Virus record (IMG/VR): IMGVR_UViG_3300044974_001280
Span: 166,446 to 230,445 of that record
Source: a virus
DNA length: 64,000 nucleotides
Reading direction: 5' to 3' (one strand)
The number at the start of each line of letters is the position of its first letter. The first letter of the stretch is position 1. The notes beneath the pieces were generated by a model. It was not told where the DNA came from, did no database searches, and saw only the letters and a list, made by a program, of their open reading frames with translations. Positions 1 through 64,000 of this stretch are shown here, in pieces. A program made the position numbers and the translations under genes.

Positions 1-2347
1 GTGCAATTGACGGATGAGGAGTTATTCTTCGGACCGGTTCTGCATCTGGATCAAAATCCTCATCCTCATCTTCATCCTCACTGGGTGTAGGTTTAGGAGT
101 AGGCTTAGGCTGTGGTTTAGGCGTAGGTTTAGGCAGTGGTTTAGGCAGTGGTTTAGGCAAAGGAGCTGGTTTTCCCTTTTCCTCTTCTTTCTCCCTTTCT
201 GTTTCCGCCTCGTCTAATCTATCGCTAAATTCTGAAAAACTATTGATTCTTCTAGGACTTGTAGATTCGAACAAAGAAAAACTTTTGTGGATTTTTCTGA
301 GTCTAGATTCAGATAACTCTGAAATTTTCTTTCCGTTAATGACTAACTCATCTGCCAAGGAATCGTAATCAATTTTGAGGTTGGATCCTTCCTCAATCTC
401 TTCCTCGATTATAAAATTGGCTAGAGGGTCCTTGATATATTTCTCCACTGCTCTTCTAAGGGGTCTAGCCCCATATTCAGGGTCAAATCCGTGTTTAAGT
501 AACAACTTGTAAACCGAAGTTCCCCAAGTCAGATTAATGTCTTGGGTATTTTTAATCCTATCTGCCACCTTCTCGAGCTCTTTTTCTGCAATCTTTTTTA
601 TTGATTCTTGGTCTATTGACTGAAAAATAACAATATCATCTATTCTATTAATAAATTCGGGCGAAAACTCTTTTTTGATCGCTGCATCGACTCTTGCTTT
701 GATTTCCTCAGGTGATTCTGCTCCAGTCTGTTTTGTTTCATCTTCTGGTTCATCTTTAACCAAAAAACCAATCGCTTTTCTGGGTTCCTTTGATTTAACC
801 TTTTTAGATCCTGTTTTTGATCCCACATTAGAAGTCATGATAATAACACAGTTTGTAAAGTCAACCGTTCTCCCTTGCCCGTCCGTCATCCTTCCATCTT
901 CTAGCACCCCTAGCAGGGATTGTATAACTTGAGGGTTTGCTTTTTCGATCTCATCTAGCAAAATTACCGAATAAGGGTTTCTTCTGACTTGCTCTGTTAG
1001 TTTGCCTCCTTCCGAATAACCTACATAACCGGGAGGTGATCCAAACAATTTAGATCCTGTATGAGCCTCCGAATATTCATTCATATCAATCCTAATCAAT
1101 TTAGATTCCCTAGATCCAAAAAGCTCCTCAGCCAATTTTTTCACCAAATAGGTTTTACCTGTCCCAGTAGGGCCCACGAATAAAAATACCCCTTCAGGTC
1201 TATTAGGGTCTTTAAGACCCGACCTGTTTCTTTTAATTGTTCTAACAACGGTCTCTACCGCCTCGTCTTGACCGATAACTTTTGATTTCAGTCTGCTTGA
1301 CATTCCTTTTAGGATTGCCTTACTGCCCTTTTTCATCGTTTCAACAGGAATCCCTGTTTTATCTGCCACTAGTTTTTCCACCATTTCTTTAGTGACGGTA
1401 ATTTTAGGTCCCATTTGACCTTTCGCAGCCATTTTTTCAAGCCGACTCTCTATCTTTTCTTTTTCATCTGATAGATCTGCAGCAGCATCATAGTCACCTT
1501 CTGCCGTCTTTTGCCTGATCCGGTCTAGGAGTTCTAAATTTTTCTTTTCTAGATTCGCAACCTCCGCATCCGGGGCATTTTTAATGCGAATTCGTGCACC
1601 GGATTCGTCCATCAAGTCGATAGCTTTATCTGGCAAAAATCGGTCTTTAATATACTGCTTAGATAGTTTATAAAAGGATTCTAAGGCTTCTGGTGAATAA
1701 TTAACATGATGCCAATCCCCATATTTTTCTTGGATTTCTCTAAGTATTTCCATGCATTCCTCGTAGGTAGGCTCTTCAACTTTGATCGGTTGAAATCTTC
1801 TTTCCATGGCTCCGTCTTTCTCAATAGTTTGACCATATTCACTATAAGTGGAACCACCGATCATATGAAGTTTGGCTTTAGCCAAAAAGGGTTTGAGTTC
1901 ATCGTAACTTGCTTTAGGTAGAGAATGGAGTTCGTCCACAAAAATAATCAAGTTATCTTCCTCAATTTCACGGGCCAAAAGGGGTAAATAACCTCCATTA
2001 ACTATTTTTTTAAATGCCCAGGTCAAATCTATTAACTTTTTCCCCTTTAAAAAACCGGGACATTTATCGCTTGCCATTAAAAGAGCAAGCTTATCCACAA
2101 TAGCGGTTTTTCCAACGCCCGGCTCTCCAACCAAAACTGGATTATCCTTGGTTTTCCTGGCCAGAATGCGAAGCAACTGTTCCAATTCCTTATCCCTTCC
2201 AATTACTTCATTTATCTCTCCCTCCTTCGCTGCTTTGGTCATATCCTCACCGTATGCTTGCCAAAGCTTTTCATCATCTGGGACTTTTAGTTCTTCCTCA
2301 GATTCGAATAATCTTAATTTTTTGTAATTCTTGGATATTCTTTTCAT
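1..2347 (-). CDS. ClpC-like Hsp100 AAA+ protein unfoldase (C-terminus beyond window)
   Basis: Open from the ATG at 2347 to the window edge, so at least 782 codons with no stop seen. Only about 50 residues precede the first AAA+ module, so the usual Clp N-domain is missing. Module 1 has Walker A GEPGVGKT (about residues 73-80) and Walker B with FVDELHS (about 133-140). A short charged coiled segment of ClpC type follows. Module 2 has GPTGTGKT (about 392-399), the hallmark GYVGYSEGG and LLDEIEKA (about 462-469). An IGF tripeptide near residue 526, in the insert before EFSPEFINRID, matches the ClpP-docking loop of ClpC/ClpA and is absent from ClpB. The tail carries KPxP repeats and an acidic DEDEDED run. 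It probably unfolds proteins for a host ClpP. It is divergent to the tmRNA gene. Confidence 0.93.
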   Translation of the reverse strand, partial: MKRISKNYKKLRLFESEEELKVPDDEKLWQAYGEDMTKAAKEGEINEVIGRDKELEQLLRILARKTKDNPVLVGEPGVGKTAIVDKLALLMASDKCPGFLKGKKLIDLTWAFKKIVNGGYLPLLAREIEEDNLIIFVDELHSLPKASYDELKPFLAKAKLHMIGGSTYSEYGQTIEKDGAMERRFQPIKVEEPTYEECMEILREIQEKYGDWHHVNYSPEALESFYKLSKQYIKDRFLPDKAIDLMDESGARIRIKNAPDAEVANLEKKNLELLDRIRQKTAEGDYDAAADLSDEKEKIESRLEKMAAKGQMGPKITVTKEMVEKLVADKTGIPVETMKKGSKAILKGMSSRLKSKVIGQDEAVETVVRTIKRNRSGLKDPNRPEGVFLFVGPTGTGKTYLVKKLAEELFGSRESKLIRIDMNEYSEAHTGSKLFGSPPGYVGYSEGGKLTEQVRRNPYSVILLDEIEKANPQVIQSLLGVLEDGRMTDGQGRTVDFTNCVIIMTSNVGSKTGSKKVKSKEPRKAIGFLVKDEPEDETKQTGAESPEEIKARVDAAIKKEFSPEFINRIDDIVIFQSIDQESIKKIAEKELEKVADRIKNTQDINLTWGTSVYKLLLKHGFDPEYGARPLRRAVEKYIKDPLANFIIEEEIEEGSNLKIDYDSLADELVINGKKISELSESRLRKIHKSFSLFESTSPRRINSFSEFSDRLDEAETEREKEEEKGKPAPLPKPLPKPLPKPTPKPQPKPTPKPTPSEDEDEDEDFDPDAEPVRRITPHPSIA

Positions 2348-2366
2348 AAATTTTTTTTACATTTGC

Positions 2367-2374
2367 ACTATATA
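2367..2374 (-). promoter_or_regulatory. late-type promoter box of the Clp gene
   Basis: On the minus strand this reads TATATAGT within GAATATATAGTG, 19 bases before the Clp ATG. It belongs to the TATATA-type motif seen before flank genes of the window. Confidence 0.45.
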
Positions 2375-2439
2375 TTCATTCTCGTAAACGGTTCCGTTCC
2401 ATCTCAGAGAAAAATTCGGGGTTTTTTAGAATGATGAAA

Positions 2440-2447
2440 TATATAAA
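2440..2447 (+). promoter_or_regulatory. late-type promoter box of the tmRNA
   Basis: TATATAAA lies four bases before the first paired base of the tmRNA acceptor stem at 2452, about where a -10 element should sit for a transcript starting at or near the mature 5' end. Confidence 0.5.
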
Positions 2448-2451
2448 AAAT

Positions 2452-2891
2452 GGGGCTGAAAGGAATCGACTGGAGGCATAAGTTCTTTGACATGATGCAG
2501 GCGGTGCTAGCTTTGGAAGCACCTAAATATCCTAAGTACTTCTTAAATGGCGAAAATCCATTTTTTGCTTTGGCTGGACTAGGTTCAGCGGAGCCGGTTG
2601 AAGTTGCCTTGGCAGCCTAAACCTCGGGGGGTGACACCCAGGAACAGAAAGTCACGAGGGTGGGAAAAAGGGTTAACAGTACCACACAATCCGTCGATCC
2701 TCAGTAACCCTGCGGGCTCCGGTCCAATACCCTTCAGATCGCTGTAGGGATCGATGATGTGGATTATCTCCTATCACAGTCAAAAACTAGGAGGTAAAGA
2801 TTTGTCTGTTTAGAAAAATGGACTAAGCCTGTGAACGAGTTTCATGGAATTACCTAGCAGGACGGCGGTTCGAATCCGCCCAGCTCCACCA
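2452..2891 (+). ncRNA. ssrA: transfer-messenger RNA (tmRNA)
   Basis: The 5' end GGGGCTG pairs with CAGCTCC at 2881-2887 to form a seven-pair acceptor stem with one G-T pair, and a discriminator A and CCA are encoded at the 3' end. A perfect T arm (GGCGG TTCGAAT CCGCC) precedes it. The internal reading frame most likely resumes at GGC 2549 and ends at TAA 2618-2620, giving a 23-residue tag that starts GENPFFALAG and ends VEVALAA. GEN starts and ALAA ends are typical of Bacteroidetes tags. It rescues stalled ribosomes and marks the released protein for Clp proteolysis. At about 440 bases it is longer than most. The resume codon is inferred from the tag pattern. Confidence 0.93.
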
Positions 2892-2921
2892 AAAGTTTGT
2901 CGTAAGACAAACTTTTTTTTT
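2892..2921 (+). terminator. rho-independent terminator after tmRNA
   Basis: Perfect ten-pair stem AAAGTTTGTC / GACAAACTTT around a GTAA loop, followed by a run of T, immediately after the tmRNA CCA end. Confidence 0.85.
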
Positions 2922-2954
2922 GAAACTTTTGTGTAATTTCTTATAGAAATTCGA

Positions 2955-2969
2955 AAGGCGTAGTTCTGC
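2955..2969 (+). repeat. left arm of 15-bp perfect inverted repeat
   Basis: AAGGCGTAGTTCTGC here is the exact reverse complement of GCAGAACTACGCCTT at 3387-3401. The two arms enclose the single gene 2990-3382, lying in its leader and just after its stop codon. Confidence 0.8.
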
Positions 2970-2989
2970 TTCAAAAAAAATTAAAAATT

Positions 2990-3382
2990 ATGGCAATACT
3001 TTATTTTCTTTTAGGTGCGCTTACCGTGGTGGTCTTGGTCACCGTGGCGGGTGTGTTTAAGATGAATTCGGATTTAGACCGAAAAATCAGAACCAAAATC
3101 TCCGACCACATCGAATCGGTCATGAAAGAGATTGAAATTACAAGGAACAATTTACACTCCGATGATTCTTACATCCACAATCGGATCGATGAAGTTCTCG
3201 ACGAAATCAATAAACGAGAAGAAGTCGGAATCAGATCGGGAAGAGAACAATTTGAATCTCTACAAAAGCAGTTGGATTCCAGATGCGATAAGCTCTGGGC
3301 TCAGGTGAATGCAAATTACGAGTTGAGCCAAATGAGGTTCAACGATATTTCAAACAAAAAAAATTCCCAGACAGAGGGATAA
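2990..3382 (+). CDS. membrane-anchored coiled-coil protein
   Basis: Protein of 130 residues with one N-terminal membrane segment (about residues 4-24, FLLGALTVVVLVTVAGVF) followed by a charged helical region rich in E, K, R and I that looks like a coiled coil. No catalytic motif is seen. It could be a small inner-membrane protein with a cytoplasmic helical domain. The gene is bracketed by a perfect 15-bp inverted repeat, so its transcript could close into a long-range stem. Function unknown. Confidence 0.75.
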   Translation: MAILYFLLGALTVVVLVTVAGVFKMNSDLDRKIRTKISDHIESVMKEIEITRNNLHSDDSYIHNRIDEVLDEINKREEVGIRSGREQFESLQKQLDSRCDKLWAQVNANYELSQMRFNDISNKKNSQTEG

Positions 3383-3386
3383 AATC

Positions 3387-3401
3387 GCAGAACTACGCCT
3401 T
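3387..3401 (+). repeat. right arm of 15-bp perfect inverted repeat
   Basis: GCAGAACTACGCCTT, partner of 2955-2969; it starts four bases after the stop codon of the enclosed gene. Confidence 0.8.
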
Positions 3402-3413
3402 GAATTATTTATT

Positions 3414-4394
3414 ATGAATTATCCATTTAAAAAAATTTTCATTATAAATTGTTTTCCTTCTAGTGACTACCATTTACAAATTCTGAAAGAATGTATTGTC
3501 AGACTCAAGGGGCTTGACTACAAACTGATGGTTGTTTCACATTTACCTCTGCCCCTTGATGTGCAGAAGGAAATAGACTATTTTATTTATGATTCAGAAA
3601 ATCCACTCTTAGGATCCCATTCATTCAGTTGGTTTGCTAATTCTTTTATTAAGGCAACTCTGTGGAACATAGGTCACATGCTTGCTATCTGTAAAAATAT
3701 GGACACTAGTATTTCTGCCGCCCACCGAATGGGCTATGAGTATTTCTATTTTTTGGAATGTGACAATTTAATTTCTGAAAAAGATCTTTCTACTTTTGAT
3801 AATTTTCTGCAAGAAATGATTCATGCCGAAAAAAAAATGATCTTTCATAGATACCAATTTAACGAGGGTTACAATTATCACACTCTCTTGTTTGGAGGAA
3901 ATGCTGAATATTTTGTGCAGAAAATCAAATTACCCACAAATTATGATGCCTATCATGCCTTTAATATCACTGGTATTCTCGAAAGAGATTTTTATGAGCA
4001 TTTGGGTGTAAATGAATCTGATTTTTTGATTAAGGAATGTTACGAAGATGGTGCTATGGAAGGATTTAGAACTAGCGAGATGAATAGAATTTCCGCTATT
4101 GGGATAGTGTGTGAAGTCCTCCCATCTCAAACTGGCTACTATCTTTTTTTAATGAACAACACCTCAAGAGAAATAATATATTACGTCGGAGAGAATCAAA
4201 TTGTTCTTACACTTGGGGGTTATTGGTACTGCCCAGCCTCTGAAAAAATGGAAGTTCGAATCGTGGATGGCAAATATTCCTTAGAAAAAAGATTCGAATT
4301 GACCGAAGAGAACGAAAAGTTTTACAGTGCCAAAGGATTTTTAGAACTGTATGAGTTTGCAGATTTAAACGGCGGATATGGTTCTATCTATTAA
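3414..4394 (+). CDS. putative glycosyltransferase, family A of this cluster
   Basis: 326 residues. An N-terminal Rossmann-like part (KKIFIINCFPSSD, then LMVVSHLPLP) leads to YFIYDSENPLL and a YFYFLECDN segment (about residue 112-120) that resembles the acidic DXD-type metal site of GT-A transferases. The same layout (hydrophobic strand, about 40 residues, a strand with SH, then DYF and NP) recurs in the genes at 9477 and 13607, so the three look like diverged paralogues. Its place at the head of the glycan cluster supports a sugar-transfer role, but no named family was recognised. Confidence 0.65.
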   Translation: MNYPFKKIFIINCFPSSDYHLQILKECIVRLKGLDYKLMVVSHLPLPLDVQKEIDYFIYDSENPLLGSHSFSWFANSFIKATLWNIGHMLAICKNMDTSISAAHRMGYEYFYFLECDNLISEKDLSTFDNFLQEMIHAEKKMIFHRYQFNEGYNYHTLLFGGNAEYFVQKIKLPTNYDAYHAFNITGILERDFYEHLGVNESDFLIKECYEDGAMEGFRTSEMNRISAIGIVCEVLPSQTGYYLFLMNNTSREIIYYVGENQIVLTLGGYWYCPASEKMEVRIVDGKYSLEKRFELTEENEKFYSAKGFLELYEFADLNGGYGSIY

Positions 4395-4408
4395 TTTAAT
4401 ATCTCTTC

Positions 4409-4615
4409 TTACAGGCCATTCAATCTGGAGATCTCCTGTTTTAGCTGCGAAACCACCAAAGTGTGATGCTCTTCTAATTTTTCCAGCTCTTTATTTAGAT
4501 CTTCTACATGAGCTTTTAACCGACCGAGAATTTCACTCTTTTTCTCAGGGTCTTGGTTCAGCTCCAGATCTAGAATTAAATTCTTGATCCGATTGGTCCA
4601 CTTGTTAACTTCCAT
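4409..4615 (-). CDS. small coiled-coil protein
   Basis: 68 residues, nearly all charged helix with heptad-like leucines (LNKELEKLEEHHTLVVSQL). It runs against the surrounding genes. A host-type -7 box TAAATTTG lies on the minus strand at 4628-4635, a dozen bases before the ATG, so the transcript would have a very short leader. The opposite-strand frame here reads as low-complexity shadow. Function unknown. Confidence 0.6.
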   Translation of the reverse strand: MEVNKWTNRIKNLILDLELNQDPEKKSEILGRLKAHVEDLNKELEKLEEHHTLVVSQLKQEISRLNGL

Positions 4616-4703
4616 TGTTTTTTTTTACAAATTTAAGAAATAATTCGAAATCATTTCTTTCTTTTTCATAAAAGGTCCATATTTAATTTGACTGACAAAT
4701 CTC

Positions 4704-5090
4704 TTGGAACCACCTATTATATATCATGTACCCTCCTGCGATGAGTGCAACATCCCTAAAGGATGGGGTCATGAGGTTGTCTTCGAAAATAACGAACTGT
4801 ATTGTGGAAAACTTCTATGTTTTAAGGGAGGAGCCAAATTTTCAATGCACTATCATTTGATCAAAGATGAAACTTGGTACGTAAAGGAAGGCACTTTTAT
4901 TTATCGGTATATAGACACCCGCAACGCAGAAGTGGTTGAAAAAAATTTAATAGAAGGTGATTCGGTCAGACAAATGCCCGGCCAACCACATCAACTGGAA
5001 GCAATAACGGATGGGATAATCTTCGAGGTTTCCACCCAACACTTTGACGAGGATTCTTATCGTGTTTGGAAAGGTGATTCACAAAAATAG
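4704..5090 (+). CDS. cupin-fold protein, sugar-isomerase-like
   Basis: 128 residues forming one cupin domain. The first cupin motif is seen as HYHLIKDETWYVKEG (metal-binding H, H and E), and the second as MPGQPHQLEA with a further histidine. Cupins of this type occur in sugar-nucleotide isomerases and epimerases and in mannose-6-phosphate isomerase C-terminal domains. The start appears to be TTG at 4704, because no ATG precedes the fold. It lies directly before a GT2 gene, which fits activated-sugar metabolism; the substrate cannot be told. Confidence 0.75.
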   Translation: MEPPIIYHVPSCDECNIPKGWGHEVVFENNELYCGKLLCFKGGAKFSMHYHLIKDETWYVKEGTFIYRYIDTRNAEVVEKNLIEGDSVRQMPGQPHQLEAITDGIIFEVSTQHFDEDSYRVWKGDSQK

Positions 5091-5107
5091 AAATTGAGTA
5101 GAGAAAA

Positions 5108-5893
5108 ATGAGCTCCGTTACCGTCATAATTCCAAATTACAACTTCTCTGAATTTCTTGATACGACTCTTTTTTCCGTTTTTTCGCAGATCACCAATTTC
5201 GACGTGCAAGTATTAGTGGGGGATGATTCTTCTCAAGATCAGAGCGCTGGTATTTTAACACGGTTCAAAAAATTTTACGGGCAGGACAAATTCGACTTTT
5301 TTATCAACACAGAAAATAAGGGAGAAGTAGAAACAGTTAAAAGATTACTTTCTAAAGCTAAAGGAAATTATATAGCCTATCTTGATGGTGATGACTATTG
5401 GATAGATCCTTATAAATTACAGAAACAATTTGATTTTCTTGAGAGTAATCCAGAATTTTCCGCGTCTTCTACCGGTTATTTAACTTTAGAAGGAGAGTAT
5501 GGATTTTGTCCACATCCAGAAGGAGATTTATTTTTTGGAGTTCCCGAAGAATTTATGGATAAAAATTTCACCTCCCCTGAATTTATTTCTACCGGCAGGA
5601 ACTGTGTATATGCATCCTCCCGTTTTTTTAGAAATTATGAGGATCTTTTTCAGCCTTACTTTTTCGAATTTCCGTATTCAGATTGGCCCATGAATTATGA
5701 ATTAAGCTTAAGGGGTAAGATTAACTACGATCATTACCCTAGCTACATTTATAGGAAACATTCGAATTCTTTAACTCATCCTAAAGAAATAGAAAAAGTG
5801 GATGAAACAAGTGAAAAAGAATGGCTTGATCAAAAGTCCCTGATTTTTACCAGGAGAAAAGAAGAATTTCAGAAAAATCAGAATAAACAATAG
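5108..5893 (+). CDS. family 2 glycosyltransferase
   Basis: 261 residues with a standard GT2 start: VTVIIPNYNFSEFLD, then VLVGDDSSQDQS (nucleotide-binding aspartates) and YLDGDDYW as the DXD-type metal site near residues 97-103. It is a close paralogue of 10595-11365; both share DDYWIDPYKL and the following QFDFLE. It probably transfers a sugar from a nucleotide donor in the cytoplasm. No membrane segment is seen. Confidence 0.9.
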   Translation: MSSVTVIIPNYNFSEFLDTTLFSVFSQITNFDVQVLVGDDSSQDQSAGILTRFKKFYGQDKFDFFINTENKGEVETVKRLLSKAKGNYIAYLDGDDYWIDPYKLQKQFDFLESNPEFSASSTGYLTLEGEYGFCPHPEGDLFFGVPEEFMDKNFTSPEFISTGRNCVYASSRFFRNYEDLFQPYFFEFPYSDWPMNYELSLRGKINYDHYPSYIYRKHSNSLTHPKEIEKVDETSEKEWLDQKSLIFTRRKEEFQKNQNKQ

Positions 5894-5898
5894 AATCA

Positions 5899-6147
5899 AT
5901 GGAGACGAAAAATCACATTATTAATTCTCTCAAAAAAAGGCATCAGCTTTACACTGGATTACACGATGAGCAAATTAAGAAAGATCACCTCTGGGTGCTG
6001 AACCATCCCTTAAAAGGCTCGGTTAAAAAAGAATGGACTGATTTTGGGGTAAATTTAATTATGGCTGAAATGGGCTTGGATCAGAGATCCGCCGAGATTG
6101 AGATGTCTTTCTTGGAGCAAGAGTACGAATCTTTAGCCTCTAGATAG
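5899..6147 (+). CDS. small protein of unknown function
   Basis: 82 residues, mostly helical and charged, starting five bases after the GT2 stop, so cotranscribed with it. No recognisable motif or membrane segment. Confidence 0.6.
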   Translation: METKNHIINSLKKRHQLYTGLHDEQIKKDHLWVLNHPLKGSVKKEWTDFGVNLIMAEMGLDQRSAEIEMSFLEQEYESLASR

Positions 6148-6168
6148 GTTCACGACACCCAGATTGGA

Positions 6169-6176
6169 TATATAAA
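6169..6176 (+). promoter_or_regulatory. late-type promoter box
   Basis: TATATAAA within GGATATATAAAGG, 14 bases before the ATG of the secreted nuclease gene. Confidence 0.5.
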
Positions 6177-6190
6177 GGAAAAAATATCCA

Positions 6191-6778
6191 ATGCTATCAA
6201 GAATTTTACTTTTTGTCCTTTTTTTTCCTTTTTGTACATATTCACAAAGAGCATCTGTAGCGGTTAATGCGGGGGAATACTCTCTCGTTTACTCTGAAAT
6301 ATATCAGCAACCTCTAGAATTATCATACTCGGTCAGATGTACTGCGGCAAAGGAGAGCAGACAAGGATTGGATTTTTACCGGGTTGATTCCATCATTACC
6401 TCTGATCATGCGGATTACGAAAAGAATATCTGGGACAAAGGGCACCTAGCCCCGGCGGCTACTTTCAGTTGTTCTAAGGAGTCACTAGTAAGAACTTTCT
6501 CCTACCTCAACTGTGCTCTCCAACACCAAGATTTAAATCGGGGGGTTTGGAGAATTTTAGAGGCCAAAGAGAGACAATTGGTAGCAGAATTTCATCAGGT
6601 CGACGTTCTCATTAAACTAGATTTTTCAGGGTCTCCTGAAAAATTAAGTACGGGAGCAACAGTTCCAACTGGTTTTTGGAAAATCCTAACCATCGACAAG
6701 AAAGAAAAAATAACTTATTATTTTCCAAATCGTAAGCCGGCCTTTACAGATCCTAAAAAATTTCAAATAGCAAATTAA
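6191..6778 (+). CDS. secreted DNA/RNA non-specific endonuclease (NUC1 family)
   Basis: 195 residues with a typical signal peptide (hydrophobic residues 4-17, likely cleavage after TYSQ). The catalytic motif DKGHLAPAA (residues 82-90) corresponds to the DRGHxxPAA motif of NucA and mitochondrial endonuclease G, with the general base at H85. NCALQHQDLNRGVW (107-120) supplies the metal-binding asparagine and the conserved NxGxW. It would cut DNA and RNA in the periplasm or outside the cell. Possible roles are degrading DNA from lysed neighbours, nucleotide scavenging or blocking competitors. Confidence 0.88.
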   Translation: MLSRILLFVLFFPFCTYSQRASVAVNAGEYSLVYSEIYQQPLELSYSVRCTAAKESRQGLDFYRVDSIITSDHADYEKNIWDKGHLAPAATFSCSKESLVRTFSYLNCALQHQDLNRGVWRILEAKERQLVAEFHQVDVLIKLDFSGSPEKLSTGATVPTGFWKILTIDKKEKITYYFPNRKPAFTDPKKFQIAN

Positions 6779-6806
6779 AAAATTTGAAACCTTGTTGGTG
6801 ATTCAA

Positions 6807-6814
6807 TATATAAA
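6807..6814 (+). promoter_or_regulatory. late-type promoter box
   Basis: TATATAAA within CAATATATAAAGA, 29 bases before the lipoprotein start, with a long A-rich leader between. Confidence 0.5.
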
Positions 6815-6843
6815 GAAAGTTAAAACAAAAAACAAAAAAAACA

Positions 6844-7005
6844 ATGACAAAATCCCTGCTTACGCTCGCTCTCATTTCCATCCTAAGCTCCTGCGGTCCT
6901 GTAGTAGAAACTACAACTGATGAACCGGCAGTAGTTGAAGAAACCACTCCAGTTGACACTACAACAGAAGCTACCGCCCCTGTTGATACAGTTTCAGCTC
7001 AATAA
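6844..7005 (+). CDS. small lipoprotein with Thr/Pro/Glu-rich stalk
   Basis: 53 residues. The signal sequence ends in LSSCGP, a lipobox, so the mature protein would be lipid-anchored at cysteine 17. The rest is low-complexity T, E, P and V with repeated VDTT/PVDT pieces. It stands as a single gene between a TATATAAA box and its own terminator. It could be a surface stalk, a superinfection-exclusion lipoprotein or a lysis-related protein; none can be shown from sequence. Confidence 0.75.
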   Translation: MTKSLLTLALISILSSCGPVVETTTDEPAVVEETTPVDTTTEATAPVDTVSAQ

Positions 7006-7019
7006 GATTTCTTCTCTTC

Positions 7020-7043
7020 AACCCAGCTTCGGCTGGGTTTTTT
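7020..7043 (+). terminator. rho-independent terminator
   Basis: ACCCAGC TTCG GCTGGGT hairpin with a stable UUCG-type tetraloop and a T run, just after the lipoprotein gene. Confidence 0.9.
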
Positions 7044-7068
7044 GTGATTAATTTACAAATTTGAACTT

Positions 7069-7701
7069 ATGCATAGATCAGAAGTGATCAATCAGATTAT
7101 CAGTACCAAAAAATTTAGCACCTACTTGGAGATAGGAGTAAGATGGCCTGAGGATTGTTACGATTTAATTCAATGCGAAGAGAAATCTGGGGTCGATCCA
7201 GGTCTAGAAAATCCTGAAAATCCGGTCAAGTATCCGTTTACCTCTGATGAATTTTTTTCCAGGCTAGAAAATAATCTGTTGGATTTACCTCCTGATTATG
7301 AGTGGGATCTTATTTTTATCGACGGATTACACCTTTCTTACCAGGTAGAAAAAGACATCTTAAATTCTTTGAATCACTTGACAGAAGAGGGAGTTATAGT
7401 TCTTCATGATTGTGATCCTTTTATGTATGAAGTAAATTACATTCGGGTCATCGAAGATTATCTTGGAGTAGCATGGAATGGAACAGTTTGGAAAACTATC
7501 TATAAGTTAAAGGCAACCAGGCCAGATCTGAATATTTGTACTGTTAATACCGACGAAGGTGTTGGACTGATCAAAAGGGAAAGCCAAGAGCTCGTTCCTT
7601 TCGATAACCCATATTTTGAGTATAAAATTTTCCAGCAAAATAGAACCAGAGATTTGAATTTAATTTCCCCTGAAAAAATATCTTCCTGGATTTTAGATTG
7701 A
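7069..7701 (+). CDS. class I SAM-dependent methyltransferase-like protein
   Basis: 210 residues. TYLEIGVR matches motif I of SAM methyltransferases (E-I-G), and WDLIFIDGLHLSYQ followed by GVIVLHDCDP matches the acidic and post-III regions of the Methyltransf_24 group. These often act on sugars or small metabolites. Its place in the glycan cluster suggests sugar O-methylation. Confidence 0.78.
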   Translation: MHRSEVINQIISTKKFSTYLEIGVRWPEDCYDLIQCEEKSGVDPGLENPENPVKYPFTSDEFFSRLENNLLDLPPDYEWDLIFIDGLHLSYQVEKDILNSLNHLTEEGVIVLHDCDPFMYEVNYIRVIEDYLGVAWNGTVWKTIYKLKATRPDLNICTVNTDEGVGLIKRESQELVPFDNPYFEYKIFQQNRTRDLNLISPEKISSWILD

Positions 7702-7761
7702 AACTTAAAATCCATCGAAAACTAATTCAGATTAGGCCGTATAATTTGAAAATTCATCCCA

Positions 7762-8538
7762 TTGAAAACATTTCAAAAGCCCTCACAAGCCATCAAGTGG
7801 GCTAAGGAAAAATTGATCGATCACGGATATGTCGTACAGACCGAGAGATGGCAGGGTATACCTTCCCCTGACGACATGTGGGAAACCTTAAATACTTCTT
7901 TCTCTATGTTTGTCCCCCACACACTCGAAGAACTACGTGATGAGGTCAGACCTAATCTTCCCTGGGCGGACGATCATTTTGAAGAAAGAATCGGGGGCCA
8001 GCCGCTGAATCCACCTCCTTCTAACGAATGGTGGCCTTTCAACCAAAAGAAGAATTCCCAATTCAAAACAGAGGAGAAATTTTCTCACACTTATCCAGAA
8101 AGACTCTGGCCTAAATTTGCATCAGAAGAACCCAATTCGACCATGTTTGGCATTAGGTACAACTACGGTGACTTTGGTGATGTGATTGATTTGTTGGCAA
8201 GAGAACCTTTCACTAGACAGGCTTTTCTGCCCCTGTGGTTCCCGGAAGACACTGGATCTGTCCACGGGGAACGAGTTCCTTGTACAATCGGCTATCATTT
8301 TATGAGAAGAGCGGATTATCTACACATCGTGTATTACATCAGGTCCTGTGACTATCTCCGCCACTTTAGAGACGATATCTATATGGCTTGTCGGAAAGTT
8401 TTTTGGGTTCTAGAAAAATTGAGGGAAAGAAATCCCGAATCCTGGGGCGAGGTTAAACCTGGATTTTTTACCATGCACATCACTTCTTTGCATTGTTTCA
8501 ATAAGGAGAAAGAAGTTCTAAGACAAAATAATAAATAA
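7762..8538 (+). CDS. divergent thymidylate synthase/pyrimidine hydroxymethylase-like protein
   Basis: 258 residues from a TTG start. The segment TRQAFLPLWFPED, then VPCTIGYHF, then YYIRSCDYLRHFRDDIYMA lines up with the thymidylate synthase core: SRR, PPCH with the catalytic cysteine, and RSxDxxLGLPFN. Cysteine is kept, but the PPCH and GLPFN strings are changed to VPCT and HFRDD. It is therefore a distant superfamily member that might methylate or hydroxymethylate a pyrimidine nucleotide. A separate, canonical but split thymidylate synthase lies at 53.6-55.8 kb. That is consistent with this one making a modified base rather than dTMP, but this is inference. Confidence 0.68.
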   Translation: MKTFQKPSQAIKWAKEKLIDHGYVVQTERWQGIPSPDDMWETLNTSFSMFVPHTLEELRDEVRPNLPWADDHFEERIGGQPLNPPPSNEWWPFNQKKNSQFKTEEKFSHTYPERLWPKFASEEPNSTMFGIRYNYGDFGDVIDLLAREPFTRQAFLPLWFPEDTGSVHGERVPCTIGYHFMRRADYLHIVYYIRSCDYLRHFRDDIYMACRKVFWVLEKLRERNPESWGEVKPGFFTMHITSLHCFNKEKEVLRQNNK

Positions 8539-8545
8539 AAAAATT

Positions 8546-9475
8546 ATGATCTCTCTAAATCACATTTTACCGGATAGAAACGGGATAGACTTTACCAGTC
8601 ATTTTGACGAGGAAAGGGAAATTGTAATTAAGTTTATAGATTCTCACACAAGATTGTGTTATTGGGGTGACATAATTAATGTTTTTCCCAAATGTTCATA
8701 CTGGGTAGCATATAGCGGTAGAATCACAAAATTTATCACTTTTGTAGTAGAGGATTTGCAAACTGGAGAAATCCTACTCGAAGTTTGTGATTACTCAGAT
8801 ACTTTTAGGCATGATATAAGAAATTTGGACCCAAAGAACAGGTTGAAAAATATAGGAAGTAATCTTTCAAAAAAAGACTTAGTAACAGGGCTTGTACTTT
8901 GGGAGATTTTTTTAAGTGGGGAATACAACCACGAACATTGTAAAGTGGAACCTGGAGATGTTGTTGTTGATATTGGGGCAAACATCGGTTTCTTTTCCTT
9001 TTTTTCGATTACAAAAGGAGCTGCACAAGTTCACTCGTTTGAACCAGACCCCAAGCTATCAAGTTTTATTCAAACAAACTTCGGTGATTTGCCAATTCAT
9101 GTCCACAATTTAGCTGTGTGGTCGGAAAAAAAGGATTTGAAACTAAATATTCATGAGTCAAGTGTTTTGAATTCAGTTTCTGTTTCGTTCGATCACACCG
9201 ATGAAAGTGTTTTTTGTCAAGGAGTTGTCCTGGAAGAATGGGCAAAAGAAAATGAGGTAAAAATAGATTTTTTAAAAATAGACTGCGAGGGAGGTGAATG
9301 GGAAATTTTTCCAAACATGAGCTCTGAATTTTTAAAGTCTATACCAAAGATAGTTTTGGAATATCATATTCATCCTCCGGATCAATTATTGCTTATCTTT
9401 TCAGAAAATGGATTTCAAACACACCACACTGGAAATATGATCTGGGCTTGGCAGAATAAAAAGATCTTGTCTTAG
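8546..9475 (+). CDS. FkbM-family methyltransferase
   Basis: 309 residues. The C-terminal half has the FkbM pattern: VVDIGANIGFFS (SAM-binding), VHSFEPDP and FLKIDCEGGEWEIF. FkbM proteins O-methylate sugars or polyketides. The N-terminal 120 residues are unassigned and may bind the substrate. It starts seven bases after the preceding gene and is followed within a base by the next one. Confidence 0.88.
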   Translation: MISLNHILPDRNGIDFTSHFDEEREIVIKFIDSHTRLCYWGDIINVFPKCSYWVAYSGRITKFITFVVEDLQTGEILLEVCDYSDTFRHDIRNLDPKNRLKNIGSNLSKKDLVTGLVLWEIFLSGEYNHEHCKVEPGDVVVDIGANIGFFSFFSITKGAAQVHSFEPDPKLSSFIQTNFGDLPIHVHNLAVWSEKKDLKLNIHESSVLNSVSVSFDHTDESVFCQGVVLEEWAKENEVKIDFLKIDCEGGEWEIFPNMSSEFLKSIPKIVLEYHIHPPDQLLLIFSENGFQTHHTGNMIWAWQNKKILS

Positions 9476-9476
9476 C

Positions 9477-10598
9477 ATGAATTCTGATAATTTAATAGGA
9501 GAAAAAATATCAGATAAAAAGTTCTGTGTCATCATAGATGCATATCCCCAAACCACGGAGGAACAAGAAATTCTTCTGGCCAATCTAAAAATTTTTCAAC
9601 AAAATGAGATAGACGTTCTTTTAACTAGCCACCATCCATGTACTCCCGAGATTATTGAAAACACTACTTATTTTATTTTTGAAAGGAAAAACAATTATCA
9701 TTTCCTTGATTCAGACATTCTAAATTACAATCTAGAGGGAATACAAAATCCAGTTTACCTGAAATACATTCAAATAGGAAATGAAATGTTTAGAGACCAT
9801 TTGGTTGTTACCGGTTGGTCGGTTTCCATTGTCTCCCAATTTGTTAATTCGATTAAATTTTTGTGGTCAAAGGGATATGAATTTGCCTTTTATTTTGTTG
9901 GAGATTTCAAATGTCCGGATAATATTCAACAAAAATTCTCTGAAATTTTTTCGAATTTAGGGGAGCACAAAAATTACTTTATAAAAAATAATCCAAATTT
10001 TAGTAGCTGGTATTGCCCACACCTTTTTGGGTTTACTTTGGACGAAAGTTTGATTCAAAAAATTCCAAATCTCGATTTTTCGGATAATTCCAATTTTCAA
10101 AAGATTTTTCCCAATTGTGGTCTTGAAGATGTGATGCTAAAACTTTTTGGCGGGGATAATAATCTAGTTGATGAACATTCCGAGATGGATAAATTTTTCG
10201 GATTCGGAAATTGGAATACAGTAAGTTCGATCATAAAACCTGGGCCAAGCGCTTTACATTTCACCACAACTTCTTCACTATTCTGGAAGGAAGATCTATC
10301 GGATTGTTATTTACTTTTAAATGTTGAACCAGGTTGCCCTTGTAATGAAGTCAGCTTCTCCATTAAGATTATTACTGAAAATTCAGAAGAAATTTTCCAT
10401 CGCGAAATAATTCTAGGAAAGGGAGGGTGGTACAAAGAAAAATTGAATGATTTGTTTGTAGATGGGGACTCTGTAGTTTTCACAAAAAAATTACATAATA
10501 TAGAAGATGAAACATGTCAATTCACAGATTCTATAAAAATTAAAAGAGAAAACTTGTCTAAATATGCTTTGGTAAAAAATTACTATAAAATCGAATGA
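9477..10598 (+). CDS. putative glycosyltransferase, family A of this cluster
   Basis: 373 residues. The N-terminus (KFCVIIDAYPQTTEEQ, then DVLLTSHHPCTPEI and YFIFERKN) shares the layout of the genes at 3414 and 13607. The C-terminal part from about residue 265 is beta-rich, as in the 3414 protein, and could be an accessory binding domain. No classical DXD is obvious. It overlaps the next GT2 start by four bases (ATGA). Confidence 0.6.
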   Translation: MNSDNLIGEKISDKKFCVIIDAYPQTTEEQEILLANLKIFQQNEIDVLLTSHHPCTPEIIENTTYFIFERKNNYHFLDSDILNYNLEGIQNPVYLKYIQIGNEMFRDHLVVTGWSVSIVSQFVNSIKFLWSKGYEFAFYFVGDFKCPDNIQQKFSEIFSNLGEHKNYFIKNNPNFSSWYCPHLFGFTLDESLIQKIPNLDFSDNSNFQKIFPNCGLEDVMLKLFGGDNNLVDEHSEMDKFFGFGNWNTVSSIIKPGPSALHFTTTSSLFWKEDLSDCYLLLNVEPGCPCNEVSFSIKIITENSEEIFHREIILGKGGWYKEKLNDLFVDGDSVVFTKKLHNIEDETCQFTDSIKIKRENLSKYALVKNYYKIE

Positions 10599-11365
10599 AA
10601 AGAAAAGAAATAAGTGTTATAATGCCGGTCTACAATTATGCTTATTTTTTAGATCGTGCTTTTTTTTCCGTTTACGTGCAAAAAATCGACTGCAATATTC
10701 ATTTTATAGCCTGCGATGACTGTTCTACAGATCAAAGTCTGGCTATTTTACACAGATTAAAAAATTTTGAAAACGAAAATTTTAAAATTTCGATATTTTC
10801 CAATAAAGAAAACAAAGGATTTATAGAAACCGTTATTTTTCTTCTCAAAAATTGTTCAACTTCTTATGTTGCTTATATAGACCCAGATGATTATTGGATA
10901 GATCCATATAAACTAAAAAAACAATTTGATTTTTTAGAAAATAATCCTGATTTTTCTCTCGTTAGCACTGGATATTTGATTAGTGAAGGAAGAAAATTGG
11001 TTCCCTCGGCGGATGGGAGCTTTTGGATTGCTGCTATGACAGAGTATAACTCCGTTTTACATCCAATTAGTGACGGAGAAATTGACAAAAAACTTTTACA
11101 TCATAGTAACTTGTGCTACTCATCATCAAGATTTTTTAGAAATTTCACTGACATTGATTTAAGTTATGTTAAAAATAAGCATTTCATAGATTGGGCTACC
11201 AATTTTGAATTATCTCTTCGCGGTAGAATAGGATATCTTGATTATCCATCATTTGTTTATGAAAAAAAAGAAGATTCAATGTCATCTAAAGCTCAAACTG
11301 AAATAACAGAAAAAGATTTAGATGAAATTAAATCGATTTTCAATCAAAAATTTCATAATTTTTAA
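10595..11365 (+). CDS. family 2 glycosyltransferase
   Basis: 256 residues with ISVIMPVYNYAYFLD, FIACDDCSTDQS and YIDPDDYWIDPYKL, the standard GT2 donor and metal sites. Closely related to the 5108 gene over its whole length, so the two probably arose by duplication and now add different sugars. It overlaps the preceding gene by four bases. Confidence 0.9.
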   Translation: MKRKEISVIMPVYNYAYFLDRAFFSVYVQKIDCNIHFIACDDCSTDQSLAILHRLKNFENENFKISIFSNKENKGFIETVIFLLKNCSTSYVAYIDPDDYWIDPYKLKKQFDFLENNPDFSLVSTGYLISEGRKLVPSADGSFWIAAMTEYNSVLHPISDGEIDKKLLHHSNLCYSSSRFFRNFTDIDLSYVKNKHFIDWATNFELSLRGRIGYLDYPSFVYEKKEDSMSSKAQTEITEKDLDEIKSIFNQKFHNF

Positions 11366-11376
11366 ATTTTTTAAGA

Positions 11377-12537
11377 ATGAAAAATATTCAATTATTCAAA
11401 CCTAAGTTCAGAACATCAGAAATCTGGGAACATATGCAAGAGTGTATGGAAATAGGATGGACAGGTTTAGGTTTTAAAACTCAGCAGATTGAAGAAGAAT
11501 GGAAAAAATACACCGGATTTAAGCATGCGCATTTTCTAAATTCGAACACCTCTGGTTTGCATCTTGCCTTAAAAATTTTAAAAGACGCCAATAAATGGAA
11601 AGAAGGAGACGAGATTATCACGTCCCCCTTAACTTTTGTGTCTTCAAATCACGCAATAATGTACGAAAGACTGAGACCAATCTTTGCAGACGTAGATGAA
11701 TTTCTATGTCTGGATCCAAAATCAGTAGAATCAAAAATCACCAAAAAAACCAAAGCTGTTTTATTTGTGGGAATTGGGGGTAATGCCGGGAGGTTCGATG
11801 AAATAGTAAATTTTTGCCAACGCAAAGGCCTTAAAATTATTTTAGATGCCGCACATATGGCTGGAACCTGGATAAAAAACAAAACAGAGGTTGGTGTTGG
11901 TTACTCGAAAGATCATGTTGGTTTAGATGCTGATGTTTCTATTTTTAGTTTTCAGGCGGTCAAAAATCTTCCGACCGCAGATTCGGGAATGATCTGTTTC
12001 AAGAATGAAGATTATGACGTATTAGCCAGAAAATTATCTTGGCTTGGAATTTCTAAAGACACTTACCAAAGATCACACGACAAAGGAAGTTATAAATGGG
12101 AATATGATCTCGTTGATGTTGGTTTCAAATATCATGGTAATTCTATGATGGCTTCGATGGCTTTAGTTGGTTTGAAATATCTTGAAGAGGATAACACCAG
12201 AAGAAGAGAAATCTGCCAAATGTATGAAAAGTCATTTCAATCTGCAGGCATCCAGTCAGTTAAAGTTTCTCCGTACACAGAACTTTCTTCTAGGCATTTG
12301 TATCAAATTGTTGTGGAAGAAAGAAACAAAACTATGGAATTTTTAAATATTCGTGGGATATATCCAGGAGTTCATTATCGTGATAATACCCATTATGATA
12401 TGTACAAATCACAATTTGGGTTGAATCCGAATTCATTGAACCTGAGCGAGAAAATTATTAGTTTACCTTTACATTTATTTTTAACCGATGATGATATTGA
12501 ATTTGTGATTCAAAACGTTATCGAATCACAAAAATAA
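11377..12537 (+). CDS. DegT/DnrJ/EryC1-type sugar aminotransferase
   Basis: 386 residues, the normal length for the family. The PLP-binding lysine is K196 in FSFQAVKNLP; the aspartate holding the pyridine nitrogen is D157 in ILDAAH; NTSGLHLAL gives the phosphate-binding segment. These enzymes transfer an amino group from glutamate to a keto-sugar nucleotide. A GNAT acetyltransferase follows six bases later, so the product may be an N-acetylated amino sugar. Confidence 0.9.
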   Translation: MKNIQLFKPKFRTSEIWEHMQECMEIGWTGLGFKTQQIEEEWKKYTGFKHAHFLNSNTSGLHLALKILKDANKWKEGDEIITSPLTFVSSNHAIMYERLRPIFADVDEFLCLDPKSVESKITKKTKAVLFVGIGGNAGRFDEIVNFCQRKGLKIILDAAHMAGTWIKNKTEVGVGYSKDHVGLDADVSIFSFQAVKNLPTADSGMICFKNEDYDVLARKLSWLGISKDTYQRSHDKGSYKWEYDLVDVGFKYHGNSMMASMALVGLKYLEEDNTRRREICQMYEKSFQSAGIQSVKVSPYTELSSRHLYQIVVEERNKTMEFLNIRGIYPGVHYRDNTHYDMYKSQFGLNPNSLNLSEKIISLPLHLFLTDDDIEFVIQNVIESQK

Positions 12538-12542
12538 CATTT

Positions 12543-12947
12543 ATGACCATTCGCGAATTTCAGAAGGGAGATGAAGCTGGATTACTGGAAATCTTGAAGG
12601 AGACCTGGTACATCACAGAAATACAAGAAAACGTTTTATCTGAATGGATGACAAATAATTACAATTTTGTTGCGGTTGAAGAACAAGAAATCATAGGAAC
12701 AATTACACTCCATCTCCAAAGAAAATTAATCCGAAATGGCGGGTTAGCAGGATTCATTGAAGATGTGGCGGTGAAAGAAAAATTTAGAGGTAATAAAATT
12801 GGTTTTTTATTGGTTCAAAAAGCTTTGGAAAAAGCCAGGGATCTTGGATGTTATAAGGTTATTCTATCCTGTTTCGATGAGAGAATTAATTTCTATGAAA
12901 GATGTGGATTTTTCAGGGAGTGCAATACTATGAGAGTGGATCTTTAA
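12543..12947 (+). CDS. GNAT-family N-acetyltransferase
   Basis: 134 residues. The acetyl-CoA motif is seen as DVAVKEKFRGNKIGFLLVQ, followed by INFYERCGF near the end, as in glucosamine-6-phosphate acetyltransferases and other GNATs. Coupled to the preceding aminotransferase, it probably acetylates the new amino sugar. A role on protein or antibiotic substrates cannot be excluded. Confidence 0.85.
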   Translation: MTIREFQKGDEAGLLEILKETWYITEIQENVLSEWMTNNYNFVAVEEQEIIGTITLHLQRKLIRNGGLAGFIEDVAVKEKFRGNKIGFLLVQKALEKARDLGCYKVILSCFDERINFYERCGFFRECNTMRVDL

Positions 12948-12957
12948 AATAAAAAAA

Positions 12958-13599
12958 ATGAACAATTCATACAACTTAAATTTAGATGGTATCATGGATG
13001 GACATCTAAAAACTTTATATAGAGGAATTATAACTGAAAAATCCCCATTTGATTACGTAATGTATCAAATGATAATTAATGAAATAAGACCCGATTTGAT
13101 AATAGAAATAGGGACTAATTATGGAGGATCGTGTCTGTATTTGGGTGATATTTTAAATAATATAGGTAAAGGTATGGTTCATACTGTGGATATTCAGGAT
13201 GAAACTTTTTTATCAAATTCCGAAGAAAAGAGGGGTTTGATTAATCGACATCCAAGAATTCAGAGATTCTTGGGAGGTTATCAAGAATACAACTTGGATT
13301 ATGCATCCTCATTTAAAAAAATTATGTTGATTGAAGATGGGTCACACAACTATAACGATGTTTTGTCTGTGATGAATAAATTCAAAGATTTAATCAGCGA
13401 AGATTCCTATATGATCGTTGAAGACGGAACTGTGAATTGGATGGGCATCGAAAAAAACTATGACGGAGGTCCTCTTAGAGCGATAGAAGAATTTTTACCA
13501 CAAAATCCACAATTCGAAATAGATAGAAAATGGTGTGATTTTTATGGTTACAATGTCACTTTTAATCCAAATGGATATTTAAAAAAAATTAATTTTTAA
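12958..13599 (+). CDS. CmcI-like SAM-dependent hydroxylase/methyltransferase
   Basis: 213 residues. LIIEIGTNYGGSCLYLGD is the SAM site of the CmcI/rhamnosyl O-methyltransferase group, with IMLIEDGSHNYNDV and DSYMIVEDG as the metal-binding and product strands. Members methylate sugars in cell-surface glycans. It is the third methyltransferase-fold protein in the cluster. Confidence 0.85.
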   Translation: MNNSYNLNLDGIMDGHLKTLYRGIITEKSPFDYVMYQMIINEIRPDLIIEIGTNYGGSCLYLGDILNNIGKGMVHTVDIQDETFLSNSEEKRGLINRHPRIQRFLGGYQEYNLDYASSFKKIMLIEDGSHNYNDVLSVMNKFKDLISEDSYMIVEDGTVNWMGIEKNYDGGPLRAIEEFLPQNPQFEIDRKWCDFYGYNVTFNPNGYLKKINF

Positions 13600-13606
13600 A
13601 AGAATT

Positions 13607-14533
13607 ATGAAAAAATTAGTTTTAATTAGTTCTCATTGTGATTCAGAAGAAAAAAGAAAAGTTCTAAAAATTAATTTGGAACTTTTAAGGCAAATAGACA
13701 CATCTATTTTGCTTTATTCGTCTATTCATCTGGAAAGAGACATTCTAAACTTAGTTGATTTTTATTTTTTCAACCCAAATAACCCATTAAAAGAGGATTC
13801 TTCTAACCTTTTTTGGAAAGAAGAATTTTTTGGAGCGAAAAAAATTAAATTTTACAGATTTTGGAGAAATAACCGTTTTGCTGGGTTTTCTCAGGTTCTG
13901 AAATTAGTTCAACTTGCAAGGATTCTAAATTATGACATGAATTATTTTATGCTATATGATTTGGTCATCGATAATCAAATTTTAAATTTCATCAAATACA
14001 AAAACCAAGAATCTTTTTTTGCTTTTAGAACAACCGAAAATGGAAAAAAATTAATTAATGATTGTGCTTCCCAATTTTTTTCCGTCTCACAATCAAAATT
14101 AGAAAATCTAGAATCTGAATTTATTTGGGAAAGATGTTTGGAGTTTGATTGTGCGGAACACTTTTGGGCAGATCTTGCCCAAAAAATTAATGTTTCAATT
14201 AACAGGGATTTTATTATCGAAGATCATATTTACACTTTTCGTAATTGGCACGAAGATTTTTACAATTATTCTCCCTGGCAGGAATTCAAAATTTATTTCT
14301 CCAAAAATGTTGGCACCGCAGATCCCCAACACTGTTTGGTTTACGATGTGAAACAACCCTTGGAAATCTTTATAAGAAAGGATAACGATATCCAAAAGAT
14401 GACAATATCAGAGTTCCAACAATTTGAGATTGATCCTAGTTTACAAAAATTCGAGTTTTGGAGAAATGGTAAAATTTTTGACGTTTTGGATCAAGCCGAA
14501 AAGTTTCCAGGAGGAGGATGGGAATTTGTATGA
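13607..14533 (+). CDS. putative glycosyltransferase, family A of this cluster
   Basis: 308 residues with the same N-terminal layout as the genes at 3414 and 9477: KKLVLISSHCDSEEKR, SILLYSS, DFYFFNPNNPL. A YFMLYDLVID segment takes the place of the ECDN segment of the 3414 protein, so a metal site is less clear. Its last codons overlap the start of the next gene by four bases. Confidence 0.6.
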   Translation: MKKLVLISSHCDSEEKRKVLKINLELLRQIDTSILLYSSIHLERDILNLVDFYFFNPNNPLKEDSSNLFWKEEFFGAKKIKFYRFWRNNRFAGFSQVLKLVQLARILNYDMNYFMLYDLVIDNQILNFIKYKNQESFFAFRTTENGKKLINDCASQFFSVSQSKLENLESEFIWERCLEFDCAEHFWADLAQKINVSINRDFIIEDHIYTFRNWHEDFYNYSPWQEFKIYFSKNVGTADPQHCLVYDVKQPLEIFIRKDNDIQKMTISEFQQFEIDPSLQKFEFWRNGKIFDVLDQAEKFPGGGWEFV

Positions 14534-15519
14534 AAAGAGCTTTTATTACACATGCCACTGAAAATTATCTAGACATAGCCAAAAATTTAGCTACAAGTAT
14601 AGAACTCTTCTCTAAATTTCCTATTATTGTTTGCGGTGTAAATTGCTCTCCTGATGCGTCCCTTTTCTTTAAAGGACTGGAAAAAGTTATCTTTAGAAAT
14701 TTAGATCTAGAACTGGATGAAGACTACCTAGATAATTTTACTCATCAAGCTAATGGTAATTTTTACGTTACCAGAGAAAATCCAAAAATTTATAAAATTT
14801 TATGTGCTAAGACTATGGCTATGCAGCTGGCTTTAGAAGAAGGTTTCGAAGAGCTCTGCTACTTAGATTCGGATTGTATAGCTTCTCCTATAATCGACGA
14901 AATGTTCGATTGGATGCCCATCGTAAAAGACTACCCAGTTTGCACGGAGGGCATTCATCAATATATGATCATAGTCGAGCCAAATGGGTTTGAAAGAGGA
15001 AATCCATTTGAAGGGTGCTGGCCAAAGGCCGATTTAACCAAAACCCTAGAATGGCCTTTAATGCAATTTTTAGAAATGCCTGCGGAATCTAGGGGAACCT
15101 ACAGAACAACCAACGTTATACTCTGTAATTCATCTTGTTTGAATTTTGTTAAAACATGGAGGGAATTCTGTTTTCTGCTTCCCAAATTGAAAATTAGTTT
15201 ATCTAGGGTTGCCGCTTTTCACGAAGAGACAATCTACAACGTTTTATCGTGGAAAAAAACCAACGAAGGATTTCCACTATGCTATATAAATTTAAGAGAT
15301 GGGATCAACACGGTTTGTCATTTTTATGAAGAGGGACATCCAGGATTTTCCACCTGGATGTCGGAGGAAAATAAGGACTATTCTCTTAATTTTTATAGAA
15401 TTCCTCCTTCTAAAAGGGACATCAAGGTTCTCCACGGCGAGAAAAGACCGGAAGAATTTCTGAAAATTTTAGATTATTTGAAACATCTCCAGCAATCTAA
15501 TTATTTTAACACTTTATAA
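14530..15519 (+). CDS. GT8-like glycosyltransferase
   Basis: About 329 residues from the ATG that overlaps the previous stop (ATGA); an ATG four codons earlier at 14518 is also possible. RAFITHATENYLDIAKNL starts the fold, and ELCYLDSDCIA (about 110-120) is a clear DXD site with the strand before it. TTNVILCNSS and later HGEK resemble the catalytic end of GT-A retaining transferases. Confidence 0.75.
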   Translation: MKRAFITHATENYLDIAKNLATSIELFSKFPIIVCGVNCSPDASLFFKGLEKVIFRNLDLELDEDYLDNFTHQANGNFYVTRENPKIYKILCAKTMAMQLALEEGFEELCYLDSDCIASPIIDEMFDWMPIVKDYPVCTEGIHQYMIIVEPNGFERGNPFEGCWPKADLTKTLEWPLMQFLEMPAESRGTYRTTNVILCNSSCLNFVKTWREFCFLLPKLKISLSRVAAFHEETIYNVLSWKKTNEGFPLCYINLRDGINTVCHFYEEGHPGFSTWMSEENKDYSLNFYRIPPSKRDIKVLHGEKRPEEFLKILDYLKHLQQSNYFNTL

Positions 15520-15520
15520 C

Positions 15521-16255
15521 ATGGATCTTTCTTTGGTTGTTCACACGTGTGATTCGTACCATCAGTTTTGGTTTGGTATGTTGTATTCCTTAGACCTGTA
15601 CTGGGATTTTGAAAAAATCCCTGTTTATTGGGCATCCGAAGAACGGAATGTCAAGGATTTTGAACTTTCGTGCAGGGGTCACCTCTTCAAGCCTAACTCC
15701 GCGATGCAAAGCATTTTGACCGGAAAGACGGATAAAAATGGATTTTCCACCAGAATGAAAAAAACCTTATCCGAAATTACCTCAAAATGGATCATTTATC
15801 TCCAGGAAGATATGTGGCTAAAATCTTCTTTTCCCTATCCCGTTTTAGAACAACTTTTGCTGTTCGCAGAAGTCCAAAAGGCGGAATCCATCAAGATTCA
15901 CACCAAATTACACTATTACGATGCCTACCGCCTAGATCCTACCCCTTACGTCATTAACAAGGTTAGGATCATGAAGCACAGTCAAGGAGAAAATTATCTC
16001 CACTCTCATAATGCAACTATCTGGAATAGAGAGTACTTAATCCAAAACATTGTTGATGGAGAAGATCCCTGGACAAACGAGGTTGAAGGGTCTAAAAGAA
16101 TGAGCAGCAAAGTTCACAATCATTATCACTATAACGTCCACTGGTATTCCCAGCCTGGAGTTTGTGATAAGGGCCAACCTTCAGCAGAGTATTACCTTAT
16201 GGGTCCTATTTTAGATGACCTAATGAGCATGAAATTATCGTCCGAAAAATTTTAA
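15521..16255 (+). CDS. putative glycosyltransferase
   Basis: 244 residues starting two bases after the previous stop. LSLVVHTCDSYHQFW opens the fold and IIYLQEDMWL is an acidic metal-site-like segment, followed by an aromatic, histidine-rich C-terminus (KVHNHYHYNVHW). It is most likely the last sugar-transfer gene of the cluster. The family was not identified. Confidence 0.6.
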   Translation: MDLSLVVHTCDSYHQFWFGMLYSLDLYWDFEKIPVYWASEERNVKDFELSCRGHLFKPNSAMQSILTGKTDKNGFSTRMKKTLSEITSKWIIYLQEDMWLKSSFPYPVLEQLLLFAEVQKAESIKIHTKLHYYDAYRLDPTPYVINKVRIMKHSQGENYLHSHNATIWNREYLIQNIVDGEDPWTNEVEGSKRMSSKVHNHYHYNVHWYSQPGVCDKGQPSAEYYLMGPILDDLMSMKLSSEKF

Positions 16256-16266
16256 AAATAAACAGC

Positions 16267-16548
16267 ATGCAAATCCCCCCTAAAAGAATCAGAAAGCCAG
16301 AGGATTCTCTGATGAAACATTATCAGGAACAATACGTCAGAAATCAAAACAAGTGGATTCGAAGATCCAAACTCTTGCCAGAACACTTAGATCAAGAATT
16401 TCTATTGGAAGGTGAAAAATACTGTCTTCGGGGTAGTACCAGTCCCGTTCAAGTTGTGGTTGAAAAAAAATCCACCTCCGAATACTTTATCATGTCCATT
16501 GATCCCGTTACAAAATCAATTTTAGGAGAGCCAGAAGTTGAAGATTAA
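16267..16548 (+). CDS. small basic protein of unknown function
   Basis: 93 residues, lysine- and arginine-rich in the first half, then a short beta-like region. No motif recognised. It follows the glycan cluster by 11 bases and overlaps the next gene. Confidence 0.6.
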   Translation: MQIPPKRIRKPEDSLMKHYQEQYVRNQNKWIRRSKLLPEHLDQEFLLEGEKYCLRGSTSPVQVVVEKKSTSEYFIMSIDPVTKSILGEPEVED

Positions 16549-16744
16549 GATTCTTACCACCTCGCCCAGAACACATCTGGAAGTTTGTTCCCTTATTAAT
16601 CTTCATAAGGTTGAAATCTTAGAAAACAAATTTGATGAAGAAGGATTTTATAGTTTTTTTTTACTAGAAAGTCTACCTATCTACGTTGATGATTTTATTC
16701 TAATTCCCGACATAAAAGTTCACTGGAACAAGGAAATCCAGTAA
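16538..16744 (+). CDS. small protein of unknown function
   Basis: 68 residues from a TTG start that overlaps the end of the previous gene. Mixed alpha/beta composition, no motif recognised. The start is uncertain, but the frame stays open with plausible composition. Confidence 0.5.
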   Translation: MKIKILTTSPRTHLEVCSLINLHKVEILENKFDEEGFYSFFLLESLPIYVDDFILIPDIKVHWNKEIQ

Positions 16745-16764
16745 AAAATGAGTCCTGATGCAGA

Positions 16765-16772
16765 TATATAAT
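16765..16772 (+). promoter_or_regulatory. late-type promoter box
   Basis: TATATAAT within CAGATATATAATC, seven bases before the ATG at 16780, so the leader would be nearly absent. Confidence 0.4.
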
Positions 16773-16779
16773 CTCAGTT

Positions 16780-17181
16780 ATGGAAACTCAAAAACCGATT
16801 TCAGAGATCATCAGGGAGGTTTTACAGGATGAATTAAACTCTATGAGGGAAAGATCTCCAGGCCACGATCTAAGGATCATCCAGATCAGCATGGAGGAAC
16901 TCAAAGCAGCTCAGTCTGAAATGAAAAAAGATCTCTCGGAGCTAAAGAAAAAACTTCTGGATCCAGATGATGGTGTGATCGTCAAAGTAAACGAAAACAC
17001 CAAATTCAGACTAGAACAACAGAGACAGAAGGAGAAAGATGAGGTTGAATACCGGAACCTCTTACTAGAACACTCTGACCTCATGAAGTGGAAAGGGGGG
17101 ATCACCAAAGCTATGTGGATCTTTTTCACCACTTTGGTTGGGATTTTAGCAAAAATCTTTTTCCTATCTGATACAAATTAA
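16780..17181 (+). CDS. coiled-coil protein with C-terminal membrane anchor
   Basis: 133 residues. A long charged helix (about 35-100, with MKKDLSELKKKLLD) precedes one hydrophobic segment near the end (MWIFFTTLVGILAKIFF). This is a tail-anchored layout. Partners and role are unknown. Confidence 0.7.
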   Translation: METQKPISEIIREVLQDELNSMRERSPGHDLRIIQISMEELKAAQSEMKKDLSELKKKLLDPDDGVIVKVNENTKFRLEQQRQKEKDEVEYRNLLLEHSDLMKWKGGITKAMWIFFTTLVGILAKIFFLSDTN

Positions 17182-17190
17182 AAAAACACC

Positions 17191-17376
17191 ATGTCAAATC
17201 CACAAACAGTTGCTCCAGACCCTAAACACACCACCGACGATAATTTCGTCAAGTGGTACGATCAAAGGGCTTACAGTTCGAAAGTTGGCTCTCTGGGTAT
17301 GAAGCAGGCCACGGTTGGTAAGCTCATGAAGTTTGAAGAGTTCAAAAAGACTTTCTCGAGCCTCCAATCTAAATAA
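17191..17376 (+). CDS. small protein of unknown function
   Basis: 61 residues, nine bases after the preceding gene and probably cotranscribed with it. Soluble, no recognised motif. Confidence 0.55.
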   Translation: MSNPQTVAPDPKHTTDDNFVKWYDQRAYSSKVGSLGMKQATVGKLMKFEEFKKTFSSLQSK

Positions 17377-17468
17377 TTTTTCTTTACAATTTCTTTCAAT
17401 ACCCTTGAAAAATTGAAATTTTTTGAATTTTTGGGCTATAAACAGGAGTTCATTAAAACAAATTTAAC

Positions 17469-18521
17469 ATGAAATTAAAATTGGAGTATGTTTGGTTAGA
17501 TGGATATCAACCCGAACCAAATTTGAGATCAAAAGTAAAGATTTTCGATTATACCCCGTCAAATCTGAACACTCTTTCGCCCCAACACGCAAAACCTAGA
17601 CCAGAAGAACTTCCAGAATGGTCTTTTGATGGAAGTTCCACCCGGCAGGCTGAAGGTAATTTCTCAGATTTGATTCTAAAACCAGTGAGGGTTTATGCAG
17701 ATCCTCTCAGAATGGGCTTTTGCTATCTCGTAATGTGTGAGGTTCTAAATCCAGACCGCACCCCACATTCTTCCAATACTAGAGCCTTGATCGGAAAGGA
17801 TTCTCATGCTCTTTGGTTTGGGTTTGAGCAAGAGTATGTGCTCAGGTGGTTCAATAAAAATAGTAATCGGCCGGTAGGATTTGAAAATTTCAACCCACCC
17901 GAGTCTCAGGGCAAGTATTATTGTTCAGTCGGTCATCCTTATTCCGCTGGCAGAAATATTTCAGAGGAACATTTGGATGCCTGTCTTTCTTGTGGCATTC
18001 AGATCACAGGCACCAATGCCGAAGTGATGCTCGGTCAGTGGGAATATCAGGTTTTTGGCCAGGGAGAACAGACGGCCGCAGATGATCTTTGGATATCTAG
18101 ATTTTTGCTCATGAGAATTGCAGAAAATTACCAGATCAAAGTTGACTTTCACCCCAAGCCCATGGGAGCAGAGGAAGATTGGAACGGATCAGGAATGCAC
18201 ACCAATTTTTCAAATAATAGAATGAGAGAAACAGGAGGGGAAGAATTTTTTAACAGCATTTGTCAAGTGCTGGAAAAAACCCACGATGTTGCTATTTCCC
18301 TCTATGGATCGGACAATCATCTGAGACTTACCGGCAAGCACGAAACCCAAAGCATTTCGAAATTCAGTTGGGGTGTAAGTGATAGAGGAGCATCAATCAG
18401 AATACCCATTTCTACCTCTGATAAGTGGTTGGGTTATCTTGAAGACAGGAGACCAGGATCAAATGCGGATCCTTATAAAATCACCAAATATCTCTCCAAC
18501 TCTCTCGAGGAATTAGAATAA
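17469..18521 (+). CDS. glutamine synthetase, type II (eukaryote-like)
   Basis: 350 residues, the short length of GSII rather than the 450-plus of GSI or 700-plus of GSIII. The beta-grasp motif EWSFDGSST is at 50-58; FGFEQEYVL holds metal-binding E120 and E122; later come GSGMHTNFS, HLRLTGKHET and RGASIRIP, all standard GSII active-site strings. It joins glutamate and ammonia using ATP to make glutamine. A phage could use it to feed nucleotide and amino-sugar synthesis. All catalytic strings look intact. A 92-base leader precedes it. Confidence 0.93.
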   Translation: MKLKLEYVWLDGYQPEPNLRSKVKIFDYTPSNLNTLSPQHAKPRPEELPEWSFDGSSTRQAEGNFSDLILKPVRVYADPLRMGFCYLVMCEVLNPDRTPHSSNTRALIGKDSHALWFGFEQEYVLRWFNKNSNRPVGFENFNPPESQGKYYCSVGHPYSAGRNISEEHLDACLSCGIQITGTNAEVMLGQWEYQVFGQGEQTAADDLWISRFLLMRIAENYQIKVDFHPKPMGAEEDWNGSGMHTNFSNNRMRETGGEEFFNSICQVLEKTHDVAISLYGSDNHLRLTGKHETQSISKFSWGVSDRGASIRIPISTSDKWLGYLEDRRPGSNADPYKITKYLSNSLEELE

Positions 18522-18530
18522 ACTAAATTC

Positions 18531-18842
18531 ATGTACGATTCCCACCCGCCGTTCAAAGAAGCACTTCAGTTCAAAGATAAAGACAGATTTTGGGAACTCT
18601 TCCGTGAAAAGATTACCGAAGCTGTAGAACAAAGGTATAATTTCGCAGTTCTTTTTACGATGGGTCAAGATTTCAACACGGATGGTCCCAGCTATTCCGT
18701 AATCATTGAGAAAAAAGACTATGAAAAATTCCTTGTCAACTGCCAACTCTGGAACGAAAGGACTGAAAATTACGAGGCGTGTGGGCAAATAAAAAAAACT
18801 TTACAACTTCTAAAAAAATGGAAAACTCAGGATTTAGACTAA
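18531..18842 (+). CDS. small protein of unknown function
   Basis: 103 residues, charged, starting ten bases after the glutamine synthetase stop and so likely cotranscribed. No similarity recognised to PII or other nitrogen regulators. Confidence 0.6.
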   Translation: MYDSHPPFKEALQFKDKDRFWELFREKITEAVEQRYNFAVLFTMGQDFNTDGPSYSVIIEKKDYEKFLVNCQLWNERTENYEACGQIKKTLQLLKKWKTQDLD

Positions 18843-18865
18843 TCAGTTCACACTACTTGAACGAT

Positions 18866-19042
18866 ATGAGAATAGAAAAGGGTGACATCTTAAGAGAGAA
18901 ATCTTCCCAAAAAACTGTCAAGGTATTGAATGTACTTAAAAATAATGAAGGGAAAGTGGAGTTACTGGTGGAATATAATGCTCCAGGCTCTTTTGGAGTG
19001 CCCTTTCAAAAATCGCCGGATAGCTTTCAATTTCTGACCTAA
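18866..19042 (+). CDS. small beta-rich protein of unknown function
   Basis: 58 residues from ATG 18866. The frame is open back to GTG 18779 and includes an ATG at 18818, but those starts would overlap the upstream gene. The sequence alternates charged turns with beta strands (GDILREKSSQKTVKVLNVL), SH3- or KOW-like in appearance only. Confidence 0.5.
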   Translation: MRIEKGDILREKSSQKTVKVLNVLKNNEGKVELLVEYNAPGSFGVPFQKSPDSFQFLT

Positions 19043-19117
19043 AAAATTCTGGCAAGAAAGATTGCTGTAAATTGTCTTTTGCACTTTAAACTCAGAAAAT
19101 TCATTCTGGTCAAAACA

Positions 19118-19125
19118 TATATACT
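19118..19125 (+). promoter_or_regulatory. late-type promoter box
   Basis: TATATACT within AACATATATACTT, 12 bases before the ATG at 19138. Confidence 0.42.
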
Positions 19126-19137
19126 TCTGAATCAGAA

Positions 19138-19380
19138 ATGAAAAATCATCAGAATATAGACCGATTGAATAGGGCTTTAGAAGTCTATAGTGACATCGTA
19201 AAATTTGGCGAGAAAAGTCTTGCCTTTTCCCAGCGGGAAGAATGTATTAAAGTTTTAGAAGATTTCGAGGAATATGAAAAATGTATGGATCTTCATCAGA
19301 TCCACCCAGTAGAGCGCACCCAGTCTAAACTGAAAAAAAATGATTCAGAATTTGAAAACCGAACCGAGGATAGAGCGTAA
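19138..19380 (+). CDS. small helical protein, YEKC family
   Basis: 80 residues, helical. It contains LEDFEEYEKCMDLHQI, which matches the spacing of YESTEEYEKCQYITNF in the next gene, so the two are neighbouring paralogues. Function unknown. Confidence 0.65.
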   Translation: MKNHQNIDRLNRALEVYSDIVKFGEKSLAFSQREECIKVLEDFEEYEKCMDLHQIHPVERTQSKLKKNDSEFENRTEDRA

Positions 19381-19612
19381 GGTGTACGAAAAAGCCTTAT
19401 CTAGAATGGAAAAAATGGGCAGCAGCGCCATTAACCATCCTCATCTTCTCGAAAAGAGAGAAGACATTAAAGCTAGTTTGTTGAGATACTATGAGTCGAC
19501 AGAGGAGTATGAAAAATGTCAGTACATCACAAACTTTTTCGCCAAGCTGGAGAAAGATATTCTACTCAGTCAAATTTTAACCTTGACCAAAGAATCAAAA
19601 ACCGAGAAATAA
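19340..19612 (+). CDS. small helical protein, YEKC family
   Basis: 90 residues, overlapping the end of its paralogue by about 40 bases. Shares the EEYEKC motif about two-thirds along. The pair probably arose by duplication. Function unknown. Confidence 0.65.
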   Translation: MIQNLKTEPRIERKVYEKALSRMEKMGSSAINHPHLLEKREDIKASLLRYYESTEEYEKCQYITNFFAKLEKDILLSQILTLTKESKTEK

Positions 19613-19666
19613 TTAGCCGGGATAGAAACAGTTTTAAGATTTACACTACAGTAAAAAAATTTATTC

Positions 19667-21202
19667 ATGAGTCAAATTTCACTCAAGGACCTAGCCGAAA
19701 AATTCTCAGAGGAAATCTGGTCTTTACACGGTCAAGGTTTTTCTCATACTGAGATAGCCAAAAAATTGGTTTCCGAAAAATTTCTAAATCTGGGCACTTC
19801 GGCCATTGATTCTTTTAGAAGAGCAATCTCTGCCAAGCTGTCAGAAGAATTACCGGAAGATGTTCTAAGACAATCGATCGAGGAAAAATTCAGGCAGGAG
19901 GAAATTCCTCCTTCTATGGAATTAGAAATCGACAAAGAGGAGGAAAAAATAGCCCGGTCTGCCTACAAAAAATACAAGCACAACACCAACTACTACTATG
20001 ATGAGGCAAAAGATCTCTATATAGTGTACATCAAGAACAAAGCCTATCGATTTACCGGCACCATCATTAGGGACATGAAATCCCGTTATTCTTCTCTGAC
20101 CGGCAGTGCAGAAACCATCAACGAAATCTGTCGGAATTTCGAAATACCTAGAAACATATTTACCGCCCTTAAATCTATTCTGGGCTGGACCCACGACTCC
20201 GAACCCTATACCGACGAAGAAATGTTCGTCCGAGACGAGGAAGAGATGGTTTCAGATGCTCTACAAAAAAGAAAATTTTCATTCTTCCAGAAATACACCC
20301 GGCAAGAGGAAAAAATGATCAAAGAGGCAGCCTCAAATTGGTGGGCTTTTAAGGGTCTGGTTATCAATCCTTTGGCCGAAAAATTATCCCAGGTTTTTGC
20401 CCAGTACGAGGTTCCTAAATTGACCCTGCCTCCCGGAGAACCTCATTCCCTCGTTATTTCTCCCTTTGATCTGCACTACGGGAAATATGCCTGGTCAGGA
20501 GAGGTGAGGGATGAATACAACCGTCAAATGGCCCGGGATTTATTACTCGGAAAAACTGCCTCCATCTTGTCCGATGTTGTTAAGTATCAGATTGAGAAAA
20601 TTATTATTCCTGTAGGATCCGATTTTTTTCATGTTGATACCCTCGGTGGAACCACGACCAAAGGCACACCTCAGGACTGCGATGGTACTTTTATCCAGAT
20701 CATGGTGGAGGGCCAGCAACTGATGGTAGAATTCATCGATATCCTGAGAGGGGTGGCTCCCGTTGAGATTTTATTAACTGCGGGCAATCACGACTTCAAA
20801 CTTTCTCATGTTCTTTTGGAGTATTTGGGAGCCTATTATAGGAGCTGTGAAGATGTAGAGGTGATTAAATGTCATAAATTCCGTCAGTACTACGAATACG
20901 GTGAAAATCTCATGGGATTCACGCACGGTGACGGAACCAAACTTTCAGAGCTTCCTTACCTTATGGCCAGAGAAGCTCCTGATTTTTGGTCCAGAACCAA
21001 ACACAGATTCTTCTTTACTGGACACCTGCATCATGAGATGGTGAAGGACTTCAATGGGGTGAAGGTTTATCAAATGCCGAGTCTGTCTGGTTCTGATAGA
21101 TGGCATCACCAACACGGGTTTGAAGGATCCAATAGAGCTCTTCAAGCCTATCTGATTCATCCCTCCGAAGGCATGAAAATAACTTTTGTTGCCTCAGTTT
21201 AA
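19667..21202 (+). CDS. metallophosphoesterase with N-terminal HTH-like region
   Basis: 511 residues. A possible helix-turn-helix near residues 22-40 (GFSHTEIAKKLVSEKF) is followed by a long helical linker. The C-terminal calcineurin-like domain has all metal motifs in order: DLHYGK, GSDFFHVD (in place of GDxxD), GNHD, THGDG and GHLHHE. The substrate could be DNA, RNA or a nucleotide; the HTH-like region and phage setting favour a nucleic acid. Confidence 0.82.
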   Translation: MSQISLKDLAEKFSEEIWSLHGQGFSHTEIAKKLVSEKFLNLGTSAIDSFRRAISAKLSEELPEDVLRQSIEEKFRQEEIPPSMELEIDKEEEKIARSAYKKYKHNTNYYYDEAKDLYIVYIKNKAYRFTGTIIRDMKSRYSSLTGSAETINEICRNFEIPRNIFTALKSILGWTHDSEPYTDEEMFVRDEEEMVSDALQKRKFSFFQKYTRQEEKMIKEAASNWWAFKGLVINPLAEKLSQVFAQYEVPKLTLPPGEPHSLVISPFDLHYGKYAWSGEVRDEYNRQMARDLLLGKTASILSDVVKYQIEKIIIPVGSDFFHVDTLGGTTTKGTPQDCDGTFIQIMVEGQQLMVEFIDILRGVAPVEILLTAGNHDFKLSHVLLEYLGAYYRSCEDVEVIKCHKFRQYYEYGENLMGFTHGDGTKLSELPYLMAREAPDFWSRTKHRFFFTGHLHHEMVKDFNGVKVYQMPSLSGSDRWHHQHGFEGSNRALQAYLIHPSEGMKITFVASV

Positions 21203-21216
21203 AAAAAAATAAACAA

Positions 21217-21618
21217 GTGGAAGAAACTGGAATTTATCATCTGGATCTGATCAGTACCTGTCAGGTCAACCCCGAATCTTTGGCGAGGTTCTTACAAAAA
21301 TTGAAAAAATTAGACATTCCCCCTGAGATGAAAGAAGCTGTTTCCGAGTCCTCTGTTATTGGTAAGTCTGGTAAATTGGAGATCTACATTGATGAAGGTG
21401 AAATCGAGATGTCCAATGCAGAGGAGTTTTTTGAGTGTGTCACAAAGGTGGAAAAAGAACTGTGCGAATTTGCAGACCATTCTAAAATCATTTGGACTTA
21501 CAATTTTCCATTCTATTCCAAAGGATGGAAAAAAAATAAATACGAATGGGAAATTCAATTTGAGGAGAAAGACGATTTCTACGAGGACATGGATCTGAAC
21601 ATTTGGACCGAGGATTAG
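21217..21618 (+). CDS. acidic protein of unknown function
   Basis: 133 residues from a GTG start, strongly acidic, with an aromatic C-terminal half. It starts 14 bases after the phosphoesterase gene. No motif recognised; a small inhibitor or DNA-mimic role is possible only as a guess. Confidence 0.6.
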   Translation: MEETGIYHLDLISTCQVNPESLARFLQKLKKLDIPPEMKEAVSESSVIGKSGKLEIYIDEGEIEMSNAEEFFECVTKVEKELCEFADHSKIIWTYNFPFYSKGWKKNKYEWEIQFEEKDDFYEDMDLNIWTED

Positions 21619-21620
21619 GC

Positions 21621-22406
21621 ATGGACAATCCTCTTTCTTCAGGACCCTCCAAAGGGTATTTCAGAATCATGTCCAATAAAAACAGGTTATCGGATCTACA
21701 AAAAATTCAAAACTCCCGTCTAAGTTCCCAAGAATTCAAGAAAAATCCCTGTCAATTCCCAACTTCAGTTTATGTGATCAACCTTGACAGAAGAGAGGAT
21801 AGATGGGAGAATTTCATGAAATTGAATCAGAACTCTTTGGCCAATTTTCAGATCACCAGATTTTCTGCCCTAGAAAAAAAATCCCCAGTAGATGGAATTT
21901 TTGCCTCCTTCTCAACTTGTCTGACTGAGCATCTAAAGGATGAAGAAACCATTATTATTATGGAAGATGATTCGTATCTCGTTGCAGGAGCTATGGATAA
22001 AATTCGTTTAGCTTTTGAAGACCTGCCTGAGGATTGGGATTGTCTTATCGGGAACCACTATTTTATAGGCAGGATCGAGATCTTAACAGACCATCTAGCA
22101 AAACCATTGGGCACAGCCTCGACCCTGAATTTTGGGATATTCAGAAGAACCATTGTTGACAAGATAGAAGCGAATATCGAGAAGAGGGACACAGTTGTTG
22201 GTATAAAAGATTTTGACCATTTCGTTACATCACCTGAAACAAATATTCACAATTACACCATTTGGCCCATGGTAACCCGGGAATTTCTGTCAATGTCGGA
22301 TCATCACCAGAAAGTTAGAAACATGGAAGCAAGAATTAGAGAAAATGCATTTCTTTACCAGTTCATTGATAGCGATACGTACTACCCCAGTCTAGAAAAC
22401 TGGTAG
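21621..22406 (+). CDS. GT25-like glycosyltransferase
   Basis: About 261 residues from ATG 21621; the frame extends six codons upstream to a TTG. VYVINLDRREDRWENF is the signature opening of GT25 (LPS galactosyltransferase-like) enzymes, and TIIIMEDDSYLV is the ED-D metal site. It lies away from the main glycan cluster but may serve the same glycan. Confidence 0.85.
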   Translation: MDNPLSSGPSKGYFRIMSNKNRLSDLQKIQNSRLSSQEFKKNPCQFPTSVYVINLDRREDRWENFMKLNQNSLANFQITRFSALEKKSPVDGIFASFSTCLTEHLKDEETIIIMEDDSYLVAGAMDKIRLAFEDLPEDWDCLIGNHYFIGRIEILTDHLAKPLGTASTLNFGIFRRTIVDKIEANIEKRDTVVGIKDFDHFVTSPETNIHNYTIWPMVTREFLSMSDHHQKVRNMEARIRENAFLYQFIDSDTYYPSLENW

Positions 22407-22437
22407 TCTACATGAAAAGTGTGCACTATCTTGTGGA

Positions 22438-22445
22438 TATATAGA
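22438..22445 (+). promoter_or_regulatory. late-type promoter box
   Basis: TATATAGA within TGGATATATAGAC; the gene it would serve starts 65 bases on, at 22511. Confidence 0.4.
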
Positions 22446-22510
22446 CCGACCCCCTCGTTATACATTAAAACAAGGGCTTTCAACAGAAATCTCAAAGTTA
22501 GAACAAAAGA

Positions 22511-23428
22511 ATGAAAAAAATGAAATATCTCAAATCTTTTAGGGACTTGTATGAAAATACACCAAAATCGAACTCAGAGAGGGGGAAGGAATCTTTTGAC
22601 AAATGGATGGATTCCGAAATTAGAAGCTCTTTTGGATCCACCATCACTTCCGATTCGGGATTAGTTTCAGCTTCTAAAGCTTCTGATACTGAATCTCCTG
22701 TATCGGGAGAATTAATTCTGCCCAGTGCCCCTGCTAATCAAAAGCAGGCAATGCAAGAGCTCGTAGAAGCTCTCAATAAACACGGTCTCACAAACCCTTA
22801 CGTCCAAAGAGCGGTCTTGGGAGTTGTGAATAAAGAAAGCGGGTTCAACCCCAGCGTTGCTGAAATTTCTTATAGAAACACACCGGCTAGTAGGATTAGA
22901 GATGTTTTCGGACGGAGGGTCAAGGATCTAACAGATGCTCAGATTGAAGAATTAAGAAAGGATGATGCTAAATTCTGGGATAGAGTATACGGCGTAGATT
23001 GTCCAACTAGTACGGGTAAGGATCTAGGCAACGATCAGCCAGGTGACGGCTGGAAATATCGAGGTAGAGGATACAACGGGCTCACAGGGAAAGCAAACTA
23101 CCGAGTATACACAGACTTACTCAAAAAAGCTGGAACTAATGTTGATCTAGTAGCTAATCCTGAAACTTTAGAAAAGAATTCAAAAATTGCCGCCGAAGTA
23201 GCAGCCCTCTTCTTTAAGATCACTTTGAACAACCCAACTATCAAGGAGAAGTATTCCAACTCCAACGAGAACGATTTTCAAGATTTAAAAACTGCAGTTA
23301 GAGCAGTTAACAATGCCAATGCGGGTCCAGGAAATAATGTAGATGCCGGAATTATCGGAGAGGGTACCAGAAAAGCTCTAGATTTTGCCCAAAACATTGA
23401 GGTCAAAGACTTATCTACTACCGCCTAA
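22511..23428 (+). CDS. GH19/lysozyme-like peptidoglycan hydrolase
   Basis: 305 residues. The N-terminal 20 residues (YLKSFRDLYEN) resemble the start of the 63952 protein and may be a propeptide or virion-targeting tail. A Ser/Pro-rich linker follows. The C-terminal domain has VVNKESGFNP, with a candidate catalytic glutamate, and GWKYRGRGYNGLTGKANY, the lysozyme-superfamily signature also seen in the endolysin at 60325. There is no signal peptide, so it may be a virion-associated lysin. Confidence 0.8.
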   Translation: MKKMKYLKSFRDLYENTPKSNSERGKESFDKWMDSEIRSSFGSTITSDSGLVSASKASDTESPVSGELILPSAPANQKQAMQELVEALNKHGLTNPYVQRAVLGVVNKESGFNPSVAEISYRNTPASRIRDVFGRRVKDLTDAQIEELRKDDAKFWDRVYGVDCPTSTGKDLGNDQPGDGWKYRGRGYNGLTGKANYRVYTDLLKKAGTNVDLVANPETLEKNSKIAAEVAALFFKITLNNPTIKEKYSNSNENDFQDLKTAVRAVNNANAGPGNNVDAGIIGEGTRKALDFAQNIEVKDLSTTA

Positions 23429-23467
23429 TTTTTTTATTCGAAGTATCAACTATTGGAGGAATTTTTC

Positions 23468-23475
23468 TATATTTG
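23468..23475 (+). promoter_or_regulatory. host-type -7 promoter box (TATATTTG)
   Basis: Matches the Bacteroidetes TAnnTTTG element, 20 bases before the ATG at 23496. Confidence 0.5.
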
Positions 23476-23495
23476 GGGTCTAAACCAAATTCTCC

Positions 23496-23921
23496 ATGCA
23501 ACTAATTACTCACAACTTCAGACGTAGAATGCAAAAATTGTCTATCTATTTGCTCAGGCGTCTAGACTCCACCAGCGACCGCAAAGAATCACCTTTGCCC
23601 CACGAGGCGCAGTGTGTCATGCTGTGTAAAAAGCTGGCTAAAATGTCAGACTCTATTCTCTTAATGACACCTTTGACCGACAAAAGATTTTTAAAAAACG
23701 AGAGGTTAAAGATTTATGTTATTATGGACTCCAACCAGGTCCAAATTATAGACAATATCCACAGCTACTCCGTTACCCTTCGGGAAAGAGCTTGGCAGAG
23801 ATTAATTCATTCTTATAATTTGGAAATTGAAGAAAGAAGGCATTCTCTAGAGGCTGACATCACCGCTAATATCCGTTATTCACTTAAAAATCTCCTTGAT
23901 GAAATCACCCAAAAACACTAA
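23496..23921 (+). CDS. protein of unknown function
   Basis: 141 residues, basic at the N-terminus (NFRRRMQKLSIYLLRRLD) with an alpha-helical C-terminus. No motif recognised. It overlaps the next gene. Confidence 0.6.
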   Translation: MQLITHNFRRRMQKLSIYLLRRLDSTSDRKESPLPHEAQCVMLCKKLAKMSDSILLMTPLTDKRFLKNERLKIYVIMDSNQVQIIDNIHSYSVTLRERAWQRLIHSYNLEIEERRHSLEADITANIRYSLKNLLDEITQKH

Positions 23922-24216
23922 AAATCACAATTTTACCCTTTTTCTAAGCCTGGGTTTTTTGCTTTTCTTTATTTTTTGTTTCTTCAGCATTTATTTTATT
24001 TATAAAGTTGCCACCTCTGATTTTTTTAGATCCAGCTCCACACAGGATATAGAAGGAACAGTAATTCATGAAATAAAAAAGGAAGAACCCCCTATAAAAA
24101 CAACAGATACTATTTACATTACCAAATTGGTGACTGAAAAATGTGGAAAAATACATTGTCAGCACATGGACACAACAATAGAGAAAAGCTCAATCCAGGA
24201 TTCACTAAAACCATAA
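23899..24216 (+). CDS. single-pass membrane protein
   Basis: 105 residues from ATG 23899. One strong hydrophobic segment (about residues 12-36) is followed by a polar Thr/Lys-rich tail, predicted outside the cytoplasm. A holin- or spanin-like role is possible, since a lysozyme-like gene lies just upstream, but there is no specific motif. Confidence 0.6.
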   Translation: MKSPKNTKNHNFTLFLSLGFLLFFIFCFFSIYFIYKVATSDFFRSSSTQDIEGTVIHEIKKEEPPIKTTDTIYITKLVTEKCGKIHCQHMDTTIEKSSIQDSLKP

Positions 24217-24220
24217 ACTC

Positions 24221-24340
24221 ATGAAACTAAAACACAAAAAATTTTATTTGCTCCTCCTTTCTTCAGTAATTTCTTTCGTAACCTCCACGATTTTATTGAT
24301 AGGACTTGGAATTATCCTTTATGATTTGTTAACCAAATAG
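24221..24340 (+). CDS. short single-pass membrane peptide
   Basis: 39 residues: five basic residues in the first seven (MKLKHKK), then one hydrophobic helix ending in LLTK. It starts four bases after the preceding membrane protein gene and ends one base before the next ATG. Could be a small holin or antiholin; not shown. Confidence 0.5.
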   Translation: MKLKHKKFYLLLLSSVISFVTSTILLIGLGIILYDLLTK

Positions 24341-24341
24341 T

Positions 24342-24998
24342 ATGAAAAAAAGTAAATTTGGTCCTTTTAAGGACAATCGCCCATTTAGTGCAAAAGCTAA
24401 AGACTTTGGACAATCTCTCCTATTTTGGAAGGGTAGAAAGAAAGGTATAGTACATACTCGTGATTTGGAGTGGGATGATATTCGTTATATTTTCTTTCCT
24501 AAAGATTTTTCTGAAAAGTATGGGTATTTAGGTTCTGTACCTGATTACAATAACTGTAATAAAGCTATGGTCCCATTAGTTTTGGCTATGGACTATGAAG
24601 CAAAACCTTGGTGGTGTCCTCGTTGGTTTCTTAGATTTCTCGATGTGTTTGGTAACGATAAATCTATTGTAAGGGTTCGTAATAGGGCACTACATAATTT
24701 ACATAGAAAACTAACCAAAGGAATTACATTTGTAGATTATAAAACAAAGTGGGAATGGTATGATTTAAGAATCTCAGTTGCTGCACCTCAATACATTCAG
24801 GACCTTGCTGATTCCATTGAAGATTATTACTATCGAAAAGGTTACAAAAAAGATTTAACCGAACAAATCAAAAAAATTGAACCGGATTTCAATAAGTGGA
24901 TGAGTAATGAGGATTTGGCAAAATATCTAGAAATTCATAAGATGAATAAAATAAAAAGAATTAATGACCAAATTAATGGAAGCACTGAACATTCCTGA
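24342..24998 (+). CDS. protein of unknown function
   Basis: 218 residues, rich in W, Y and K (KPWWCPRWFLRFLDV). From here on the codons are more A/T-ending than in the glycan region. No domain recognised. Confidence 0.65.
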   Translation: MKKSKFGPFKDNRPFSAKAKDFGQSLLFWKGRKKGIVHTRDLEWDDIRYIFFPKDFSEKYGYLGSVPDYNNCNKAMVPLVLAMDYEAKPWWCPRWFLRFLDVFGNDKSIVRVRNRALHNLHRKLTKGITFVDYKTKWEWYDLRISVAAPQYIQDLADSIEDYYYRKGYKKDLTEQIKKIEPDFNKWMSNEDLAKYLEIHKMNKIKRINDQINGSTEHS

Positions 24999-25191
24999 GT
25001 TAGTTCCCGTGGGATTGGTTTCAAATTTCTTTGACGGCCAGTTGTTAGAGAAATGCGGGGAATCTCTTCAAATCCAATCGGTTTCTGGCCGGGATGTGGT
25101 TCTTGTGTCTGATTTGGAAAAAGTTTTGCCTTCTGAATATTTTCTGTCTTTTGTGGAGAAGATTCAGAGGGAAACTTTTTTTAATGGATAG
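24964..25191 (+). CDS. small protein of unknown function
   Basis: 75 residues, overlapping the previous gene by 35 bases in another frame. Mixed alpha/beta, no motif. Confidence 0.55.
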   Translation: MTKLMEALNIPELVPVGLVSNFFDGQLLEKCGESLQIQSVSGRDVVLVSDLEKVLPSEYFLSFVEKIQRETFFNG

Positions 25192-25228
25192 GTTCGATTT
25201 TTTGTGAATTAATTTTAGAATTTATTCT

Positions 25229-25236
25229 TATATTTG
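25229..25236 (+). promoter_or_regulatory. host-type -7 promoter box (TATATTTG)
   Basis: Ends four bases before the RNA ligase ATG at 25241, implying a leaderless or nearly leaderless transcript. Confidence 0.45.
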
Positions 25237-25240
25237 GGGA

Positions 25241-26317
25241 ATGAGAAACGTACTAGAAGATTATAAGGAAAGGGGCCTGCTCCACTCCCAGTCCCATCCT
25301 CGCTTTCCGCTGACAATTTGGAACTACAGCGAAAAGGTTCAATACGATGGATTATGGGACGATGTGACCCTTATGTGTAGAGGTCTTATTACCGATGATG
25401 TTACCGGCGGGATCCTTGTTAAACCCTTTCCAAAGTTTTTCAACTACGAAGAAATTGTGAACAAAGGACAAATTCCAACCCAAGGAGACTGTGTGTATGT
25501 GCAGGAAAAGGCGGATGGCTCTTTAGGCATACTGTTTTACTACGAGGGTGAATGGATTATGGCTACCCGGGGTTCTTTTACCTCAGACCAGGCAATAAAG
25601 GGATTAGAGATGGTTCAATCCAAATACAAGTTGGATAGTTGGATAAAAGAATACGCGTACTTGGTTGAGATCATCTACCCGGAAAATCGTATCGTTGTAA
25701 ATTACGGGGAAGAAAAAGTCATATTTTTATCTGCGGTCCCCAATAATTTTTACAAACAAACCAACGAAGAAGAATTACATTGGTCTATGGCCTGTGATGT
25801 CTTTAAGTTCAACGGTGTCTCTGATAAAGACATCACCCAAACAAAGCAGCATTTTAACTTTTCCGATCAGTTATACCGTAGTTTGAAGGCACAGAACGAT
25901 GTTAACAAGGAGGGTTTCGTTCTTAGATTTCAACCTGGTAACTTTCGGATGAAAATTAAATTTGAGGAGTATCTCAGGTTGCACAGAATAATGACAAATG
26001 TTACTTCCACTTCGATCTGGGAGGTCTTGTCTACCGGAGGTGACATGTCAGCCATCCTTGTCGACACCCCCGATGAGTTTTATGGAAAGGTGACAGGATA
26101 TGCCAACGAGCTGATAAGTCAATACCAGGAGGTAGAGAAGGAGTATTTGGCTATCTTCGACACCCTCAAGAGCATAAAAGATTTCAAGTGGAGAGCTAGT
26201 TTTGCCGAAGAAGCAAAAAAATACAAAAATCCTTCCCTTTTATTTAAAATGTACGATCGTAAGGAATACTCCTCATTAATTTGGAAAATAATAAAACCCC
26301 AATTTTATAAAATTTAA
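25241..26317 (+). CDS. T4 Rnl1-type RNA ligase
   Basis: 358 residues, near the 374 of T4 RnlA. The nucleotidyl-acceptor lysine is K90 in the KxDG motif EKADGSLG. Downstream come LVEIIYPENRIV (motif IIIa region), KEGFVLRF (motif IV) and MKIKFEEY (motif V with two lysines), in correct order. It would seal 5'-phosphate and 3'-OH RNA ends with ATP. In T4 the enzyme repairs tRNA cut by a host anticodon nuclease; the nearby end-healing genes at 40.4-41.2 kb fit that role. Confidence 0.93.
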   Translation: MRNVLEDYKERGLLHSQSHPRFPLTIWNYSEKVQYDGLWDDVTLMCRGLITDDVTGGILVKPFPKFFNYEEIVNKGQIPTQGDCVYVQEKADGSLGILFYYEGEWIMATRGSFTSDQAIKGLEMVQSKYKLDSWIKEYAYLVEIIYPENRIVVNYGEEKVIFLSAVPNNFYKQTNEEELHWSMACDVFKFNGVSDKDITQTKQHFNFSDQLYRSLKAQNDVNKEGFVLRFQPGNFRMKIKFEEYLRLHRIMTNVTSTSIWEVLSTGGDMSAILVDTPDEFYGKVTGYANELISQYQEVEKEYLAIFDTLKSIKDFKWRASFAEEAKKYKNPSLLFKMYDRKEYSSLIWKIIKPQFYKI

Positions 26318-26352
26318 TGAAAGTTATACTCTTAGATATTCAAAATAGTTGA
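26317..26352 (+). pseudogene. remnant of a HAD-protein gene start
   Basis: An 11-codon frame overlapping the ligase stop reads MKVILLDIQNS. Its first 24 bases match the start of the intact HAD gene at 27140 (MKVIFLDIDGV) at all but two positions, then diverge. It looks like the left junction of an insertion or rearrangement that placed the 26.4-27.1 kb gene between ligase and HAD gene. Confidence 0.55.
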
Positions 26353-26398
26353 GGTTGGTAATTTTTCTAAAAAATTTTGTTTTTAGTTACAAAATGTA

Positions 26399-26406
26399 TA
26401 TATTTG
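26399..26406 (+). promoter_or_regulatory. host-type -7 promoter box (TATATTTG)
   Basis: With a TTG at 26378-26380, 18 bases upstream, this matches the usual Bacteroidetes -33/-7 arrangement; the ATG is at 26414. Confidence 0.6.
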
Positions 26407-26413
26407 CACCATT

Positions 26414-27130
26414 ATGATTTATTTACAAAAAGACAGCAACCGAGAGTTACCACATCACTTTGATGTTTCTTGTGCTATGTATGGTGCTATGGATACTGGA
26501 CAGGACTTTAGACTTATTACTTATGATGATTTAATTTCCGGCAAGTTTAATAAATTAGTAACATCTAACAATTTATTTGTTGGTTCTGTTGAGTTCATGA
26601 GAGTTGTGTTTCAAATCGCTGGTGTTGAAGATCCTAGACTACCTATGAATTCCGATAGAAAACACAGCATACAAACCTTAGGGGAAATTAAGAGATTAGC
26701 ACAACTAGGTCAAAAGTTTTTCATAAAACCATTTGACATAAAATTATTCACTGGTTTTGTGATTGATCAAATGCAGAACACATCAATTTCTAATGTTCCT
26801 GAAGAAACACGAGTTATGGTTTATGATGTTTTTGATCAACCAATTGAGAGTGAATGGAGATGCTATATCAACGATCACCGCATTGAATATCTAGCAAACT
26901 ACTCTGGTAATCTTTATGTTTCGATTGATAGTTCGTATTTAGAAAAAATAATCCAAAACAATAGAAATACTTTTCCATCGGCCTACACAATTGATATAGG
27001 TGTTTTGAGTGGGGGTCAGAACGTAGTTATTGAATACAATGATATGTGGGCTATCGGAAATTACGGACTATCCAATGATGTATATGTTAGAATGTTAAGA
27101 AAAAGATTTAAAGAATTACTTACAAAATAA
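26414..27130 (+). CDS. ATP-grasp domain protein (DUF4343-like)
   Basis: 238 residues. QKFFIKPFDIKLFTG, EWRCYINDHRIEYLANYSG and VVIEYNDMWAIGNYGL resemble the ATP-lysine, central and metal-binding asparagine strands of small ATP-grasp ligases common in phages and bacteria. The reaction would join a carboxylate to an amine using ATP. The substrate is unknown. Confidence 0.72.
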   Translation: MIYLQKDSNRELPHHFDVSCAMYGAMDTGQDFRLITYDDLISGKFNKLVTSNNLFVGSVEFMRVVFQIAGVEDPRLPMNSDRKHSIQTLGEIKRLAQLGQKFFIKPFDIKLFTGFVIDQMQNTSISNVPEETRVMVYDVFDQPIESEWRCYINDHRIEYLANYSGNLYVSIDSSYLEKIIQNNRNTFPSAYTIDIGVLSGGQNVVIEYNDMWAIGNYGLSNDVYVRMLRKRFKELLTK

Positions 27131-27139
27131 ACCTTTGAT

Positions 27140-27787
27140 ATGAAAGTTATATTTTTAGATATTGATGGAGTTATGAACTCCCATATTTTTTACGAGAACC
27201 GACACAAAAAAAGGTGGTTGAAACCCAGGACTTACTACTACCTAATCAGAAAGTTTTTAGGTATTAAATCAAAACCTGTGAGTTTAGCAAATTACAAAAC
27301 ACCCGATAGCCATTACACTTATGAATACCAACTTAAAAGGTTGATTGAAGAGACTTGCCCCCAAAAATGGCAGTGGCTTTCTGATTTTTGTAATAGGACT
27401 GGAACTAAAATTTGTATTTCATCTGTTTGGAAACGCCATTTTGGAACGGAGAAAAACGTAATTCCCCAGTGGTGGGAACGCGCATTGGTTCATTTTGGAT
27501 TTAATGAGGGAACTTTTGTTGGTATCACAGGAGGTGGGTTTGGTATGAGAGGAGAAGAAATAAAGGAATGGCTAGATAAAAGACCTGAAGTTGAGGATTA
27601 TGCAATTTTAGATGATGACTCAGATATGCTTCCAGAACAAATGGATAAATTTTATCATTGCGATGGTTACTTTGGATTATCACCTAATCATTTGTATCGT
27701 ATTGGTAGAGCATTTGATGGTAAAACAAACTATGGAAAATTGAATAGAACTTTACAAAATATAAACTATGAAAAACATTTTAATTAA
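27140..27787 (+). CDS. HAD-superfamily phosphatase-like protein
   Basis: 215 residues with the HAD motif I DIDGVMNS, motif II as ISSVW and a motif III/IV stretch DYAILDDDSDM. It resembles the HAD group often placed beside RNA-repair genes. A role in trimming or healing nucleic-acid ends is plausible but unproven. Confidence 0.75.
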   Translation: MKVIFLDIDGVMNSHIFYENRHKKRWLKPRTYYYLIRKFLGIKSKPVSLANYKTPDSHYTYEYQLKRLIEETCPQKWQWLSDFCNRTGTKICISSVWKRHFGTEKNVIPQWWERALVHFGFNEGTFVGITGGGFGMRGEEIKEWLDKRPEVEDYAILDDDSDMLPEQMDKFYHCDGYFGLSPNHLYRIGRAFDGKTNYGKLNRTLQNINYEKHFN

Positions 27788-27974
27788 AACATTCTCCTGC
27801 ATCCTACTTGGATTAGCATTTTCAGAACTAATGAAGTTTAGTTTCTCGTTAATGAATATGCCATCTACCATTGCTTTTTTCTTCGGAGTAATAACCTTAT
27901 TTATTGGTATTTATTTTTTATTTTTAACCTTACAATTCATTTTTAAACCAAAAACCACAACAAAACAAAACTAA
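27768..27974 (+). CDS. two-helix membrane protein
   Basis: 68 residues with two hydrophobic segments (about 6-28 and 32-58) and a basic tail. Overlaps the HAD gene end by 20 bases. It precedes the SPFH gene and may form a membrane unit with it. Confidence 0.6.
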   Translation: MKNILIKTFSCILLGLAFSELMKFSFSLMNMPSTIAFFFGVITLFIGIYFLFLTLQFIFKPKTTTKQN

Positions 27975-27988
27975 AAAAACAAAAAACT

Positions 27989-28849
27989 ATGGAAAACCCT
28001 TTTAAAATTGTATCAGTAGCATTGCTAGCATTAGGATTAATCATTTTCAGTCTATCAAGTTGTGAACGCATTGATGCGGGTCACGTTGGTGTTAAAGTAA
28101 ATCTCTATGGAGATGGTAAAGGTGTAGATGATATTACTGAGGTAACTGGTTGGGTATTTTACAATCCATTTACCACAAAAATCATTGAGTTCCCAACATT
28201 TGTTCAGCACAAAGAATATAAAAACAATGGCGAAGATAATCCCGATGAATCATTTGTGGTAAACTCAAAAGATGGTTCAGAATTTCACGTTTCACCATTA
28301 TTAAACTATTCAGTTAAACGAGAACGAGTACCCTATATTTTTAGTAAATACCGAGTTACATTGGATGAGATTGAATCAGGTTTCTTAAAAACTGCGGTAT
28401 ATGATGCGTTTCGTGTGGTTGCTAACTCATATACTGCCGATGAACTTATTTCAAATCGTGAACAATTTGAAGTGAAAGTTAGAAAGGTATTAGAATCACA
28501 CTTACTACCTGAAGGATTCATGTTGGCTCAATTTACATCAAATCTTGTATATCCTGAAACATTTAAGAAAGCCATTGAAGCTAAAAATAACGCAGTTCAA
28601 TCCGCACTTACAGCCGAAAATAGGGTAAAGCAAGCTGAAGCTGAAGCCAAAATCAAAATCGCACAAGCTGAAGGTAATGCTCAAGCAATGCTAACATCAG
28701 CCAAAGCTGAAGCAGAAGCTAACAGGATGAAACAACAAACCTTAACACCATTACTATTACAACTTGAGTATATCAATAAATGGAATGGAGTTTTACCCAC
28801 TACTCAATTGGGTAGTGGAACTAATATGATGTATAATTTAGGAAAATAA
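27989..28849 (+). CDS. SPFH/prohibitin-like membrane protein
   Basis: 286 residues. The N-terminal hydrophobic stretch ends in FSLSSC, a possible lipobox at C25, followed by IDAGHVGVKV, the usual start of an SPFH (band 7) domain. SNLVYPETFKKAIEAKN and a long Ala/Glu-rich coiled coil (QAEAEAKIKIAQAEG) complete the prohibitin/HflK layout. These proteins form ring scaffolds at the inner membrane and modulate FtsH. In a phage it could protect phage proteins or shape the membrane. Confidence 0.88.
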   Translation: MENPFKIVSVALLALGLIIFSLSSCERIDAGHVGVKVNLYGDGKGVDDITEVTGWVFYNPFTTKIIEFPTFVQHKEYKNNGEDNPDESFVVNSKDGSEFHVSPLLNYSVKRERVPYIFSKYRVTLDEIESGFLKTAVYDAFRVVANSYTADELISNREQFEVKVRKVLESHLLPEGFMLAQFTSNLVYPETFKKAIEAKNNAVQSALTAENRVKQAEAEAKIKIAQAEGNAQAMLTSAKAEAEANRMKQQTLTPLLLQLEYINKWNGVLPTTQLGSGTNMMYNLGK

Positions 28850-28870
28850 TTATGAAAAAAGGATTTACTA

Positions 28871-29080
28871 ATGAAACGAGAAACATTTAACCTACACCCA
28901 AAGGATTTTGAAAAGTCTAATATATCGGTACTAAGTCCTGAAATACCAAAATGTGTGGGTGGGTATAGATTTGGCAATCAATCCACCCATTATGTACAAT
29001 TAAACTTAACTTATAGACCTAATTGGATTCATCGTACTTTTATGAAAGTATGTTTAGGAATGTATTGGTATGACCTTTAA
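28871..29080 (+). CDS. small protein of unknown function
   Basis: 69 residues, aromatic and basic. Follows the SPFH gene by 21 bases. No motif. Confidence 0.5.
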   Translation: MKRETFNLHPKDFEKSNISVLSPEIPKCVGGYRFGNQSTHYVQLNLTYRPNWIHRTFMKVCLGMYWYDL

Positions 29081-29089
29081 AACAAAAAA

Positions 29090-29308
29090 ATGATAGATAT
29101 TGCTAAATTGAAAATCGGAGACAAGGTTCATTACATACCATTCGAAGGATGTGATGACTGCGAAAACGGAATGGTAAAAGAAATCCCCGATCATACAAAT
29201 ACTGAAGTACGGGTTGTATATAGTTGTGGGGGAGATTGGGATAACTTTATGAATTACACATCTGCTTTAACTCCCATAAGCAAAATGAGAATGGGATGGA
29301 AACATTAA
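29090..29308 (+). CDS. small SH3-like protein of unknown function
   Basis: 72 residues. KIGDKVHYIPFEGCDDCENG followed by a V-rich strand suggests a small beta-barrel; two cysteine pairs (CDDC and a later C) are noted. Function unknown. Confidence 0.6.
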   Translation: MIDIAKLKIGDKVHYIPFEGCDDCENGMVKEIPDHTNTEVRVVYSCGGDWDNFMNYTSALTPISKMRMGWKH

Positions 29309-29318
29309 TTTTACAGTT

Positions 29319-29672
29319 ATGAGAATGGCAAGAGCACCGCAGGAACATATTAATTGTTTAATGCATTGGATGAAATTCAACGATGAACTATGTACAATTG
29401 ATCCTACCAACAAAAACGAATGGAAATCTTTCAAATCTGATTGGGAAGGTGATGAAAAATTTATGGGGATTATAGAGCACTGCGAAGATACTGACAAGTT
29501 TAGCTGGGAATACTATATGGATTATTATCAAAAAAATATATCTCATATTCATATGCGAATAGTATTTGGATATGAGGTTTTGGTTGAAAATGTGTGTGAT
29601 ATGGAATTAGATTATTTAGATTTTAATAAAGAACTTAAAAAGTTAATGGAAGATAGCAAAAATACAATATGA
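29319..29672 (+). CDS. protein of unknown function
   Basis: 117 residues, acidic and aromatic-rich, starting MRMARAPQEHINCLMHWM. No motif recognised. It overlaps the next start by four bases. Confidence 0.6.
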   Translation: MRMARAPQEHINCLMHWMKFNDELCTIDPTNKNEWKSFKSDWEGDEKFMGIIEHCEDTDKFSWEYYMDYYQKNISHIHMRIVFGYEVLVENVCDMELDYLDFNKELKKLMEDSKNTI

Positions 29673-29935
29673 TTAAATCAAACACATTAGAGACGCTGGG
29701 CACTCAACATAGAATTGTACAGTCATCCCATTTTAATAGAGATATGTGGGATAATTCAATTAAACCCTCATTATTCAATCTTCTTTCACACAGAGCAGAA
29801 GCGGCAAGATTAATTCTTAATCCTGAACTTACAACTGAAAGGCATAAAGAATTAGTTGATTATTTTGATTATTGTAATTATCAAATATTATTATTATTGG
29901 GATTAAAAACACATAAAAACTATGAACAAGATTGA
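29669..29935 (+). CDS. protein of unknown function
   Basis: 88 residues, helical; translation likely coupled to the previous gene through an ATGA overlap. No motif. Confidence 0.58.
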   Translation: MIKSNTLETLGTQHRIVQSSHFNRDMWDNSIKPSLFNLLSHRAEAARLILNPELTTERHKELVDYFDYCNYQILLLLGLKTHKNYEQD

Positions 29936-30341
29936 AAGAGCAATTAGTGATATCAAATCACATATCAAATCACTTGATAGGGATATTTTAGTTTTAGAAA
30001 CTGAAAGAAAAGCATTCAAAAAGCAGTTGGATGCTCTTGAAACAATTCAATATGATAAATCTATTCCACACGATGAAAATATTCCAAATATCCCAACTTG
30101 GGACAAAAGTCATCCCGGTGGGTTCAGTATAAGTTTAACAAGTTCAGAACCTGATGAAGTTCCTTATGCAAGTATTTGCTCTTGTAATCCAAAAAATGGT
30201 GGAAGTGGTTTATGTGGTTGTATTATGGGTAATAAGATGGTCCCTAACCCAAAAAAATATGGAACTGGAGTAATCGGTACTACTACCACTAACACCGCTG
30301 TTGGTATGACTAATGGAGATATAAACTTTACTAACAAATGA
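29922..30341 (+). CDS. coiled-coil protein with Gly/Cys and Thr-rich tail
   Basis: 139 residues. An N-terminal coiled coil (about 1-45) is followed by SICSCNPKNGGSGLCGC, a cysteine cluster that could bind metal, and a TTTTNTAVG tail. Function unknown. Overlaps the phosphoesterase start (ATGA). Confidence 0.6.
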   Translation: MNKIERAISDIKSHIKSLDRDILVLETERKAFKKQLDALETIQYDKSIPHDENIPNIPTWDKSHPGGFSISLTSSEPDEVPYASICSCNPKNGGSGLCGCIMGNKMVPNPKKYGTGVIGTTTTNTAVGMTNGDINFTNK

Positions 30342-31057
30342 AAACAATATTCATTGGAGATATCCACGGCCGTCCAATTTGGAAGGACATTGTAGCAAAA
30401 GAAAACGCAGATAGAATAATCTTTGTTGGAGATTACTTTGATTCTTTTGATATACCCGGTGTTGACCAAATACATAACTTTAAGGAGATATGTGAGTTTA
30501 AACGAAACTCCGACAAGGAAGTGATTCTATTGACAGGTAATCATGACCTACACTATATGCATATCAACGAAACTTATTCAGGTTTTCAACCCGCTCTTCA
30601 GTTTGATATCAGCCATGTTTTATCAGAGAATATGGACCTGTTGCAAATGGCATACTCATTTGATGATTTTCTTTGCACTCACGCAGGAGTAAGCCATTAT
30701 TGGGTTGTAGAAACTTTTGGTCGTTGTAATGTAGATACTTTGGTTGATGAAATCAATGAGCTATTTAAACACAGGCCTCATGCTTTTGCTTTTAATGGAT
30801 TTAATGCTTATGGGGATAATGTAACTCAAACTCCTGTGTGGATAAGACCTACTTCATTGTTAATGTCTAACAAACGAAGAAATGAAAACGCAATCAAAAA
30901 ACGTTTTATTCAAATATTTGGACATACTCAAATTAAAGAAATAGATTTGAATGGTATGAATAAACACATGGGTGGTAGATATTATATGATAGATGCTTTA
31001 CCATCAAAGCAATATTTGATTTATGATGGTGAACTTAAAGTTGGTAATATGTCATAA
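30338..31057 (+). CDS. calcineurin-like metallophosphoesterase
   Basis: 239 residues with the ordered motifs GDIHGR, GDYFDS, GNHDLHY, THAGVSHYW and FGHTQ, as in PPP-type phosphatases and ApaH. It could remove phosphates from proteins, dinucleotides or RNA ends. The stop codon at 31055-31057 lies inside the left end of the attC-like repeat. Confidence 0.88.
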   Translation: MKTIFIGDIHGRPIWKDIVAKENADRIIFVGDYFDSFDIPGVDQIHNFKEICEFKRNSDKEVILLTGNHDLHYMHINETYSGFQPALQFDISHVLSENMDLLQMAYSFDDFLCTHAGVSHYWVVETFGRCNVDTLVDEINELFKHRPHAFAFNGFNAYGDNVTQTPVWIRPTSLLMSNKRRNENAIKKRFIQIFGHTQIKEIDLNGMNKHMGGRYYMIDALPSKQYLIYDGELKVGNMS

Positions 31058-31140
31058 CGTTTTGCAGATAAGCGAAGGCACAAATAGCGTGGGCATTGTG
31101 CTGTTGGATTTGGGCTTTTGCTTATGTGCTGTTATAACCA
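31052..31140 (+). repeat. attC-like imperfect palindrome
   Basis: About 89 bases. The left half contains ATAACGTTTTGCAGATAAGC and the right half, read on the other strand, contains ATAACAGCACATAAGC followed by AAAAGCCCAAAT. Both ends carry a GTTATAAC/ATAACG core. The layout resembles integron attC sites of Bacteroidetes, with a long imperfect stem and core sites at its tips. No integrase is present in the window. Confidence 0.5.
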
Positions 31141-31177
31141 GTGCTTTTACGAATTTTTAAACTTAAATAATACAAAT

Positions 31178-31465
31178 ATGGAATTTATGTCAAACATTAC
31201 AACCGAAATAAACAAAGGAAAACTAACCAAAGCAAATGGAAAATGGTTTGTTGATTACATTACTGAACCTGCTGGAGAAAACAACTGGCATCACTGCTTA
31301 CCAATTTATGAACTTGAAAAAGAAAGCGAGCAAATTGCAGATTTACTACTTGTCCAAAAATTCAACAAGCCTGTATGTGAACTTGAACAATTCGAAGTTG
31401 ATTGGAAGTATGTCGTAACTGATGGGGCAACTAATTTTGGCTATGAATATGCAGTGCTTGTTTAG
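31178..31465 (+). CDS. cassette-like small protein of unknown function
   Basis: 95 residues from ATG 31178; the frame extends to ATG 31118, inside the palindrome, so the later start is preferred. Acidic, soluble, no motif. The gene sits between GTTATAACCAGTGCT at 31131-31145 and its near-exact reverse complement at 31464-31478, so it may have arrived as a discrete cassette. Confidence 0.65.
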   Translation: MEFMSNITTEINKGKLTKANGKWFVDYITEPAGENNWHHCLPIYELEKESEQIADLLLVQKFNKPVCELEQFEVDWKYVVTDGATNFGYEYAVLV

Positions 31466-31478
31466 CATTGGTTATAAC
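31464..31478 (+). repeat. inverted partner of the attC-like core
   Basis: AGCATTGGTTATAAC is the reverse complement of 31131-31145 at 14 of 15 positions and overlaps the stop codon of the enclosed gene. Confidence 0.6.
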
Positions 31479-31509
31479 TCCGTCATTTGGAGACACGAAA
31501 ATTCGTTCG

Positions 31510-31517
31510 TATATTTA
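31510..31517 (+). promoter_or_regulatory. host-type -7 promoter box (TATATTTA)
   Basis: A TTG at 31487-31489 lies 20 bases upstream. The ATG at 31541 follows after a short A-rich leader. Confidence 0.5.
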
Positions 31518-31540
31518 TACCATAAATAAAAATAAAAAAT

Positions 31541-31978
31541 ATGACACAAACAATTGGACAGTTGCTTAAATGGAACTTTGAAATAGATGGCGACTTGGTA
31601 ATTGAAACTAAAGACGGGCAGGTTGCTTATAGCGAAGATGCCACCGGTTATTGGGAAAGTAGTGAACGAGATGATAGAGGTAACCAAATTTATTGGGAAA
31701 ATTCAAAGAACCGTTGGGAACGATATGAATATGATTCTAATGATAATCGGATTAAAGAAACTACGTCAAATGGGTTTTGGGCAAGGTATGAATACAATTC
31801 TGAACGGGATATAACTTTGTATGAAGATTCGACAGGGTATTGGAAACAAACTACATATTCAAATAATGGTTGTCGAACAGAGGATTCCAATGGGATGTGG
31901 GAAAGAATAGAGTATAACTCCAAAGGATATGAAACTTACTATGAAAACTCAAAGGGTGAAGTCATAAACAAACTTTAA
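31541..31978 (+). CDS. YD-like tandem-repeat protein
   Basis: 145 residues. After about 30 residues the protein is built of about five units near 20 residues long with the pattern DSxGxWxRxEYNSxGxxxYYE, for example DSNGMWERIEYNSKGYETYY. Such repeats resemble RHS/YD and MORN-type beta hairpins and probably form a short beta-sheet. Function unknown; binding is more likely than catalysis. Confidence 0.7.
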   Translation: MTQTIGQLLKWNFEIDGDLVIETKDGQVAYSEDATGYWESSERDDRGNQIYWENSKNRWERYEYDSNDNRIKETTSNGFWARYEYNSERDITLYEDSTGYWKQTTYSNNGCRTEDSNGMWERIEYNSKGYETYYENSKGEVINKL

Positions 31979-31979
31979 A

Positions 31980-32429
31980 ATGAAAAAACAAATTTACTTA
32001 GATGATGTTAGAACCCCCAAAGAAGATATTTGGGTGGTTGTGAGGAATTATGACGAGTTCGTGGAAGCGGTAACAAATATAGGATTAGAAAACATAGATG
32101 TAATTTCCTTGGATCACGATTTGGGTGATACAGCGATGAATGAATATTTCAATAACGTGAGTCCAAACTACAAATTGGATTACAATAACATCCTTGAAAA
32201 GACGGGAATGGATTGTGCTAAGTGGTTGGTCAATCACTATCTTGACAATTACCTTACTCAGAAAAGTAGGTCAGAAAAAAAATCATCTGGTATCGTTTTT
32301 CCACAAGTGTATACCCATTCGGCAAATCCAATCGGATCTGCCAACATTATGGGATACATTAATAATTTTTGGATGAATGAGGGTCAACCTCAATCTTGTG
32401 TTCGTGTGAACATTCCACACTTTGTTTGA
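31980..32429 (+). CDS. cyclic-phosphate-processing receiver-like protein
   Basis: 149 residues. The start IYLDDVRTP and VISLDHDLGDT match the receiver-like fold described for cyclic-phosphate processing proteins found with RNA-repair operons. YTHSANPIGSANIMGYIN gives the conserved histidine-serine end. It has a full-length paralogue at 36329 of the same length. It might act on 2',3'-cyclic phosphate ends before ligation. Confidence 0.75.
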   Translation: MKKQIYLDDVRTPKEDIWVVVRNYDEFVEAVTNIGLENIDVISLDHDLGDTAMNEYFNNVSPNYKLDYNNILEKTGMDCAKWLVNHYLDNYLTQKSRSEKKSSGIVFPQVYTHSANPIGSANIMGYINNFWMNEGQPQSCVRVNIPHFV

Positions 32430-32439
32430 GATTTTTCCG

Positions 32440-32447
32440 TATATTTG
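32440..32447 (+). promoter_or_regulatory. host-type -7 promoter box (TATATTTG)
   Basis: Lies 11 bases before ATG 32459, which decides that start over an earlier in-frame ATG at 32396. Confidence 0.55.
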
Positions 32448-32458
32448 TAAAAAAAATA

Positions 32459-33157
32459 ATGATTAGAGAAAATCCAAAATATCAAACGTTCATTGAATCC
32501 TGGTGTTCTAAGGATTCATATAGAACACAAATGTTGAAACCAACTTGTTTTGACGATGGATGGGTCTGCGCTACGGACACCTACAAATTAATTTGGACGT
32601 ACGATCCTGATTATAAAAATTTTGAAAACAGATACATTTATTCGGATACAGAGGGGATCAAGGCACTTCCAGTTGTTGAGAAATTCTCCGAATTTTACGA
32701 GGGTGTGCCTCGACCTATCGGTAGAATCAAAATCAAGGATTTTGAAGAAGTTTTTGAGAAAATCAAATTAATTCCAGAATTTTCGGAAAAATACATAGAA
32801 TGCTCTGAGTGTGATGGATTTGGAACTATAGAGTGTGACTGTTGTGGTTCAGAATCTGATTGTGAAAAATGTGATGGCGAAGGTGAAATACCCTCAGGCA
32901 CGGAGGAAACTGGACATTACCACTTACCAGAAAATCATTACTTTAATGTGGATGGAGTTTACTTGTCTATGAAGACTACAAGGGAATTGATTGATAATCT
33001 TTTGTTCGTTGGAATATCTGAATTGGAAATCTTTTCCACCAACGATTATAGGTGTTTTTTTGGAATACCCGGAGAAAAAACATTTTTGCTCGTTATGGGT
33101 TGTTATGTATCGGATGCACACGAAAGTCAGATATTTGAAGTTCAAATACATTCCTAA
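32459..33157 (+). CDS. protein with DnaJ-type zinc-finger motif
   Basis: 232 residues from ATG 32459. The middle has ECSECDGFGTIECDCCG and CEKCDGEGE, matching the CxxCxGxG repeats of the DnaJ cysteine-rich domain. No J domain is present. The flanking regions are unassigned and acidic. It may use a zinc site to bind unfolded protein or another partner. Confidence 0.7.
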   Translation: MIRENPKYQTFIESWCSKDSYRTQMLKPTCFDDGWVCATDTYKLIWTYDPDYKNFENRYIYSDTEGIKALPVVEKFSEFYEGVPRPIGRIKIKDFEEVFEKIKLIPEFSEKYIECSECDGFGTIECDCCGSESDCEKCDGEGEIPSGTEETGHYHLPENHYFNVDGVYLSMKTTRELIDNLLFVGISELEIFSTNDYRCFFGIPGEKTFLLVMGCYVSDAHESQIFEVQIHS

Positions 33158-33168
33158 AGTTTAACACA

Positions 33169-33411
33169 ATGGACTACTCTCAAGCTAAAGAAAAATCACT
33201 CCTAGTCGAGTGGAAGATTGGCACTTGCTCTCAGGGAGAGCAATGTTGGTGCCGTACTATCAGTCCAGTTGAACCTATTTTATTTAAAGATGGAGACTTT
33301 CAAGAGGAATATCATATTCTAGTAGGTGGAGAGCTAAGCAAAGAAATAGTAGAGCATATTGTAGCACTACATAATCAAAATATTAAAAACCAAGCAAAAA
33401 ATGGACAGTAA
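33169..33411 (+). CDS. small protein of unknown function
   Basis: 80 residues with a CSQGEQCWCR cluster that could bind metal. Overlaps the next gene by 11 bases. Confidence 0.55.
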   Translation: MDYSQAKEKSLLVEWKIGTCSQGEQCWCRTISPVEPILFKDGDFQEEYHILVGGELSKEIVEHIVALHNQNIKNQAKNGQ

Positions 33412-33775
33412 CTTAGAGAAAATTTTAAAAGAATTTGAACTACTCAAGGGACAATTTGTGATTATATCATATAGCGAGATAGAAAGATTAGTTGCAATAG
33501 GAGACGATGGCGAAGATTACTACTATATTACTTTTAATGGTAGAGATTTTCGTTGGAGCACTTGTGTGGGTAGAGTAATGCCACTAAAAGGATATTTAAG
33601 AGACATGGACTACAATGAGTTAGTTCGTCTGGCCGAATTGAACCATTATGACAAAATGGATTTCGAGGCATTTACTAGAGCATTTGTAGATTGGAAAAAC
33701 TCTCTGTCGAGCACTAAAAGTTTTTTTCATACTGAATTTTGTTTCAGATTGGAAAGATCAAACCCAAAAACATAA
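33401..33775 (+). CDS. protein of unknown function
   Basis: 124 residues. FVIISYSEIERLVAIGDDG begins a beta-rich N-terminal half and the C-terminus is helical. No motif recognised. Confidence 0.6.
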   Translation: MDSNLEKILKEFELLKGQFVIISYSEIERLVAIGDDGEDYYYITFNGRDFRWSTCVGRVMPLKGYLRDMDYNELVRLAELNHYDKMDFEAFTRAFVDWKNSLSSTKSFFHTEFCFRLERSNPKT

Positions 33776-33779
33776 ATCA

Positions 33780-34157
33780 ATGAACACACAAGATTTCGAT
33801 CATGTTTCTAGAGAACTCGTCAGATCTCTACAGACCGCCAAACAAGCGTTAATGTTAGAAAATTCCCATCACAAATGTCAACACACCTTATCTCGAGAAA
33901 TATTAGAACACTACCTATCACCAGATATCGATTGTATTATTCTCAAACAAATAACCCAACGATTGGCCGAGCAGATTGTAGGTAAGGTCAATAAACATTT
34001 ACAGGTAGAAGAACACCGAGATTCAAAAGTCTTCTCCCTAGAACTTCTAGTTTTTCCTTTGGAAGAATTCAAACATATCGTTGAATATTGTGTGAAAACA
34101 ATGCCTATAGAGGCTATTCTGAAAATCAGAAAGATTGAAACAGATGAAAAAATCTGA
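33780..34157 (+). CDS. protein of unknown function
   Basis: 125 residues, helical, with a histidine-rich early segment (NSHHKCQH). Overlaps the HNH gene start by 14 bases. No motif recognised. Confidence 0.58.
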   Translation: MNTQDFDHVSRELVRSLQTAKQALMLENSHHKCQHTLSREILEHYLSPDIDCIILKQITQRLAEQIVGKVNKHLQVEEHRDSKVFSLELLVFPLEEFKHIVEYCVKTMPIEAILKIRKIETDEKI

Positions 34158-34539
34158 TAGGATTAAAATTTTTGAGAAGTATGGTGGAAAATGTGCATAT
34201 TGTGGCTGTGATTTGACAAAAAGTTGGCACGCGGACCATATCCAGCCAATTGTCAGGGACAGTAAATGGGACAGAAAAAAAGGTAAGTTTGTAAATAGTG
34301 GAACATGTAGGTATCCAGAAAATGAGATTTTAGAAAACTATAATCCAGCTTGCTCTAGTTGTAATATTCAAAAAAATTCTTTCACGTTAGAACAATTTAG
34401 ATCCAATATTCAAGGTTTTTTAAATTCGCTCAACCAGTACAGTACACAATACAAATTCATAAAAAGATATGGGCTGATTGAAGAAACAGGAAGGGAGGTG
34501 AAATTTTTTTTCGAAAATTTTAAAATTGATGAAAAGTAA
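34144..34539 (+). CDS. HNH endonuclease
   Basis: 131 residues from ATG 34144. CAYCGCDL and CSSCN form the zinc-binding pairs around WHADHIQPIVR (the DH of the HNH) and ENYNPACSSCN (N and final H/N region), as in stand-alone phage HNH nucleases. It may be a homing endonuclease or a DNA-processing nuclease. Confidence 0.85.
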   Translation: MKKSDRIKIFEKYGGKCAYCGCDLTKSWHADHIQPIVRDSKWDRKKGKFVNSGTCRYPENEILENYNPACSSCNIQKNSFTLEQFRSNIQGFLNSLNQYSTQYKFIKRYGLIEETGREVKFFFENFKIDEK

Positions 34540-34551
34540 GAAAATTTCTAG

Positions 34552-34559
34552 TATATTTA
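34552..34559 (+). promoter_or_regulatory. host-type -7 promoter box (TATATTTA)
   Basis: A TTG lies 23 bases upstream; ATG 34579 follows after ATAAAAGTT, the leader ending common in this block. Confidence 0.5.
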
Positions 34560-34578
34560 CGCTATAAAAATAAAAGTT

Positions 34579-34764
34579 ATGGAAAAGAAAACAAACAAGA
34601 GTTTAGGTATTGCAGGGATAATTTTTCTGATATTTTTAATTCTAAAACTATCAGATGCCGGGGTAGTTGCCAATTGGTCTTGGTGGTGGGTAACGTCTCC
34701 ACTTTGGATTCCTTTTTGTGTGGCTTTTACAATTGAATTTTTTTCAAGACTATTTAATAAATGA
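34579..34764 (+). CDS. two-helix membrane protein
   Basis: 61 residues with two hydrophobic segments separated by an aromatic loop (NWSWWWVTSP). Overlaps the next start by four bases. Function unknown. Confidence 0.6.
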   Translation: MEKKTNKSLGIAGIIFLIFLILKLSDAGVVANWSWWWVTSPLWIPFCVAFTIEFFSRLFNK

Positions 34765-34868
34765 AAAATCTAAAATCGGAAGATAAATTCTATTATTTTA
34801 CGGTAGCATTTGCATTCATTGTTATATTATTTTGGATATCGTTTGGGATTTTAAAAATACTATTATGA
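34761..34868 (+). CDS. short single-pass membrane peptide
   Basis: 35 residues: a polar start (MKNLKSEDKF) and one hydrophobic helix. Both ends overlap neighbours through ATGA junctions, which supports translation. Confidence 0.5.
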   Translation: MKNLKSEDKFYYFTVAFAFIVILFWISFGILKILL

Positions 34869-35101
34869 AAAAATTGCCTTCAAAATCTTTTTTAGGTTAC
34901 AAAACTATTAAATATAGAATTGTAGACGACAGCTATCATGGTTATGAATGTCAAGTATGGAGATGGTGGTGGCCTTTTTGGGCTCAAATGAACTTTAGGA
35001 ATGGGATAAACACTTTTAATACTTTAAAAGACGCAATTGATTTTGTTGAAAACGTCCATAGTGGAAATTTTCAAAATAAAATAATTTACGCAAAATCTTA
35101 A
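34865..35101 (+). CDS. small aromatic protein of unknown function
   Basis: 78 residues from the ATG that overlaps the previous stop. QVWRWWWPFWAQMNF followed by TLKDAIDFVENVH resembles the layout of the 57659 gene (an aromatic strand, then an ALNFIQNV helix), so the two may be distant relatives. Confidence 0.6.
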   Translation: MKKLPSKSFLGYKTIKYRIVDDSYHGYECQVWRWWWPFWAQMNFRNGINTFNTLKDAIDFVENVHSGNFQNKIIYAKS

Positions 35102-35112
35102 AAATAAAAATT

Positions 35113-35676
35113 ATGGCAACATTAGAAGTTACAAACGAACAACTTAGACTAATTCAACAGGCGTTAGATATGTACTCCCGTATCGGTATCGGCCAATTAT
35201 GGGTAATTAAAGACCATCCAACATATTACAATGTTCTACGGGATAAACTCCGACCTAAAAAAGAAATAGAAGTTGGTGATAGTACCGAACGTGGTGAGGT
35301 GATAGAAATTGGAGATGGTTACATTAAAACCAAAGGTCATTGGGGTAATGGAGAAGAAATTCGTACTTGGACTGATGTTGGGGATGTAAAATTATCTATT
35401 GATTATGAAAAATACCACAGTATTAGAGATGAAGCAGATAAAATATTACATAATGCTGCTAACATGCTTTTACAAGAAAACTTTGCTAATGGCGGAAGTT
35501 TTGGTATTTACAATCCCGATGTAGTAGATGAAAGTGCAAGAGTAACTTATGATATTGTTCAAGTTATTCGCCATGAATTTTGGAAACAAGATGAAACCCG
35601 TTCTAATATGACTGTAGATAGTTCAGTTCATTTGGGAACAAAGGATTTTGATAAAATAAAATGTAAATTAGATTAA
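35113..35676 (+). CDS. protein of unknown function
   Basis: 187 residues. An N-terminal helix (TNEQLRLIQQALDMYSRIGI) is followed by a beta-rich middle and a C-terminal helical part. Codon use is strongly A/T-ending. No motif recognised. It ends six bases before the first tRNA-like element. Confidence 0.65.
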   Translation: MATLEVTNEQLRLIQQALDMYSRIGIGQLWVIKDHPTYYNVLRDKLRPKKEIEVGDSTERGEVIEIGDGYIKTKGHWGNGEEIRTWTDVGDVKLSIDYEKYHSIRDEADKILHNAANMLLQENFANGGSFGIYNPDVVDESARVTYDIVQVIRHEFWKQDETRSNMTVDSSVHLGTKDFDKIKCKLD

Positions 35677-35681
35677 CAAAC

Positions 35682-35761
35682 AGTCAGGTGGAGTAAAAGT
35701 AACTCATGTGTGAGCATAAAAGCAAAAGAACAAGCAACAGGGGCAGTACCTGTCCTGACTA
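35682..35761 (+). ncRNA. degenerate tRNA-like element
   Basis: 80 bases. AGTCAGG pairs perfectly with CCTGACT to make a seven-pair acceptor stem; GAGT/ACTC forms a D-like arm at the right distance; ACAGG/CCTGT forms a five-pair T-like stem with a seven-base loop GGCAGTA instead of TTCGAAT. No five-pair anticodon stem can be drawn in the middle. The acceptor and T-stem sequences are the same as in the element at 36167, so it looks like a decayed or reduced relative. Confidence 0.5.
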
Positions 35762-35795
35762 CTAAAAATATAAAAACAATTTAAACCCAATCAAA

Positions 35796-36086
35796 ATGAA
35801 CGAAGAACAAACATTAAGAGTAGAACCTGTCGGAGAAATGCCACAGTGCTTTGAAAAGTCAACAGAGCAATGCGAAAGCAAAGAACAAGGAGAGCAACGC
35901 AGAAGGATTGAAAACCTTAAACGCTGGGAGATTGGCATTCACGCGCTAGACAGAGGATGTATCGTCAAGGTTGGATGTAAGAGTATTGCATTTACAAGCA
36001 TCGAGGCTGGATACAAAGAGATTGGTCGCTACTTGGAAAACCCACAGTTGGTAGCCACTCAACACGGCTTCGGGGAGCATTTTTAG
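35796..36086 (+). CDS. protein of unknown function
   Basis: 96 residues, acidic at the N-terminus, then RRRIENLKRWEIGIHALDRG and a short beta-like part. It sits alone between the two tRNA-like elements, which together bracket it. No motif recognised. Confidence 0.6.
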   Translation: MNEEQTLRVEPVGEMPQCFEKSTEQCESKEQGEQRRRIENLKRWEIGIHALDRGCIVKVGCKSIAFTSIEAGYKEIGRYLENPQLVATQHGFGEHF

Positions 36087-36089
36087 AAT

Positions 36090-36161
36090 ATGCAGACGTT
36101 TTTACTTATAATTATAATAATAATTTTGGGCGGAATATATGAGGAGATAAAAGGCAGGTGA
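36090..36161 (+). CDS. possible 23-residue membrane micropeptide
   Basis: ATG to TGA frame: three polar residues, an isoleucine-rich hydrophobic run, then a charged tail. Short enough to be chance. Confidence 0.22.
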   Translation: MQTFLLIIIIIILGGIYEEIKGR

Positions 36162-36166
36162 ATTAT

Positions 36167-36298
36167 AGTCAGGTGGCGGAATGGTAGAAGCAAGTAAGCT
36201 AAAGCTGTGGGGGATGTTGCAGGAGAGACTCAAGAGACCGAAAGGTGTTATTCTCAAAGGACTCAACCCACGTACAGGTTCGAATCCTGTCCTGACTA
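36167..36298 (+). tRNA. tRNA-Leu-like RNA with oversized middle region
   Basis: AGTCAGG pairs with CCTGACT. TGGCGGAATGGTAGAAGCA closely matches the D-arm of leucine tRNAs (one G-A mismatch), and ACAGG TTCGAAT CCTGT is a perfect canonical T arm. The region between D and T arms is about 87 bases, some 45 more than a normal leucine tRNA, and includes a GCAA...TTGC pairing and an ACC GAAA GGT hairpin. The anticodon cannot be assigned with confidence. It could hold an intron, an insertion or a non-tRNA function. CCA is not encoded. Confidence 0.55.
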
Positions 36299-36328
36299 CA
36301 CAAGAATGCAAAAAATAGCTCACAAAAA

Positions 36329-36778
36329 ATGAAAAAAAGAATTTACTTAGATGATATTCGAACCCCAAACGATGAAAACTGGATAGTTGTTCGAAATTAC
36401 GAGCAGTTTGTAAAAGTTGTCACTGATATAGGATTAGAAAACATTGAGATCATTTCACTGGACCACGATCTGGGTGATACTGTCATGGAGGAATATTTCA
36501 ACAATGTTAAACCTAATTACGAGCTCAACTACTCAAACATCCTTGAAAAGACTGAGATGGACTGTGCAAAATGGTTGGTCGATTACTACCTGAATAAATA
36601 CGACACCCTCGAGGGCAGGGTAGGGAAAAAATCATCGGGCATTATTTTCCCCTTAGTTTACACCCATTCGGCCAATCCAATTGGCTCTGCTAACATCATG
36701 GGATACATCAACAATTTTTTGATGAATGAGGGACAGTCTCAATCCTGTGTTCGAGTTAACATCCCGCATAGCGTTTAG
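36329..36778 (+). CDS. cyclic-phosphate-processing receiver-like protein (second copy)
   Basis: 149 residues, paralogue of 31980 with identical length and motifs IYLDDIRTP, IISLDHDLGDT and HSANPIGSANIMGYIN. Most changes between copies are conservative and both keep the acidic pocket. It begins 31 bases after the tRNA-like RNA, hinting at a shared transcript. Confidence 0.75.
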   Translation: MKKRIYLDDIRTPNDENWIVVRNYEQFVKVVTDIGLENIEIISLDHDLGDTVMEEYFNNVKPNYELNYSNILEKTEMDCAKWLVDYYLNKYDTLEGRVGKKSSGIIFPLVYTHSANPIGSANIMGYINNFLMNEGQSQSCVRVNIPHSV

Positions 36779-36853
36779 AAAGAAAGGATCTGAAAGATTA
36801 TTCGGAACTTTTCTCCTTTCAAATCGTTTAGAAGAATAAAAAAAAATTGTCTT

Positions 36854-37048
36854 ATGAAAAAATGGTTTATCACTCCTCTAAAATCTTTATTTTCCCTCTA
36901 TTTAATTATTGGATTTATCAGATGGGATCTGATGATTTCAAATTGGAGTAACGACGACAGATTTGGACTGGTGCTTATTTCTCTTTTTGTGTGGATTTTG
37001 GCTTCTGCTCCTTCAGGAAGTGATTCTTCCGTTTCAACCGAGTCTTAA
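36854..37048 (+). CDS. two-helix membrane protein
   Basis: 64 residues with two hydrophobic segments and a Ser-rich tail. Lies 13 bases before the RNA ligase gene. Function unknown. Confidence 0.58.
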   Translation: MKKWFITPLKSLFSLYLIIGFIRWDLMISNWSNDDRFGLVLISLFVWILASAPSGSDSSVSTES

Positions 37049-37061
37049 TTGATTACATAAT

Positions 37062-38132
37062 ATGGAACAAACCAGAAAATTAGCTTCCATCAGATTGGTC
37101 AAGGAGATCAAGTCCATCAAAGGAGCAGACGCCATCGAATTGGCTGTTGTTGATGGGTGGCAGGTGGTAACCAAGAAAGGAGAGTTTAAACCTGGAGATA
37201 CCTGTGTTTATTTTGAGATTGATTCTTTTCTTCCGGTCCGGGATGAATTTGAGTTTCTCCGAAAATCATCTTTCAAGAAAATGGGAGATGTCGAGGGATT
37301 TAGACTCAAGACCATCCGTTTGAAAGGAGAATTATCCCAGGGATTGCTCATGCCCCTGAATGTGCTTCCCGTTAGGGGAAATGTATATCTTGGCATGGAT
37401 GTAACCGAAATTCTTGGGGTGATTAAATACGAACCACCCATTCCCGCCGAACTGGCTGGCAAAGTAAAAGGCTACTTTCCTTCTTTTCTCCGCCGAACCG
37501 ATGAGGAAAGGGTCCAAAATTTGTCTAGAGAATACGAAGAATGGAAGATCACCAGTAAACACCAGTTCTATGCAACCGAAAAGTTGGACGGCAGTTCCGC
37601 ATCATTTTATGTCAAAGACGGTGAATTTGGGGTTTGCTCTAGAAATCTCGAGTTGGCAGAACCAGGTGAATTTGTGTCAGGAACGGAACTGTGCGATGAT
37701 GGGATCGAACGGCCTAAGCGGGAAAACACTTTCTGGAAAGTGGCCCGTGAAATGGACATCAAGAAGAAGCTACTGGATACTGGTCTTAACCTTTGCATTC
37801 AGGGTGAATTGATCGGGGAAGGAATTCAGAAGAATCCTTACAAGCTCAAAGGTCATACCGTTCGTTTCTACAATGCTTTTGACATTGATAAACAGGAAAG
37901 ATTCAACCTCAGATCTTTTATCTCCCTTATGGAAGACTTAGGATTTGAGACCGTACCGATTCTCGGGACTGAGTTTCTTCTACCAGACACCATCGAAGAA
38001 CTCTTACAGCAGACTGAAGGGAAATCTGTTCTCAACCCCAATGCCGAGAGGGAAGGATTGGTCATTCGCAGCATGGACACAACTATTTCTTTCAAGGTCA
38101 TCAGCAACAGATTTTTACTTAAAAACGAATAG
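37062..38132 (+). CDS. RNA ligase with N-terminal OB fold (Rnl5/DraRnl-like)
   Basis: 356 residues. The first 130 form an OB-like domain (ADAIELAVVDGWQVVTKKGE, then FEIDSFLP). The ligase core starts with TEKLDGSS, K174 being the adenylated lysine; CSRNLEL, CIQGELIG and VRFYNAFDI are the following nucleotidyltransferase motifs; EGLVIRS and SFKVISNRFLL close the domain. This order (OB first) matches Deinococcus RNA ligase rather than T4 Rnl2. It may seal nicks in RNA duplexes or DNA/RNA hybrids and complements the Rnl1-type enzyme. Confidence 0.9.
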   Translation: MEQTRKLASIRLVKEIKSIKGADAIELAVVDGWQVVTKKGEFKPGDTCVYFEIDSFLPVRDEFEFLRKSSFKKMGDVEGFRLKTIRLKGELSQGLLMPLNVLPVRGNVYLGMDVTEILGVIKYEPPIPAELAGKVKGYFPSFLRRTDEERVQNLSREYEEWKITSKHQFYATEKLDGSSASFYVKDGEFGVCSRNLELAEPGEFVSGTELCDDGIERPKRENTFWKVAREMDIKKKLLDTGLNLCIQGELIGEGIQKNPYKLKGHTVRFYNAFDIDKQERFNLRSFISLMEDLGFETVPILGTEFLLPDTIEELLQQTEGKSVLNPNAEREGLVIRSMDTTISFKVISNRFLLKNE

Positions 38133-38135
38133 CTA

Positions 38136-38776
38136 GTGCAAGTCCATATCAATTTAGAAGAGCAGAAATTCTGGAATGATCCTGCAATTTGGGAAAATAA
38201 AAACGATCTTAAATACTGGTCAACTAATTTTTCTTCCCCTGAGCAGCTTTGGACTGATCTAATTTATCCTCTTTATGTTCCCCATCTGGGAAATAGAAAT
38301 TTAGAAATAGCGCCGGAGGTGGTAGAATCACAGAATTTTTCTTGAATCACTGTCCTTCCCTGAGTTTGGTTGAATACAACTCTGTTCCTCTTAAATTTTG
38401 TTTAGATAGATTTGGAGATAGAATCCACGGTTACCACATGAACGATGGAAAATCTTTGACCTGCTTCCCAAGTTCATCCTTCGATGCAATTGTTTCCTTC
38501 GATTCTTTTGTTCATATTCACTGGGATATTATTCGAGATTATCTGCCGGAAATGCATCGAGTTTTAAATATAGGGGGAAAGGCAACTTTGCATCACGCCT
38601 GGTTTGGAGGAGGTGAAGATCTGTCCTTTAAAAACAAGGGTGGCAGAGCAAATCTAGATCATGAAGAACTTAACAAAGAACTTCATCGACTTGGTTTTAA
38701 GATCGTTCAGCAGGTTCAGTGCAGTCCATCTCCACTTACAACAGATCTGGTTACCACATTTCAGAAAATAAATTAA
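38136..38776 (+). pseudogene. SAM methyltransferase-like gene broken by a frameshift
   Basis: From a GTG start the frame ends at 38345, while a second frame runs 38342-38776. Joining them one base out of frame near 38314 restores LEIAPGGGRITEFFLNH, a class I SAM-binding motif, followed by YHMNDGKSLTCFPSSSFDAI and HRVLNIGGKATLHH. The needed change is one extra G at GCGCCGGAGG. Either the gene is dead, slips, or the assembly lost a base. Confidence 0.7.
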
Positions 38777-38793
38777 GAAAGTTATCATAAAAA

Positions 38794-39189
38794 ATGACCT
38801 ACCAAAACTTCGACTTCAAAAGGATAACAGAGGAAATTTCAGACCACTTAAAAAATGTTTCCTACCCTAATGGTGAAGTGTCGGATTTAGGCAACGAGGT
38901 AGGCTTGGCTTTAGGTAAATCCCTGCCCCTAATTTCAAACCAGGAGATTGAAGAATTTATTAGGGGAGTGCATCACGGGATTGATTTGGCAACCTCCAAT
39001 TCACAAATATCAAGAATGGATTCTGCCTACCAAAAGTACTACAACGCCTGGATGTACACTCTGAACGATCCACTCACGAAATCCGACTTTATTGCTCGTT
39101 CAATATCAGACAAGGATTTTGCGAAAATATGGGGTGCAATTCCTCCTGATTCTTCATCAGATTCAATCAAAGAAAGAAACGATGATTAA
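38794..39189 (+). CDS. protein of unknown function
   Basis: 131 residues, mostly helical (LISNQEIEEFIRGVHHGIDL). No motif recognised. The end overlaps the next start by eight bases. Confidence 0.6.
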   Translation: MTYQNFDFKRITEEISDHLKNVSYPNGEVSDLGNEVGLALGKSLPLISNQEIEEFIRGVHHGIDLATSNSQISRMDSAYQKYYNAWMYTLNDPLTKSDFIARSISDKDFAKIWGAIPPDSSSDSIKERNDD

Positions 39190-39571
39190 AAATAAATATT
39201 TTGACTTCTCTGGTCGAATTGGCGGTACCACTTATTTTTTAAGGTCTATTCTTGCAAATATTTTGCAGTACCTAGCTGGGTTCACATGTGGTGTGGGATG
39301 GGAGTTAAATATAATAGTGTTACTATTAGGATGTGGTATGTTATTTTTAGTTTATTGGTATACCTTTGCGACCATTTATAAAAGAGCAAATGCTATTGAT
39401 TCTAAAAATGCTAATCTATGGACCGGGGTGAGTGTTGTAATCGGGTGTGTCCTGGTATTTGAAAATATCGGTGTTGGAGATGTATTTTTTAAATTATTAA
39501 ACTTCTTAATGTTAGTAATGCATCTTATATTTATTTTCAAAAACGCTGAGTCTCAAAAAGACCAAAACTAA
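39182..39571 (+). CDS. DUF805-like membrane protein
   Basis: 129 residues from ATG 39182. FDFSGRIGGTTYFLRSIL opens the protein, as in DUF805 membrane proteins, and three or four hydrophobic segments follow, with IYKRANAIDSKN between them. Role unknown. Confidence 0.7.
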   Translation: MIKNKYFDFSGRIGGTTYFLRSILANILQYLAGFTCGVGWELNIIVLLLGCGMLFLVYWYTFATIYKRANAIDSKNANLWTGVSVVIGCVLVFENIGVGDVFFKLLNFLMLVMHLIFIFKNAESQKDQN

Positions 39572-39666
39572 AAATAAGACTCTTTAAGTAAATTCTGAAA
39601 TGGAATAATTTTTGCCGATCCAAATTTAAACCTTTTTTGGTTTTATTTTTTGTCGGATCTTTTTCG

Positions 39667-39674
39667 TATATTTG
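39667..39674 (+). promoter_or_regulatory. host-type -7 promoter box (TATATTTG)
   Basis: Falls inside the nominal open frame from TTG 39650, so it argues for the ATG at 39692 as the real start. Confidence 0.55.
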
Positions 39675-39691
39675 CTACAAATTACAACACC

Positions 39692-40342
39692 ATGATCGAC
39701 AACCTTCATCTAATAAAACCTCTGCTCAATTTTGAGAAAACTGGAGATTTTTACATGCTCTATGTGTTAAAGAGAAAAAAGGACCAGCCCGGAGAAGAAA
39801 GGGACAACCACCAATCGGTCAGAACAATCAAAACCTACTGTATCGAAAGTGTTGACCACTTAGACCGTAGATACGATGAAATTAAACAATTGTGCGAGCT
39901 GTTTAAAGCCCGTGCTTATATTCATGTTCAAAAGCAAAATCACCAAGATGTTTCTTTGAGCATGATGGTTGCCTTGGCAGAAAGAATTCGAAATGGTCAA
40001 GCGAACCAAAAAAATCTTTTCGATTCTGTTGTTGGCCAAATCCAAACCCACGAGAAAAGATGGATTGTGGATGTTGATGGGTCACAAACTCCAAGTCCTA
40101 TGATGATGTCCTATTTGGAGTATCGATGCCAACCCATCACCGTAGTCGACTTTGATGAAGCTGGGTTTCCTGTCGGCCACAAGGTGGGTCCGAAAATAGA
40201 GGCTATTATCCCCACCAAAAACGGCCACCATTTAATCACCAAAAAGTTTGACGTTATGGAATTTAGAAAAAAATATCCAGATGTCGACATTCAAAAGAAA
40301 AATCCCACACTTCTCTTTTTGCCTTTAAGTTTATCAAATTAA
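39692..40342 (+). CDS. protein of unknown function, possibly primase/RNA-processing related
   Basis: 216 residues. KRWIVDVDG and IPTKNGHHLITKKFD are striking, with the acidic DVD followed by a histidine strand as in archaeo-eukaryotic primase-like folds, but the match is only suggestive. It immediately precedes the phosphatase and kinase genes, so it may belong to the RNA-repair set. Confidence 0.6.
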   Translation: MIDNLHLIKPLLNFEKTGDFYMLYVLKRKKDQPGEERDNHQSVRTIKTYCIESVDHLDRRYDEIKQLCELFKARAYIHVQKQNHQDVSLSMMVALAERIRNGQANQKNLFDSVVGQIQTHEKRWIVDVDGSQTPSPMMMSYLEYRCQPITVVDFDEAGFPVGHKVGPKIEAIIPTKNGHHLITKKFDVMEFRKKYPDVDIQKKNPTLLFLPLSLSN

Positions 40343-40349
40343 TAAAATC

Positions 40350-40805
40350 ATGAAAAAATTATCGGTTATTTTCGATCTGGATGGAACCCTGGCTCTGATC
40401 GAAAAAAGAAGATCCAAGGCTACTCTGCCAACTGGCAAATTGAACTGGAAAGAATTTTTTGCTCCTGAGAACATCCAATTGGATGAGCCCAATTTACCAG
40501 TTATCCGAACTTTTCAGTTTTTAAAGCAGGCAGGATTAAAGGTAGGGATTTTCTCGGGGAGAGATGAGATTTCCAGAAAAGAAACCGAGCAGTGGTTGGG
40601 TGATCAAGGGATCGTGCCTGATTTCCTCCAAATGAGATCACATCACGATTACACCCCGGACGAGGTCTTGAAGAAGGCATGGATGGATAAATTTATCTCG
40701 GAGGGAAATGAAATAATGTGCGTTTATGATGATAGAGATAAAGTAGTAAAAATGTGGAGGGACCAAGGTATTGCCTGTTTTCAAGTTAACTACGGAGCAT
40801 TCTAA
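40350..40805 (+). CDS. Pnkp-type 3'-phosphatase (HAD family)
   Basis: 151 residues. DLDGTLALI supplies the nucleophile and acid aspartates, FSGRDE motif II, and YDDRDKVVKMWRDQGIACFQV closely resembles the end of the T4 polynucleotide kinase phosphatase domain. It would remove 2',3'-cyclic or 3'-phosphates from cut RNA. The kinase half is a separate gene 18 bases downstream, so the T4 fusion is here two genes in reverse order. Confidence 0.85.
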   Translation: MKKLSVIFDLDGTLALIEKRRSKATLPTGKLNWKEFFAPENIQLDEPNLPVIRTFQFLKQAGLKVGIFSGRDEISRKETEQWLGDQGIVPDFLQMRSHHDYTPDEVLKKAWMDKFISEGNEIMCVYDDRDKVVKMWRDQGIACFQVNYGAF

Positions 40806-40823
40806 AACAAATTCGACAAAAGG

Positions 40824-41207
40824 ATGAAATCTTTATTTTTATTAAGAGGCTGCCCAGGGGCTGGAAAATCCACCCTAGCCAAAGCAATCGGGGGTTCTCA
40901 CGTCGAGGCTGATATGTTCTTCATGAAAGACAACGAATATAAATTTGATCCTCTTCTGCTCAAAGAAGCTCACGAGTGGTGCAAAAAAACTGCAGAAACT
41001 GCTATGAGTAGAGGAGAAGATAAGGTAGTCGTGTCCAACACTTTCACCAGAAAATGGGAAATGTCGGCCTATTATGAACTTGCAGAAAAATACGGATTCA
41101 CCGTTTTTTCATTGATTGTTGAAAACAGACACGGGGGAAAGAATGTCCACGGAGTACCTGACGAAAGAATCCTCCAAATGAAGGAAAGATTCGAAATTGT
41201 TCTGTGA
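40824..41207 (+). CDS. polynucleotide 5'-kinase-like P-loop protein
   Basis: 127 residues. The P-loop RGCPGAGKSTLAKAI (about 8-22), an acidic HVEADMFF strand and VVVSNTFTRKWEM match small P-loop kinases of the T4 Pnkp and N4BP2 kind. It would add 5'-phosphates to RNA or DNA ends. Together with the 3'-phosphatase it would make ends ready for the ligases at 25241 and 37062. Confidence 0.82.
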   Translation: MKSLFLLRGCPGAGKSTLAKAIGGSHVEADMFFMKDNEYKFDPLLLKEAHEWCKKTAETAMSRGEDKVVVSNTFTRKWEMSAYYELAEKYGFTVFSLIVENRHGGKNVHGVPDERILQMKERFEIVL

Positions 41208-41242
41208 GCTTGAAAATAAGCTCTTTAACTCAAAAAAATTCT

Positions 41243-41521
41243 ATGTCTAAATACAAACCAATCACAATTACACCAAAAGAAAAGGCACTTCAAATAGTCG
41301 GGTCGGTTGGATTTTCAACTAATAAAGTTTATGAAGTAACAACCGGTGAATACAAAAGTTTCTATTCAAATCCAAAATGGAAAGAATCAGCTCTTGCTGT
41401 TGTTGGTGAAATATTCCAGTTTATGAAAGATGATGACGAAGAATCGGAAACCTGTTATTGGGCAAACCATCCCAAAACAACATTCTGGGTGGAGGTAGAA
41501 AAAGAAATTAAAAATATGTAA
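41243..41521 (+). CDS. protein of unknown function
   Basis: 92 residues from ATG 41243 (the frame extends to a GTG inside the kinase gene). ITITPKEKALQIVGSVGFST suggests a mixed fold; the rest is aromatic and acidic. No motif. Confidence 0.6.
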   Translation: MSKYKPITITPKEKALQIVGSVGFSTNKVYEVTTGEYKSFYSNPKWKESALAVVGEIFQFMKDDDEESETCYWANHPKTTFWVEVEKEIKNM

Positions 41522-41525
41522 AACT

Positions 41526-41831
41526 ATGAATAAATTAATTAAAGATGGTAAAGTAGCAGTTCTTATTTCCCGTGGATACGGAGCTGGGTTCTACACTTGG
41601 GGAGCGCCCATTGAGGCAATATTTGATCCAAAGTTAGTAGAGTTGGTTGGATCAGAAGATTTTGATGGTGCAAACGAGTATGCTAGAAATACCTATATGG
41701 ACACGTACATCGGTGGGGTTGAAGATTTAGTCGTAGTGTGGGTAGATGAAGGAGAAGATTTTATTATCAATGAATATGATGGAAGTGAAAGTATCCAACT
41801 TAAAAGTAAAACAGAATGGATTACAGCATAA
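41526..41831 (+). CDS. protein of unknown function
   Basis: 101 residues with AVLISRGYGAGFYTWG and an acidic C-terminus. It looks like a small conserved accessory phage protein; no function is known to me. Overlaps the next gene by 16 bases. Confidence 0.65.
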   Translation: MNKLIKDGKVAVLISRGYGAGFYTWGAPIEAIFDPKLVELVGSEDFDGANEYARNTYMDTYIGGVEDLVVVWVDEGEDFIINEYDGSESIQLKSKTEWITA

Positions 41832-42193
41832 AACTAGAAGTGTTCAAAGAAATTGTTTCTAAACTTAAAGAACAACAAGAAAGCTTAGATAAAGCGTATA
41901 AATCAGGTGTTGACCTTATAAATTTTGTTGACCCATTAGAAAGTGCTATCTCTATGTTAATTGGTTCAATCTATGGCAAAGAAGGTAAAGAAACATTTGA
42001 TTGGTGGTGTTGGGAAAAAGAATGGGGAGAACGAATGGATTTGAAAATGACAGATAAAGATGGGGACGAATTATGTCGAACGGTAGAAGAACTACACCAA
42101 TACTTGGAAGAAAATCGAACTGATGATTATGAGTTACCCCGAGCAATGAGTGAGGAAGAACGAATGCAAATATTTAAACAGCTATATGGTTAA
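41816..42193 (+). CDS. protein of unknown function
   Basis: 125 residues. LESAISMLIGSIYGKEGKE, then WWCWEKEWG and a short C-terminal helix; the layout recalls phage proteins whose helix precedes a charged loop. No motif. Overlaps the next start. Confidence 0.6.
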   Translation: MDYSIKLEVFKEIVSKLKEQQESLDKAYKSGVDLINFVDPLESAISMLIGSIYGKEGKETFDWWCWEKEWGERMDLKMTDKDGDELCRTVEELHQYLEENRTDDYELPRAMSEEERMQIFKQLYG

Positions 42194-42683
42194 GTATTAC
42201 TATAACGATTTTATATACCCTATTAAAATGTGTATCAACTTCTTTAAGAACATTTGGATGTTCAGAAAACCCCTATATGAGTTTAAATGGTGGGATAATC
42301 ATAGTTTATTACATTTTATGAAAATAGGAATTAGTGATATGGCAAATGGTATAGAAACCAAAGGTTCGGAGGTTAATGAGACACGGCTTGTAAAAATTAC
42401 CAAAATGCGAAGGGCTATCCAAATTTTGTCTAATCACTTAGATGATTCTTATATTGAATTGGCCGAAAAAGAGTGTGGTAAATTAGTTCATAGAGAATTT
42501 AAGTTTGTTCCACTAACCGATAATTCTGAATTATTTACATTGAAAGATAACCTAACTAAAGAAGAGAGTGAACATAATTCTAAAGTATCTGAGTGTTCAC
42601 TTAAAATAGAAAACGATGAATGGGATGAACTATTTGAAATATTAAAGGATACAAACACTGGGTTGAAATCTTGGTGGGATTAA
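42186..42683 (+). CDS. protein of unknown function
   Basis: 165 residues from ATG 42186, whose last bases overlap the previous stop. The N-terminus is aromatic (YYYNDFIYPIKMCINFFKN), the middle is helical with TKMRRAIQILSNHLDD and the tail is acidic. No enzyme motif. Confidence 0.6.
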   Translation: MVKYYYNDFIYPIKMCINFFKNIWMFRKPLYEFKWWDNHSLLHFMKIGISDMANGIETKGSEVNETRLVKITKMRRAIQILSNHLDDSYIELAEKECGKLVHREFKFVPLTDNSELFTLKDNLTKEESEHNSKVSECSLKIENDEWDELFEILKDTNTGLKSWWD

Positions 42684-42702
42684 TATTAAAAAAATAAAAA
42701 AA

Positions 42703-42915
42703 ATGAAAAAATTAGTTTATCTAGAGGATCTTTCCCTGACGGGAATCCCGATCACGAAGTTGATTTTCAAAGCCCTCCGAGAAATTCCGGACGACAAGAA
42801 AAATGAAATCCTGTCTATTTACAGGGAATTATACGAACAGACTTTATCAGATCTCCAAAAAGCCTACGAGATGGGTATTTCCGAAGGTCAAAAACAAGCC
42901 CTAAATCCCGAATAA
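42703..42915 (+). CDS. small helical protein of unknown function
   Basis: 70 residues. Two charged helices, the second ending EGQKQALNPE. The A-rich leader holds no clear promoter. Confidence 0.55.
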   Translation: MKKLVYLEDLSLTGIPITKLIFKALREIPDDKKNEILSIYRELYEQTLSDLQKAYEMGISEGQKQALNPE

Positions 42916-42917
42916 AC

Positions 42918-43169
42918 ATGCTAGAATCAACCCTCATCTCCCTGGGATTTGACAAAGATTACATGATCGATGACGAGACCGGGGAAACGTGCTGTCCCCA
43001 CTATGTGCTCAATTTTCCAGATTTTACCTTGCAGGGCCTGCCTTTCACAGACGATTCCAATTCCTGGTTTGTTATTTCTACTTTTTCTTCTCATTTAAGA
43101 ATTGAATTTGACGATGAATTGATCCAATTAGTTCATTTATTCAGAAAAAATTGCAGGACAGAGGACTAA
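42918..43169 (+). CDS. small acidic protein of unknown function
   Basis: 83 residues, starting two bases after the preceding stop. Includes GETCCPHYVLNFPDF; a Cys-Cys-Pro-His might bind metal, but nothing else supports that. Confidence 0.55.
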   Translation: MLESTLISLGFDKDYMIDDETGETCCPHYVLNFPDFTLQGLPFTDDSNSWFVISTFSSHLRIEFDDELIQLVHLFRKNCRTED

Positions 43170-43240
43170 GTAAGAAATAATCAGAATATTTCTCCTATAA
43201 GATAAATACCTTATTCAAATTCATAAAAAATAAATCCCAC

Positions 43241-43681
43241 GTGACAAATAAAAAAACAATTTACATTGGCTCGGATCATGCAGGCTATGAGCTCAAAAGT
43301 TTTATCATCGACAAGCTTCAAGAAAACGAATTCACGGTCAGAGATTTCGGTACCCATTCTGAAGAGTCAGTAGACTATCCAAACATCGCTCATTCACTGT
43401 CAGGAACCCTTTATAACAACATTGGAATTCTAATTTGTGGTTCGGGCAACGGAATGACCATGGCTGCTAATAAGTGGAATAGGTCCAGAGCAGCTTTGTG
43501 TTGGAACGAGGAAGTTTCTAGACTGGCCAGAAGCCACAACGACGCCAACATTTTATGTCTACCTGCCAGGTTTATCTCCTCCAGCGAGGCCTGGAAAATA
43601 GTAAAGACCTTCTTAGAAACTCCCTTCGAAGGGGGAAGACACGAACAAAGAGTTAATTTAATTCCTATTTTCAATGACTAA
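43241..43681 (+). CDS. rpiB: ribose-5-phosphate isomerase B
   Basis: 146 residues, the standard RpiB length, from a GTG start. IYIGSDHAGYELK gives the phosphate-binding and catalytic-base region, ICGSGNGMTMAANKW holds the usual active-site cysteine (C66) and anion hole, and ARSHNDANILCLPAR completes the LacAB/RpiB signature. It interconverts ribose-5-phosphate and ribulose-5-phosphate and could raise PRPP supply for nucleotides. Confidence 0.92.
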   Translation: MTNKKTIYIGSDHAGYELKSFIIDKLQENEFTVRDFGTHSEESVDYPNIAHSLSGTLYNNIGILICGSGNGMTMAANKWNRSRAALCWNEEVSRLARSHNDANILCLPARFISSSEAWKIVKTFLETPFEGGRHEQRVNLIPIFND

Positions 43682-43958
43682 TCAGTTCAATCTCAACAAG
43701 ATCTACATTATCGGCAGATTGGTGGATCTGAAAGACGCTGCCGGATTTCCTTCTAATTTAAAGAAGATAAGGGTTGCAGAAATCACCAAGTGTTCTATTC
43801 TGTTAGAAGATCTAGATTCACCCCCGGAAACGAAAAAATTTCACAGATCACTTTTAGAAGAGATGAACAAAAATTGGAAAATAGTCGAGGTTGTGGAAGA
43901 TGCTCCGGCCCAAACTTATCCTGGTCAAGGACCCACCTACATTGCTCTAAATTCCTAA
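43674..43958 (+). CDS. small protein of unknown function
   Basis: 94 residues, overlapping rpiB by eight bases. Beta-rich start (KIYIIGRLVDLKD), acidic. No motif. Confidence 0.58.
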   Translation: MTNQFNLNKIYIIGRLVDLKDAAGFPSNLKKIRVAEITKCSILLEDLDSPPETKKFHRSLLEEMNKNWKIVEVVEDAPAQTYPGQGPTYIALNS

Positions 43959-43959
43959 A

Positions 43960-44199
43960 GTGGAGAAAGAAGAAAACGTTAGATATCTTGATTTAGAAGA
44001 TGGAGTCATGGGAGAGATTCTAATTCTTACCGACACCTACCACAATTCTACCAGCACTCATTTTGAAAAAGAGTACAGGTGTTCTCTTTTAAGAGATGAT
44101 ATAAAAATTTACTTGACTTCTTTAAGTTCTTTGGAGGAATCTGAAAATTATTTAATACATTTGAAGAAAAATAAATTTATCCCTCCTGACAGTTTATAA
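43960..44199 (+). CDS. small protein of unknown function
   Basis: 79 residues from a GTG start one base after the preceding stop. Acidic, mixed fold, no motif. Confidence 0.52.
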   Translation: MEKEENVRYLDLEDGVMGEILILTDTYHNSTSTHFEKEYRCSLLRDDIKIYLTSLSSLEESENYLIHLKKNKFIPPDSL

Positions 44200-44218
44200 C
44201 AAATTAAAACATTTTTTC

Positions 44219-44578
44219 ATGTCTCCTTTTCTGATAATTTTTATTGCTGCCGTGGTGATTACCCTACTCTGGGTAAAAGGCATAACCTACATGCACGAGA
44301 ACAACCCTGATTATAAAGGTCTAGATCTATTCAGTGAAGGTCTAGAAGTAGATCTATTAAATGACCACGAGCCCGTTACACCCTCCGAAAACCTGTATCA
44401 AGAGTATGTTCGCGTGGCCGGAGGGATGGAAGAGGTAGACTATTCACTCCACGTCGATGATCCAGTCAACAATTGCACTCGTCTGATGACCGAGCAAGAA
44501 TTCTGGGAGTGCGTTGCTAAAAATCCGGATTTCCTTTTGAAGGAGAAGATATGTCTATCACGGAGGAAAAAGATTTGA
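44219..44578 (+). CDS. single-pass membrane protein
   Basis: 119 residues with one N-terminal hydrophobic segment (FLIIFIAAVVITLLWV) and an acidic soluble part. Function unknown. Confidence 0.6.
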   Translation: MSPFLIIFIAAVVITLLWVKGITYMHENNPDYKGLDLFSEGLEVDLLNDHEPVTPSENLYQEYVRVAGGMEEVDYSLHVDDPVNNCTRLMTEQEFWECVAKNPDFLLKEKICLSRRKKI

Positions 44579-44643
44579 TAGATCTTGTCAAAGTACTGCG
44601 AATAATTTGGAAATCTTAACTACGTCCGGCATATCCAAAAAAA

Positions 44644-44925
44644 ATGATAAAATGGCTCTACAAACCCTCCGGTCAGTGTCCTATCCAGGCAGAGGGAGAA
44701 TTTTTAAACCACTATTTTTATTTTAGAGCAAGGTGGTCCACTGTTCTCATTGAATTTGCACCCTCTGAGAGACATTGGAATGACTCTGAAAACATCCACA
44801 CCTATTTTTTGTGGAAAACTGAATCCCCCATGGCCGGATGGGTACCCAAGTGGCAATGTTTGGTGCTTATTTACTGGGGATGTTTAAGATTTTTTTGGGA
44901 TCAAAAGATAAAACAAAATCTATGA
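44644..44925 (+). CDS. aromatic-rich small protein of unknown function
   Basis: 93 residues with many tryptophans (KWQCLVLIYWGCLRFFW near the end, possibly membrane-active). Overlaps the next ATG by four bases. Confidence 0.5.
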   Translation: MIKWLYKPSGQCPIQAEGEFLNHYFYFRARWSTVLIEFAPSERHWNDSENIHTYFLWKTESPMAGWVPKWQCLVLIYWGCLRFFWDQKIKQNL

Positions 44926-45185
44926 AACTATACACAGAAGAACAAATGAGTATTGCAATTGCTCAAGCAAAAGCTAACCCTGAGCTAGCATATTTATTAA
45001 TGGTTACACTTAAACCCATCGAACTACCAAATGAGGATGAGATATATCACAATGCAAGTAATTGGGTATTTGATAAAAACTCAATGAAATGGTCAAACAA
45101 TGATGATACAGCAGGAGATAACCTTGGTAGTTTTATTGAGGGAGCGAAATGGATGCGTGATCAAATACAAGGAGGTAACAAATGA
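44922..45185 (+). CDS. MKLYTEEQ-family small protein
   Basis: 87 residues from the ATG overlapping the previous stop. The opening MKLYTEEQMSIAIAQAK and later VTLKPIELPNEDEI are shared in part with the genes at 49735 and 50091 (MKLYTKE start). The C-terminus EGAKWMRDQI is a common phage helical end. Function unknown. Confidence 0.6.
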   Translation: MKLYTEEQMSIAIAQAKANPELAYLLMVTLKPIELPNEDEIYHNASNWVFDKNSMKWSNNDDTAGDNLGSFIEGAKWMRDQIQGGNK

Positions 45186-45421
45186 GGGTTGATTCGGAAA
45201 GTGCATTGATAAAATTCATCAATCAATTAAAGTCGGCTGGAATTGATATTCCGGAAAATTTAACATTTGAATTTGATAGCCAAGAGTTACAAATTTTTTT
45301 CAACGAATTAGCTAATCATTATTTACAACCACCATTTGACGGTGTGAATATATTTAGTCCCGATAATAACATAACGGAATTTATTTATTTCGGGCATAAA
45401 ATGAAATTAAAACAACAATGA
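45182..45421 (+). CDS. small protein of unknown function
   Basis: 79 residues, overlapping both neighbours by four bases. Acidic and aromatic, no motif. Confidence 0.55.
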   Translation: MRVDSESALIKFINQLKSAGIDIPENLTFEFDSQELQIFFNELANHYLQPPFDGVNIFSPDNNITEFIYFGHKMKLKQQ

Positions 45422-45651
45422 ACAACACCAAACAAAGTAGTATTTTATGGTTACAACAGGCATTAGAGACCATATTAACACACCAGCAAATCATGCAAAC
45501 AATTGGGATATTTGTACAGTCCCATGAGATGCACAAAGAGGAACACGCTGAAACTTGGAACAGCGCTATTGATGCAGTTCAAAAAGAAAAATGGGAATCC
45601 TACGAGCAATATTACAACGAAACTTTTAATTGTATAGCAAATGAAATTTGA
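45418..45651 (+). CDS. KQSSI-family small helical protein
   Basis: 77 residues. TKQSSILWLQQALETIL and later QSHEMHKEE match the pattern of the gene at 47198 (KQSSIEWYERQV and QAKEMHNNE), so the two are paralogues. All-helical, function unknown. Confidence 0.6.
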   Translation: MNNTKQSSILWLQQALETILTHQQIMQTIGIFVQSHEMHKEEHAETWNSAIDAVQKEKWESYEQYYNETFNCIANEI

Positions 45652-45805
45652 ATTAATGCAGTATAGATGGTATCGTAAATGGAAAGGTGGGACTTATTAT
45701 CTTATTTACAATTGGGTTACTTTACCATTTTGGTGTGATAAAATGATTACATCCTGTGGTGGAAGAGCAATTAAAATAGAAAAATTTAACACAAAATTAA
45801 TATAG
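45641..45805 (+). CDS. small basic aromatic protein
   Basis: 54 residues from an ATG overlapping the previous gene; an ATG at 45656 is an alternative. YRWYRKWKGGTYYLIYNW is unusually rich in W, Y and K. No motif. Confidence 0.45.
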   Translation: MKFELMQYRWYRKWKGGTYYLIYNWVTLPFWCDKMITSCGGRAIKIEKFNTKLI

Positions 45806-45833
45806 AAAGTTTGGGTGGAATTAAAAAATAACT

Positions 45834-45841
45834 TATCTTTA
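45834..45841 (+). promoter_or_regulatory. host-type -7 promoter box (TATCTTTA)
   Basis: A TTG at 45811-45813 stands 20 bases upstream. The next gene starts at 45857 or 45866. Confidence 0.45.
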
Positions 45842-45865
45842 CTTTGTAATTAAAAAATGAGAGTT

Positions 45866-46495
45866 ATGTATTATCAAATTAAAGAAACCCTAACTAAAGA
45901 AGAAAATTTGGAATTGTCTAAAGCTTATGAAGATAAAGCTAAGGAATATCTAAATCAATTCAACGAACTATTGAAGAACGCTAATAAAGAATTTCCGGGC
46001 CGTACCTTTGGTTTAAGTAAAGCTAAGTTGGAAAAGTTGAAAACTCCAAATGAGGTTTATGACCGTCTGCAATCAGCGGCTCGTTCCTACTACAACACCA
46101 AATCCACTTACGAAATGCGTGAGAGAATGGTGAAAGAAAAGGAAGAGAAAGAGAAACAAGCAGAGCTCCTAAAACAACGAGAAGCTGAAAAATCTAATTT
46201 GGTCAATGAAGCTATCGCCTTTTGTTTGGTCAATGGACGAACCTTTGGTGATGGTCTTTCGGTAGAAACTGCAATCTCAATCGCCAACGATATTGCATTC
46301 CAAAAAGAAGTTGAGAAACGTAAAGTTGAAATCGGCGATGGTTACATTGGCTTTTCAGGTCAGAACTGTGAAGATGAATGTGATGGTTGGAATCCACAAT
46401 ACCACCGGTGCCAATGTGGCAATCGTAGAGTAAGTTGGACTGATGGTTATTATTCAGACTTTCGAAATATGGAAATCTACGCTGAAGCTTACTAA
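45866..46495 (+). CDS. coiled-coil protein with C-terminal Cys-rich end
   Basis: 209 residues from ATG 45866, chosen because GAGTTATG matches the usual leader end here; ATG 45857 is also in frame. A long charged helix (about 75-120, ERMVKEKEEKEKQAELLKQ) is followed by NCEDECDGWNPQYHRCQCG, which may bind metal. Function unknown. Confidence 0.65.
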   Translation: MYYQIKETLTKEENLELSKAYEDKAKEYLNQFNELLKNANKEFPGRTFGLSKAKLEKLKTPNEVYDRLQSAARSYYNTKSTYEMRERMVKEKEEKEKQAELLKQREAEKSNLVNEAIAFCLVNGRTFGDGLSVETAISIANDIAFQKEVEKRKVEIGDGYIGFSGQNCEDECDGWNPQYHRCQCGNRRVSWTDGYYSDFRNMEIYAEAY

Positions 46496-46514
46496 ATTTT
46501 AACACCAAATAGAA

Positions 46515-46706
46515 ATGACACAAGAACAAAAAGAGTGGATTGATTCTGCTAACTATGAACAACTTCTTAGCACATATAGATTTGCTTCAGCTGGAGACCC
46601 TATGTTTATGGGAGAATGTGGAAAATACTATCTCGAAGTGATGCGTGAAAAGAAGCATAAACACCCCAATCCCAGCGAAGTTAGCAAACTAATAGGATGG
46701 GGATAA
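46515..46706 (+). CDS. small protein of unknown function
   Basis: 63 residues behind the TTTAACACCAAA leader. Helical, no motif. Confidence 0.55.
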   Translation: MTQEQKEWIDSANYEQLLSTYRFASAGDPMFMGECGKYYLEVMREKKHKHPNPSEVSKLIGWG

Positions 46707-46731
46707 ATCAAACCTTTAACACCAAATAAAC

Positions 46732-46962
46732 ATGAAAGAATATCTTATTACTCAAGAACAAATAGAAAAACTTGAACACTTCAAGAAAATGTTTGAATTC
46801 AATGCCCAATTAGTTCTAGACTTATGTAGTGGTGAAAGGGACGATATTGTATATGGGTTTGAACTTGGACGAATGTATTCACATCTAAGACAATGTTTTA
46901 TTGATATGATGAAACTTGAGTCTGAAATCAGAAATCAACCATTTAACACCAAAGAGAAATGA
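46732..46962 (+). CDS. small helical protein of unknown function
   Basis: 76 residues behind the TTTAACACCAAA leader. LVLDLCSGERDDIVYGFELG is the only distinctive stretch. Overlaps the next gene by four bases. Confidence 0.55.
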   Translation: MKEYLITQEQIEKLEHFKKMFEFNAQLVLDLCSGERDDIVYGFELGRMYSHLRQCFIDMMKLESEIRNQPFNTKEK

Positions 46963-47201
46963 CACCTAAAGAAAAATCAGAAGAACTTTACTACAAATAT
47001 TATCAGCTGGTCGCAGATGGACCATATCCCGAAGATAATGCTAAAAAATGTTCATTAATTGCAATTGATGAGATGATGGAGGTATATGCTTCAGCACTTC
47101 ACTCTATGGGTATTGCAAAAGATATTGCCGAATTAACACTAAGCCCATATCTTATGCAAGTAAAGCACGAAATTGAAAATCTTAAAATTGACAGTAAATG
47201 A
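46959..47201 (+). CDS. small helical protein of unknown function
   Basis: 80 residues; overlaps neighbours on both sides by four bases. Starts MTPKEKSEELYYKYYQLV, a layout frequent in small phage proteins of Bacteroidetes. Confidence 0.58.
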   Translation: MTPKEKSEELYYKYYQLVADGPYPEDNAKKCSLIAIDEMMEVYASALHSMGIAKDIAELTLSPYLMQVKHEIENLKIDSK

Positions 47202-47482
47202 AACAAAGTAGTATAGAGTGGTATGAACGCCAAGTCTGGGACCTGCTAATTCGATTTGAAAACAAGGAAATAACACTTGGCCAATATGGTGTTACCCGTG
47301 TTGACTTATTTAATCAAGCAAAAGAGATGCATAATAATGAGATGAATGTTAAAATCCAAAAAGCAATTGACAAATTTGAAGAAGCAAAAACCAATTCATC
47401 ATCTTTTAGAGACATAATCTACTTGGATGGTGTCTTAGCAGTTTTAGACACAATAAAAAACGAAACCTTTAACACCAAATAA
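47198..47482 (+). CDS. KQSSI-family small helical protein
   Basis: 94 residues, paralogue of 45418 (KQSSIEWYERQV, FNQAKEMHNNEM). Its last codons read through the repeated TTTAACACCAAA leader of the next gene. Function unknown. Confidence 0.6.
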   Translation: MKQSSIEWYERQVWDLLIRFENKEITLGQYGVTRVDLFNQAKEMHNNEMNVKIQKAIDKFEEAKTNSSSFRDIIYLDGVLAVLDTIKNETFNTK

Positions 47483-47484
47483 AA

Positions 47485-47712
47485 ATGAAAATACCAACAG
47501 CAGAAGAAACATACACTAAAGTAACAGGTTGTATTATCAATCATAAAGATGTTAAAACAGCAATGATTGAATTTGCCAAACTTCATGTTGAAGCCGCTTT
47601 AAAAGCTTCTCTTGAAAGTATACCCTGTTTAGGTTCTAGTACTGATATTGCAACTTATGATGAAGTTGAAGAGGCCGTTTTAAACGCTTATCCATTAACA
47701 AATATAAAATGA
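47485..47712 (+). CDS. small helical protein of unknown function
   Basis: 75 residues: MKIPTAEETYTKVTG and MIEFAKLHVEAALKAS give an amphipathic helical layout. Overlaps the next gene by four bases. Confidence 0.58.
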   Translation: MKIPTAEETYTKVTGCIINHKDVKTAMIEFAKLHVEAALKASLESIPCLGSSTDIATYDEVEEAVLNAYPLTNIK

Positions 47713-48074
47713 ACACGCCAGTAAGTTTTGAGATAGCAAAGTTGCTAAAAGAAAAGGGATATAAATTAGATTTTGGCGATAATCAAAAATTTTATTTCCC
47801 AGACACAAGAGAATTGACTGAAAATCATAGAGGTAATAATTATCCAGCACCAACCATTGTAGAAGTAGTGATGTGGTTGTATGAGAAGCATGGGATTTGG
47901 ATTAATGGAGGATTGTATTCACATTTAGGTAATGTTTCAAAATTTCAATTTACAATCCAAAGTCAAAAATCCAGATCAACAAATTCAATAGTACAACTCA
48001 ATATCAATCCATTTAATTCACCAGCAGAAGCATACGAAGCAGCTATTGAATACACTTTAAAAAACTTGTTATGA
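47709..48074 (+). CDS. NTPVSFEIAKLL-family protein, copy 1
   Basis: 121 residues. Opens NTPVSFEIAKLLKEKGY, contains APTIVEVVMWLYEKHGIW and ends EAYEAAIEYTLKNLL. The same frame-work is found in copies at 50443, 50826 and 51257 and, more diverged, in 48071. Its first 44 bases are identical to those of the 50443 copy. Function unknown. Confidence 0.7.
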   Translation: MNTPVSFEIAKLLKEKGYKLDFGDNQKFYFPDTRELTENHRGNNYPAPTIVEVVMWLYEKHGIWINGGLYSHLGNVSKFQFTIQSQKSRSTNSIVQLNINPFNSPAEAYEAAIEYTLKNLL

Positions 48075-48658
48075 ACACATTAAAAAAAGAATTTGTCCCC
48101 TACGAAGAAGCATTAGCACTTAAAGAACTTGGGTTTGATGAACCTTGTTTTGGTAGTTATGATATGGAAACATTAAAATTATGGATTGGGTATTTGAATG
48201 ATGGAGAACAATTCAATAGAGAATATTATTACCCCGCACCAACATTCTCACAAGCATTTAGGTGGATTAGAGAGAAGTATAAAATAAATTCTCATGTCGG
48301 ATTTAAAGATGACGAAGACAAAGAGTTTGCATTCTATTATTACCAAATAAATTGGACAAAAGGTTTTGGTTTCCAAAGTCACGAAGAAGCAGAACTTGCT
48401 TGTCTTAGGAAGTTAATTGAAATTGTAAAAGAGAAACAAATATTAACGATAGAAGTAATCATACCCTCCGAACCATTTTATCAAAAATTTGAGCATGAGT
48501 TCAAAGTACTTCCTTCAATTTCCCTTAAAGAACGTATTTTGGGTGTTTTAGAGAACCAATCTATCGAAAGGAATGAATTTGATTATAAAATAATTGAGGA
48601 AAGAGATTGGGATGGATTAACAGAAAATTTGATAAGTTGTTTCAAACAATTTGGATGA
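48071..48658 (+). CDS. diverged NTPVSFEIAKLL-family protein with C-terminal extension
   Basis: 195 residues. EALALKELGFDEPCFG, YYPAPTFSQAFRWIREKYKI and SHEEAELACLRKLIE follow the family order, with an added 70-residue helical C-terminus. Overlaps copy 1 by four bases. Confidence 0.65.
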   Translation: MNTLKKEFVPYEEALALKELGFDEPCFGSYDMETLKLWIGYLNDGEQFNREYYYPAPTFSQAFRWIREKYKINSHVGFKDDEDKEFAFYYYQINWTKGFGFQSHEEAELACLRKLIEIVKEKQILTIEVIIPSEPFYQKFEHEFKVLPSISLKERILGVLENQSIERNEFDYKIIEERDWDGLTENLISCFKQFG

Positions 48659-48673
48659 TTGAAATAATTTTCG

Positions 48674-48681
48674 TATATTTA
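48674..48681 (+). promoter_or_regulatory. host-type -7 promoter box (TATATTTA)
   Basis: TTG at 48651-48653 is 20 bases upstream; ATG 48707 follows ATAAAAGTT. Confidence 0.55.
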
Positions 48682-48706
48682 CATCATAAATAAAAAAATA
48701 AAAGTT

Positions 48707-49447
48707 ATGCCACACAACCTAATTCACACAAAAGACTACCTGTTGGTGGTTGATGATTCAGAGATTAAAGAGGGTGATTGGTGTTTTCTTGGTGAGACTT
48801 CTCTGTTTAATGCTAAAATCGGTAGAGTCAACAAAAATGTAATCTCAGATAATGGGAAAAATGGACTTAATTTCAAAAAAATCATTGCTCATCTACCACT
48901 TAATGACTTTCCAATCCTTGAAGGTGTGGATTTGCTACCACCGCTTGAAGATGAAGTTGAAGAGTTAGCGGAAAGAGAATACAGCGAGCAGAGTCAATCA
49001 TGTGATGATGATCCAAACGAATTTTTTAATTATACTGGTTACTTAAAGGCTGGCTTTATAAATGGCTACAACAAGGCCAAAGAGAAGTACAAGTACACCA
49101 ATGAGGATATGCTTACAATTAGAAACAATTTAGTTACTCTACTTCCAACAGGAGATGTTACGGCGTGGGATATGATTCAAGCTATTTCAAAATATACTAA
49201 GTGGTTTGATAATTATGTTGAATCTTTATCACAACCCGAATTACCTACTGCGTTTGAATGTGAGATACAATATTTTTATATGTCAAGTGAATATTATTAT
49301 GGCACAGAAGCCGGTTGGGTTAAGTTTGATGAGTCTCAATATGAATCTATCAGAAAAGAAATACCTACCTGTCCTTTGAAAAAAGTACATAAGGAAACAA
49401 CAACCCCCGAAGGTCATACCCAATGGGTAGGGAAATACATTTACTAA
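48707..49447 (+). CDS. protein of unknown function (HNLIHTKDYLL family)
   Basis: 246 residues. The N-terminus HNLIHTKDYLLVVDDSEIK looks like a small beta domain; the middle has FFNYTGYLKAGFINGYNKAK, a helical segment. A truncated copy of its start lies at 51526. No enzymatic motif. Confidence 0.65.
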   Translation: MPHNLIHTKDYLLVVDDSEIKEGDWCFLGETSLFNAKIGRVNKNVISDNGKNGLNFKKIIAHLPLNDFPILEGVDLLPPLEDEVEELAEREYSEQSQSCDDDPNEFFNYTGYLKAGFINGYNKAKEKYKYTNEDMLTIRNNLVTLLPTGDVTAWDMIQAISKYTKWFDNYVESLSQPELPTAFECEIQYFYMSSEYYYGTEAGWVKFDESQYESIRKEIPTCPLKKVHKETTTPEGHTQWVGKYIY

Positions 49448-49460
49448 ACCAAACTAAACC

Positions 49461-49721
49461 ATGAATCACCATCAATTAAACCACGCAAGAGAGCTTATGG
49501 ATAAGCTCAACAGGGCTGTCGCTGATTACGAATCCTTTGCTGCAGGAGTAAACCAACAATACACTACTCCTCAAATTACGCTTTATAACCATGGAACGAA
49601 AATTTATGAATTTAAAATCTCAAGAGAGCAAGCGTCTGCAATTATCGTGGATGAAAAAAACCGATTGAAAGAAAAAATGGAAAAAGCAAAAAAGGACTTT
49701 GAAGATTACATGCCAACCTAA
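49461..49721 (+). CDS. small coiled-coil protein
   Basis: 86 residues. Two helices around a short beta piece; the last is a charged coil (KNRLKEKMEKAKKDFEDY). Behind the AAACCAAAC leader. Function unknown. Confidence 0.58.
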   Translation: MNHHQLNHARELMDKLNRAVADYESFAAGVNQQYTTPQITLYNHGTKIYEFKISREQASAIIVDEKNRLKEKMEKAKKDFEDYMPT

Positions 49722-49734
49722 ACCAAACTAACCT

Positions 49735-50067
49735 ATGAAACTATACACAAAAGAATTGGATTGGGATTTTGCAATGCTCTGGGAAGCCAAAGCAAACGAA
49801 AAAAAGGAAATACACAATGAACCAAAATGGAAATGGGACTGTGGATTTAAATTGGACTTTGATGGCTCCTTGCTGTCAATTAGCAGCAGGTTTTATCCAC
49901 CACATAAAAACATTGGTAATTTTTGGGAAGGAACAGTCCAAGTGTATTTCCTTGATGATGAAATTTTGAGGAAAGAGTTTAAAACCGATACTCTTGACGA
50001 ATTAAAAGTTGAAGTCGAAAAATTTGTCAAACATTATGCAGGTGCGATTAAGGGTAGAATCGTGTAA
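49735..50067 (+). CDS. MKLYTKE-type small protein
   Basis: 110 residues beginning MKLYTKELDWDFAMLWEAKA; the rest is beta-rich with aromatic residues. Only the start is shared with 44922 and 50091. Function unknown. Confidence 0.58.
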   Translation: MKLYTKELDWDFAMLWEAKANEKKEIHNEPKWKWDCGFKLDFDGSLLSISSRFYPPHKNIGNFWEGTVQVYFLDDEILRKEFKTDTLDELKVEVEKFVKHYAGAIKGRIV

Positions 50068-50090
50068 CCCAACCTAAACCAAACCAAACT

Positions 50091-50465
50091 ATGAAACTAT
50101 ACACAAAAGAGATGTTTTTAACTGCCGCTGAAAAATGCGAGGTGTCAATGATAGACGCAAAACACATCATGCAATACATTGACGAGTATGTAACCCCTAT
50201 TGAATTGCCCACTATGAGCAATAACGAAACACACCCAGACGATTTTATTCATGGCAAATTAACCAAGCGCGAGTACTTTGCTTCTATTATGCCGGTGGAT
50301 GATTATACCTATGACACGGTTAGGCCGTTAATGGATTCAGATATTCCGCGTTCTCCTGATTTAGAAAGAATGAAATGGTGGATGCTTGTAGAGGCAAAAA
50401 TTAAAGTAATGAAAGCGGATGCACTAATTAAAGCACTAACCAATGAACACGCCAGTAAGTTTTGA
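50091..50465 (+). CDS. MKLYTKE-type small protein
   Basis: 124 residues, MKLYTKEMFLTAAEK opening, VTPIELPT as in 44922 and an acidic helical C-terminus. The last 23 bases overlap the start of family copy 2. Confidence 0.58.
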   Translation: MKLYTKEMFLTAAEKCEVSMIDAKHIMQYIDEYVTPIELPTMSNNETHPDDFIHGKLTKREYFASIMPVDDYTYDTVRPLMDSDIPRSPDLERMKWWMLVEAKIKVMKADALIKALTNEHASKF

Positions 50466-50829
50466 GATAGCAAAGTTGCTAAAAGAGAAAGGGTTTGATA
50501 TACCATGTTGGAGTTATTATTCATCTTTAAATCTTTATACTTTTGAACTTGGAGATTGGAATAATCATACTATTGGAGATACATCTATGCATAAAAGAAA
50601 TGCTGGATATTACTCAGCACCAACCATTGCAGAAGTTGTGATGTGGTTGTATGAGAAACATGGGATTTGGACTGTAGTGAATGTGAACATTATGGGGTCT
50701 TGGTATTTTGAACATTTTGATTTGAAAAAGAAAAGGAATGCTGAATTTAAACCTACAGATACACACTATAATTCACCAACAGAAGCACACGAAGCGGCTA
50801 TTGAATACACGCTAAATAATTTAATATGA
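50443..50829 (+). CDS. NTPVSFEIAKLL-family protein, copy 2
   Basis: 128 residues. The start is DNA-identical to copy 1 for over 40 bases. The C-terminal part, including ATTTGGACTGTAGTGAATG, is nearly identical to the 51257 copy for about 180 bases, so the array has been shuffled by recombination. Overlaps copy 3 by four bases. Confidence 0.72.
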   Translation: MNTPVSFEIAKLLKEKGFDIPCWSYYSSLNLYTFELGDWNNHTIGDTSMHKRNAGYYSAPTIAEVVMWLYEKHGIWTVVNVNIMGSWYFEHFDLKKKRNAEFKPTDTHYNSPTEAHEAAIEYTLNNLI

Positions 50830-51260
50830 ACACTGAAGTAAATTTTGAAATTGCAAAACTCCTAAAAGAAAAAGGATTTTCTTGGGAATGTCGTCACTTT
50901 TATCGCAAAAGTAAGTACGATAAAGAATTTTATTTAACAACAGGTACAGAATATGAATCCGATAAAGATTGTATTTGGGATTGGAACTTGAATGGTGGTA
51001 AATCAGGTATGCTTTTAAAAAAAATTCCATACCCGAATGATGATAATGCAATCTACTACTCAGCACCAACCATTGCAGAAGTTGTGATGTGGTTGTATGA
51101 GAAACATGGGATTTGGATTTATGCACATAGGATAGACCAAAAAGAATTTTATTGGTCTATTGATACTGATAAAAAAGAGTTTACATCAGGAGAAAATTTC
51201 AAAACACCAACAGAAGCATACGAAGCAGCTATTGAGTACACGCTAAATAATTTAATATGA
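50826..51260 (+). CDS. NTPVSFEIAKLL-family protein, copy 3
   Basis: 144 residues, the longest of the compact copies. It keeps APTIAEVVMWLYEKHGIW and TPTEAYEAAIEYTLNNLI, but the middle differs from copy 2, so central segments vary while both ends are conserved. Overlaps both neighbours by four bases. Confidence 0.72.
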   Translation: MNTEVNFEIAKLLKEKGFSWECRHFYRKSKYDKEFYLTTGTEYESDKDCIWDWNLNGGKSGMLLKKIPYPNDDNAIYYSAPTIAEVVMWLYEKHGIWIYAHRIDQKEFYWSIDTDKKEFTSGENFKTPTEAYEAAIEYTLNNLI

Positions 51261-51529
51261 ACACACCAGTAAAATTTGAAATTGCTGAAATTCTGTTTAA
51301 AAAACATGGAGTATTATTGTCAACTATATCAGACGTAGTAATGTGGTTGTATGAGAAGCATGGGATTTGGACTGTAGTGAATGTGAACATTATGGGGTCT
51401 TGGTATTTTGAGCATTTTAATTTGAAAGAGAAGAGGAATGCTGAATTTAAACCTACAGACACACACTATGATTCACCAACAGAAGCATATGAAGCAGCTA
51501 TTGAATATACTTTAAAAAACTTGTTATGA
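51257..51529 (+). CDS. NTPVSFEIAKLL-family protein, copy 4 (shortened)
   Basis: 90 residues. It keeps the family start (NTPVKFEIAEILFKKHG) and the end shared with copy 2, but lacks about 40 central residues. Its final codons (EYTLKNLL) match copy 1 rather than copy 2, a mosaic pattern. Confidence 0.68.
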   Translation: MNTPVKFEIAEILFKKHGVLLSTISDVVMWLYEKHGIWTVVNVNIMGSWYFEHFNLKEKRNAEFKPTDTHYDSPTEAYEAAIEYTLKNLL

Positions 51530-51567
51530 CACACAAACTAATTCACACACAAGACTACCTATTTTGA
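51526..51567 (+). pseudogene. truncated copy of the 48707 gene start
   Basis: Thirteen codons reading MTHKLIHTQDYLF then stop. This matches HNLIHTKDYLL at the start of the 48707 protein and overlaps the end of copy 4 by four bases. It shows that the array once continued, or was copied, with the same downstream neighbour. Confidence 0.6.
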
Positions 51568-51585
51568 AAACCAAAATTAAACTCA

Positions 51586-51804
51586 ATGTTAAATTACGAA
51601 TTAGTAGAACATAGTTATAAAATTACCACCACACATGGTGGAAAATTGATAGGTTATTTTGTGCCTGATATTGATGGATTTTACTATTTTAGACCCGAAG
51701 ATGAAAAAGGGTATTGGAACGAACATGCTCTTTTAGAGTTGGGAAATAAACTCAAAGAGTTAAATCAAGATTTATACGATGAATTAAAAAAATTTGAAAA
51801 ATAA
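51586..51804 (+). CDS. small protein of unknown function
   Basis: 72 residues with a beta-rich first half and a C-terminal charged helix. Three bases separate it from the next gene. Confidence 0.58.
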   Translation: MLNYELVEHSYKITTTHGGKLIGYFVPDIDGFYYFRPEDEKGYWNEHALLELGNKLKELNQDLYDELKKFEK

Positions 51805-51807
51805 GTT

Positions 51808-52569
51808 ATGGAACAACAAAATTACACATTAGAACAGGCCGCCGAAAAATTTGGAAAACCGCATAAAATATTTGATATTCAAATAGGAGATAGACTTTAT
51901 CCAGTTTACTCAATTGATGGATATGAACACAATTTAGGTAAATGGAATGGGTGTCCTGATACATGGTGGTTAGACTACTCAGTTTATCATTCGGATAATG
52001 ATGATGAAGTACCAACCATGAGAGAGCTTATCCCATACATCGATACGGGTGTTCATAGAGTTTGCTGGGAAATAAATTATAGACAATTTAATTCAACCAA
52101 ATATAAGTGGGATGAGTGGAGCATCAGAAATGGTGGGATATGTACAATTAAAGCAAATGGTAAGGAAGTTTATAAATTTCATTGGAGAGATTTAGGAGGG
52201 GCATTGGCTGAAGCACATTCTTTGATAAGTAAAATATCAGAACATCCTTTTAATTTCATAAACCCAGAAAAAGAGATTGGAAGAAAAATATGGTATTATG
52301 GATTACCGGCCACAATCTTATTGGGATATGAACCCGGAGAAATTAGGATTAATCCCGATTTGAGTTATATGACATCGGATGAATGGTGGAATGAGTTGGA
52401 AAAAAGAAAATCAAATGTGAAACCACCAAACTCAACACAAAACGAAGATGATTTGCTGGATGCTGAACATTTTGCAGAACATAAAGATTATGGTTCGATA
52501 AATCATGGTAGTGTTTTTTATGATGGAATGATTAATTGGTTTAGACATGAAAAAAAAGATGATGAATAA
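51808..52569 (+). CDS. protein of unknown function
   Basis: 253 residues. FDIQIGDRLYPVYSIDGYE and CTIKANGKEVYKFHWRD suggest two beta domains; the C-terminus has DAEHFAEHKDYGS. No enzymatic motif. The A-rich leader ends AAGTTATGG. Confidence 0.62.
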   Translation: MEQQNYTLEQAAEKFGKPHKIFDIQIGDRLYPVYSIDGYEHNLGKWNGCPDTWWLDYSVYHSDNDDEVPTMRELIPYIDTGVHRVCWEINYRQFNSTKYKWDEWSIRNGGICTIKANGKEVYKFHWRDLGGALAEAHSLISKISEHPFNFINPEKEIGRKIWYYGLPATILLGYEPGEIRINPDLSYMTSDEWWNELEKRKSNVKPPNSTQNEDDLLDAEHFAEHKDYGSINHGSVFYDGMINWFRHEKKDDE

Positions 52570-52666
52570 AGAAGAAATACAACACTGGATTAATCGTTGG
52601 TCAAAACTAAAAGGCCCAAGAGCAGAAGCGGTAGTAAACATTTGGAAAAAACATCTAAAACACTAG
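52562..52666 (+). CDS. short helical peptide
   Basis: 34 residues (NKEEIQHWINRWSKLKG start), basic and amphipathic, overlapping the previous stop. Plausible but short. Confidence 0.42.
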   Translation: MNKEEIQHWINRWSKLKGPRAEAVVNIWKKHLKH

Positions 52667-52672
52667 AAAGTT

Positions 52673-53128
52673 ATGAACGACAAACACAAAATGCTATATT
52701 CAGCAAACAAATTAAGAGATGTGTTATCATCAATTGAAGATATTCTCGAAGGGTATGAAGGGATAGAAGGTAATAAAAATTATGTGAAGTATTGCTATAA
52801 CAAAGCAAAAGAAGCTCACTCTGTTGATGATGAATTAGTTAAAATGACTGAAGACACTTATGCTATTGATTTATCACAACGTAGAGGTATTAATATTGCA
52901 ACATTAACACATAAACTTGAATTTATGTTTAAGTTGTTAGATGATATCGACACGGCAAGTGATATGTTTAAACCTAAATGGTGTAAAATATCTAGCGTTG
53001 TATCTCACCTTCAACAACTCAGATGGATTTATTGTACCGTTGAAACTGAAAAAAATGAAAGTGGCGATATGATAATAAATGGGGAATGTTTTAAAAAAGA
53101 AGATAGAATTTTACTCCAGTTATCTTAA
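52673..53128 (+). CDS. helical protein of unknown function
   Basis: 151 residues, almost all helical, preceded by GAAAGTTATG. No motif recognised. Confidence 0.6.
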   Translation: MNDKHKMLYSANKLRDVLSSIEDILEGYEGIEGNKNYVKYCYNKAKEAHSVDDELVKMTEDTYAIDLSQRRGINIATLTHKLEFMFKLLDDIDTASDMFKPKWCKISSVVSHLQQLRWIYCTVETEKNESGDMIINGECFKKEDRILLQLS

Positions 53129-53155
53129 CATACAACAACAAAACTATAGAAAGTC

Positions 53156-53449
53156 ATGAATAAAATAGAAATAACACCTGTACCTGAAATTGTTGCAAAT
53201 ACACAACGAGTATGTGAAATCAGATTTGATTGTTTGGTTACAATGCATGATGTGGCATACAGAAAATATGAAGGATTTTTAGGCGAAGAAAAATGGTCTA
53301 AAACACCACAATGGTTTAAAGCCAACCATAGAATAACATTAGAAGGTGTTAAGCATGCCGACCCATATGAACTTGGGATGAGAATTAAACAAATGTTCCA
53401 TCAGATGGAAGATACAATTAACAAATATGAAAATGGAATAAATTATTAA
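53156..53449 (+). CDS. small protein of unknown function
   Basis: 97 residues with beta-rich N-terminus and helical C-terminus; no motif. Confidence 0.58.
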   Translation: MNKIEITPVPEIVANTQRVCEIRFDCLVTMHDVAYRKYEGFLGEEKWSKTPQWFKANHRITLEGVKHADPYELGMRIKQMFHQMEDTINKYENGINY

Positions 53450-53453
53450 ATAT

Positions 53454-53642
53454 ATGAATAACACAAAATTTAAAGTAGGAGATAAAGCGTGGAAACCGAA
53501 AGGATATAAATTTCCTTGCACAATTGTATCCGTATTCACAACAATAAAAGGTGAAATTAGATTAGTAGCCGAAATGGATGAATATGGATTATTACACATT
53601 TTTAACGAACAACAATTAGAACATTATGAACAACCTCGATAA
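53454..53642 (+). CDS. small SH3-like protein of unknown function
   Basis: 62 residues. [20 protein letters not shown] then a valine-rich strand suggests a small SH3-like barrel similar in style to 29090. It overlaps the start of the thymidylate synthase N-part by 17 bases. Confidence 0.6.
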
Positions 53643-53943
53643 ACAGTATCAATCACTACTCCAAGATATATTAGATAATGGAGTGGAAAAGAAAGATAGA
53701 ACAGGTACTGGTACTATTTCAGTATTTGGTAGACAAATCCGTCATAAAATGAGTGAAGGGTTTTCACTTCTTACAACCAAGAAAATGGCGTGGAAGTCAA
53801 TATGTACAGAATTACTTTGGTTTTTAAGAGGCGATACATCAATAGAGTATCTTCTTAAAAATGACTGTAACATTTGGACGGGGGATGCTTATCAAGCATA
53901 CCTAAAAGAATGTGAGAAGTTAAAGAAAGATGAGGAAAAATAA
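53626..53943 (+). CDS. thyA: thymidylate synthase, N-terminal part (split gene)
   Basis: 105 residues holding RTGTGT with the dUMP-phosphate arginine (R25), [31 protein letters not shown] and NIWTGDAY, the first third of a normal thymidylate synthase. It then stops after DEEK. The catalytic cysteine is missing here and is found in the second part at 54952. The two polypeptides would have to associate to work. Confidence 0.92.
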
Positions 53944-54954
53944 TGACTTTTGTTGGTTTTTAGATATTTATTATAAAAGAAACCAAAATGTGTCTAAAAA
54001 CTAAAATTGAAACAACCTTGTGTGTTATAAAAAATAATGAGTATAAAATATTGTCTCAAAAATTAAGAGTAATTGAATCATCACTTAAACAGGATATTAT
54101 TGATAGTACTCAATATCTAACTATTTACAATCCTAAATTGGTTGATAGGATAAGGTATATCTTGAAAGATAGAAACTCCGTTAATACTTGCTTCCATTGT
54201 GGTAACCCAATTATTGATTTGAATAGAAAATTTTGTTCTGCAAAGTGTAATAACAATTCGGAACTAACTAAAAATAAATTTAGAGAAAGATATAATAGTT
54301 TATCGGAAACAGATAAAATCATAAGAAATAATAAAAGACGTAAAACTGTTAATGAAAAATACGGTGGTTATACTTTACAAAGTCCTGAACTAAAAAAGAA
54401 AATTAAATCAACTATGATTAAAAAATATGGTGTTGAACATTCTTTTCATAGTGATGCAATAAAACAAAAAGCGTTAAATACTTGGATTAAAAAGTATGGT
54501 GTTGACAACCCGTTTAAATCTCACAGTATAAAAGAGAAAATAAAGCAAGTATTAAAAGATAAATACGGGGTTAATAATTCCGCTAATATTAACTCGGAAA
54601 ATAGAATTGGTAATGGTATTAAAACAAAAATCGAAAGAGGATGGATAATACCTGATGAGTTTTTGTCGGATTACCAAATTTATAGAAAAAAAGTTAAACG
54701 ATTAACTGAAACAACATATAAAATGTATAAAAACATTATAAACCCAAATAATTTAGAAAGAGTAACAAATGGAAAAATTGGGTTCCAATTAGACCACAAA
54801 TACTCAATAATTGAAGGATTTTTGAATAATGTAGAACCTGAAATTATTAGTCATCACTGTAATCTACAAATGATAGAATGGAGTAGTAATAGAACTAAAA
54901 GTAAAAGATGTGATATTGATTTAGAACAATTAAAAAATGAAATAAAAAGTTATG
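53941..54954 (+). mobile_element. homing-endonuclease insertion within thymidylate synthase
   Basis: From the stop codon of the N-part to the ATG of the C-part. Removing it joins DEEK to NKEHLHPDGRPYT in frame, giving a continuous enzyme. The insert carries its own weak promoter-like stretch (GATATTTATTATAA) and one endonuclease gene, with only 44 and minus 8 bases of non-coding flank, too little for a self-splicing intron. Confidence 0.75.
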
Positions 54955-54959
54955 AATAA
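53988..54959 (+). CDS. HNH-type homing endonuclease
   Basis: 323 residues. A zinc-finger-like CFHCGNPIIDLNRKFCSAKC (C68, C71, C83, C87) is followed by repeated YGVxNxF/S units (KKYGVEHSFHSDAIKQ and KKYGVDNPFKSHSIKE), DNA-binding repeats known from phage endonucleases. The C-terminal FQLDHKYSIIEGF, HHCNLQMI and SSNRTKSK resemble an HNH site. It overlaps the thymidylate synthase C-part start by eight bases. Confidence 0.82.
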   Translation: MCLKTKIETTLCVIKNNEYKILSQKLRVIESSLKQDIIDSTQYLTIYNPKLVDRIRYILKDRNSVNTCFHCGNPIIDLNRKFCSAKCNNNSELTKNKFRERYNSLSETDKIIRNNKRRKTVNEKYGGYTLQSPELKKKIKSTMIKKYGVEHSFHSDAIKQKALNTWIKKYGVDNPFKSHSIKEKIKQVLKDKYGVNNSANINSENRIGNGIKTKIERGWIIPDEFLSDYQIYRKKVKRLTETTYKMYKNIINPNNLERVTNGKIGFQLDHKYSIIEGFLNNVEPEIISHHCNLQMIEWSSNRTKSKRCDIDLEQLKNEIKSYE

Positions 54960-55752
54960 AGAACACTTACACCCAGATGGAAGACCATACACCCAAGAAG
55001 AATTCATCAACAAAATCAAAACAGATGATGAGTTTGCTAAGAAGTGGGGTGATTTGGGACCAATTTATGGTAAACAGTGGAGAAAATGGAAAACCGAAGT
55101 TGCTATTCCAACAACATTAAAAATTGATGATGGTGATGATATTGAACCCTTATATGTAAAAGGAACACAGTATATTGACCAAATCCAAAACCTAATCAAC
55201 GACCTTAAAACAAATCCTGATAGTAGGAGATTAATGGTTTCGGCTTGGAATGTAGGTGAATTAGACCAAATGGTTCTCCCACCTTGTCATTATGGATTTC
55301 AAGTTTATACAAGAGAGTTAAGTTATGAAGAACGGTGTAATATATTTCAATCAACAGAAAGATTTAAAATGGAAACCCGAGAACATATTAAAGAGTTAAA
55401 TATTAAAATAATGAATGAAGCCGAAGTTCCAACCAGAGCAATCTCTCTAATGTGGAATCAACGCTCAGTAGATACATTCTTGGGTTTACCATTCAACATT
55501 GCTTCTTATGGATTATTATTGGAAATGATTGCAGATGAAGTACAAATGATACCTGATGAATTGATTGGTAATTTAGGAGATACACATTTGTATTTAAATC
55601 ATATTGAACAAGCAAAAGAGCAAATAAAAAGAGAACCATTTAGACTACCAAATGTTCACGTTAGAGATGGTATCGAATCATTTATGCCAGGAGATATTAT
55701 TTTAGAAAATTATGTATCACATCCAACAATTAAAGCGCCCCTGTCCAATTGA
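54952..55752 (+). CDS. thyA: thymidylate synthase, C-terminal part (split gene)
   Basis: 266 residues. WGDLGPIYGKQWR, DSRRLMVSAWN, LPPCHYGFQ with catalytic C112, QRSVDTFLGLPFNIASY and GDTHLYLNH are all intact, ending in HPTIKAPLSN. The order and residues are those of a complete enzyme from about its second third. Together with the N-part it would convert dUMP to dTMP with methylene-tetrahydrofolate. Confidence 0.94.
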   Translation: MNKEHLHPDGRPYTQEEFINKIKTDDEFAKKWGDLGPIYGKQWRKWKTEVAIPTTLKIDDGDDIEPLYVKGTQYIDQIQNLINDLKTNPDSRRLMVSAWNVGELDQMVLPPCHYGFQVYTRELSYEERCNIFQSTERFKMETREHIKELNIKIMNEAEVPTRAISLMWNQRSVDTFLGLPFNIASYGLLLEMIADEVQMIPDELIGNLGDTHLYLNHIEQAKEQIKREPFRLPNVHVRDGIESFMPGDIILENYVSHPTIKAPLSN

Positions 55753-55797
55753 CATGAAAAATAACCTACAATTAAAACACCTTTTTCACAACTTTCA

Positions 55798-55805
55798 TAT
55801 ATTTA
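55798..55805 (+). promoter_or_regulatory. host-type -7 promoter box (TATATTTA)
   Basis: Lies 18 bases before the ATG of the GIY-YIG gene, with an A-rich leader. Confidence 0.45.
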
Positions 55806-55823
55806 TACCAAAAGAAATAATAT

Positions 55824-56481
55824 ATGGCAGTTGTTTATTTACACAAAAAGAAAAATACTAATGAAGTTTTTTATGTTGGGATTGGCCTTTATGAAGAAAG
55901 AGCTTATTCTTATAGAAATAGAAACATACATTGGAAAAACGTTGTTGCTAAATATGGATATGATGTTGAAATTATTGAATCGGATATTGAATGGGAAGGT
56001 GCATGTGACACTGAAAAATATTTAATTCAAAAATATGGTAGAGATATGTTGACAAATATGACAGATGGGGGTGAGGGGTTATTCAATCCATCAGATGAAG
56101 TTAGAGAAAAGTTAAGATACGCAAGAACAGAAGAGCAAAAACAAAAATTAAGAGAATATCAAATTGGGGTAACGCAATCCGAAGAAACAATACAAAAAAG
56201 AATATCACATGGATTTCATAAATCTGATGAGTATAGATATAAAATGAGCATTGCATTATCAGGTGATAATAATCCAATGAAAAAAGGAGAGAATAGAGAA
56301 AAATTAAGGAAACCAAAACCACCAAGAACAAAAGAACATAGTAACAAAATAAGTGAAACCAAAAAAGGGAAAACCTACATGGAACAAAGGTAAAACTTTA
56401 GAAAAATTTGTTTGTGATATTTGTAGCAAACAAATTGGTGGGTATGGTAATCTAGTACAACACAAAAAGAAACATTTATGA
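55824..56481 (+). pseudogene. GIY-YIG homing endonuclease with frameshift
   Basis: The first 189 residues have VVYLHKKKNTNEVFYVGIG (GIY-YIG core), ACDTEKYLI and NMTDGGEGL, then repeated basic NUMOD3-like segments. The frame stops at 56393. One A too many at 56370-56373 would explain this: deleting it continues as KKGKPTWNKGKTLEKFVCDIC and ends HKKKHL at 56481, adding a zinc-finger-like end. This may be an assembly error, slippage or inactivation. Confidence 0.8.
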
Positions 56482-56498
56482 AATTAAAAATATAATTT

Positions 56499-57062
56499 AT
56501 GAAATCAAATTTAACAGAAAAACTACTATCAATCTGCGGAAGTGCAGATAAAACTTATGGTTATAATGATATTGAATCGATAACTAAACTATCAGAAGAA
56601 CAACGTATTCAAGTAGAAGCAGAACTAATTAAACATTTTGAGTTTGATAAGATTATATGGATGGAATTACCTTCAGGTCTTACTGAAGACAAGACAACTC
56701 CCATTGTTGCGAAATCTATTAAAATATCAGATTCCGAAAATCCAACTTATAAACATAAAGTAGGATATGTTTATACTATATCATTTACTCCAAAAATATA
56801 CGAACCAGAAGAGATGTATAAGCCAGTAAAAGATGGGTGTGTGTTTGCACCTATAACATTTAACCCAGAAACCTTTGAACCAAAACAAAGTATAACATTA
56901 ACTTGGTCACCTGAGTTTCCTCAAGATATTGACGCGCCTAAAAGAACATATGAAGATGATAAACAAATGATTCGTAATATGTTAGAAAGAGTATTAGATA
57001 ATCCTGAAGAGTATAGACCTATGGGATATACTGGGTGTACATTACGATATGCGGTACTATAA
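56499..57062 (+). CDS. protein of unknown function
   Basis: 187 residues. The middle is beta-rich (KHKVGYVYTISFTPKIYEPE) and the C-terminus has KQMIRNMLERVLDNPEEY. No enzymatic motif. Confidence 0.62.
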   Translation: MKSNLTEKLLSICGSADKTYGYNDIESITKLSEEQRIQVEAELIKHFEFDKIIWMELPSGLTEDKTTPIVAKSIKISDSENPTYKHKVGYVYTISFTPKIYEPEEMYKPVKDGCVFAPITFNPETFEPKQSITLTWSPEFPQDIDAPKRTYEDDKQMIRNMLERVLDNPEEYRPMGYTGCTLRYAVL

Positions 57063-57092
57063 TCACATCCAGCAATTAAAAAAATATAAGTT

Positions 57093-57662
57093 ATGAGCAC
57101 AACATCACACGCAAAATTTGAATTAGAATTAGCAGGCTTCTTTGGAGAAGATTCTGACTATGGAGGAGCCATCGGAGAGGCAGTTATGGAACTAATGGAG
57201 GTATTTGAAAAACAAGGACACTCAGGTGGTTCAGCACCGATTGTAGCCTCTTTATTTCACAAATTAGCTAACTACAAACCACTGGGGCCTATTACAGGTA
57301 AAGATGAAGAGTGGGGAAATGTTAGTGATTTAGCAGGTAAACCTTGGTATCAAAACAAAAGAGAGGGTGGATTGTTTAAGGATAAGGATGGTAGGGTTAC
57401 ATATAATGACGCTATTATCAAAAGATGTCCTAATGGAACAACTTGGTCAGGACCTATTTACATGACTCGAGAGGATGCTATCAACAATACAAACCGATTT
57501 CATAGTTCTTTGGAAATTAAAGGATTTCCATTTACACCAAAAACATTTTACATTGATGTGTTGGAGGAAGAAATTAAAAAAGATGATTGGATTATGTGGG
57601 TAAAAGACCCAAAACAATTGGATGAAGTATGGGAGTATTACAAAAAACCTGATTTTTTATGA
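57093..57662 (+). CDS. protein of unknown function
   Basis: 189 residues: a helical N-terminus ending KQGHSGGSAPIVASLF, then an aromatic, beta-rich part (NGTTWSGPIYM). It looks like a conserved accessory phage protein, but no function is known to me. Overlaps the next gene by four bases. Confidence 0.65.
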   Translation: MSTTSHAKFELELAGFFGEDSDYGGAIGEAVMELMEVFEKQGHSGGSAPIVASLFHKLANYKPLGPITGKDEEWGNVSDLAGKPWYQNKREGGLFKDKDGRVTYNDAIIKRCPNGTTWSGPIYMTREDAINNTNRFHSSLEIKGFPFTPKTFYIDVLEEEIKKDDWIMWVKDPKQLDEVWEYYKKPDFL

Positions 57663-57916
57663 GCAACTACAAAATATTTAAAAGTGTGTATGTAGATGAG
57701 TATGGTAAAGAAGGTACACCATTTTTTTGGATTAAAAAAAGGAAAACCTTTATAGGAATACCTTATTGGAAGTCTATAAGACATTATGATGGTGGGGAAT
57801 ATACCGGCCTTACTAGATTTTATAATTATGATGATGCTCTTAATTTCATTCAAAATGTGTTAGAAAAAGGGATAAAACTCGATGATATAAATACTGAACT
57901 TGTACATATTTATTAG
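57659..57916 (+). CDS. small aromatic protein of unknown function
   Basis: 85 residues. A strand-rich first part then YNYDDALNFIQNVLEKG, a layout shared with the 34865 gene. Function unknown. Confidence 0.6.
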   Translation: MSNYKIFKSVYVDEYGKEGTPFFWIKKRKTFIGIPYWKSIRHYDGGEYTGLTRFYNYDDALNFIQNVLEKGIKLDDINTELVHIY

Positions 57917-58000
57917 ATAATGAAAAACAATATTTAAAGCAGATTTATAAGAAAGATATTAAAAAATAACAATACCTTTATCAAATTAAAAATTTAAATT

Positions 58001-58174
58001 ATGAAAAATTTACAAATTAAAATTACAATCACAGATGGTGAAAAAGAAGCTAAAGCAATAATTAGTGTAAATGAATACCAATCAATAAAAGAAATACATG
58101 GTATAAGTATGTTAGATGAACAAGTAGATTTTTTATTAGAAGAGATTAAAAAATCAATCACACCCAACAATTAA
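58001..58174 (+). CDS. small acidic protein of unknown function
   Basis: 57 residues from an ATG with an A/T-rich leader: a beta hairpin (KITITDGEKEAKAIISV) and two helices. Just under common length cut-offs but well formed. Confidence 0.5.
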   Translation: MKNLQIKITITDGEKEAKAIISVNEYQSIKEIHGISMLDEQVDFLLEEIKKSITPNN

Positions 58175-58186
58175 ATCTTTTGAATT

Positions 58187-58423
58187 TTGAAAACTAAAAT
58201 CCACGTCAACCAACATCACATTCGTTCCAACAAAACAAAAGGAACGGATTTACCAGTTATTACAGTGAAACAAGGTAAAAAAAATACCTACTGTAATGAG
58301 GTTGAGATTTTAGGGCCAAGTAAGATTACCTACTGCGGATCGGGCACCGAGACCAAGCCCCTCATTTCTTGTGGGGCCAGAGTCGTCATAGAAACCGACT
58401 CGGAGGTGAAAATAGTTTCATGA
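58187..58423 (+). CDS. small beta-rich protein of unknown function
   Basis: 78 residues from a TTG start. VITVKQGKKNTYCNEVEILG and CGARVVIETDSEVK look like a small beta-barrel. Base composition changes here from the AT-rich block back to that of the flanks. Confidence 0.58.
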   Translation: MKTKIHVNQHHIRSNKTKGTDLPVITVKQGKKNTYCNEVEILGPSKITYCGSGTETKPLISCGARVVIETDSEVKIVS

Positions 58424-58460
58424 ACTGCCAAAAAATCCGAAACTTCTTTTTAAAAATAAA

Positions 58461-58468
58461 TATATAAA
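58461..58468 (+). promoter_or_regulatory. late-type promoter box
   Basis: TATATAAA, 13 bases before ATG 58482. Confidence 0.5.
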
Positions 58469-58481
58469 AAAAAACATAAGA

Positions 58482-58745
58482 ATGAAGCATTCTTCCGCCA
58501 AAGGCACTCCCCTCATCAACTACGAAGGAGATAATTTAAGAATTGTTAAATCTCCAGGCACTAAGAATTATTTCGACGTGTACGATCAGTGGGATGAAAA
58601 ATGTTATACGCTTACCCCCACCGCATTAGGAGAATGGCTAGAAGGAAATTTTGCTATCATAGATAGTCGAGGAAAATCCTGGTTCTTCCCAGAGGAATCG
58701 GGAAGAGCAAAGATGTCAGACATCTTAGAATACATCACTTCTTAA
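58482..58745 (+). CDS. small protein of unknown function
   Basis: 87 residues, mixed alpha/beta, no motif. First gene of a small late-type unit. Confidence 0.58.
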   Translation: MKHSSAKGTPLINYEGDNLRIVKSPGTKNYFDVYDQWDEKCYTLTPTALGEWLEGNFAIIDSRGKSWFFPEESGRAKMSDILEYITS

Positions 58746-58757
58746 TTCCACAATCAT

Positions 58758-58958
58758 ATGAAACCAGAAAAAGATCTTGTCTTAGCCGAATGCAAAGAAA
58801 TTATCAACAACTCCCCTCTGTTCGGACCCGGTGACTTTATTCAGGTAGCCCAAAAGTTAACCTCTAGCTGTCCCAACTACTATGAATTAGGGGAGATCCT
58901 TGTGACTTTATTGAATCAAGTCCAAAAAGAGCAGACCCAAAAATCATCTGACAACTAG
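58758..58958 (+). CDS. small helical protein of unknown function
   Basis: 66 residues, two helices; overlaps the next start by one base. No motif. Confidence 0.55.
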   Translation: MKPEKDLVLAECKEIINNSPLFGPGDFIQVAQKLTSSCPNYYELGEILVTLLNQVQKEQTQKSSDN

Positions 58959-59140
58959 TGTCTCTTGATTCTCTTCCACCTCTACAGAACGGACCCCAAA
59001 AATCATCTTCTGCTGACTCTCACCAGCAGCAGTCAGAAGTTTCCGCTATCCCTTTAAAAACAGACCTTTTTGAATCCGAAACGGAATACTTTCTGGACTA
59101 CACGGACACCGATGGTGCTTTTTCTTTCTACGAGGACTAG
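58958..59140 (+). CDS. small acidic protein of unknown function
   Basis: 60 residues from a GTG inside the previous stop (TAGTG). Low-complexity Ser/Gln then acidic. A weak call. Confidence 0.45.
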   Translation: MSLDSLPPLQNGPQKSSSADSHQQQSEVSAIPLKTDLFESETEYFLDYTDTDGAFSFYED

Positions 59141-59256
59141 AGATCTAAACCCAAAAACTCTTACAAGGGATCTTGTATTTTAAACACGGGATTTCTTCTT
59201 AACTTATCCACTCACATTCATCCGAAATTACAAAAAATTAACCCACCTCTCCTCAA

Positions 59257-59514
59257 ATGGCAGAATTTAGCAAGCAATACGAAGAAGCATTTAACTTTGA
59301 TTGGCATGATTTCGACTACGCAGAAATCTGGGAAAAACTTCAGCCGAATGAATTCTATCCTTTGATCTGCGAGGGTCTAGGCACCCTGGGAGTGGGTAGA
59401 TCAGAATCTGGAGAGATGCTGTTGGGTATCCAGGACGACCAGGATCCATCTATGATGATCTTTAAAACTCTGGACCAGGTGATTTCACTGGTGGAATCAC
59501 AGGGGAGGGAATAA
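59257..59514 (+). CDS. small acidic protein of unknown function
   Basis: 85 residues, strongly acidic and aromatic (NFDWHDFDYAEIWEKL start), with a C-terminal alpha/beta part. Preceded by a 116-base stretch with no gene or clear promoter. Confidence 0.58.
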   Translation: MAEFSKQYEEAFNFDWHDFDYAEIWEKLQPNEFYPLICEGLGTLGVGRSESGEMLLGIQDDQDPSMMIFKTLDQVISLVESQGRE

Positions 59515-59535
59515 AAAACCAGAGTTGATGAAAGA

Positions 59536-59543
59536 TATATAAG
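59536..59543 (+). promoter_or_regulatory. late-type promoter box
   Basis: TATATAAG within AAGATATATAAGC, 14 bases before ATG 59558. Confidence 0.45.
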
Positions 59544-59557
59544 CCAATTCAAGGCCT

Positions 59558-59761
59558 ATGTATTCAAATCCAGAATATTTAAAACAGATTGTTTCCAAAT
59601 TGGAAAGACTCAATCTGGCCTCCACCGGCAGTCCAAATGCCACTCCCAATTCAGGATTTCATTCCGGATCCGTGAAGGGCGAGCCCAAGCTAGAAGATCC
59701 CTTACAGTGGATGGGCAGAGCAGCACAACAATATCTTTCCTCCAAACATGAAAAATCTTAA
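59558..59761 (+). CDS. small protein of unknown function
   Basis: 67 residues with a polar, Ser/Gly/Pro-rich middle (TGSPNATPNSGFHSG). Overlaps the next gene. Confidence 0.5.
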   Translation: MYSNPEYLKQIVSKLERLNLASTGSPNATPNSGFHSGSVKGEPKLEDPLQWMGRAAQQYLSSKHEKS

Positions 59762-59945
59762 AGAAAATTTCCCAGCCTATGCTCTGGGTTTTTTTGTGTG
59801 GCTTCTGTGCCTCATCTTTTTGCCAAAAATCTGGGCAATAGTGACTTTATTACTAGGGGTTGGGCAGCTTTTTAGCTGTAGTAATCTGAAAAGGGATTTA
59901 GCCCGCCTTTGGTGGAAAAAGCAGGAAGTCAAAAACCGAATTTAA
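59748..59945 (+). CDS. small membrane protein
   Basis: 65 residues with two hydrophobic segments and a basic tail. It lies end-to-end with the minus-strand fibre gene and 0.4 kb before the endolysin, so a holin role is possible but unproven. Confidence 0.58.
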   Translation: MKNLKENFPAYALGFFVWLLCLIFLPKIWAIVTLLLGVGQLFSCSNLKRDLARLWWKKQEVKNRI

Positions 59946-60250
59946 AAACTAGTCAATTCTGTTCTCAACCAGGTAGAACCTGCAACACAGACATAAAGAT
60001 ACCCTCCGGTAGAACTACCAGTGAAAGCCATTTGTCCAGTTGCTCCAGTAGATCCTCCGGTGGCAGGAGCCCCAGCAGGACCAGCTACAATCGAGTTCCA
60101 ATAAGGTAAAGATGTCCAGGTTGAAACCCCGTTGCCTAATTTAAGATTATAAGTGTTGGTTTCAAACCCAAATTCTCCACTCAACAGAGTTGGGTTATTG
60201 GAGGTCCAGTTGGTTGAGGTGTCCTGACGGAGAACTATACGGTAAGCCAT
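59942..60250 (-). CDS. tail-fibre/structural-like protein
   Basis: 102 residues. The start (AYRIVLRQDTSTNWTSNNP), then GEFGFETNTYNLKLGNG, is a frequent opening of phage fibre and receptor-binding proteins. It is followed by a collagen-like GPAGAPATGGSTGATG stretch and a short C-terminal part. It is much shorter than normal fibres and may be a small decoration or a module. Confidence 0.75.
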   Translation of the reverse strand: MAYRIVLRQDTSTNWTSNNPTLLSGEFGFETNTYNLKLGNGVSTWTSLPYWNSIVAGPAGAPATGGSTGATGQMAFTGSSTGGYLYVCVAGSTWLRTELTSF

Positions 60251-60263
60251 GAAATTTTTTTTC

Positions 60264-60271
60264 TTTATATA
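60264..60271 (-). promoter_or_regulatory. late-type promoter box (minus)
   Basis: Reads TATATAAA on the minus strand within CGATATATAAAGA, 13 bases before the fibre-like ATG. Back-to-back with the box at 60306. Confidence 0.55.
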
Positions 60272-60305
60272 TCGTTTTTTTCCCAGCGTTGAGACGAATT
60301 TCTGA

Positions 60306-60313
60306 TATATAAA
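60306..60313 (+). promoter_or_regulatory. late-type promoter box
   Basis: TATATAAA within TGATATATAAAGT, 11 bases before the endolysin ATG. Confidence 0.55.
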
Positions 60314-60324
60314 GTAAAAACTCT

Positions 60325-61167
60325 ATGTTACTAAAAATTGGGTCCAAAGGAGAGGACGTGAAAAAACTCCAGTCTAAATTGGGATTAAGTCCCGACGGTG
60401 TCTTTGGACCTGGAACGGAAGCCAAAGTCAAAGAATGGCAAAAGGCCAACGGTCTTGGGACGGATGGCATAGTGGGTCCGGGGACTTGGAACAAGATGTT
60501 CGTCACCTTAGCTCCTGTCTCTGAATCTGTCAAGTCCCAAACTACTACGGGATCCCAGTCTAGTCCCGCCTTGAAATTGGACAAACTGAAAGGACACGTA
60601 CCAGACTCTGTTATTGCAGAAATCCCCGATACGGCAGCTAAATTTGGCATCACCACCCCTCTGAGACTTGCTCACCTATTAGCTCAGGCATCGCACGAGT
60701 CGGGCCATTTCAAATCAGTGACAGAGAATTTGAATTATTCCGCTGATGGTTTGAAAAAAATATTCCCTAAGTACTTTCCTGGGAATTTAAATGAGTCTTA
60801 TGCAAGAAACCCACAAAAGATAGCAAACAAAGTTTATTCTTCGAGAATGGGGAATGGCGATGAGGCTTCAGGCGATGGATTCCGATATAGGGGAAGGGGT
60901 TTCTTGCAAACCACTGGCAAATCTAACTATGCAGAATTCAATAAAATAGTTGATGATGACGTAATAGCAAATCCGGATCTGGTAGCAACTAAATATGCTC
61001 TTGCCTCTGCCGCCTTCTTTTTCCAAAAAAATAACTTGTGGTCTATCTGTGACAGAGGTGCTTCAGATGAGATAGTTACATTAGTTAGTAAAAGAGTAAA
61101 CGGAGGTACAATTGGACTTAGCGAACGTTTATCAGAGTTTAAAAAATTTTATGCACTTCTCAATTAA
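60325..61167 (+). CDS. endolysin: peptidoglycan-binding domain plus GH19-like hydrolase
   Basis: 280 residues. Residues 1-60 form a PG_binding_1 domain (GSKGEDVKKLQSKLG, then DGVFGPGTEAKVKEWQ and the closing DGIVGPGTW). After a Ser/Thr linker the GH19/lysozyme-like domain has AQASHESGHFKSV, with a candidate catalytic glutamate, and GFRYRGRGFLQTTGKSNY. There is no signal peptide, so export would need a holin. A terminator follows. Confidence 0.92.
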   Translation: MLLKIGSKGEDVKKLQSKLGLSPDGVFGPGTEAKVKEWQKANGLGTDGIVGPGTWNKMFVTLAPVSESVKSQTTTGSQSSPALKLDKLKGHVPDSVIAEIPDTAAKFGITTPLRLAHLLAQASHESGHFKSVTENLNYSADGLKKIFPKYFPGNLNESYARNPQKIANKVYSSRMGNGDEASGDGFRYRGRGFLQTTGKSNYAEFNKIVDDDVIANPDLVATKYALASAAFFFQKNNLWSICDRGASDEIVTLVSKRVNGGTIGLSERLSEFKKFYALLN

Positions 61168-61188
61168 AATAGAGATCTGAAACAATAT

Positions 61189-61220
61189 GGCCTAGGTTTT
61201 TTTAACCTAGGCCTTTTTTT
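61189..61220 (+). terminator. rho-independent terminator
   Basis: Perfect ten-pair stem GGCCTAGGTT / AACCTAGGCC with a five-T loop and T tail, just after the endolysin gene. Confidence 0.9.
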
Positions 61221-61246
61221 AGTATGAAAAAATCATCCATTCACCT

Positions 61247-61849
61247 ATGACTTACACCTCCGAACAAATTAGAAAGGCTCTATTGGCCAAGGGGTATGTC
61301 TGGTTTTCAGACTCACAGAACAAAGGTTTTGATCTAAACATTGTCGGCATCCGTAATTCAGAACCCGGGGATAAAGTGACCAACCTGTTCGATGACTGGA
61401 TAACAGTCTCGTATCTGGAGAAGGAAAAGCCAAAATTCTACAGCTGGGCGGCCACGACGGACCCAGGCACGAAAGGGGTTCTGGAGCACAGAAATCCCGA
61501 CGGAGTGGCCAGATTGGTGCCCGGTCAGTATCGAGGTTCTCACACTTTGGGCCTGCACCAGGGTAAATATGAAGCTTTGAGACAGCAAAAACCCATGAGG
61601 GTTTATCGGGATTCCGACAAAAACCTAATCTTCGAGGAAAGTAGAATTCAGACTGGTATTTTTGGCATCAACATCCACAAGGCAGGCAGACATTCAACTT
61701 GGGTTGAAAACTGGTCTGAAGGATGTCAGGTGTTTCAGAAAACACAGGACTTTGATGAGTTTATGAAAATCTGCCGGCAAGCAGCTAGAATTCACGGTCC
61801 TTCTTTTACCTATACCCTGTTGGAGAGCAAAGACATTAAATCTTCTTGA
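61247..61849 (+). CDS. YkuD-like cell-wall protein
   Basis: 200 residues. GIFGINIHKAGRHSTWV and ENWSEGCQVFQ resemble the histidine and the SxGC motif of L,D-transpeptidase (YkuD) domains, in the right order and spacing. The first half is unassigned. It may act on peptidoglycan cross-links, or keep the fold only. No signal peptide. Confidence 0.7.
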   Translation: MTYTSEQIRKALLAKGYVWFSDSQNKGFDLNIVGIRNSEPGDKVTNLFDDWITVSYLEKEKPKFYSWAATTDPGTKGVLEHRNPDGVARLVPGQYRGSHTLGLHQGKYEALRQQKPMRVYRDSDKNLIFEESRIQTGIFGINIHKAGRHSTWVENWSEGCQVFQKTQDFDEFMKICRQAARIHGPSFTYTLLESKDIKSS

Positions 61850-62022
61850 CGGTGCATTTTCCTGAAACATCCGTCACCTCTAAATTCAAATTCCTATTCA
61901 CTGTGAATTTGTAGGTCATTGGCCCCTCAATAGTTTTTTCAGTTCTTCACTTTGTAGTGGCTTCGTTCAGAAAAATTATAGGATTTTTCTCTGTATATCA
62001 TTAATGTCTGAAGGCTTTCTCT

Positions 62023-62030
62023 TATATTTG
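62023..62030 (+). promoter_or_regulatory. host-type -7 promoter box (TATATTTG)
   Basis: Lies 19 bases before ATG 62050; an unusual case of the host-type box in the right flank. Confidence 0.45.
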
Positions 62031-62049
62031 GGGGGGCAAAACCATCTTG

Positions 62050-62667
62050 ATGAAAAAAATACTTCTTTTATCTTTAGTCATCATCATGTCTTGTTCCTCC
62101 TACGAGGGTAAAATCCAGGGACCTTCCTTTCTGGTCAAGCCTTCGATCGAAATAATTCCCGTCGGAAACATCAGCAAATCAAGGATTGAATTTGTTAAAA
62201 AAAATCTTCTTGAAACCTATCAAGTGGAGGTAACTGTCGGGAAAGGACTACCTTTAGATACTATTTCTTTTGCTAGATCCTCCACTAGACAGGGTTACAC
62301 AGGCATTAAGATTCTTCAAAGATTCTCTTCCATTAATTCGGCCAGAAAGACCCTACTGCTTATTGAAGGTCAGGTCTACACCAGAAGAACTCTAAATGGA
62401 GTAACCTATCCAGAATGGTCAATTTTAGGATTAGCCTATCGAAATGTTTGTTTGGTGGTGCCTATTCGTAGTAAATCTAGACTGCAAAAGGTTGCTATTC
62501 ATGAAGTGGGCCACACTCTGGGCCTGCCTCACTGTGAGGATAGAGGGTGTCTCATGACAGATGCCAAAGGTAATGCAAAGAACATAGACAGGGCACAGAC
62601 AGAATTTTGTCACAATTGCATCCAAAAAATGCGAAAAAATTACTTTCTATTTAAAAATATTAAATAG
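62050..62667 (+). CDS. archaemetzincin-like zinc metalloprotease lipoprotein
   Basis: 205 residues from ATG 62050. The signal sequence ends MSCSS, a lipobox-like site at C15. HEVGHTLGLPHCEDRGCLM (151-169) with later FCHNC matches the archaemetzincin pattern HExxHxxGxxHC...CxM...FCxxC, giving both the catalytic zinc (H151, H155, H161) and a structural cysteine site. It would be anchored in the membrane facing the periplasm or surface. Its last 21 bases overlap the end of the opposite-strand gene. Confidence 0.85.
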   Translation: MKKILLLSLVIIMSCSSYEGKIQGPSFLVKPSIEIIPVGNISKSRIEFVKKNLLETYQVEVTVGKGLPLDTISFARSSTRQGYTGIKILQRFSSINSARKTLLLIEGQVYTRRTLNGVTYPEWSILGLAYRNVCLVVPIRSKSRLQKVAIHEVGHTLGLPHCEDRGCLMTDAKGNAKNIDRAQTEFCHNCIQKMRKNYFLFKNIK

Positions 62668-63952
62668 AGAACCTGATAATTTATTTTTGACCAATGAGTA
62701 TAAATTTTTTCCGATCTCCTTTCCTTCTTTTTCGATGCTGATGAGCATCTTTTGGAACGAACTAGTTGATAAAATTAAAGGCACTAAAGGCACTAGGTCT
62801 TTATCATCACCAACATCCGGTAAAATAATAACGTAACTAGGTTTAATTTCACCCATTTTTACTAAAAATTCTCGGTCCACATTTAAACAACCTGCCCCTA
62901 CTCTGCCTTTATCGGAAGCTTTATTTTCACCCCCAAAAGAAATGGGGACAAAGTTTTTTTTCAAATCCCCTGCTACTTCTTGCCTAGTTTGATTTGCGTG
63001 TCCGTGAACAGCCATCGGAATCATCTCATTGGTATCTAAGGTATATAACCGGAAAATGTTACCAGTAGGGATCTTACCCTGAGGATCTGAACTTCCTCCT
63101 GTCAGGTAATTTTCTTGCCCCCCTGTATTTGATACTCTAAAAACTCCCGGTCTTGTAGTTCCCCCTTCAGAGGGGTAAATAAAAGGAATGCGAGCTTCCG
63201 GATTTTTTTTTCGAAACTCATTGTTCTTTTTTTCAGCATCTTCGTAACTACATTCTAGATTACAACCTATTTTTTTCAAAAAATCTACAAATCTTTTGCT
63301 TTGAGGATCATTTGGTTTCTCTCTGGAGAATTTTACAGAAGCTGAGTACCAATCAGGATATGTTTTAGGTTTTCCTATACCTAAATCCTTTATTTTACCC
63401 GATGCGAAGAAAGAATTGATAACAAATTTATAGCCGGGAGCAAAAAGACTAATTGTTCCCGCTTTTTTGTTTGCAATTAGGAAAGATTCATTTTTCAATT
63501 TATTTTCTTTTTGCAGACGTAGAATAAAATTGAAAGATCTATTGGACATCTTCCCAGCTTTTTTCTCCCACCATTCAAAGACAGCTTTTGTTCTCTCCGT
63601 TGAATCGACCCTAGTACTTTCGGAAGGGGGATTGTAATAGGGGGGGCTTTATCTGTGACAGTGTTTGGGAAGACGAAGTCTTTGAAGCAGGACTTCCTCC
63701 TGATTTCTGGTATTTTTCAAGAGCACTGGCGGTTAATTCTCCGAAATATCCAGTGGGAATACCGCTTTTTGTTTTTAAAAATCCTTCATCTATTAGAATC
63801 TGCTGTAATTTCTTCACGTCTGGGACCTCTTTTGGATTTTTGGTTCCACCAGAGCCTAATTTTAAACCTTTAGGGTTGATGTTGGGTTTGGGGTCAGATC
63901 CTGATTTTTCCTCGTTAAGGATCTGTAAAAATTGGTTGAAATTGTGAACCAT
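62647..63952 (-). pseudogene. peptidoglycan-binding protein with YkuD-like C-terminus, frameshifted
   Basis: Two minus-strand frames belong together. The first (63952-63611) has a start of NFNQFLQILNEEK type, then a PG_binding_1 domain (VKKLQQILIDEGFLK, GYFGELTASALEKYQ). The second frame, open upstream of its ATG at 63549, continues with PPSESTRVD and reaches AVHGHANQTRQ and GAGCLNVDREF, resembling a His...GC transpeptidase site. They join if the seven-C run at 63640-63646 is read as six. Total about 430 residues. Confidence 0.78.
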
Positions 63953-64000
63953 AACTTGCTTTTAAATTTTTCTAAATATCCGTTTTTTTGAACCTGGTGT

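Follow-up and report, generated by a model that had tools for sequence, protein, structure and literature searches.

Comparative evidence for two-module exchange at conserved blocks in a tandem family of small phage proteins

The genes of large phages are mostly small and unexplained. Here we describe a tandem array of such genes, whose family turns up in many phages that are otherwise unlike one another and which is the sole site of block replacement between two virtually identical phages. Comparison of aligned family members and contigs shows a modular architecture, exchange of single modules with edges in a central hinge, and the swap of a whole block of the array. Homologous recombination at the conserved blocks is well supported as the source of diversification. 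In the fuller reading, to which we give about an even chance, the array encodes small binding proteins that carry two modules on a common scaffold, re-assorted at the conserved blocks and selected for binding host factors. The general process is already known; what appears to be new, against the limited literature searched, is two-module, cross-phage exchange in a widespread, uncharacterised phage family, phrog_12005.

The window, the whole stretch of 64,000 nucleotides that was analysed, corresponds to bases 166446-230445 of a phage record of 230,445 bp in total. The window has a run of small genes at 45.4-51.6 kb, all on the + strand. The original prediction, made from the sequence alone, took 45418-51567 as a single feature; small genes do lie there, but they are not one unit, as the core of a five-member family spans about 47.7-51.56 kb (members within 47709-51529) and the tract swapped between phages only 48024-49075. 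The predicted gene content was recovered: four compact NTPV-type genes (47709, 50443, 50826 and 51257), one diverged member (48071), a KQSSI pair and MKLYT-type genes. The four-base overlaps said to join nearly all of these genes occur at just 7 of 17 junctions. Interspersed among the family members are the two KQSSI genes (45418..45651 and 47198..47482, + strand), which also have NETFN at the C-terminus in common, the MKLYT genes and one HKLIHT-type gene (48707..49447, + strand, 246 aa). Two MKLYT-type genes (49735..50067 and 50091..50465, + strand) begin with a 42-nt start block that is 95% identical between them and have dissimilar bodies; the 3′ end of the second runs 23 nt into the start of 50443, and an additional MKLYT-type gene sits in an ORF at 44838, also on the + strand. 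A remnant of an HKLIHT-type gene start (51526..51567, + strand) reads 13 codons and then a stop (MTHKLIHTQDYLF). The thymidylate synthase gene of the window resembles a Flavobacterium phage counterpart, and Rfam gave no support for a group I intron around thyA. A homing-endonuclease-like NUMOD3 protein lies near the array, at 55824.

The genes 47709, 48071, 50443, 50826 and 51257 form one family, all five being recovered by a family-derived profile, and all except the truncated 51257 match phrog_12005, for which no function is recorded. Among the family members tested, 42 of 49 match this entry at E<=1e-3 (best 2.1e-27); 50443 matches it with E=5.7e-10 over profile positions 5-123 of 137 and belongs to it on that basis. 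The NTPV-type genes, subfamily A, lie on the + strand at 47709..48074 (121 aa; phrog_12005 E=8e-5), 50443..50829 (128 aa), 50826..51260 (144 aa) and 51257..51529 (90 aa). The diverged member, of subfamily B (48071..48658, + strand, 195 aa, beginning MNTL-KEFVPYEEALALKELGFDEPCF), has a C-terminal extension past the usual family end. In all members the parts follow one order: a start block, a variable module V1, the hinge, a second variable module V2 and an end block, with modules of about 20-80 aa. The subfamily A signature is MNTPVSFEIAKLLKEKGF ... APTIAEVVMWLYEKHGIW (the hinge) ... SPTEAYEAAIEYTLNNLI and that of subfamily B is KEFVPYEEALALKELGFDEPCF ... APTFSQAFRWFREK ... YEEAELACLxKLIEIVK, the order of parts being identical in the two. 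An A gene followed directly by a B gene, whose start overlaps or abuts the preceding stop, was also found at other loci (L013, L018, L021, L022 and L031). AlphaFold2 models of A and B agree in the order of secondary-structure elements (mean pLDDT 84.6 for 50443), confidence being highest for the conserved blocks and falling to its lowest in the two variable modules. Almost every member is an intact open frame, and scaffold residues stay conserved even between very diverged phages. Truncated or remnant copies also exist, namely 51257, the remnant at 51526 and a locus (L037) that yields two fragments. As predicted, one copy is a mosaic: 51257 has its own short N-terminus and almost no V1, and continues into a hinge, V2 and end that match those of 50443 at 90% DNA identity over 202 nt.

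DNA repeats within the array are far above chance. The longest described here is a 209-nt block with 89% identity between 50621 and 51321; hinge blocks of 73 nt occur in four copies (66-93%), and there are further repeats in 65-nt start blocks and 90-nt end or junction blocks. That copies are almost identical at the DNA level, as originally proposed, holds where the closest copies are compared in their short hinge and start blocks (92-98% identity) and not for the long block at 89%. The hinge block of 50443 (APTIAEVVMWLYEKHGIW, 50606..50679, + strand) is homologous at the DNA level to as many as 37 phage loci and is the usual crossover zone. Its equivalents lie at 47837-47904, about 51053-51119 and 51314-51379, and at 48234-48288 in subfamily B. 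The A-to-B junction block (48006..48165, + strand), which takes in the end of 47709, the ATGA overlap and the start of 48071, is likewise homologous to as many as 32 phage loci. About 40 other loci show DNA homology to the array, and this falls only within the family's start, hinge and end blocks; other stretches of the window that are common to relatives, such as thyA, recur at no more than 6 loci. In the hinge, the rare synonymous codons ACC, TTG, GAG and GGG are conserved in many phages. However, codon identity at identical residues was 0.74 in hinge windows versus 0.68 in conserved windows of other proteins at the same loci, and the pair means were 0.71 for the hinge versus 0.71 for the control proteins. 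Since the control proteins were about equal, we dropped the hinge as a DNA-level signal (a recombination site) and see nothing that marks a dedicated recombination signal. The conserved blocks need be nothing beyond homologous sequence.

A replacement between two nearly identical phage contigs gives a direct view of exchange. One contig (G002, 150,077 bp) aligns to the record across 149.5 kb, and outside the array the two differ by just 10 events in about 148 kb: six SNPs lying 51 bases or less from the aligned contig end, one change in tandem-repeat length, two further SNPs and one 1-base indel. The comparison also showed a 15-base deletion near the array, at 51802. Within the array, a tract of about 1.05 kb (48024..49075, + strand) is replaced, comprising a non-homologous core (48159-48860) and SNP-dense flanks with 21 SNP positions. 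In the replaced locus (L008), the B gene corresponding to 48071 retains its start, hinge and end and has a new V1 and V2, giving an allele of 143 aa versus 195 (AlphaFold2 mean pLDDT 74.8). The HKLIHT-type gene retains its leader and, nearly identical, its body from about residue 58, and the segment between them is new. The tract has diverged SNPs of its own on its flanks, and it is not a copy of the phage's own paralogues. A search among relatives found no donor; the nearest relative of the new B allele (L108) shares its V1 (71%) and not its V2 (26%). Another contig (G001) matches the window throughout the array, and for 12.4 kb a second contig keeps the window's arrangement without change. 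Upstream of 48707, the replaced tract contains a promoter-like element, TTTCGTATATTTACA (48669..48683, + strand), one of 3 such sites in the window versus 0.34 expected, which may act as a promoter. In L008, the HKLIHT-type gene overlaps its predecessor by ATGA instead of having TTTCGTATATTTACA upstream, so the swap may also change expression.

Across phages, we collected 86 distinct family members from phage loci, 74 of them with measurable modules; most of the loci compared are metagenome contigs. At 70% identity or above, V1 was shared in 6 pairs and V2 in 10: V1 alone in 4, V2 alone in 8 and both in 2. The two pairs with both modules come from the same phage or near-identical contigs, and every pair from different phages that shared one module at this level lacked the other. 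A shared module was nearly always shared in both its halves, which indicates that the module is the unit of exchange. The correlation between V1 and V2 identity was near zero (r=0.086), but halves within a module also gave about zero, at background identity, so this value is not evidence by itself and only the tail of shared modules counts. Of 13 mosaic pairs aligned at the DNA level, 11 have a homology boundary within the hinge, between 11 codons before and 3 codons after the hinge tryptophan; homology began 3 to 11 codons before this residue in pairs sharing V2 and ended 3 codons past it in pairs sharing V1. The remaining 2 pairs align throughout with gaps. One mosaic pair includes an isolate, Leptolyngbya phage Lbo-JY46, with V2 at 96% amino acid identity (88% DNA over 250 nt) and V1 at 21%. 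At one locus (L118), an MKLYT leader is fused to the hinge, V2 and end of subfamily B, so exchange crosses families. The family has 5 copies in the window's phage, 7 in another (G003, in two arrays) and 1-3 elsewhere. The view of a tandem, recombining and diversifying family with which the analysis began is thus borne out by a copy number of 1 to 7, by the allele swap between near-identical phages and by hinge-edged module exchange; the constant copy number and lack of variation in relatives that were named as grounds against it were not seen.

What the proteins do was approached through searches of several kinds. No member matched PADLOC, Pfam or NCBIfam at a meaningful score, and the family is therefore not filed as anti-defence. 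Among solved structures, the 50443 model had no fold match and the subfamily B model fared no better; PDB matches to dsRNA-binding domains and to UPF0339/DUF1508-like proteins, at E about 0.7 or worse, were discarded. Structure comparison against a viral library matched three uncharacterised phage proteins. Cellular occurrence was limited to 2 of 396 genomes in the phylum of a Bacteroidales genome. The subfamily A scan matched two metagenome-assembled genomes, the subfamily B scan had no confirmed cellular relative, and plasmids gave no family match. A protein of the Tad3 family of Type I Thoeris inhibitors is encoded 5.5 kb downstream of the array in the window's phage (57093..57662, + strand; Pfam PF25185, E=2.1e-35). 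Of 25 relatives' records, 3 have Tad3; two of these belong to the window's phage itself and the other is G003, where Tad3 lies 48 kb from the nearest array, and its link to the array is weak. Genes for RNA ligase and for polynucleotide kinase are also present in the window; their counterparts in other phages mend tRNAs that host defences have cleaved. With Tad3 nearby and these repair genes in the same window, our leading guess is that the targets, most probably, would be components of host immunity. The anti-host or anti-defence role first proposed is no more than plausible: the nearby Tad3-family gene speaks for it, and the absence of Tad3 from most relatives and of any PADLOC, Pfam, NCBIfam or fold match for the array proteins speaks against it.

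A mechanism consistent with these data would have recombination running at three conserved DNA blocks, namely the gene start, the central hinge, and the gene end with its junction. The donors would be co-infecting phages and paralogues, within and between phages, and host or phage machinery would perform homologous recombination through the blocks. We found no RecA-family recombinase in the 230-kb record (G000), so either the host's recombination or a phage recombinase that escaped recognition would be needed. V1 and V2 would then be binding surfaces, their diversity maintained by selection for shifting specificity against polymorphic host factors. A stronger version, in which the array is a dedicated combinatorial system, with two independently exchangeable specificity modules around a fixed hinge and tandem repertoires that co-infecting phages re-assort to yield new inhibitor specificities against polymorphic host immunity without point mutation, seems to us improbable.

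Relaxed constraint together with phage mosaicism could yield much of the pattern. Under neutral or weakly selected accessory mosaicism, small dispensable early genes would recombine by scaffold homology because phages often co-infect, and they would serve no particular anti-host role; the truncated and remnant copies, the ordinary conservation of hinge codons and the lack of any functional match all fit. Replacement is, however, concentrated at one place in about 150 kb, the family is kept in many different phages, and intact frames with scaffold residues maintained across very diverged phages would be unexpected of dispensable genes, so that this account is possible but on balance doubtful. 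We regard as distinctly unlikely that the modules recognise other phages or satellites, serving superinfection exclusion or immunity like esaG/tsaI arrays. Several non-identical copies would suit a specificity repertoire, and the block-mediated architecture is the same as that of tandem immunity genes (PMC9484751), but no cognate toxin or polymorphic partner was recognised near the array, and bacterial genomes and their prophages essentially lack the family.

Two further accounts would place the variation elsewhere than in ordinary recombination. Short-read assemblers can switch precisely at repeats such as these blocks, and chimeric joining of strains in metagenomes could in principle have produced the L008 swap. 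Against this, the tract has its own diverged SNPs on either side and does not copy the phage's paralogues, the window's arrangement recurs unchanged in a second contig, the same edges appear in many independent contigs, and the isolate Lbo-JY46 takes part in module exchange. An isolate among so many independent mosaics makes assembly error unlikely as a general explanation, and we hold the chance of such an artefact to be very small. A conserved framework carrying hypervariable segments also recalls diversity-generating retroelements or other programmed hypermutation, an origin that we consider virtually out of the question. No reverse transcriptase (PF00078) was found in the 230-kb record, which may be incomplete, with positive controls, and on this ground the array is not such an element. 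Its variable segments lack homology between alleles and vary in length; they do not show the adenine-specific changes of a template and variable repeat.

Recombination through the blocks, with selection for host-factor binding, is thus the reading we carry forward, and swapping halves looks like a means of varying what the proteins bind in the host. The array pattern points strongly, and at little cost, to genes that change under pressure from the host, and the boundaries of the modules mark the exact pieces worth testing. If the modules do bind host defence proteins, the family would be a large, ready-made catalogue of inhibitors.

Members match phrog_12005 by sequence, and that entry does not describe the two-module architecture, the A/B tandem pairing or module exchange. 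We found no literature on phrog_12005, and two-module cross-phage exchange in this family did not appear in the limited set of literature searched. Among better characterised systems, SegB drives amplification of anti-defence loci (PMC13096335). The phage array resembles these in its copy-number plasticity and in having the NUMOD3 protein nearby; however, module exchange and not amplification is its main signal. Segmentally variable genes alternate conserved and highly variable segments, for which binding functions have been proposed (PMC387263), but their variable segments are at least 70 aa long and come from microbial genomes. In HsdS, two variable modules, TRD1 and TRD2, are separated by conserved repeats and are exchanged there (PMC3077401), and here too each of two variable modules is replaceable by recombination at conserved parts. 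Unlike the phage family, HsdS binds DNA within a restriction enzyme; the two have no sequence relation, and no module of the phage proteins was seen to move from one variable position to the other. The tandem immunity genes esaG of Staphylococcus and tipC of Streptococcus recombine via two or three conserved blocks per gene, altering copy number and making mosaics (PMC9484751). The phage array likewise has tandem, non-identical paralogues with shared blocks, and its family shows both mosaics with breakpoints in the blocks and copy-number change. While esaG and tipC are bacterial immunity genes of the T7SS, the phage genes have no identified toxin partner and are exchanged between different phages. 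In behaviour, esaG/tipC and HsdS are the closest cases to the family described here.

A DNA sequence resembling TTTAACACCAAA...AAATGA recurs at four junctions (46498-46532, 46715-46749, 46942-46976 and 47468-47502), each copy preceding a gene start; two of the four are coding and the other two non-coding. The phage also bears a tmRNA at 2452-2891 (Rfam RF00023, E=4.3e-26), which ARAGORN did not report, and a tRNA-like match with a long insertion inside it at 36167-36298, which the same program missed. Five other phage loci resemble, at the DNA level, the stretch overlapping the latter (36165-36318).

Comparison of the full 230-kb record (G000) with G002, a 150-kb contig of virtually the same phage, revealed that the array locus of G002 (L008) lacks 15 bases, at window positions 51802-51816, a deletion that fuses the ORFs at 51586-51804 and 51808-52569 in-frame into a single long protein. 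Two internally repetitive stretches of G000 were found, around base 1116 of locus L067 (G000:101116) and at 7032-9949 of locus L069 (G000:147032-149949), and the former is of variable length, G000 and G002 differing there by about 72 bases.

Roughly 4 kb from the array of small phrog_12005-type genes, the ORF at 55824-56393 has a NUMOD3 motif (E=2.4e-6) and an N-terminus that by eye appears GIY-YIG-like; the product is probably a homing endonuclease. The window at 57093-57662 encodes a homologue of Tad3-family Thoeris inhibitors, in a large phage, and the thymidylate synthase DNA of a Flavobacterium phage is similar to that of this Tad3-carrying phage.

The thymidylate synthase gene is split over a region comprising 53626-53943, 53988-54959 and 54952-55752, in which two thymidylate synthase pieces, covering profile positions 1-90 and 76-265, flank a DUF7487 protein. 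An Rfam search at the split gene gave no intron match. Relatives L032 and L079 have the gene unbroken, and that of L026 carries another long insertion, in-frame and unlike the one in the window. The split arrangement in the window has the look of an intron or homing-endonuclease insertion.

Follow-up and report, generated by a model that had tools for sequence, protein, structure and literature searches.

The gene (thyA) for thymidylate synthase, an essential enzyme in the making of DNA, was found in two parts in the analysed virus, a large bacteriophage, with a homing-endonuclease gene between them. Our reading, to which we assign a probability of about 0.85, is that thyA was split by a free-standing homing endonuclease in a variable loop, that tail, promoter-like motif, nuclease, and head form one mobile unit, and that the two chains make up the enzyme in trans.

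Organization of the thyA locus

The DNA analysed (the window, 64,000 nucleotides) corresponds to positions 166446–230445 of a 230,445-base virus record (G000:C1). The following features could be assigned at and next to the split gene.

53626–53943 (+): thyA N-part, 105 aa, covering ThyA profile positions 1–90, with DRTGTGT, ELLWFL, and NIW
53881–53943 (+): tail, the last 20 codons and stop of the thyA N-part, used for DNA comparison with other cassettes
53964–53978 (+): promoter-like motif ATATTTATNNNAAAA, copy 1, directly 5' of the endonuclease ATG
53988–54959 (+): HNH-like/DUF7487 homing-endonuclease ORF, 323 aa, assigned by ORF and family matches
54952–55752 (+): thyA C-part, 266 aa, covering ThyA profile positions 76–265, with DSRR, PPCH, NQRSVDT, LPFNIASY, and GDTHLY
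54952–55005 (+): head, the first 18 codons of the thyA C-part, common to split loci with all three endonuclease kinds
55799–55813 (+): promoter-like motif ATATTTATNNNAAAA, copy 2, 5' of the downstream endonuclease ORF
55824–56393 (+): second endonuclease-like ORF (NUMOD3; PHROG 314 homing endonuclease), a neighbouring element outside the split itself

The N-part, the endonuclease ORF, and the C-part share one direction (+). The original prediction of a thyA divided by a homing-endonuclease gene was borne out, as two cistrons (53626–53943 and 54952–55752) enclose the ORF at 53988–54959. It had further described an N-part with its own stop and a C-part with its own ATG, and the two ORFs end at 53943 and begin at 54952, respectively; an own stop and an own start were likewise present in all split loci examined. 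The C-part protein begins MNKEHLHPDGRPYTQEEF, and its ATG overlaps the stop of the endonuclease ORF by 8 nt (ATGAATAA). The Pfam profile PF00303 matched the N-part over profile positions 1–90 (E = 1.3e-30) and the C-part over positions 76–265 (E = 2.6e-63), so that both parts together represent a whole ThyA.

Two points of the prediction stood only in part. Removal of the insert was said to restore one frame, and the 1011 nt from the N-part stop to the C-part ATG are indeed divisible by three; however, this is no general property of the split relatives, as the corresponding distance was divisible by three in 13 of 20 split loci while the parts lay in different frames in 7 of 20. The in-frame spacing in the window therefore needs no functional explanation, and the restoration of the frame is a coincidence. 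The insert had also been equated with the endonuclease gene. An endonuclease ORF is present, but the mobile unit is wider, and coding sequence of the tail and the head travels along with it.

The ORF between the two parts could be identified as a homing endonuclease because of its match to PHROG 3339 'homing endonuclease' (E = 3e-17), its F-LimIII-type relatives, and its invariant LDH...N...N (HNH-like) C-terminus. It also matched DUF7487 in Pfam (E = 6e-16) and contains a zinc-binding-like CxxC...CxxxC stretch. The structure prediction of the endonuclease reached a pLDDT of 37 and was discarded. A close cassette was not found in annotated phage records, where the best endonuclease matches were below 60% identity.

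Recurrence among related phages

A total of 130 distinct related thymidylate synthase (TS) sequences from viral contigs consisted of 110 uninterrupted and 20 split sequences including the window; the relatives were ranked by similarity to the window TS, and 20 of 130 is no frequency. All 20 split sequences, two of which (L005 and L085) are almost one sequence, were broken in one and the same loop. The three ORFs were present at 100% protein identity in two IMG/VR contigs from other samples, besides some 17 further, non-identical split loci. The repetition of the arrangement in independent contigs led to the rejection of an assembly artefact.

Three kinds of endonuclease occupied the split, and all of them were accompanied by a tail closing the N-chain and by a head with a start codon for the C-chain. 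The HNH-like/DUF7487 kind (PHROG 3339) was seen in 3 of the 20 split sequences, the window included. The most frequent was a GIY-YIG-like kind (GIY-1; 14 of 20), which begins METKYYLYIKTSPLGLKYLGKTT and carries NUMOD1, its catalytic motif being read by eye while the Pfam GIY-YIG profile gave no score. The remaining three sequences carried a GIY-YIG kind matching PF01541 and PHROG 314 (GIY-2). On another contig (L182:2476-4000), a GIY-1-like endonuclease ORF was observed directly 5' of an ORF that by eye resembles a different, divergent thymidylate synthase.

Site of the break

A search for uninterrupted homologues had been proposed for locating the insert, and the insertion site could be fixed in this way using the 110 distinct intact relatives. 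In these, the break region is a hypervariable stretch between GDAYKNY and TQEEFINKIKTDDEFAKKWGELGPIYG, with a native loop length of 13–65 residues as measured by a simple pattern. The loop was mapped on an AlphaFold model of one uninterrupted relative, L048 (pLDDT 83, pTM 0.85), whose best PDB matches were the thymidylate synthases of L. casei and E. faecalis (TM about 0.80–0.88). In this predicted structure the break is the loop between helices 85–95 and 106–115, presumably on the protein surface. It is the small-domain insertion whose length differs between the E. coli and L. casei enzymes, and alignments agree with a break at that insertion.

Apart from the break, variable RELSxEER...(I/V)PTR inserts were observed in the TS of the window (55312–55450, +) and of L130, L068, L086, and L177, where they follow CHYGFQVYT, KEQIG, or both. 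The occurrence of a like peptide element at two sites of one TS protein suggests exchangeable loop modules.

Cassette mobility and shared scaffold

Pairs of split loci demonstrated cassettes far more alike than the gene around them. The cassettes of L068 and L130 were 99.5% identical over 1001 nt, compared to 58% in the sequence 5' of them and 60% in the 200 nt that follow. Those of L090 and L091 were 94.1% identical over 871 nt against 73% and 67% in the adjoining sequence, and the DNA up- and downstream of thyA was unrelated in these two. For the HNH kind, L039 and L087 shared 90% identity over 1067 nt, compared to 67% and 48% in the adjoining sequence. The split thyAs were not monophyletic (AU p = 1.1e-5) when C-terminal columns away from the cassette were used, and the split/intact label changed 13 times on the tree, at least 7 of the changes being forced by supported branches, although recombination within thyA blurs such trees. 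Lateral movement is indicated by the cassette identity far above flank identity together with the AU test, which at the level of sequence show transfer into an allelic site. The similarity continued on both sides of the endonuclease, into the N-part and into the head of the C-part, as would be expected from repair with co-conversion.

The DNA of the window head was 85–92% identical to the heads of L039 and L087 (HNH), L068 and L130 (GIY-1), and L004 (GIY-2). This head was found in none of the 110 intact genes, and a weakly similar tail in only two of them. The window tail was 79–83% identical to most GIY-1 tails and 68–71% identical to those of the two other HNH loci at the DNA level. The likeness of heads and tails across endonuclease kinds suggests that endonucleases were probably exchanged within an already split scaffold. 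Among the loci compared, no split copy was found that had the tail and the head in the absence of an endonuclease. Translational coupling of the C-chain to the endonuclease is suggested by the position of the C-part start, which overlaps with the end of the endonuclease ORF (8 nt in the HNH kind, mostly 14 nt in GIY-1) or lies no more than 14 nt beyond it.

State of the two enzyme parts

The catalytic residues R21, E58, W80, R126/R127, C146, R166/D169, N177, and H207 (E. coli numbering) were present across both parts. The expectation that they are all kept thus agreed with the motif check, the motifs being shared between the two chains. Profile searches of the 230-kb record revealed no other ThyA above the cut-off and no ThyX; a third PF00303 match (window 8173–8358) was rejected as a second TS at 17.7 bits against a cut-off of 24.3 bits. 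Relatives of the N-part in cellular genomes were bacterial thymidylate synthases, mostly of Bacteroidota, with 45–66% identity. A working two-chain thymidylate synthase is the most likely state, as judged indirectly from the motifs and from the pN/pS values given below.

Alternative explanations

The insert could be spliced out as a group I or II intron with an endonuclease, as in T4 td, to give one protein, and T4 td and B. mojavensis thyA are generally known to carry intron endonucleases of such a kind. Against this, only 37–48 nt lie between the N-part stop and the endonuclease ATG in the split loci, and none or a few nt follow the endonuclease stop, so the flanks are too short for an intron, as had been argued originally. 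No intron family match was obtained at E values up to 1 in six split loci or at Rfam gathering scores in the window, and separate stops and starts delimit the two parts in every locus examined. An intron was rejected on these grounds, and splicing is regarded as highly improbable. Joining after translation by an intein or split intein deserves still less weight and is close to negligible. Endonucleases lying between split inteins have been described in 'fractured genes' (Dassa et al. 2009, as cited in PMC10448857 and PMC3653736), but Pfam gave no intein domain in any part, and the tail (about 20 residues) and the head (18 residues) are too short for this role, being not longer than the native loop of 13–65 residues.

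If the parts remain separate, the split thyA might be a decaying pseudogene, with the enzyme inactivated and the phage relying on that of its host. In L177 the DRTGTGT motif is altered (ETRNGS), so some split copies may be inactive, and the two-chain activity is itself something we infer. However, no split locus long enough to judge had a frameshift or stop in either TS part, and the motifs were kept in nearly all. The pN/pS values of the split genes (N 0.24, C 0.42) resembled those of the intact genes (0.19 and 0.38), although most of this purifying selection may be older than the split. Among the split loci a single disabled reading frame was found, the endonuclease of L094. In the endonuclease stretch compared, L094 has an 8-bp deletion but is otherwise identical to L095; the endonuclease frame is lost there, while both TS parts are still open as far as the contig reaches. 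A pseudogene is accordingly unlikely. A single gene fission followed by vertical inheritance, with the uninterrupted genes as a separate lineage, would agree with one or a few original scaffolds, to which the tail and head common to the endonuclease kinds point. Yet split genes stand among intact ones in the AU test given above, and cassettes much more similar than the gene around them indicate a common scaffold that spread laterally, making this explanation rather less probable than the pseudogene.

Proposed mechanism

In the preferred reading, a free-standing homing endonuclease would sit in the length-variable loop of the only thymidylate synthase gene recognised in the phage. The mobile unit would consist of the tail, which supplies the C-terminus and stop of the N-chain, the promoter-like element, the endonuclease, and the head, which supplies the start codon of the C-chain. 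The endonuclease presumably cuts the uninterrupted thyA of a co-infecting phage; repair templated by the split copy, via the conserved flanks, would then put the cassette in place of the variable loop. Within the common split scaffold, HNH-like, GIY-1, and GIY-2 endonucleases would have been exchanged. The C-chain is probably translated in coupling with the endonuclease, and a working ThyA would be expected to assemble in trans from the products of the two cistrons.

A broader proposal, put forward tentatively and falling somewhat short of probable, is that of a portable gene-fission cassette. Its scaffold would enter the variable loop of many diverged thyAs and leave a stable two-chain TS; the endonucleases would replace one another, and the split would outlast endonuclease loss. 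With the C-chain under the endonuclease promoter, the assembly of the enzyme may be re-timed.

Promoter-like motif and neighbouring elements

The motif ATATTTATNNNAAAA stands 5–15 nt 5' of the endonuclease ATG in many cassettes. The 230-kb record contains exactly two copies, both of them at the thyA locus and immediately 5' of an endonuclease ORF. In related phages the motif was also found 5' of other endonucleases and of other genes at similar spacing, including an amidase-like and a holin-like ORF (by eye). The motif probably represents a phage promoter, perhaps of the late type, and likely belongs to a promoter class outside the sigma-70 consensus. Late promoters are also present at several T4 endonuclease genes (PMC2988022). 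If the motif is a promoter, the C-chain may be expressed together with the endonuclease.

The family of the second endonuclease-like ORF (55824–56393) also follows the uninterrupted thyA of L152, where the protein has 220 aa; the ORF in the window stops at 189 aa, apparently because of a frameshift close to the end. In L047, L107, and L146, intact thyA is followed by other GIY-YIG ORFs. The 3' end of thyA is therefore a second endonuclease site. On the other side of the gene, three adjoining ORFs at 50443–51529 (+) with the common modules FEIAKLLKEKGF, TIAEVVMWLYEKHGIW, and TEAYEAAIEYTLNNL form a small tandem family with mosaic members, and repeated, shuffled DNA was also seen 5' of thyA in L005, L039, L086, and L090. 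Elsewhere in the window, a Tad3-family protein (type I Thoeris inhibitor, anti-defence) was found at 57093–57662 (+; PF25185, E = 2e-35). A tmRNA match (RF00023, 72 bits) covers 440 nt at 2452–2891 (+), and a tRNA match (31.5 bits) covers 132 nt at 36167–36298 (+), perhaps with an insert or intron; ARAGORN called neither.

Comparison with known systems and significance

Intron endonucleases classically target thymidylate synthase. The gene is the target of homing endonucleases, GIY-YIG among them, in T4 td (I-TevI) and B. mojavensis (I-BmoI) as well as here (general knowledge; PMC3161791); those are splicing group I introns, whereas no intron was found in the present gene, which is read as two chains. 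A close model is Aeh1 nrdA-a/mobE/nrdA-b, a two-chain enzyme reported to be active (Friedrich et al. 2007, as described in PMC2988022 and PMC3653736), and the principle of genes in pieces by a free-standing endonuclease is known from it. The original likening to split nrdA was upheld, the endonuclease ORF lying between parts with their own start and stop, with no intron or intein and with intact homologues available. In both cases a gene of nucleotide metabolism is divided into two cistrons by the gene of a free-standing HNH endonuclease. They differ in the enzyme, and in thyA one site is shared by about 20 sequences with three endonuclease kinds and a co-moving tail and head; activity of the two chains is here what we infer.

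Gene 43 of Aeromonas phage 25 is similarly divided into 43A and 43B in association with the free-standing seg43, and the polymerase parts co-purify and are active (PMC2988022). The gene and the separating sequence are different, and a range of unrelated endonucleases at a single site was not described for it. Insertion of mobA in T4 gene 60 also splits a coding region into two polypeptides, in that case the topoisomerase large subunit (PMC2988022). Exchange of endonuclease genes at one locus resembles the replacement of mobC and mobE by SegH and Hef in T4-like phages (title of Sandegren et al. 2005, among the references of PMC2988022); the mobE site is intergenic, between nrdA and nrdB, while the present site is inside the enzyme gene. 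An earlier report of a thymidylate synthase split by a free-standing endonuclease was not found in the open-access literature, most subscription journals being outside this scope.

Earlier gene splits by free-standing homing endonucleases consist of a few single phage cases. The thyA loci provide a natural series in which one loop of one enzyme is split in about 20 sequences by three kinds of endonuclease, with more than 100 unsplit controls. Such a series makes it testable how selfish nucleases split an essential enzyme at little cost, through a tolerant loop and a stop and start carried along, and how two-chain enzymes arise. The break loop, moreover, offers a place at which thymidylate synthase, both a drug target and a selectable marker, is split in nature. 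A mobile gene-splitting cassette with interchangeable endonucleases lifts the case above a single curiosity, and it would represent a recurrent, mobile way of breaking an enzyme in two by which function is apparently not destroyed.
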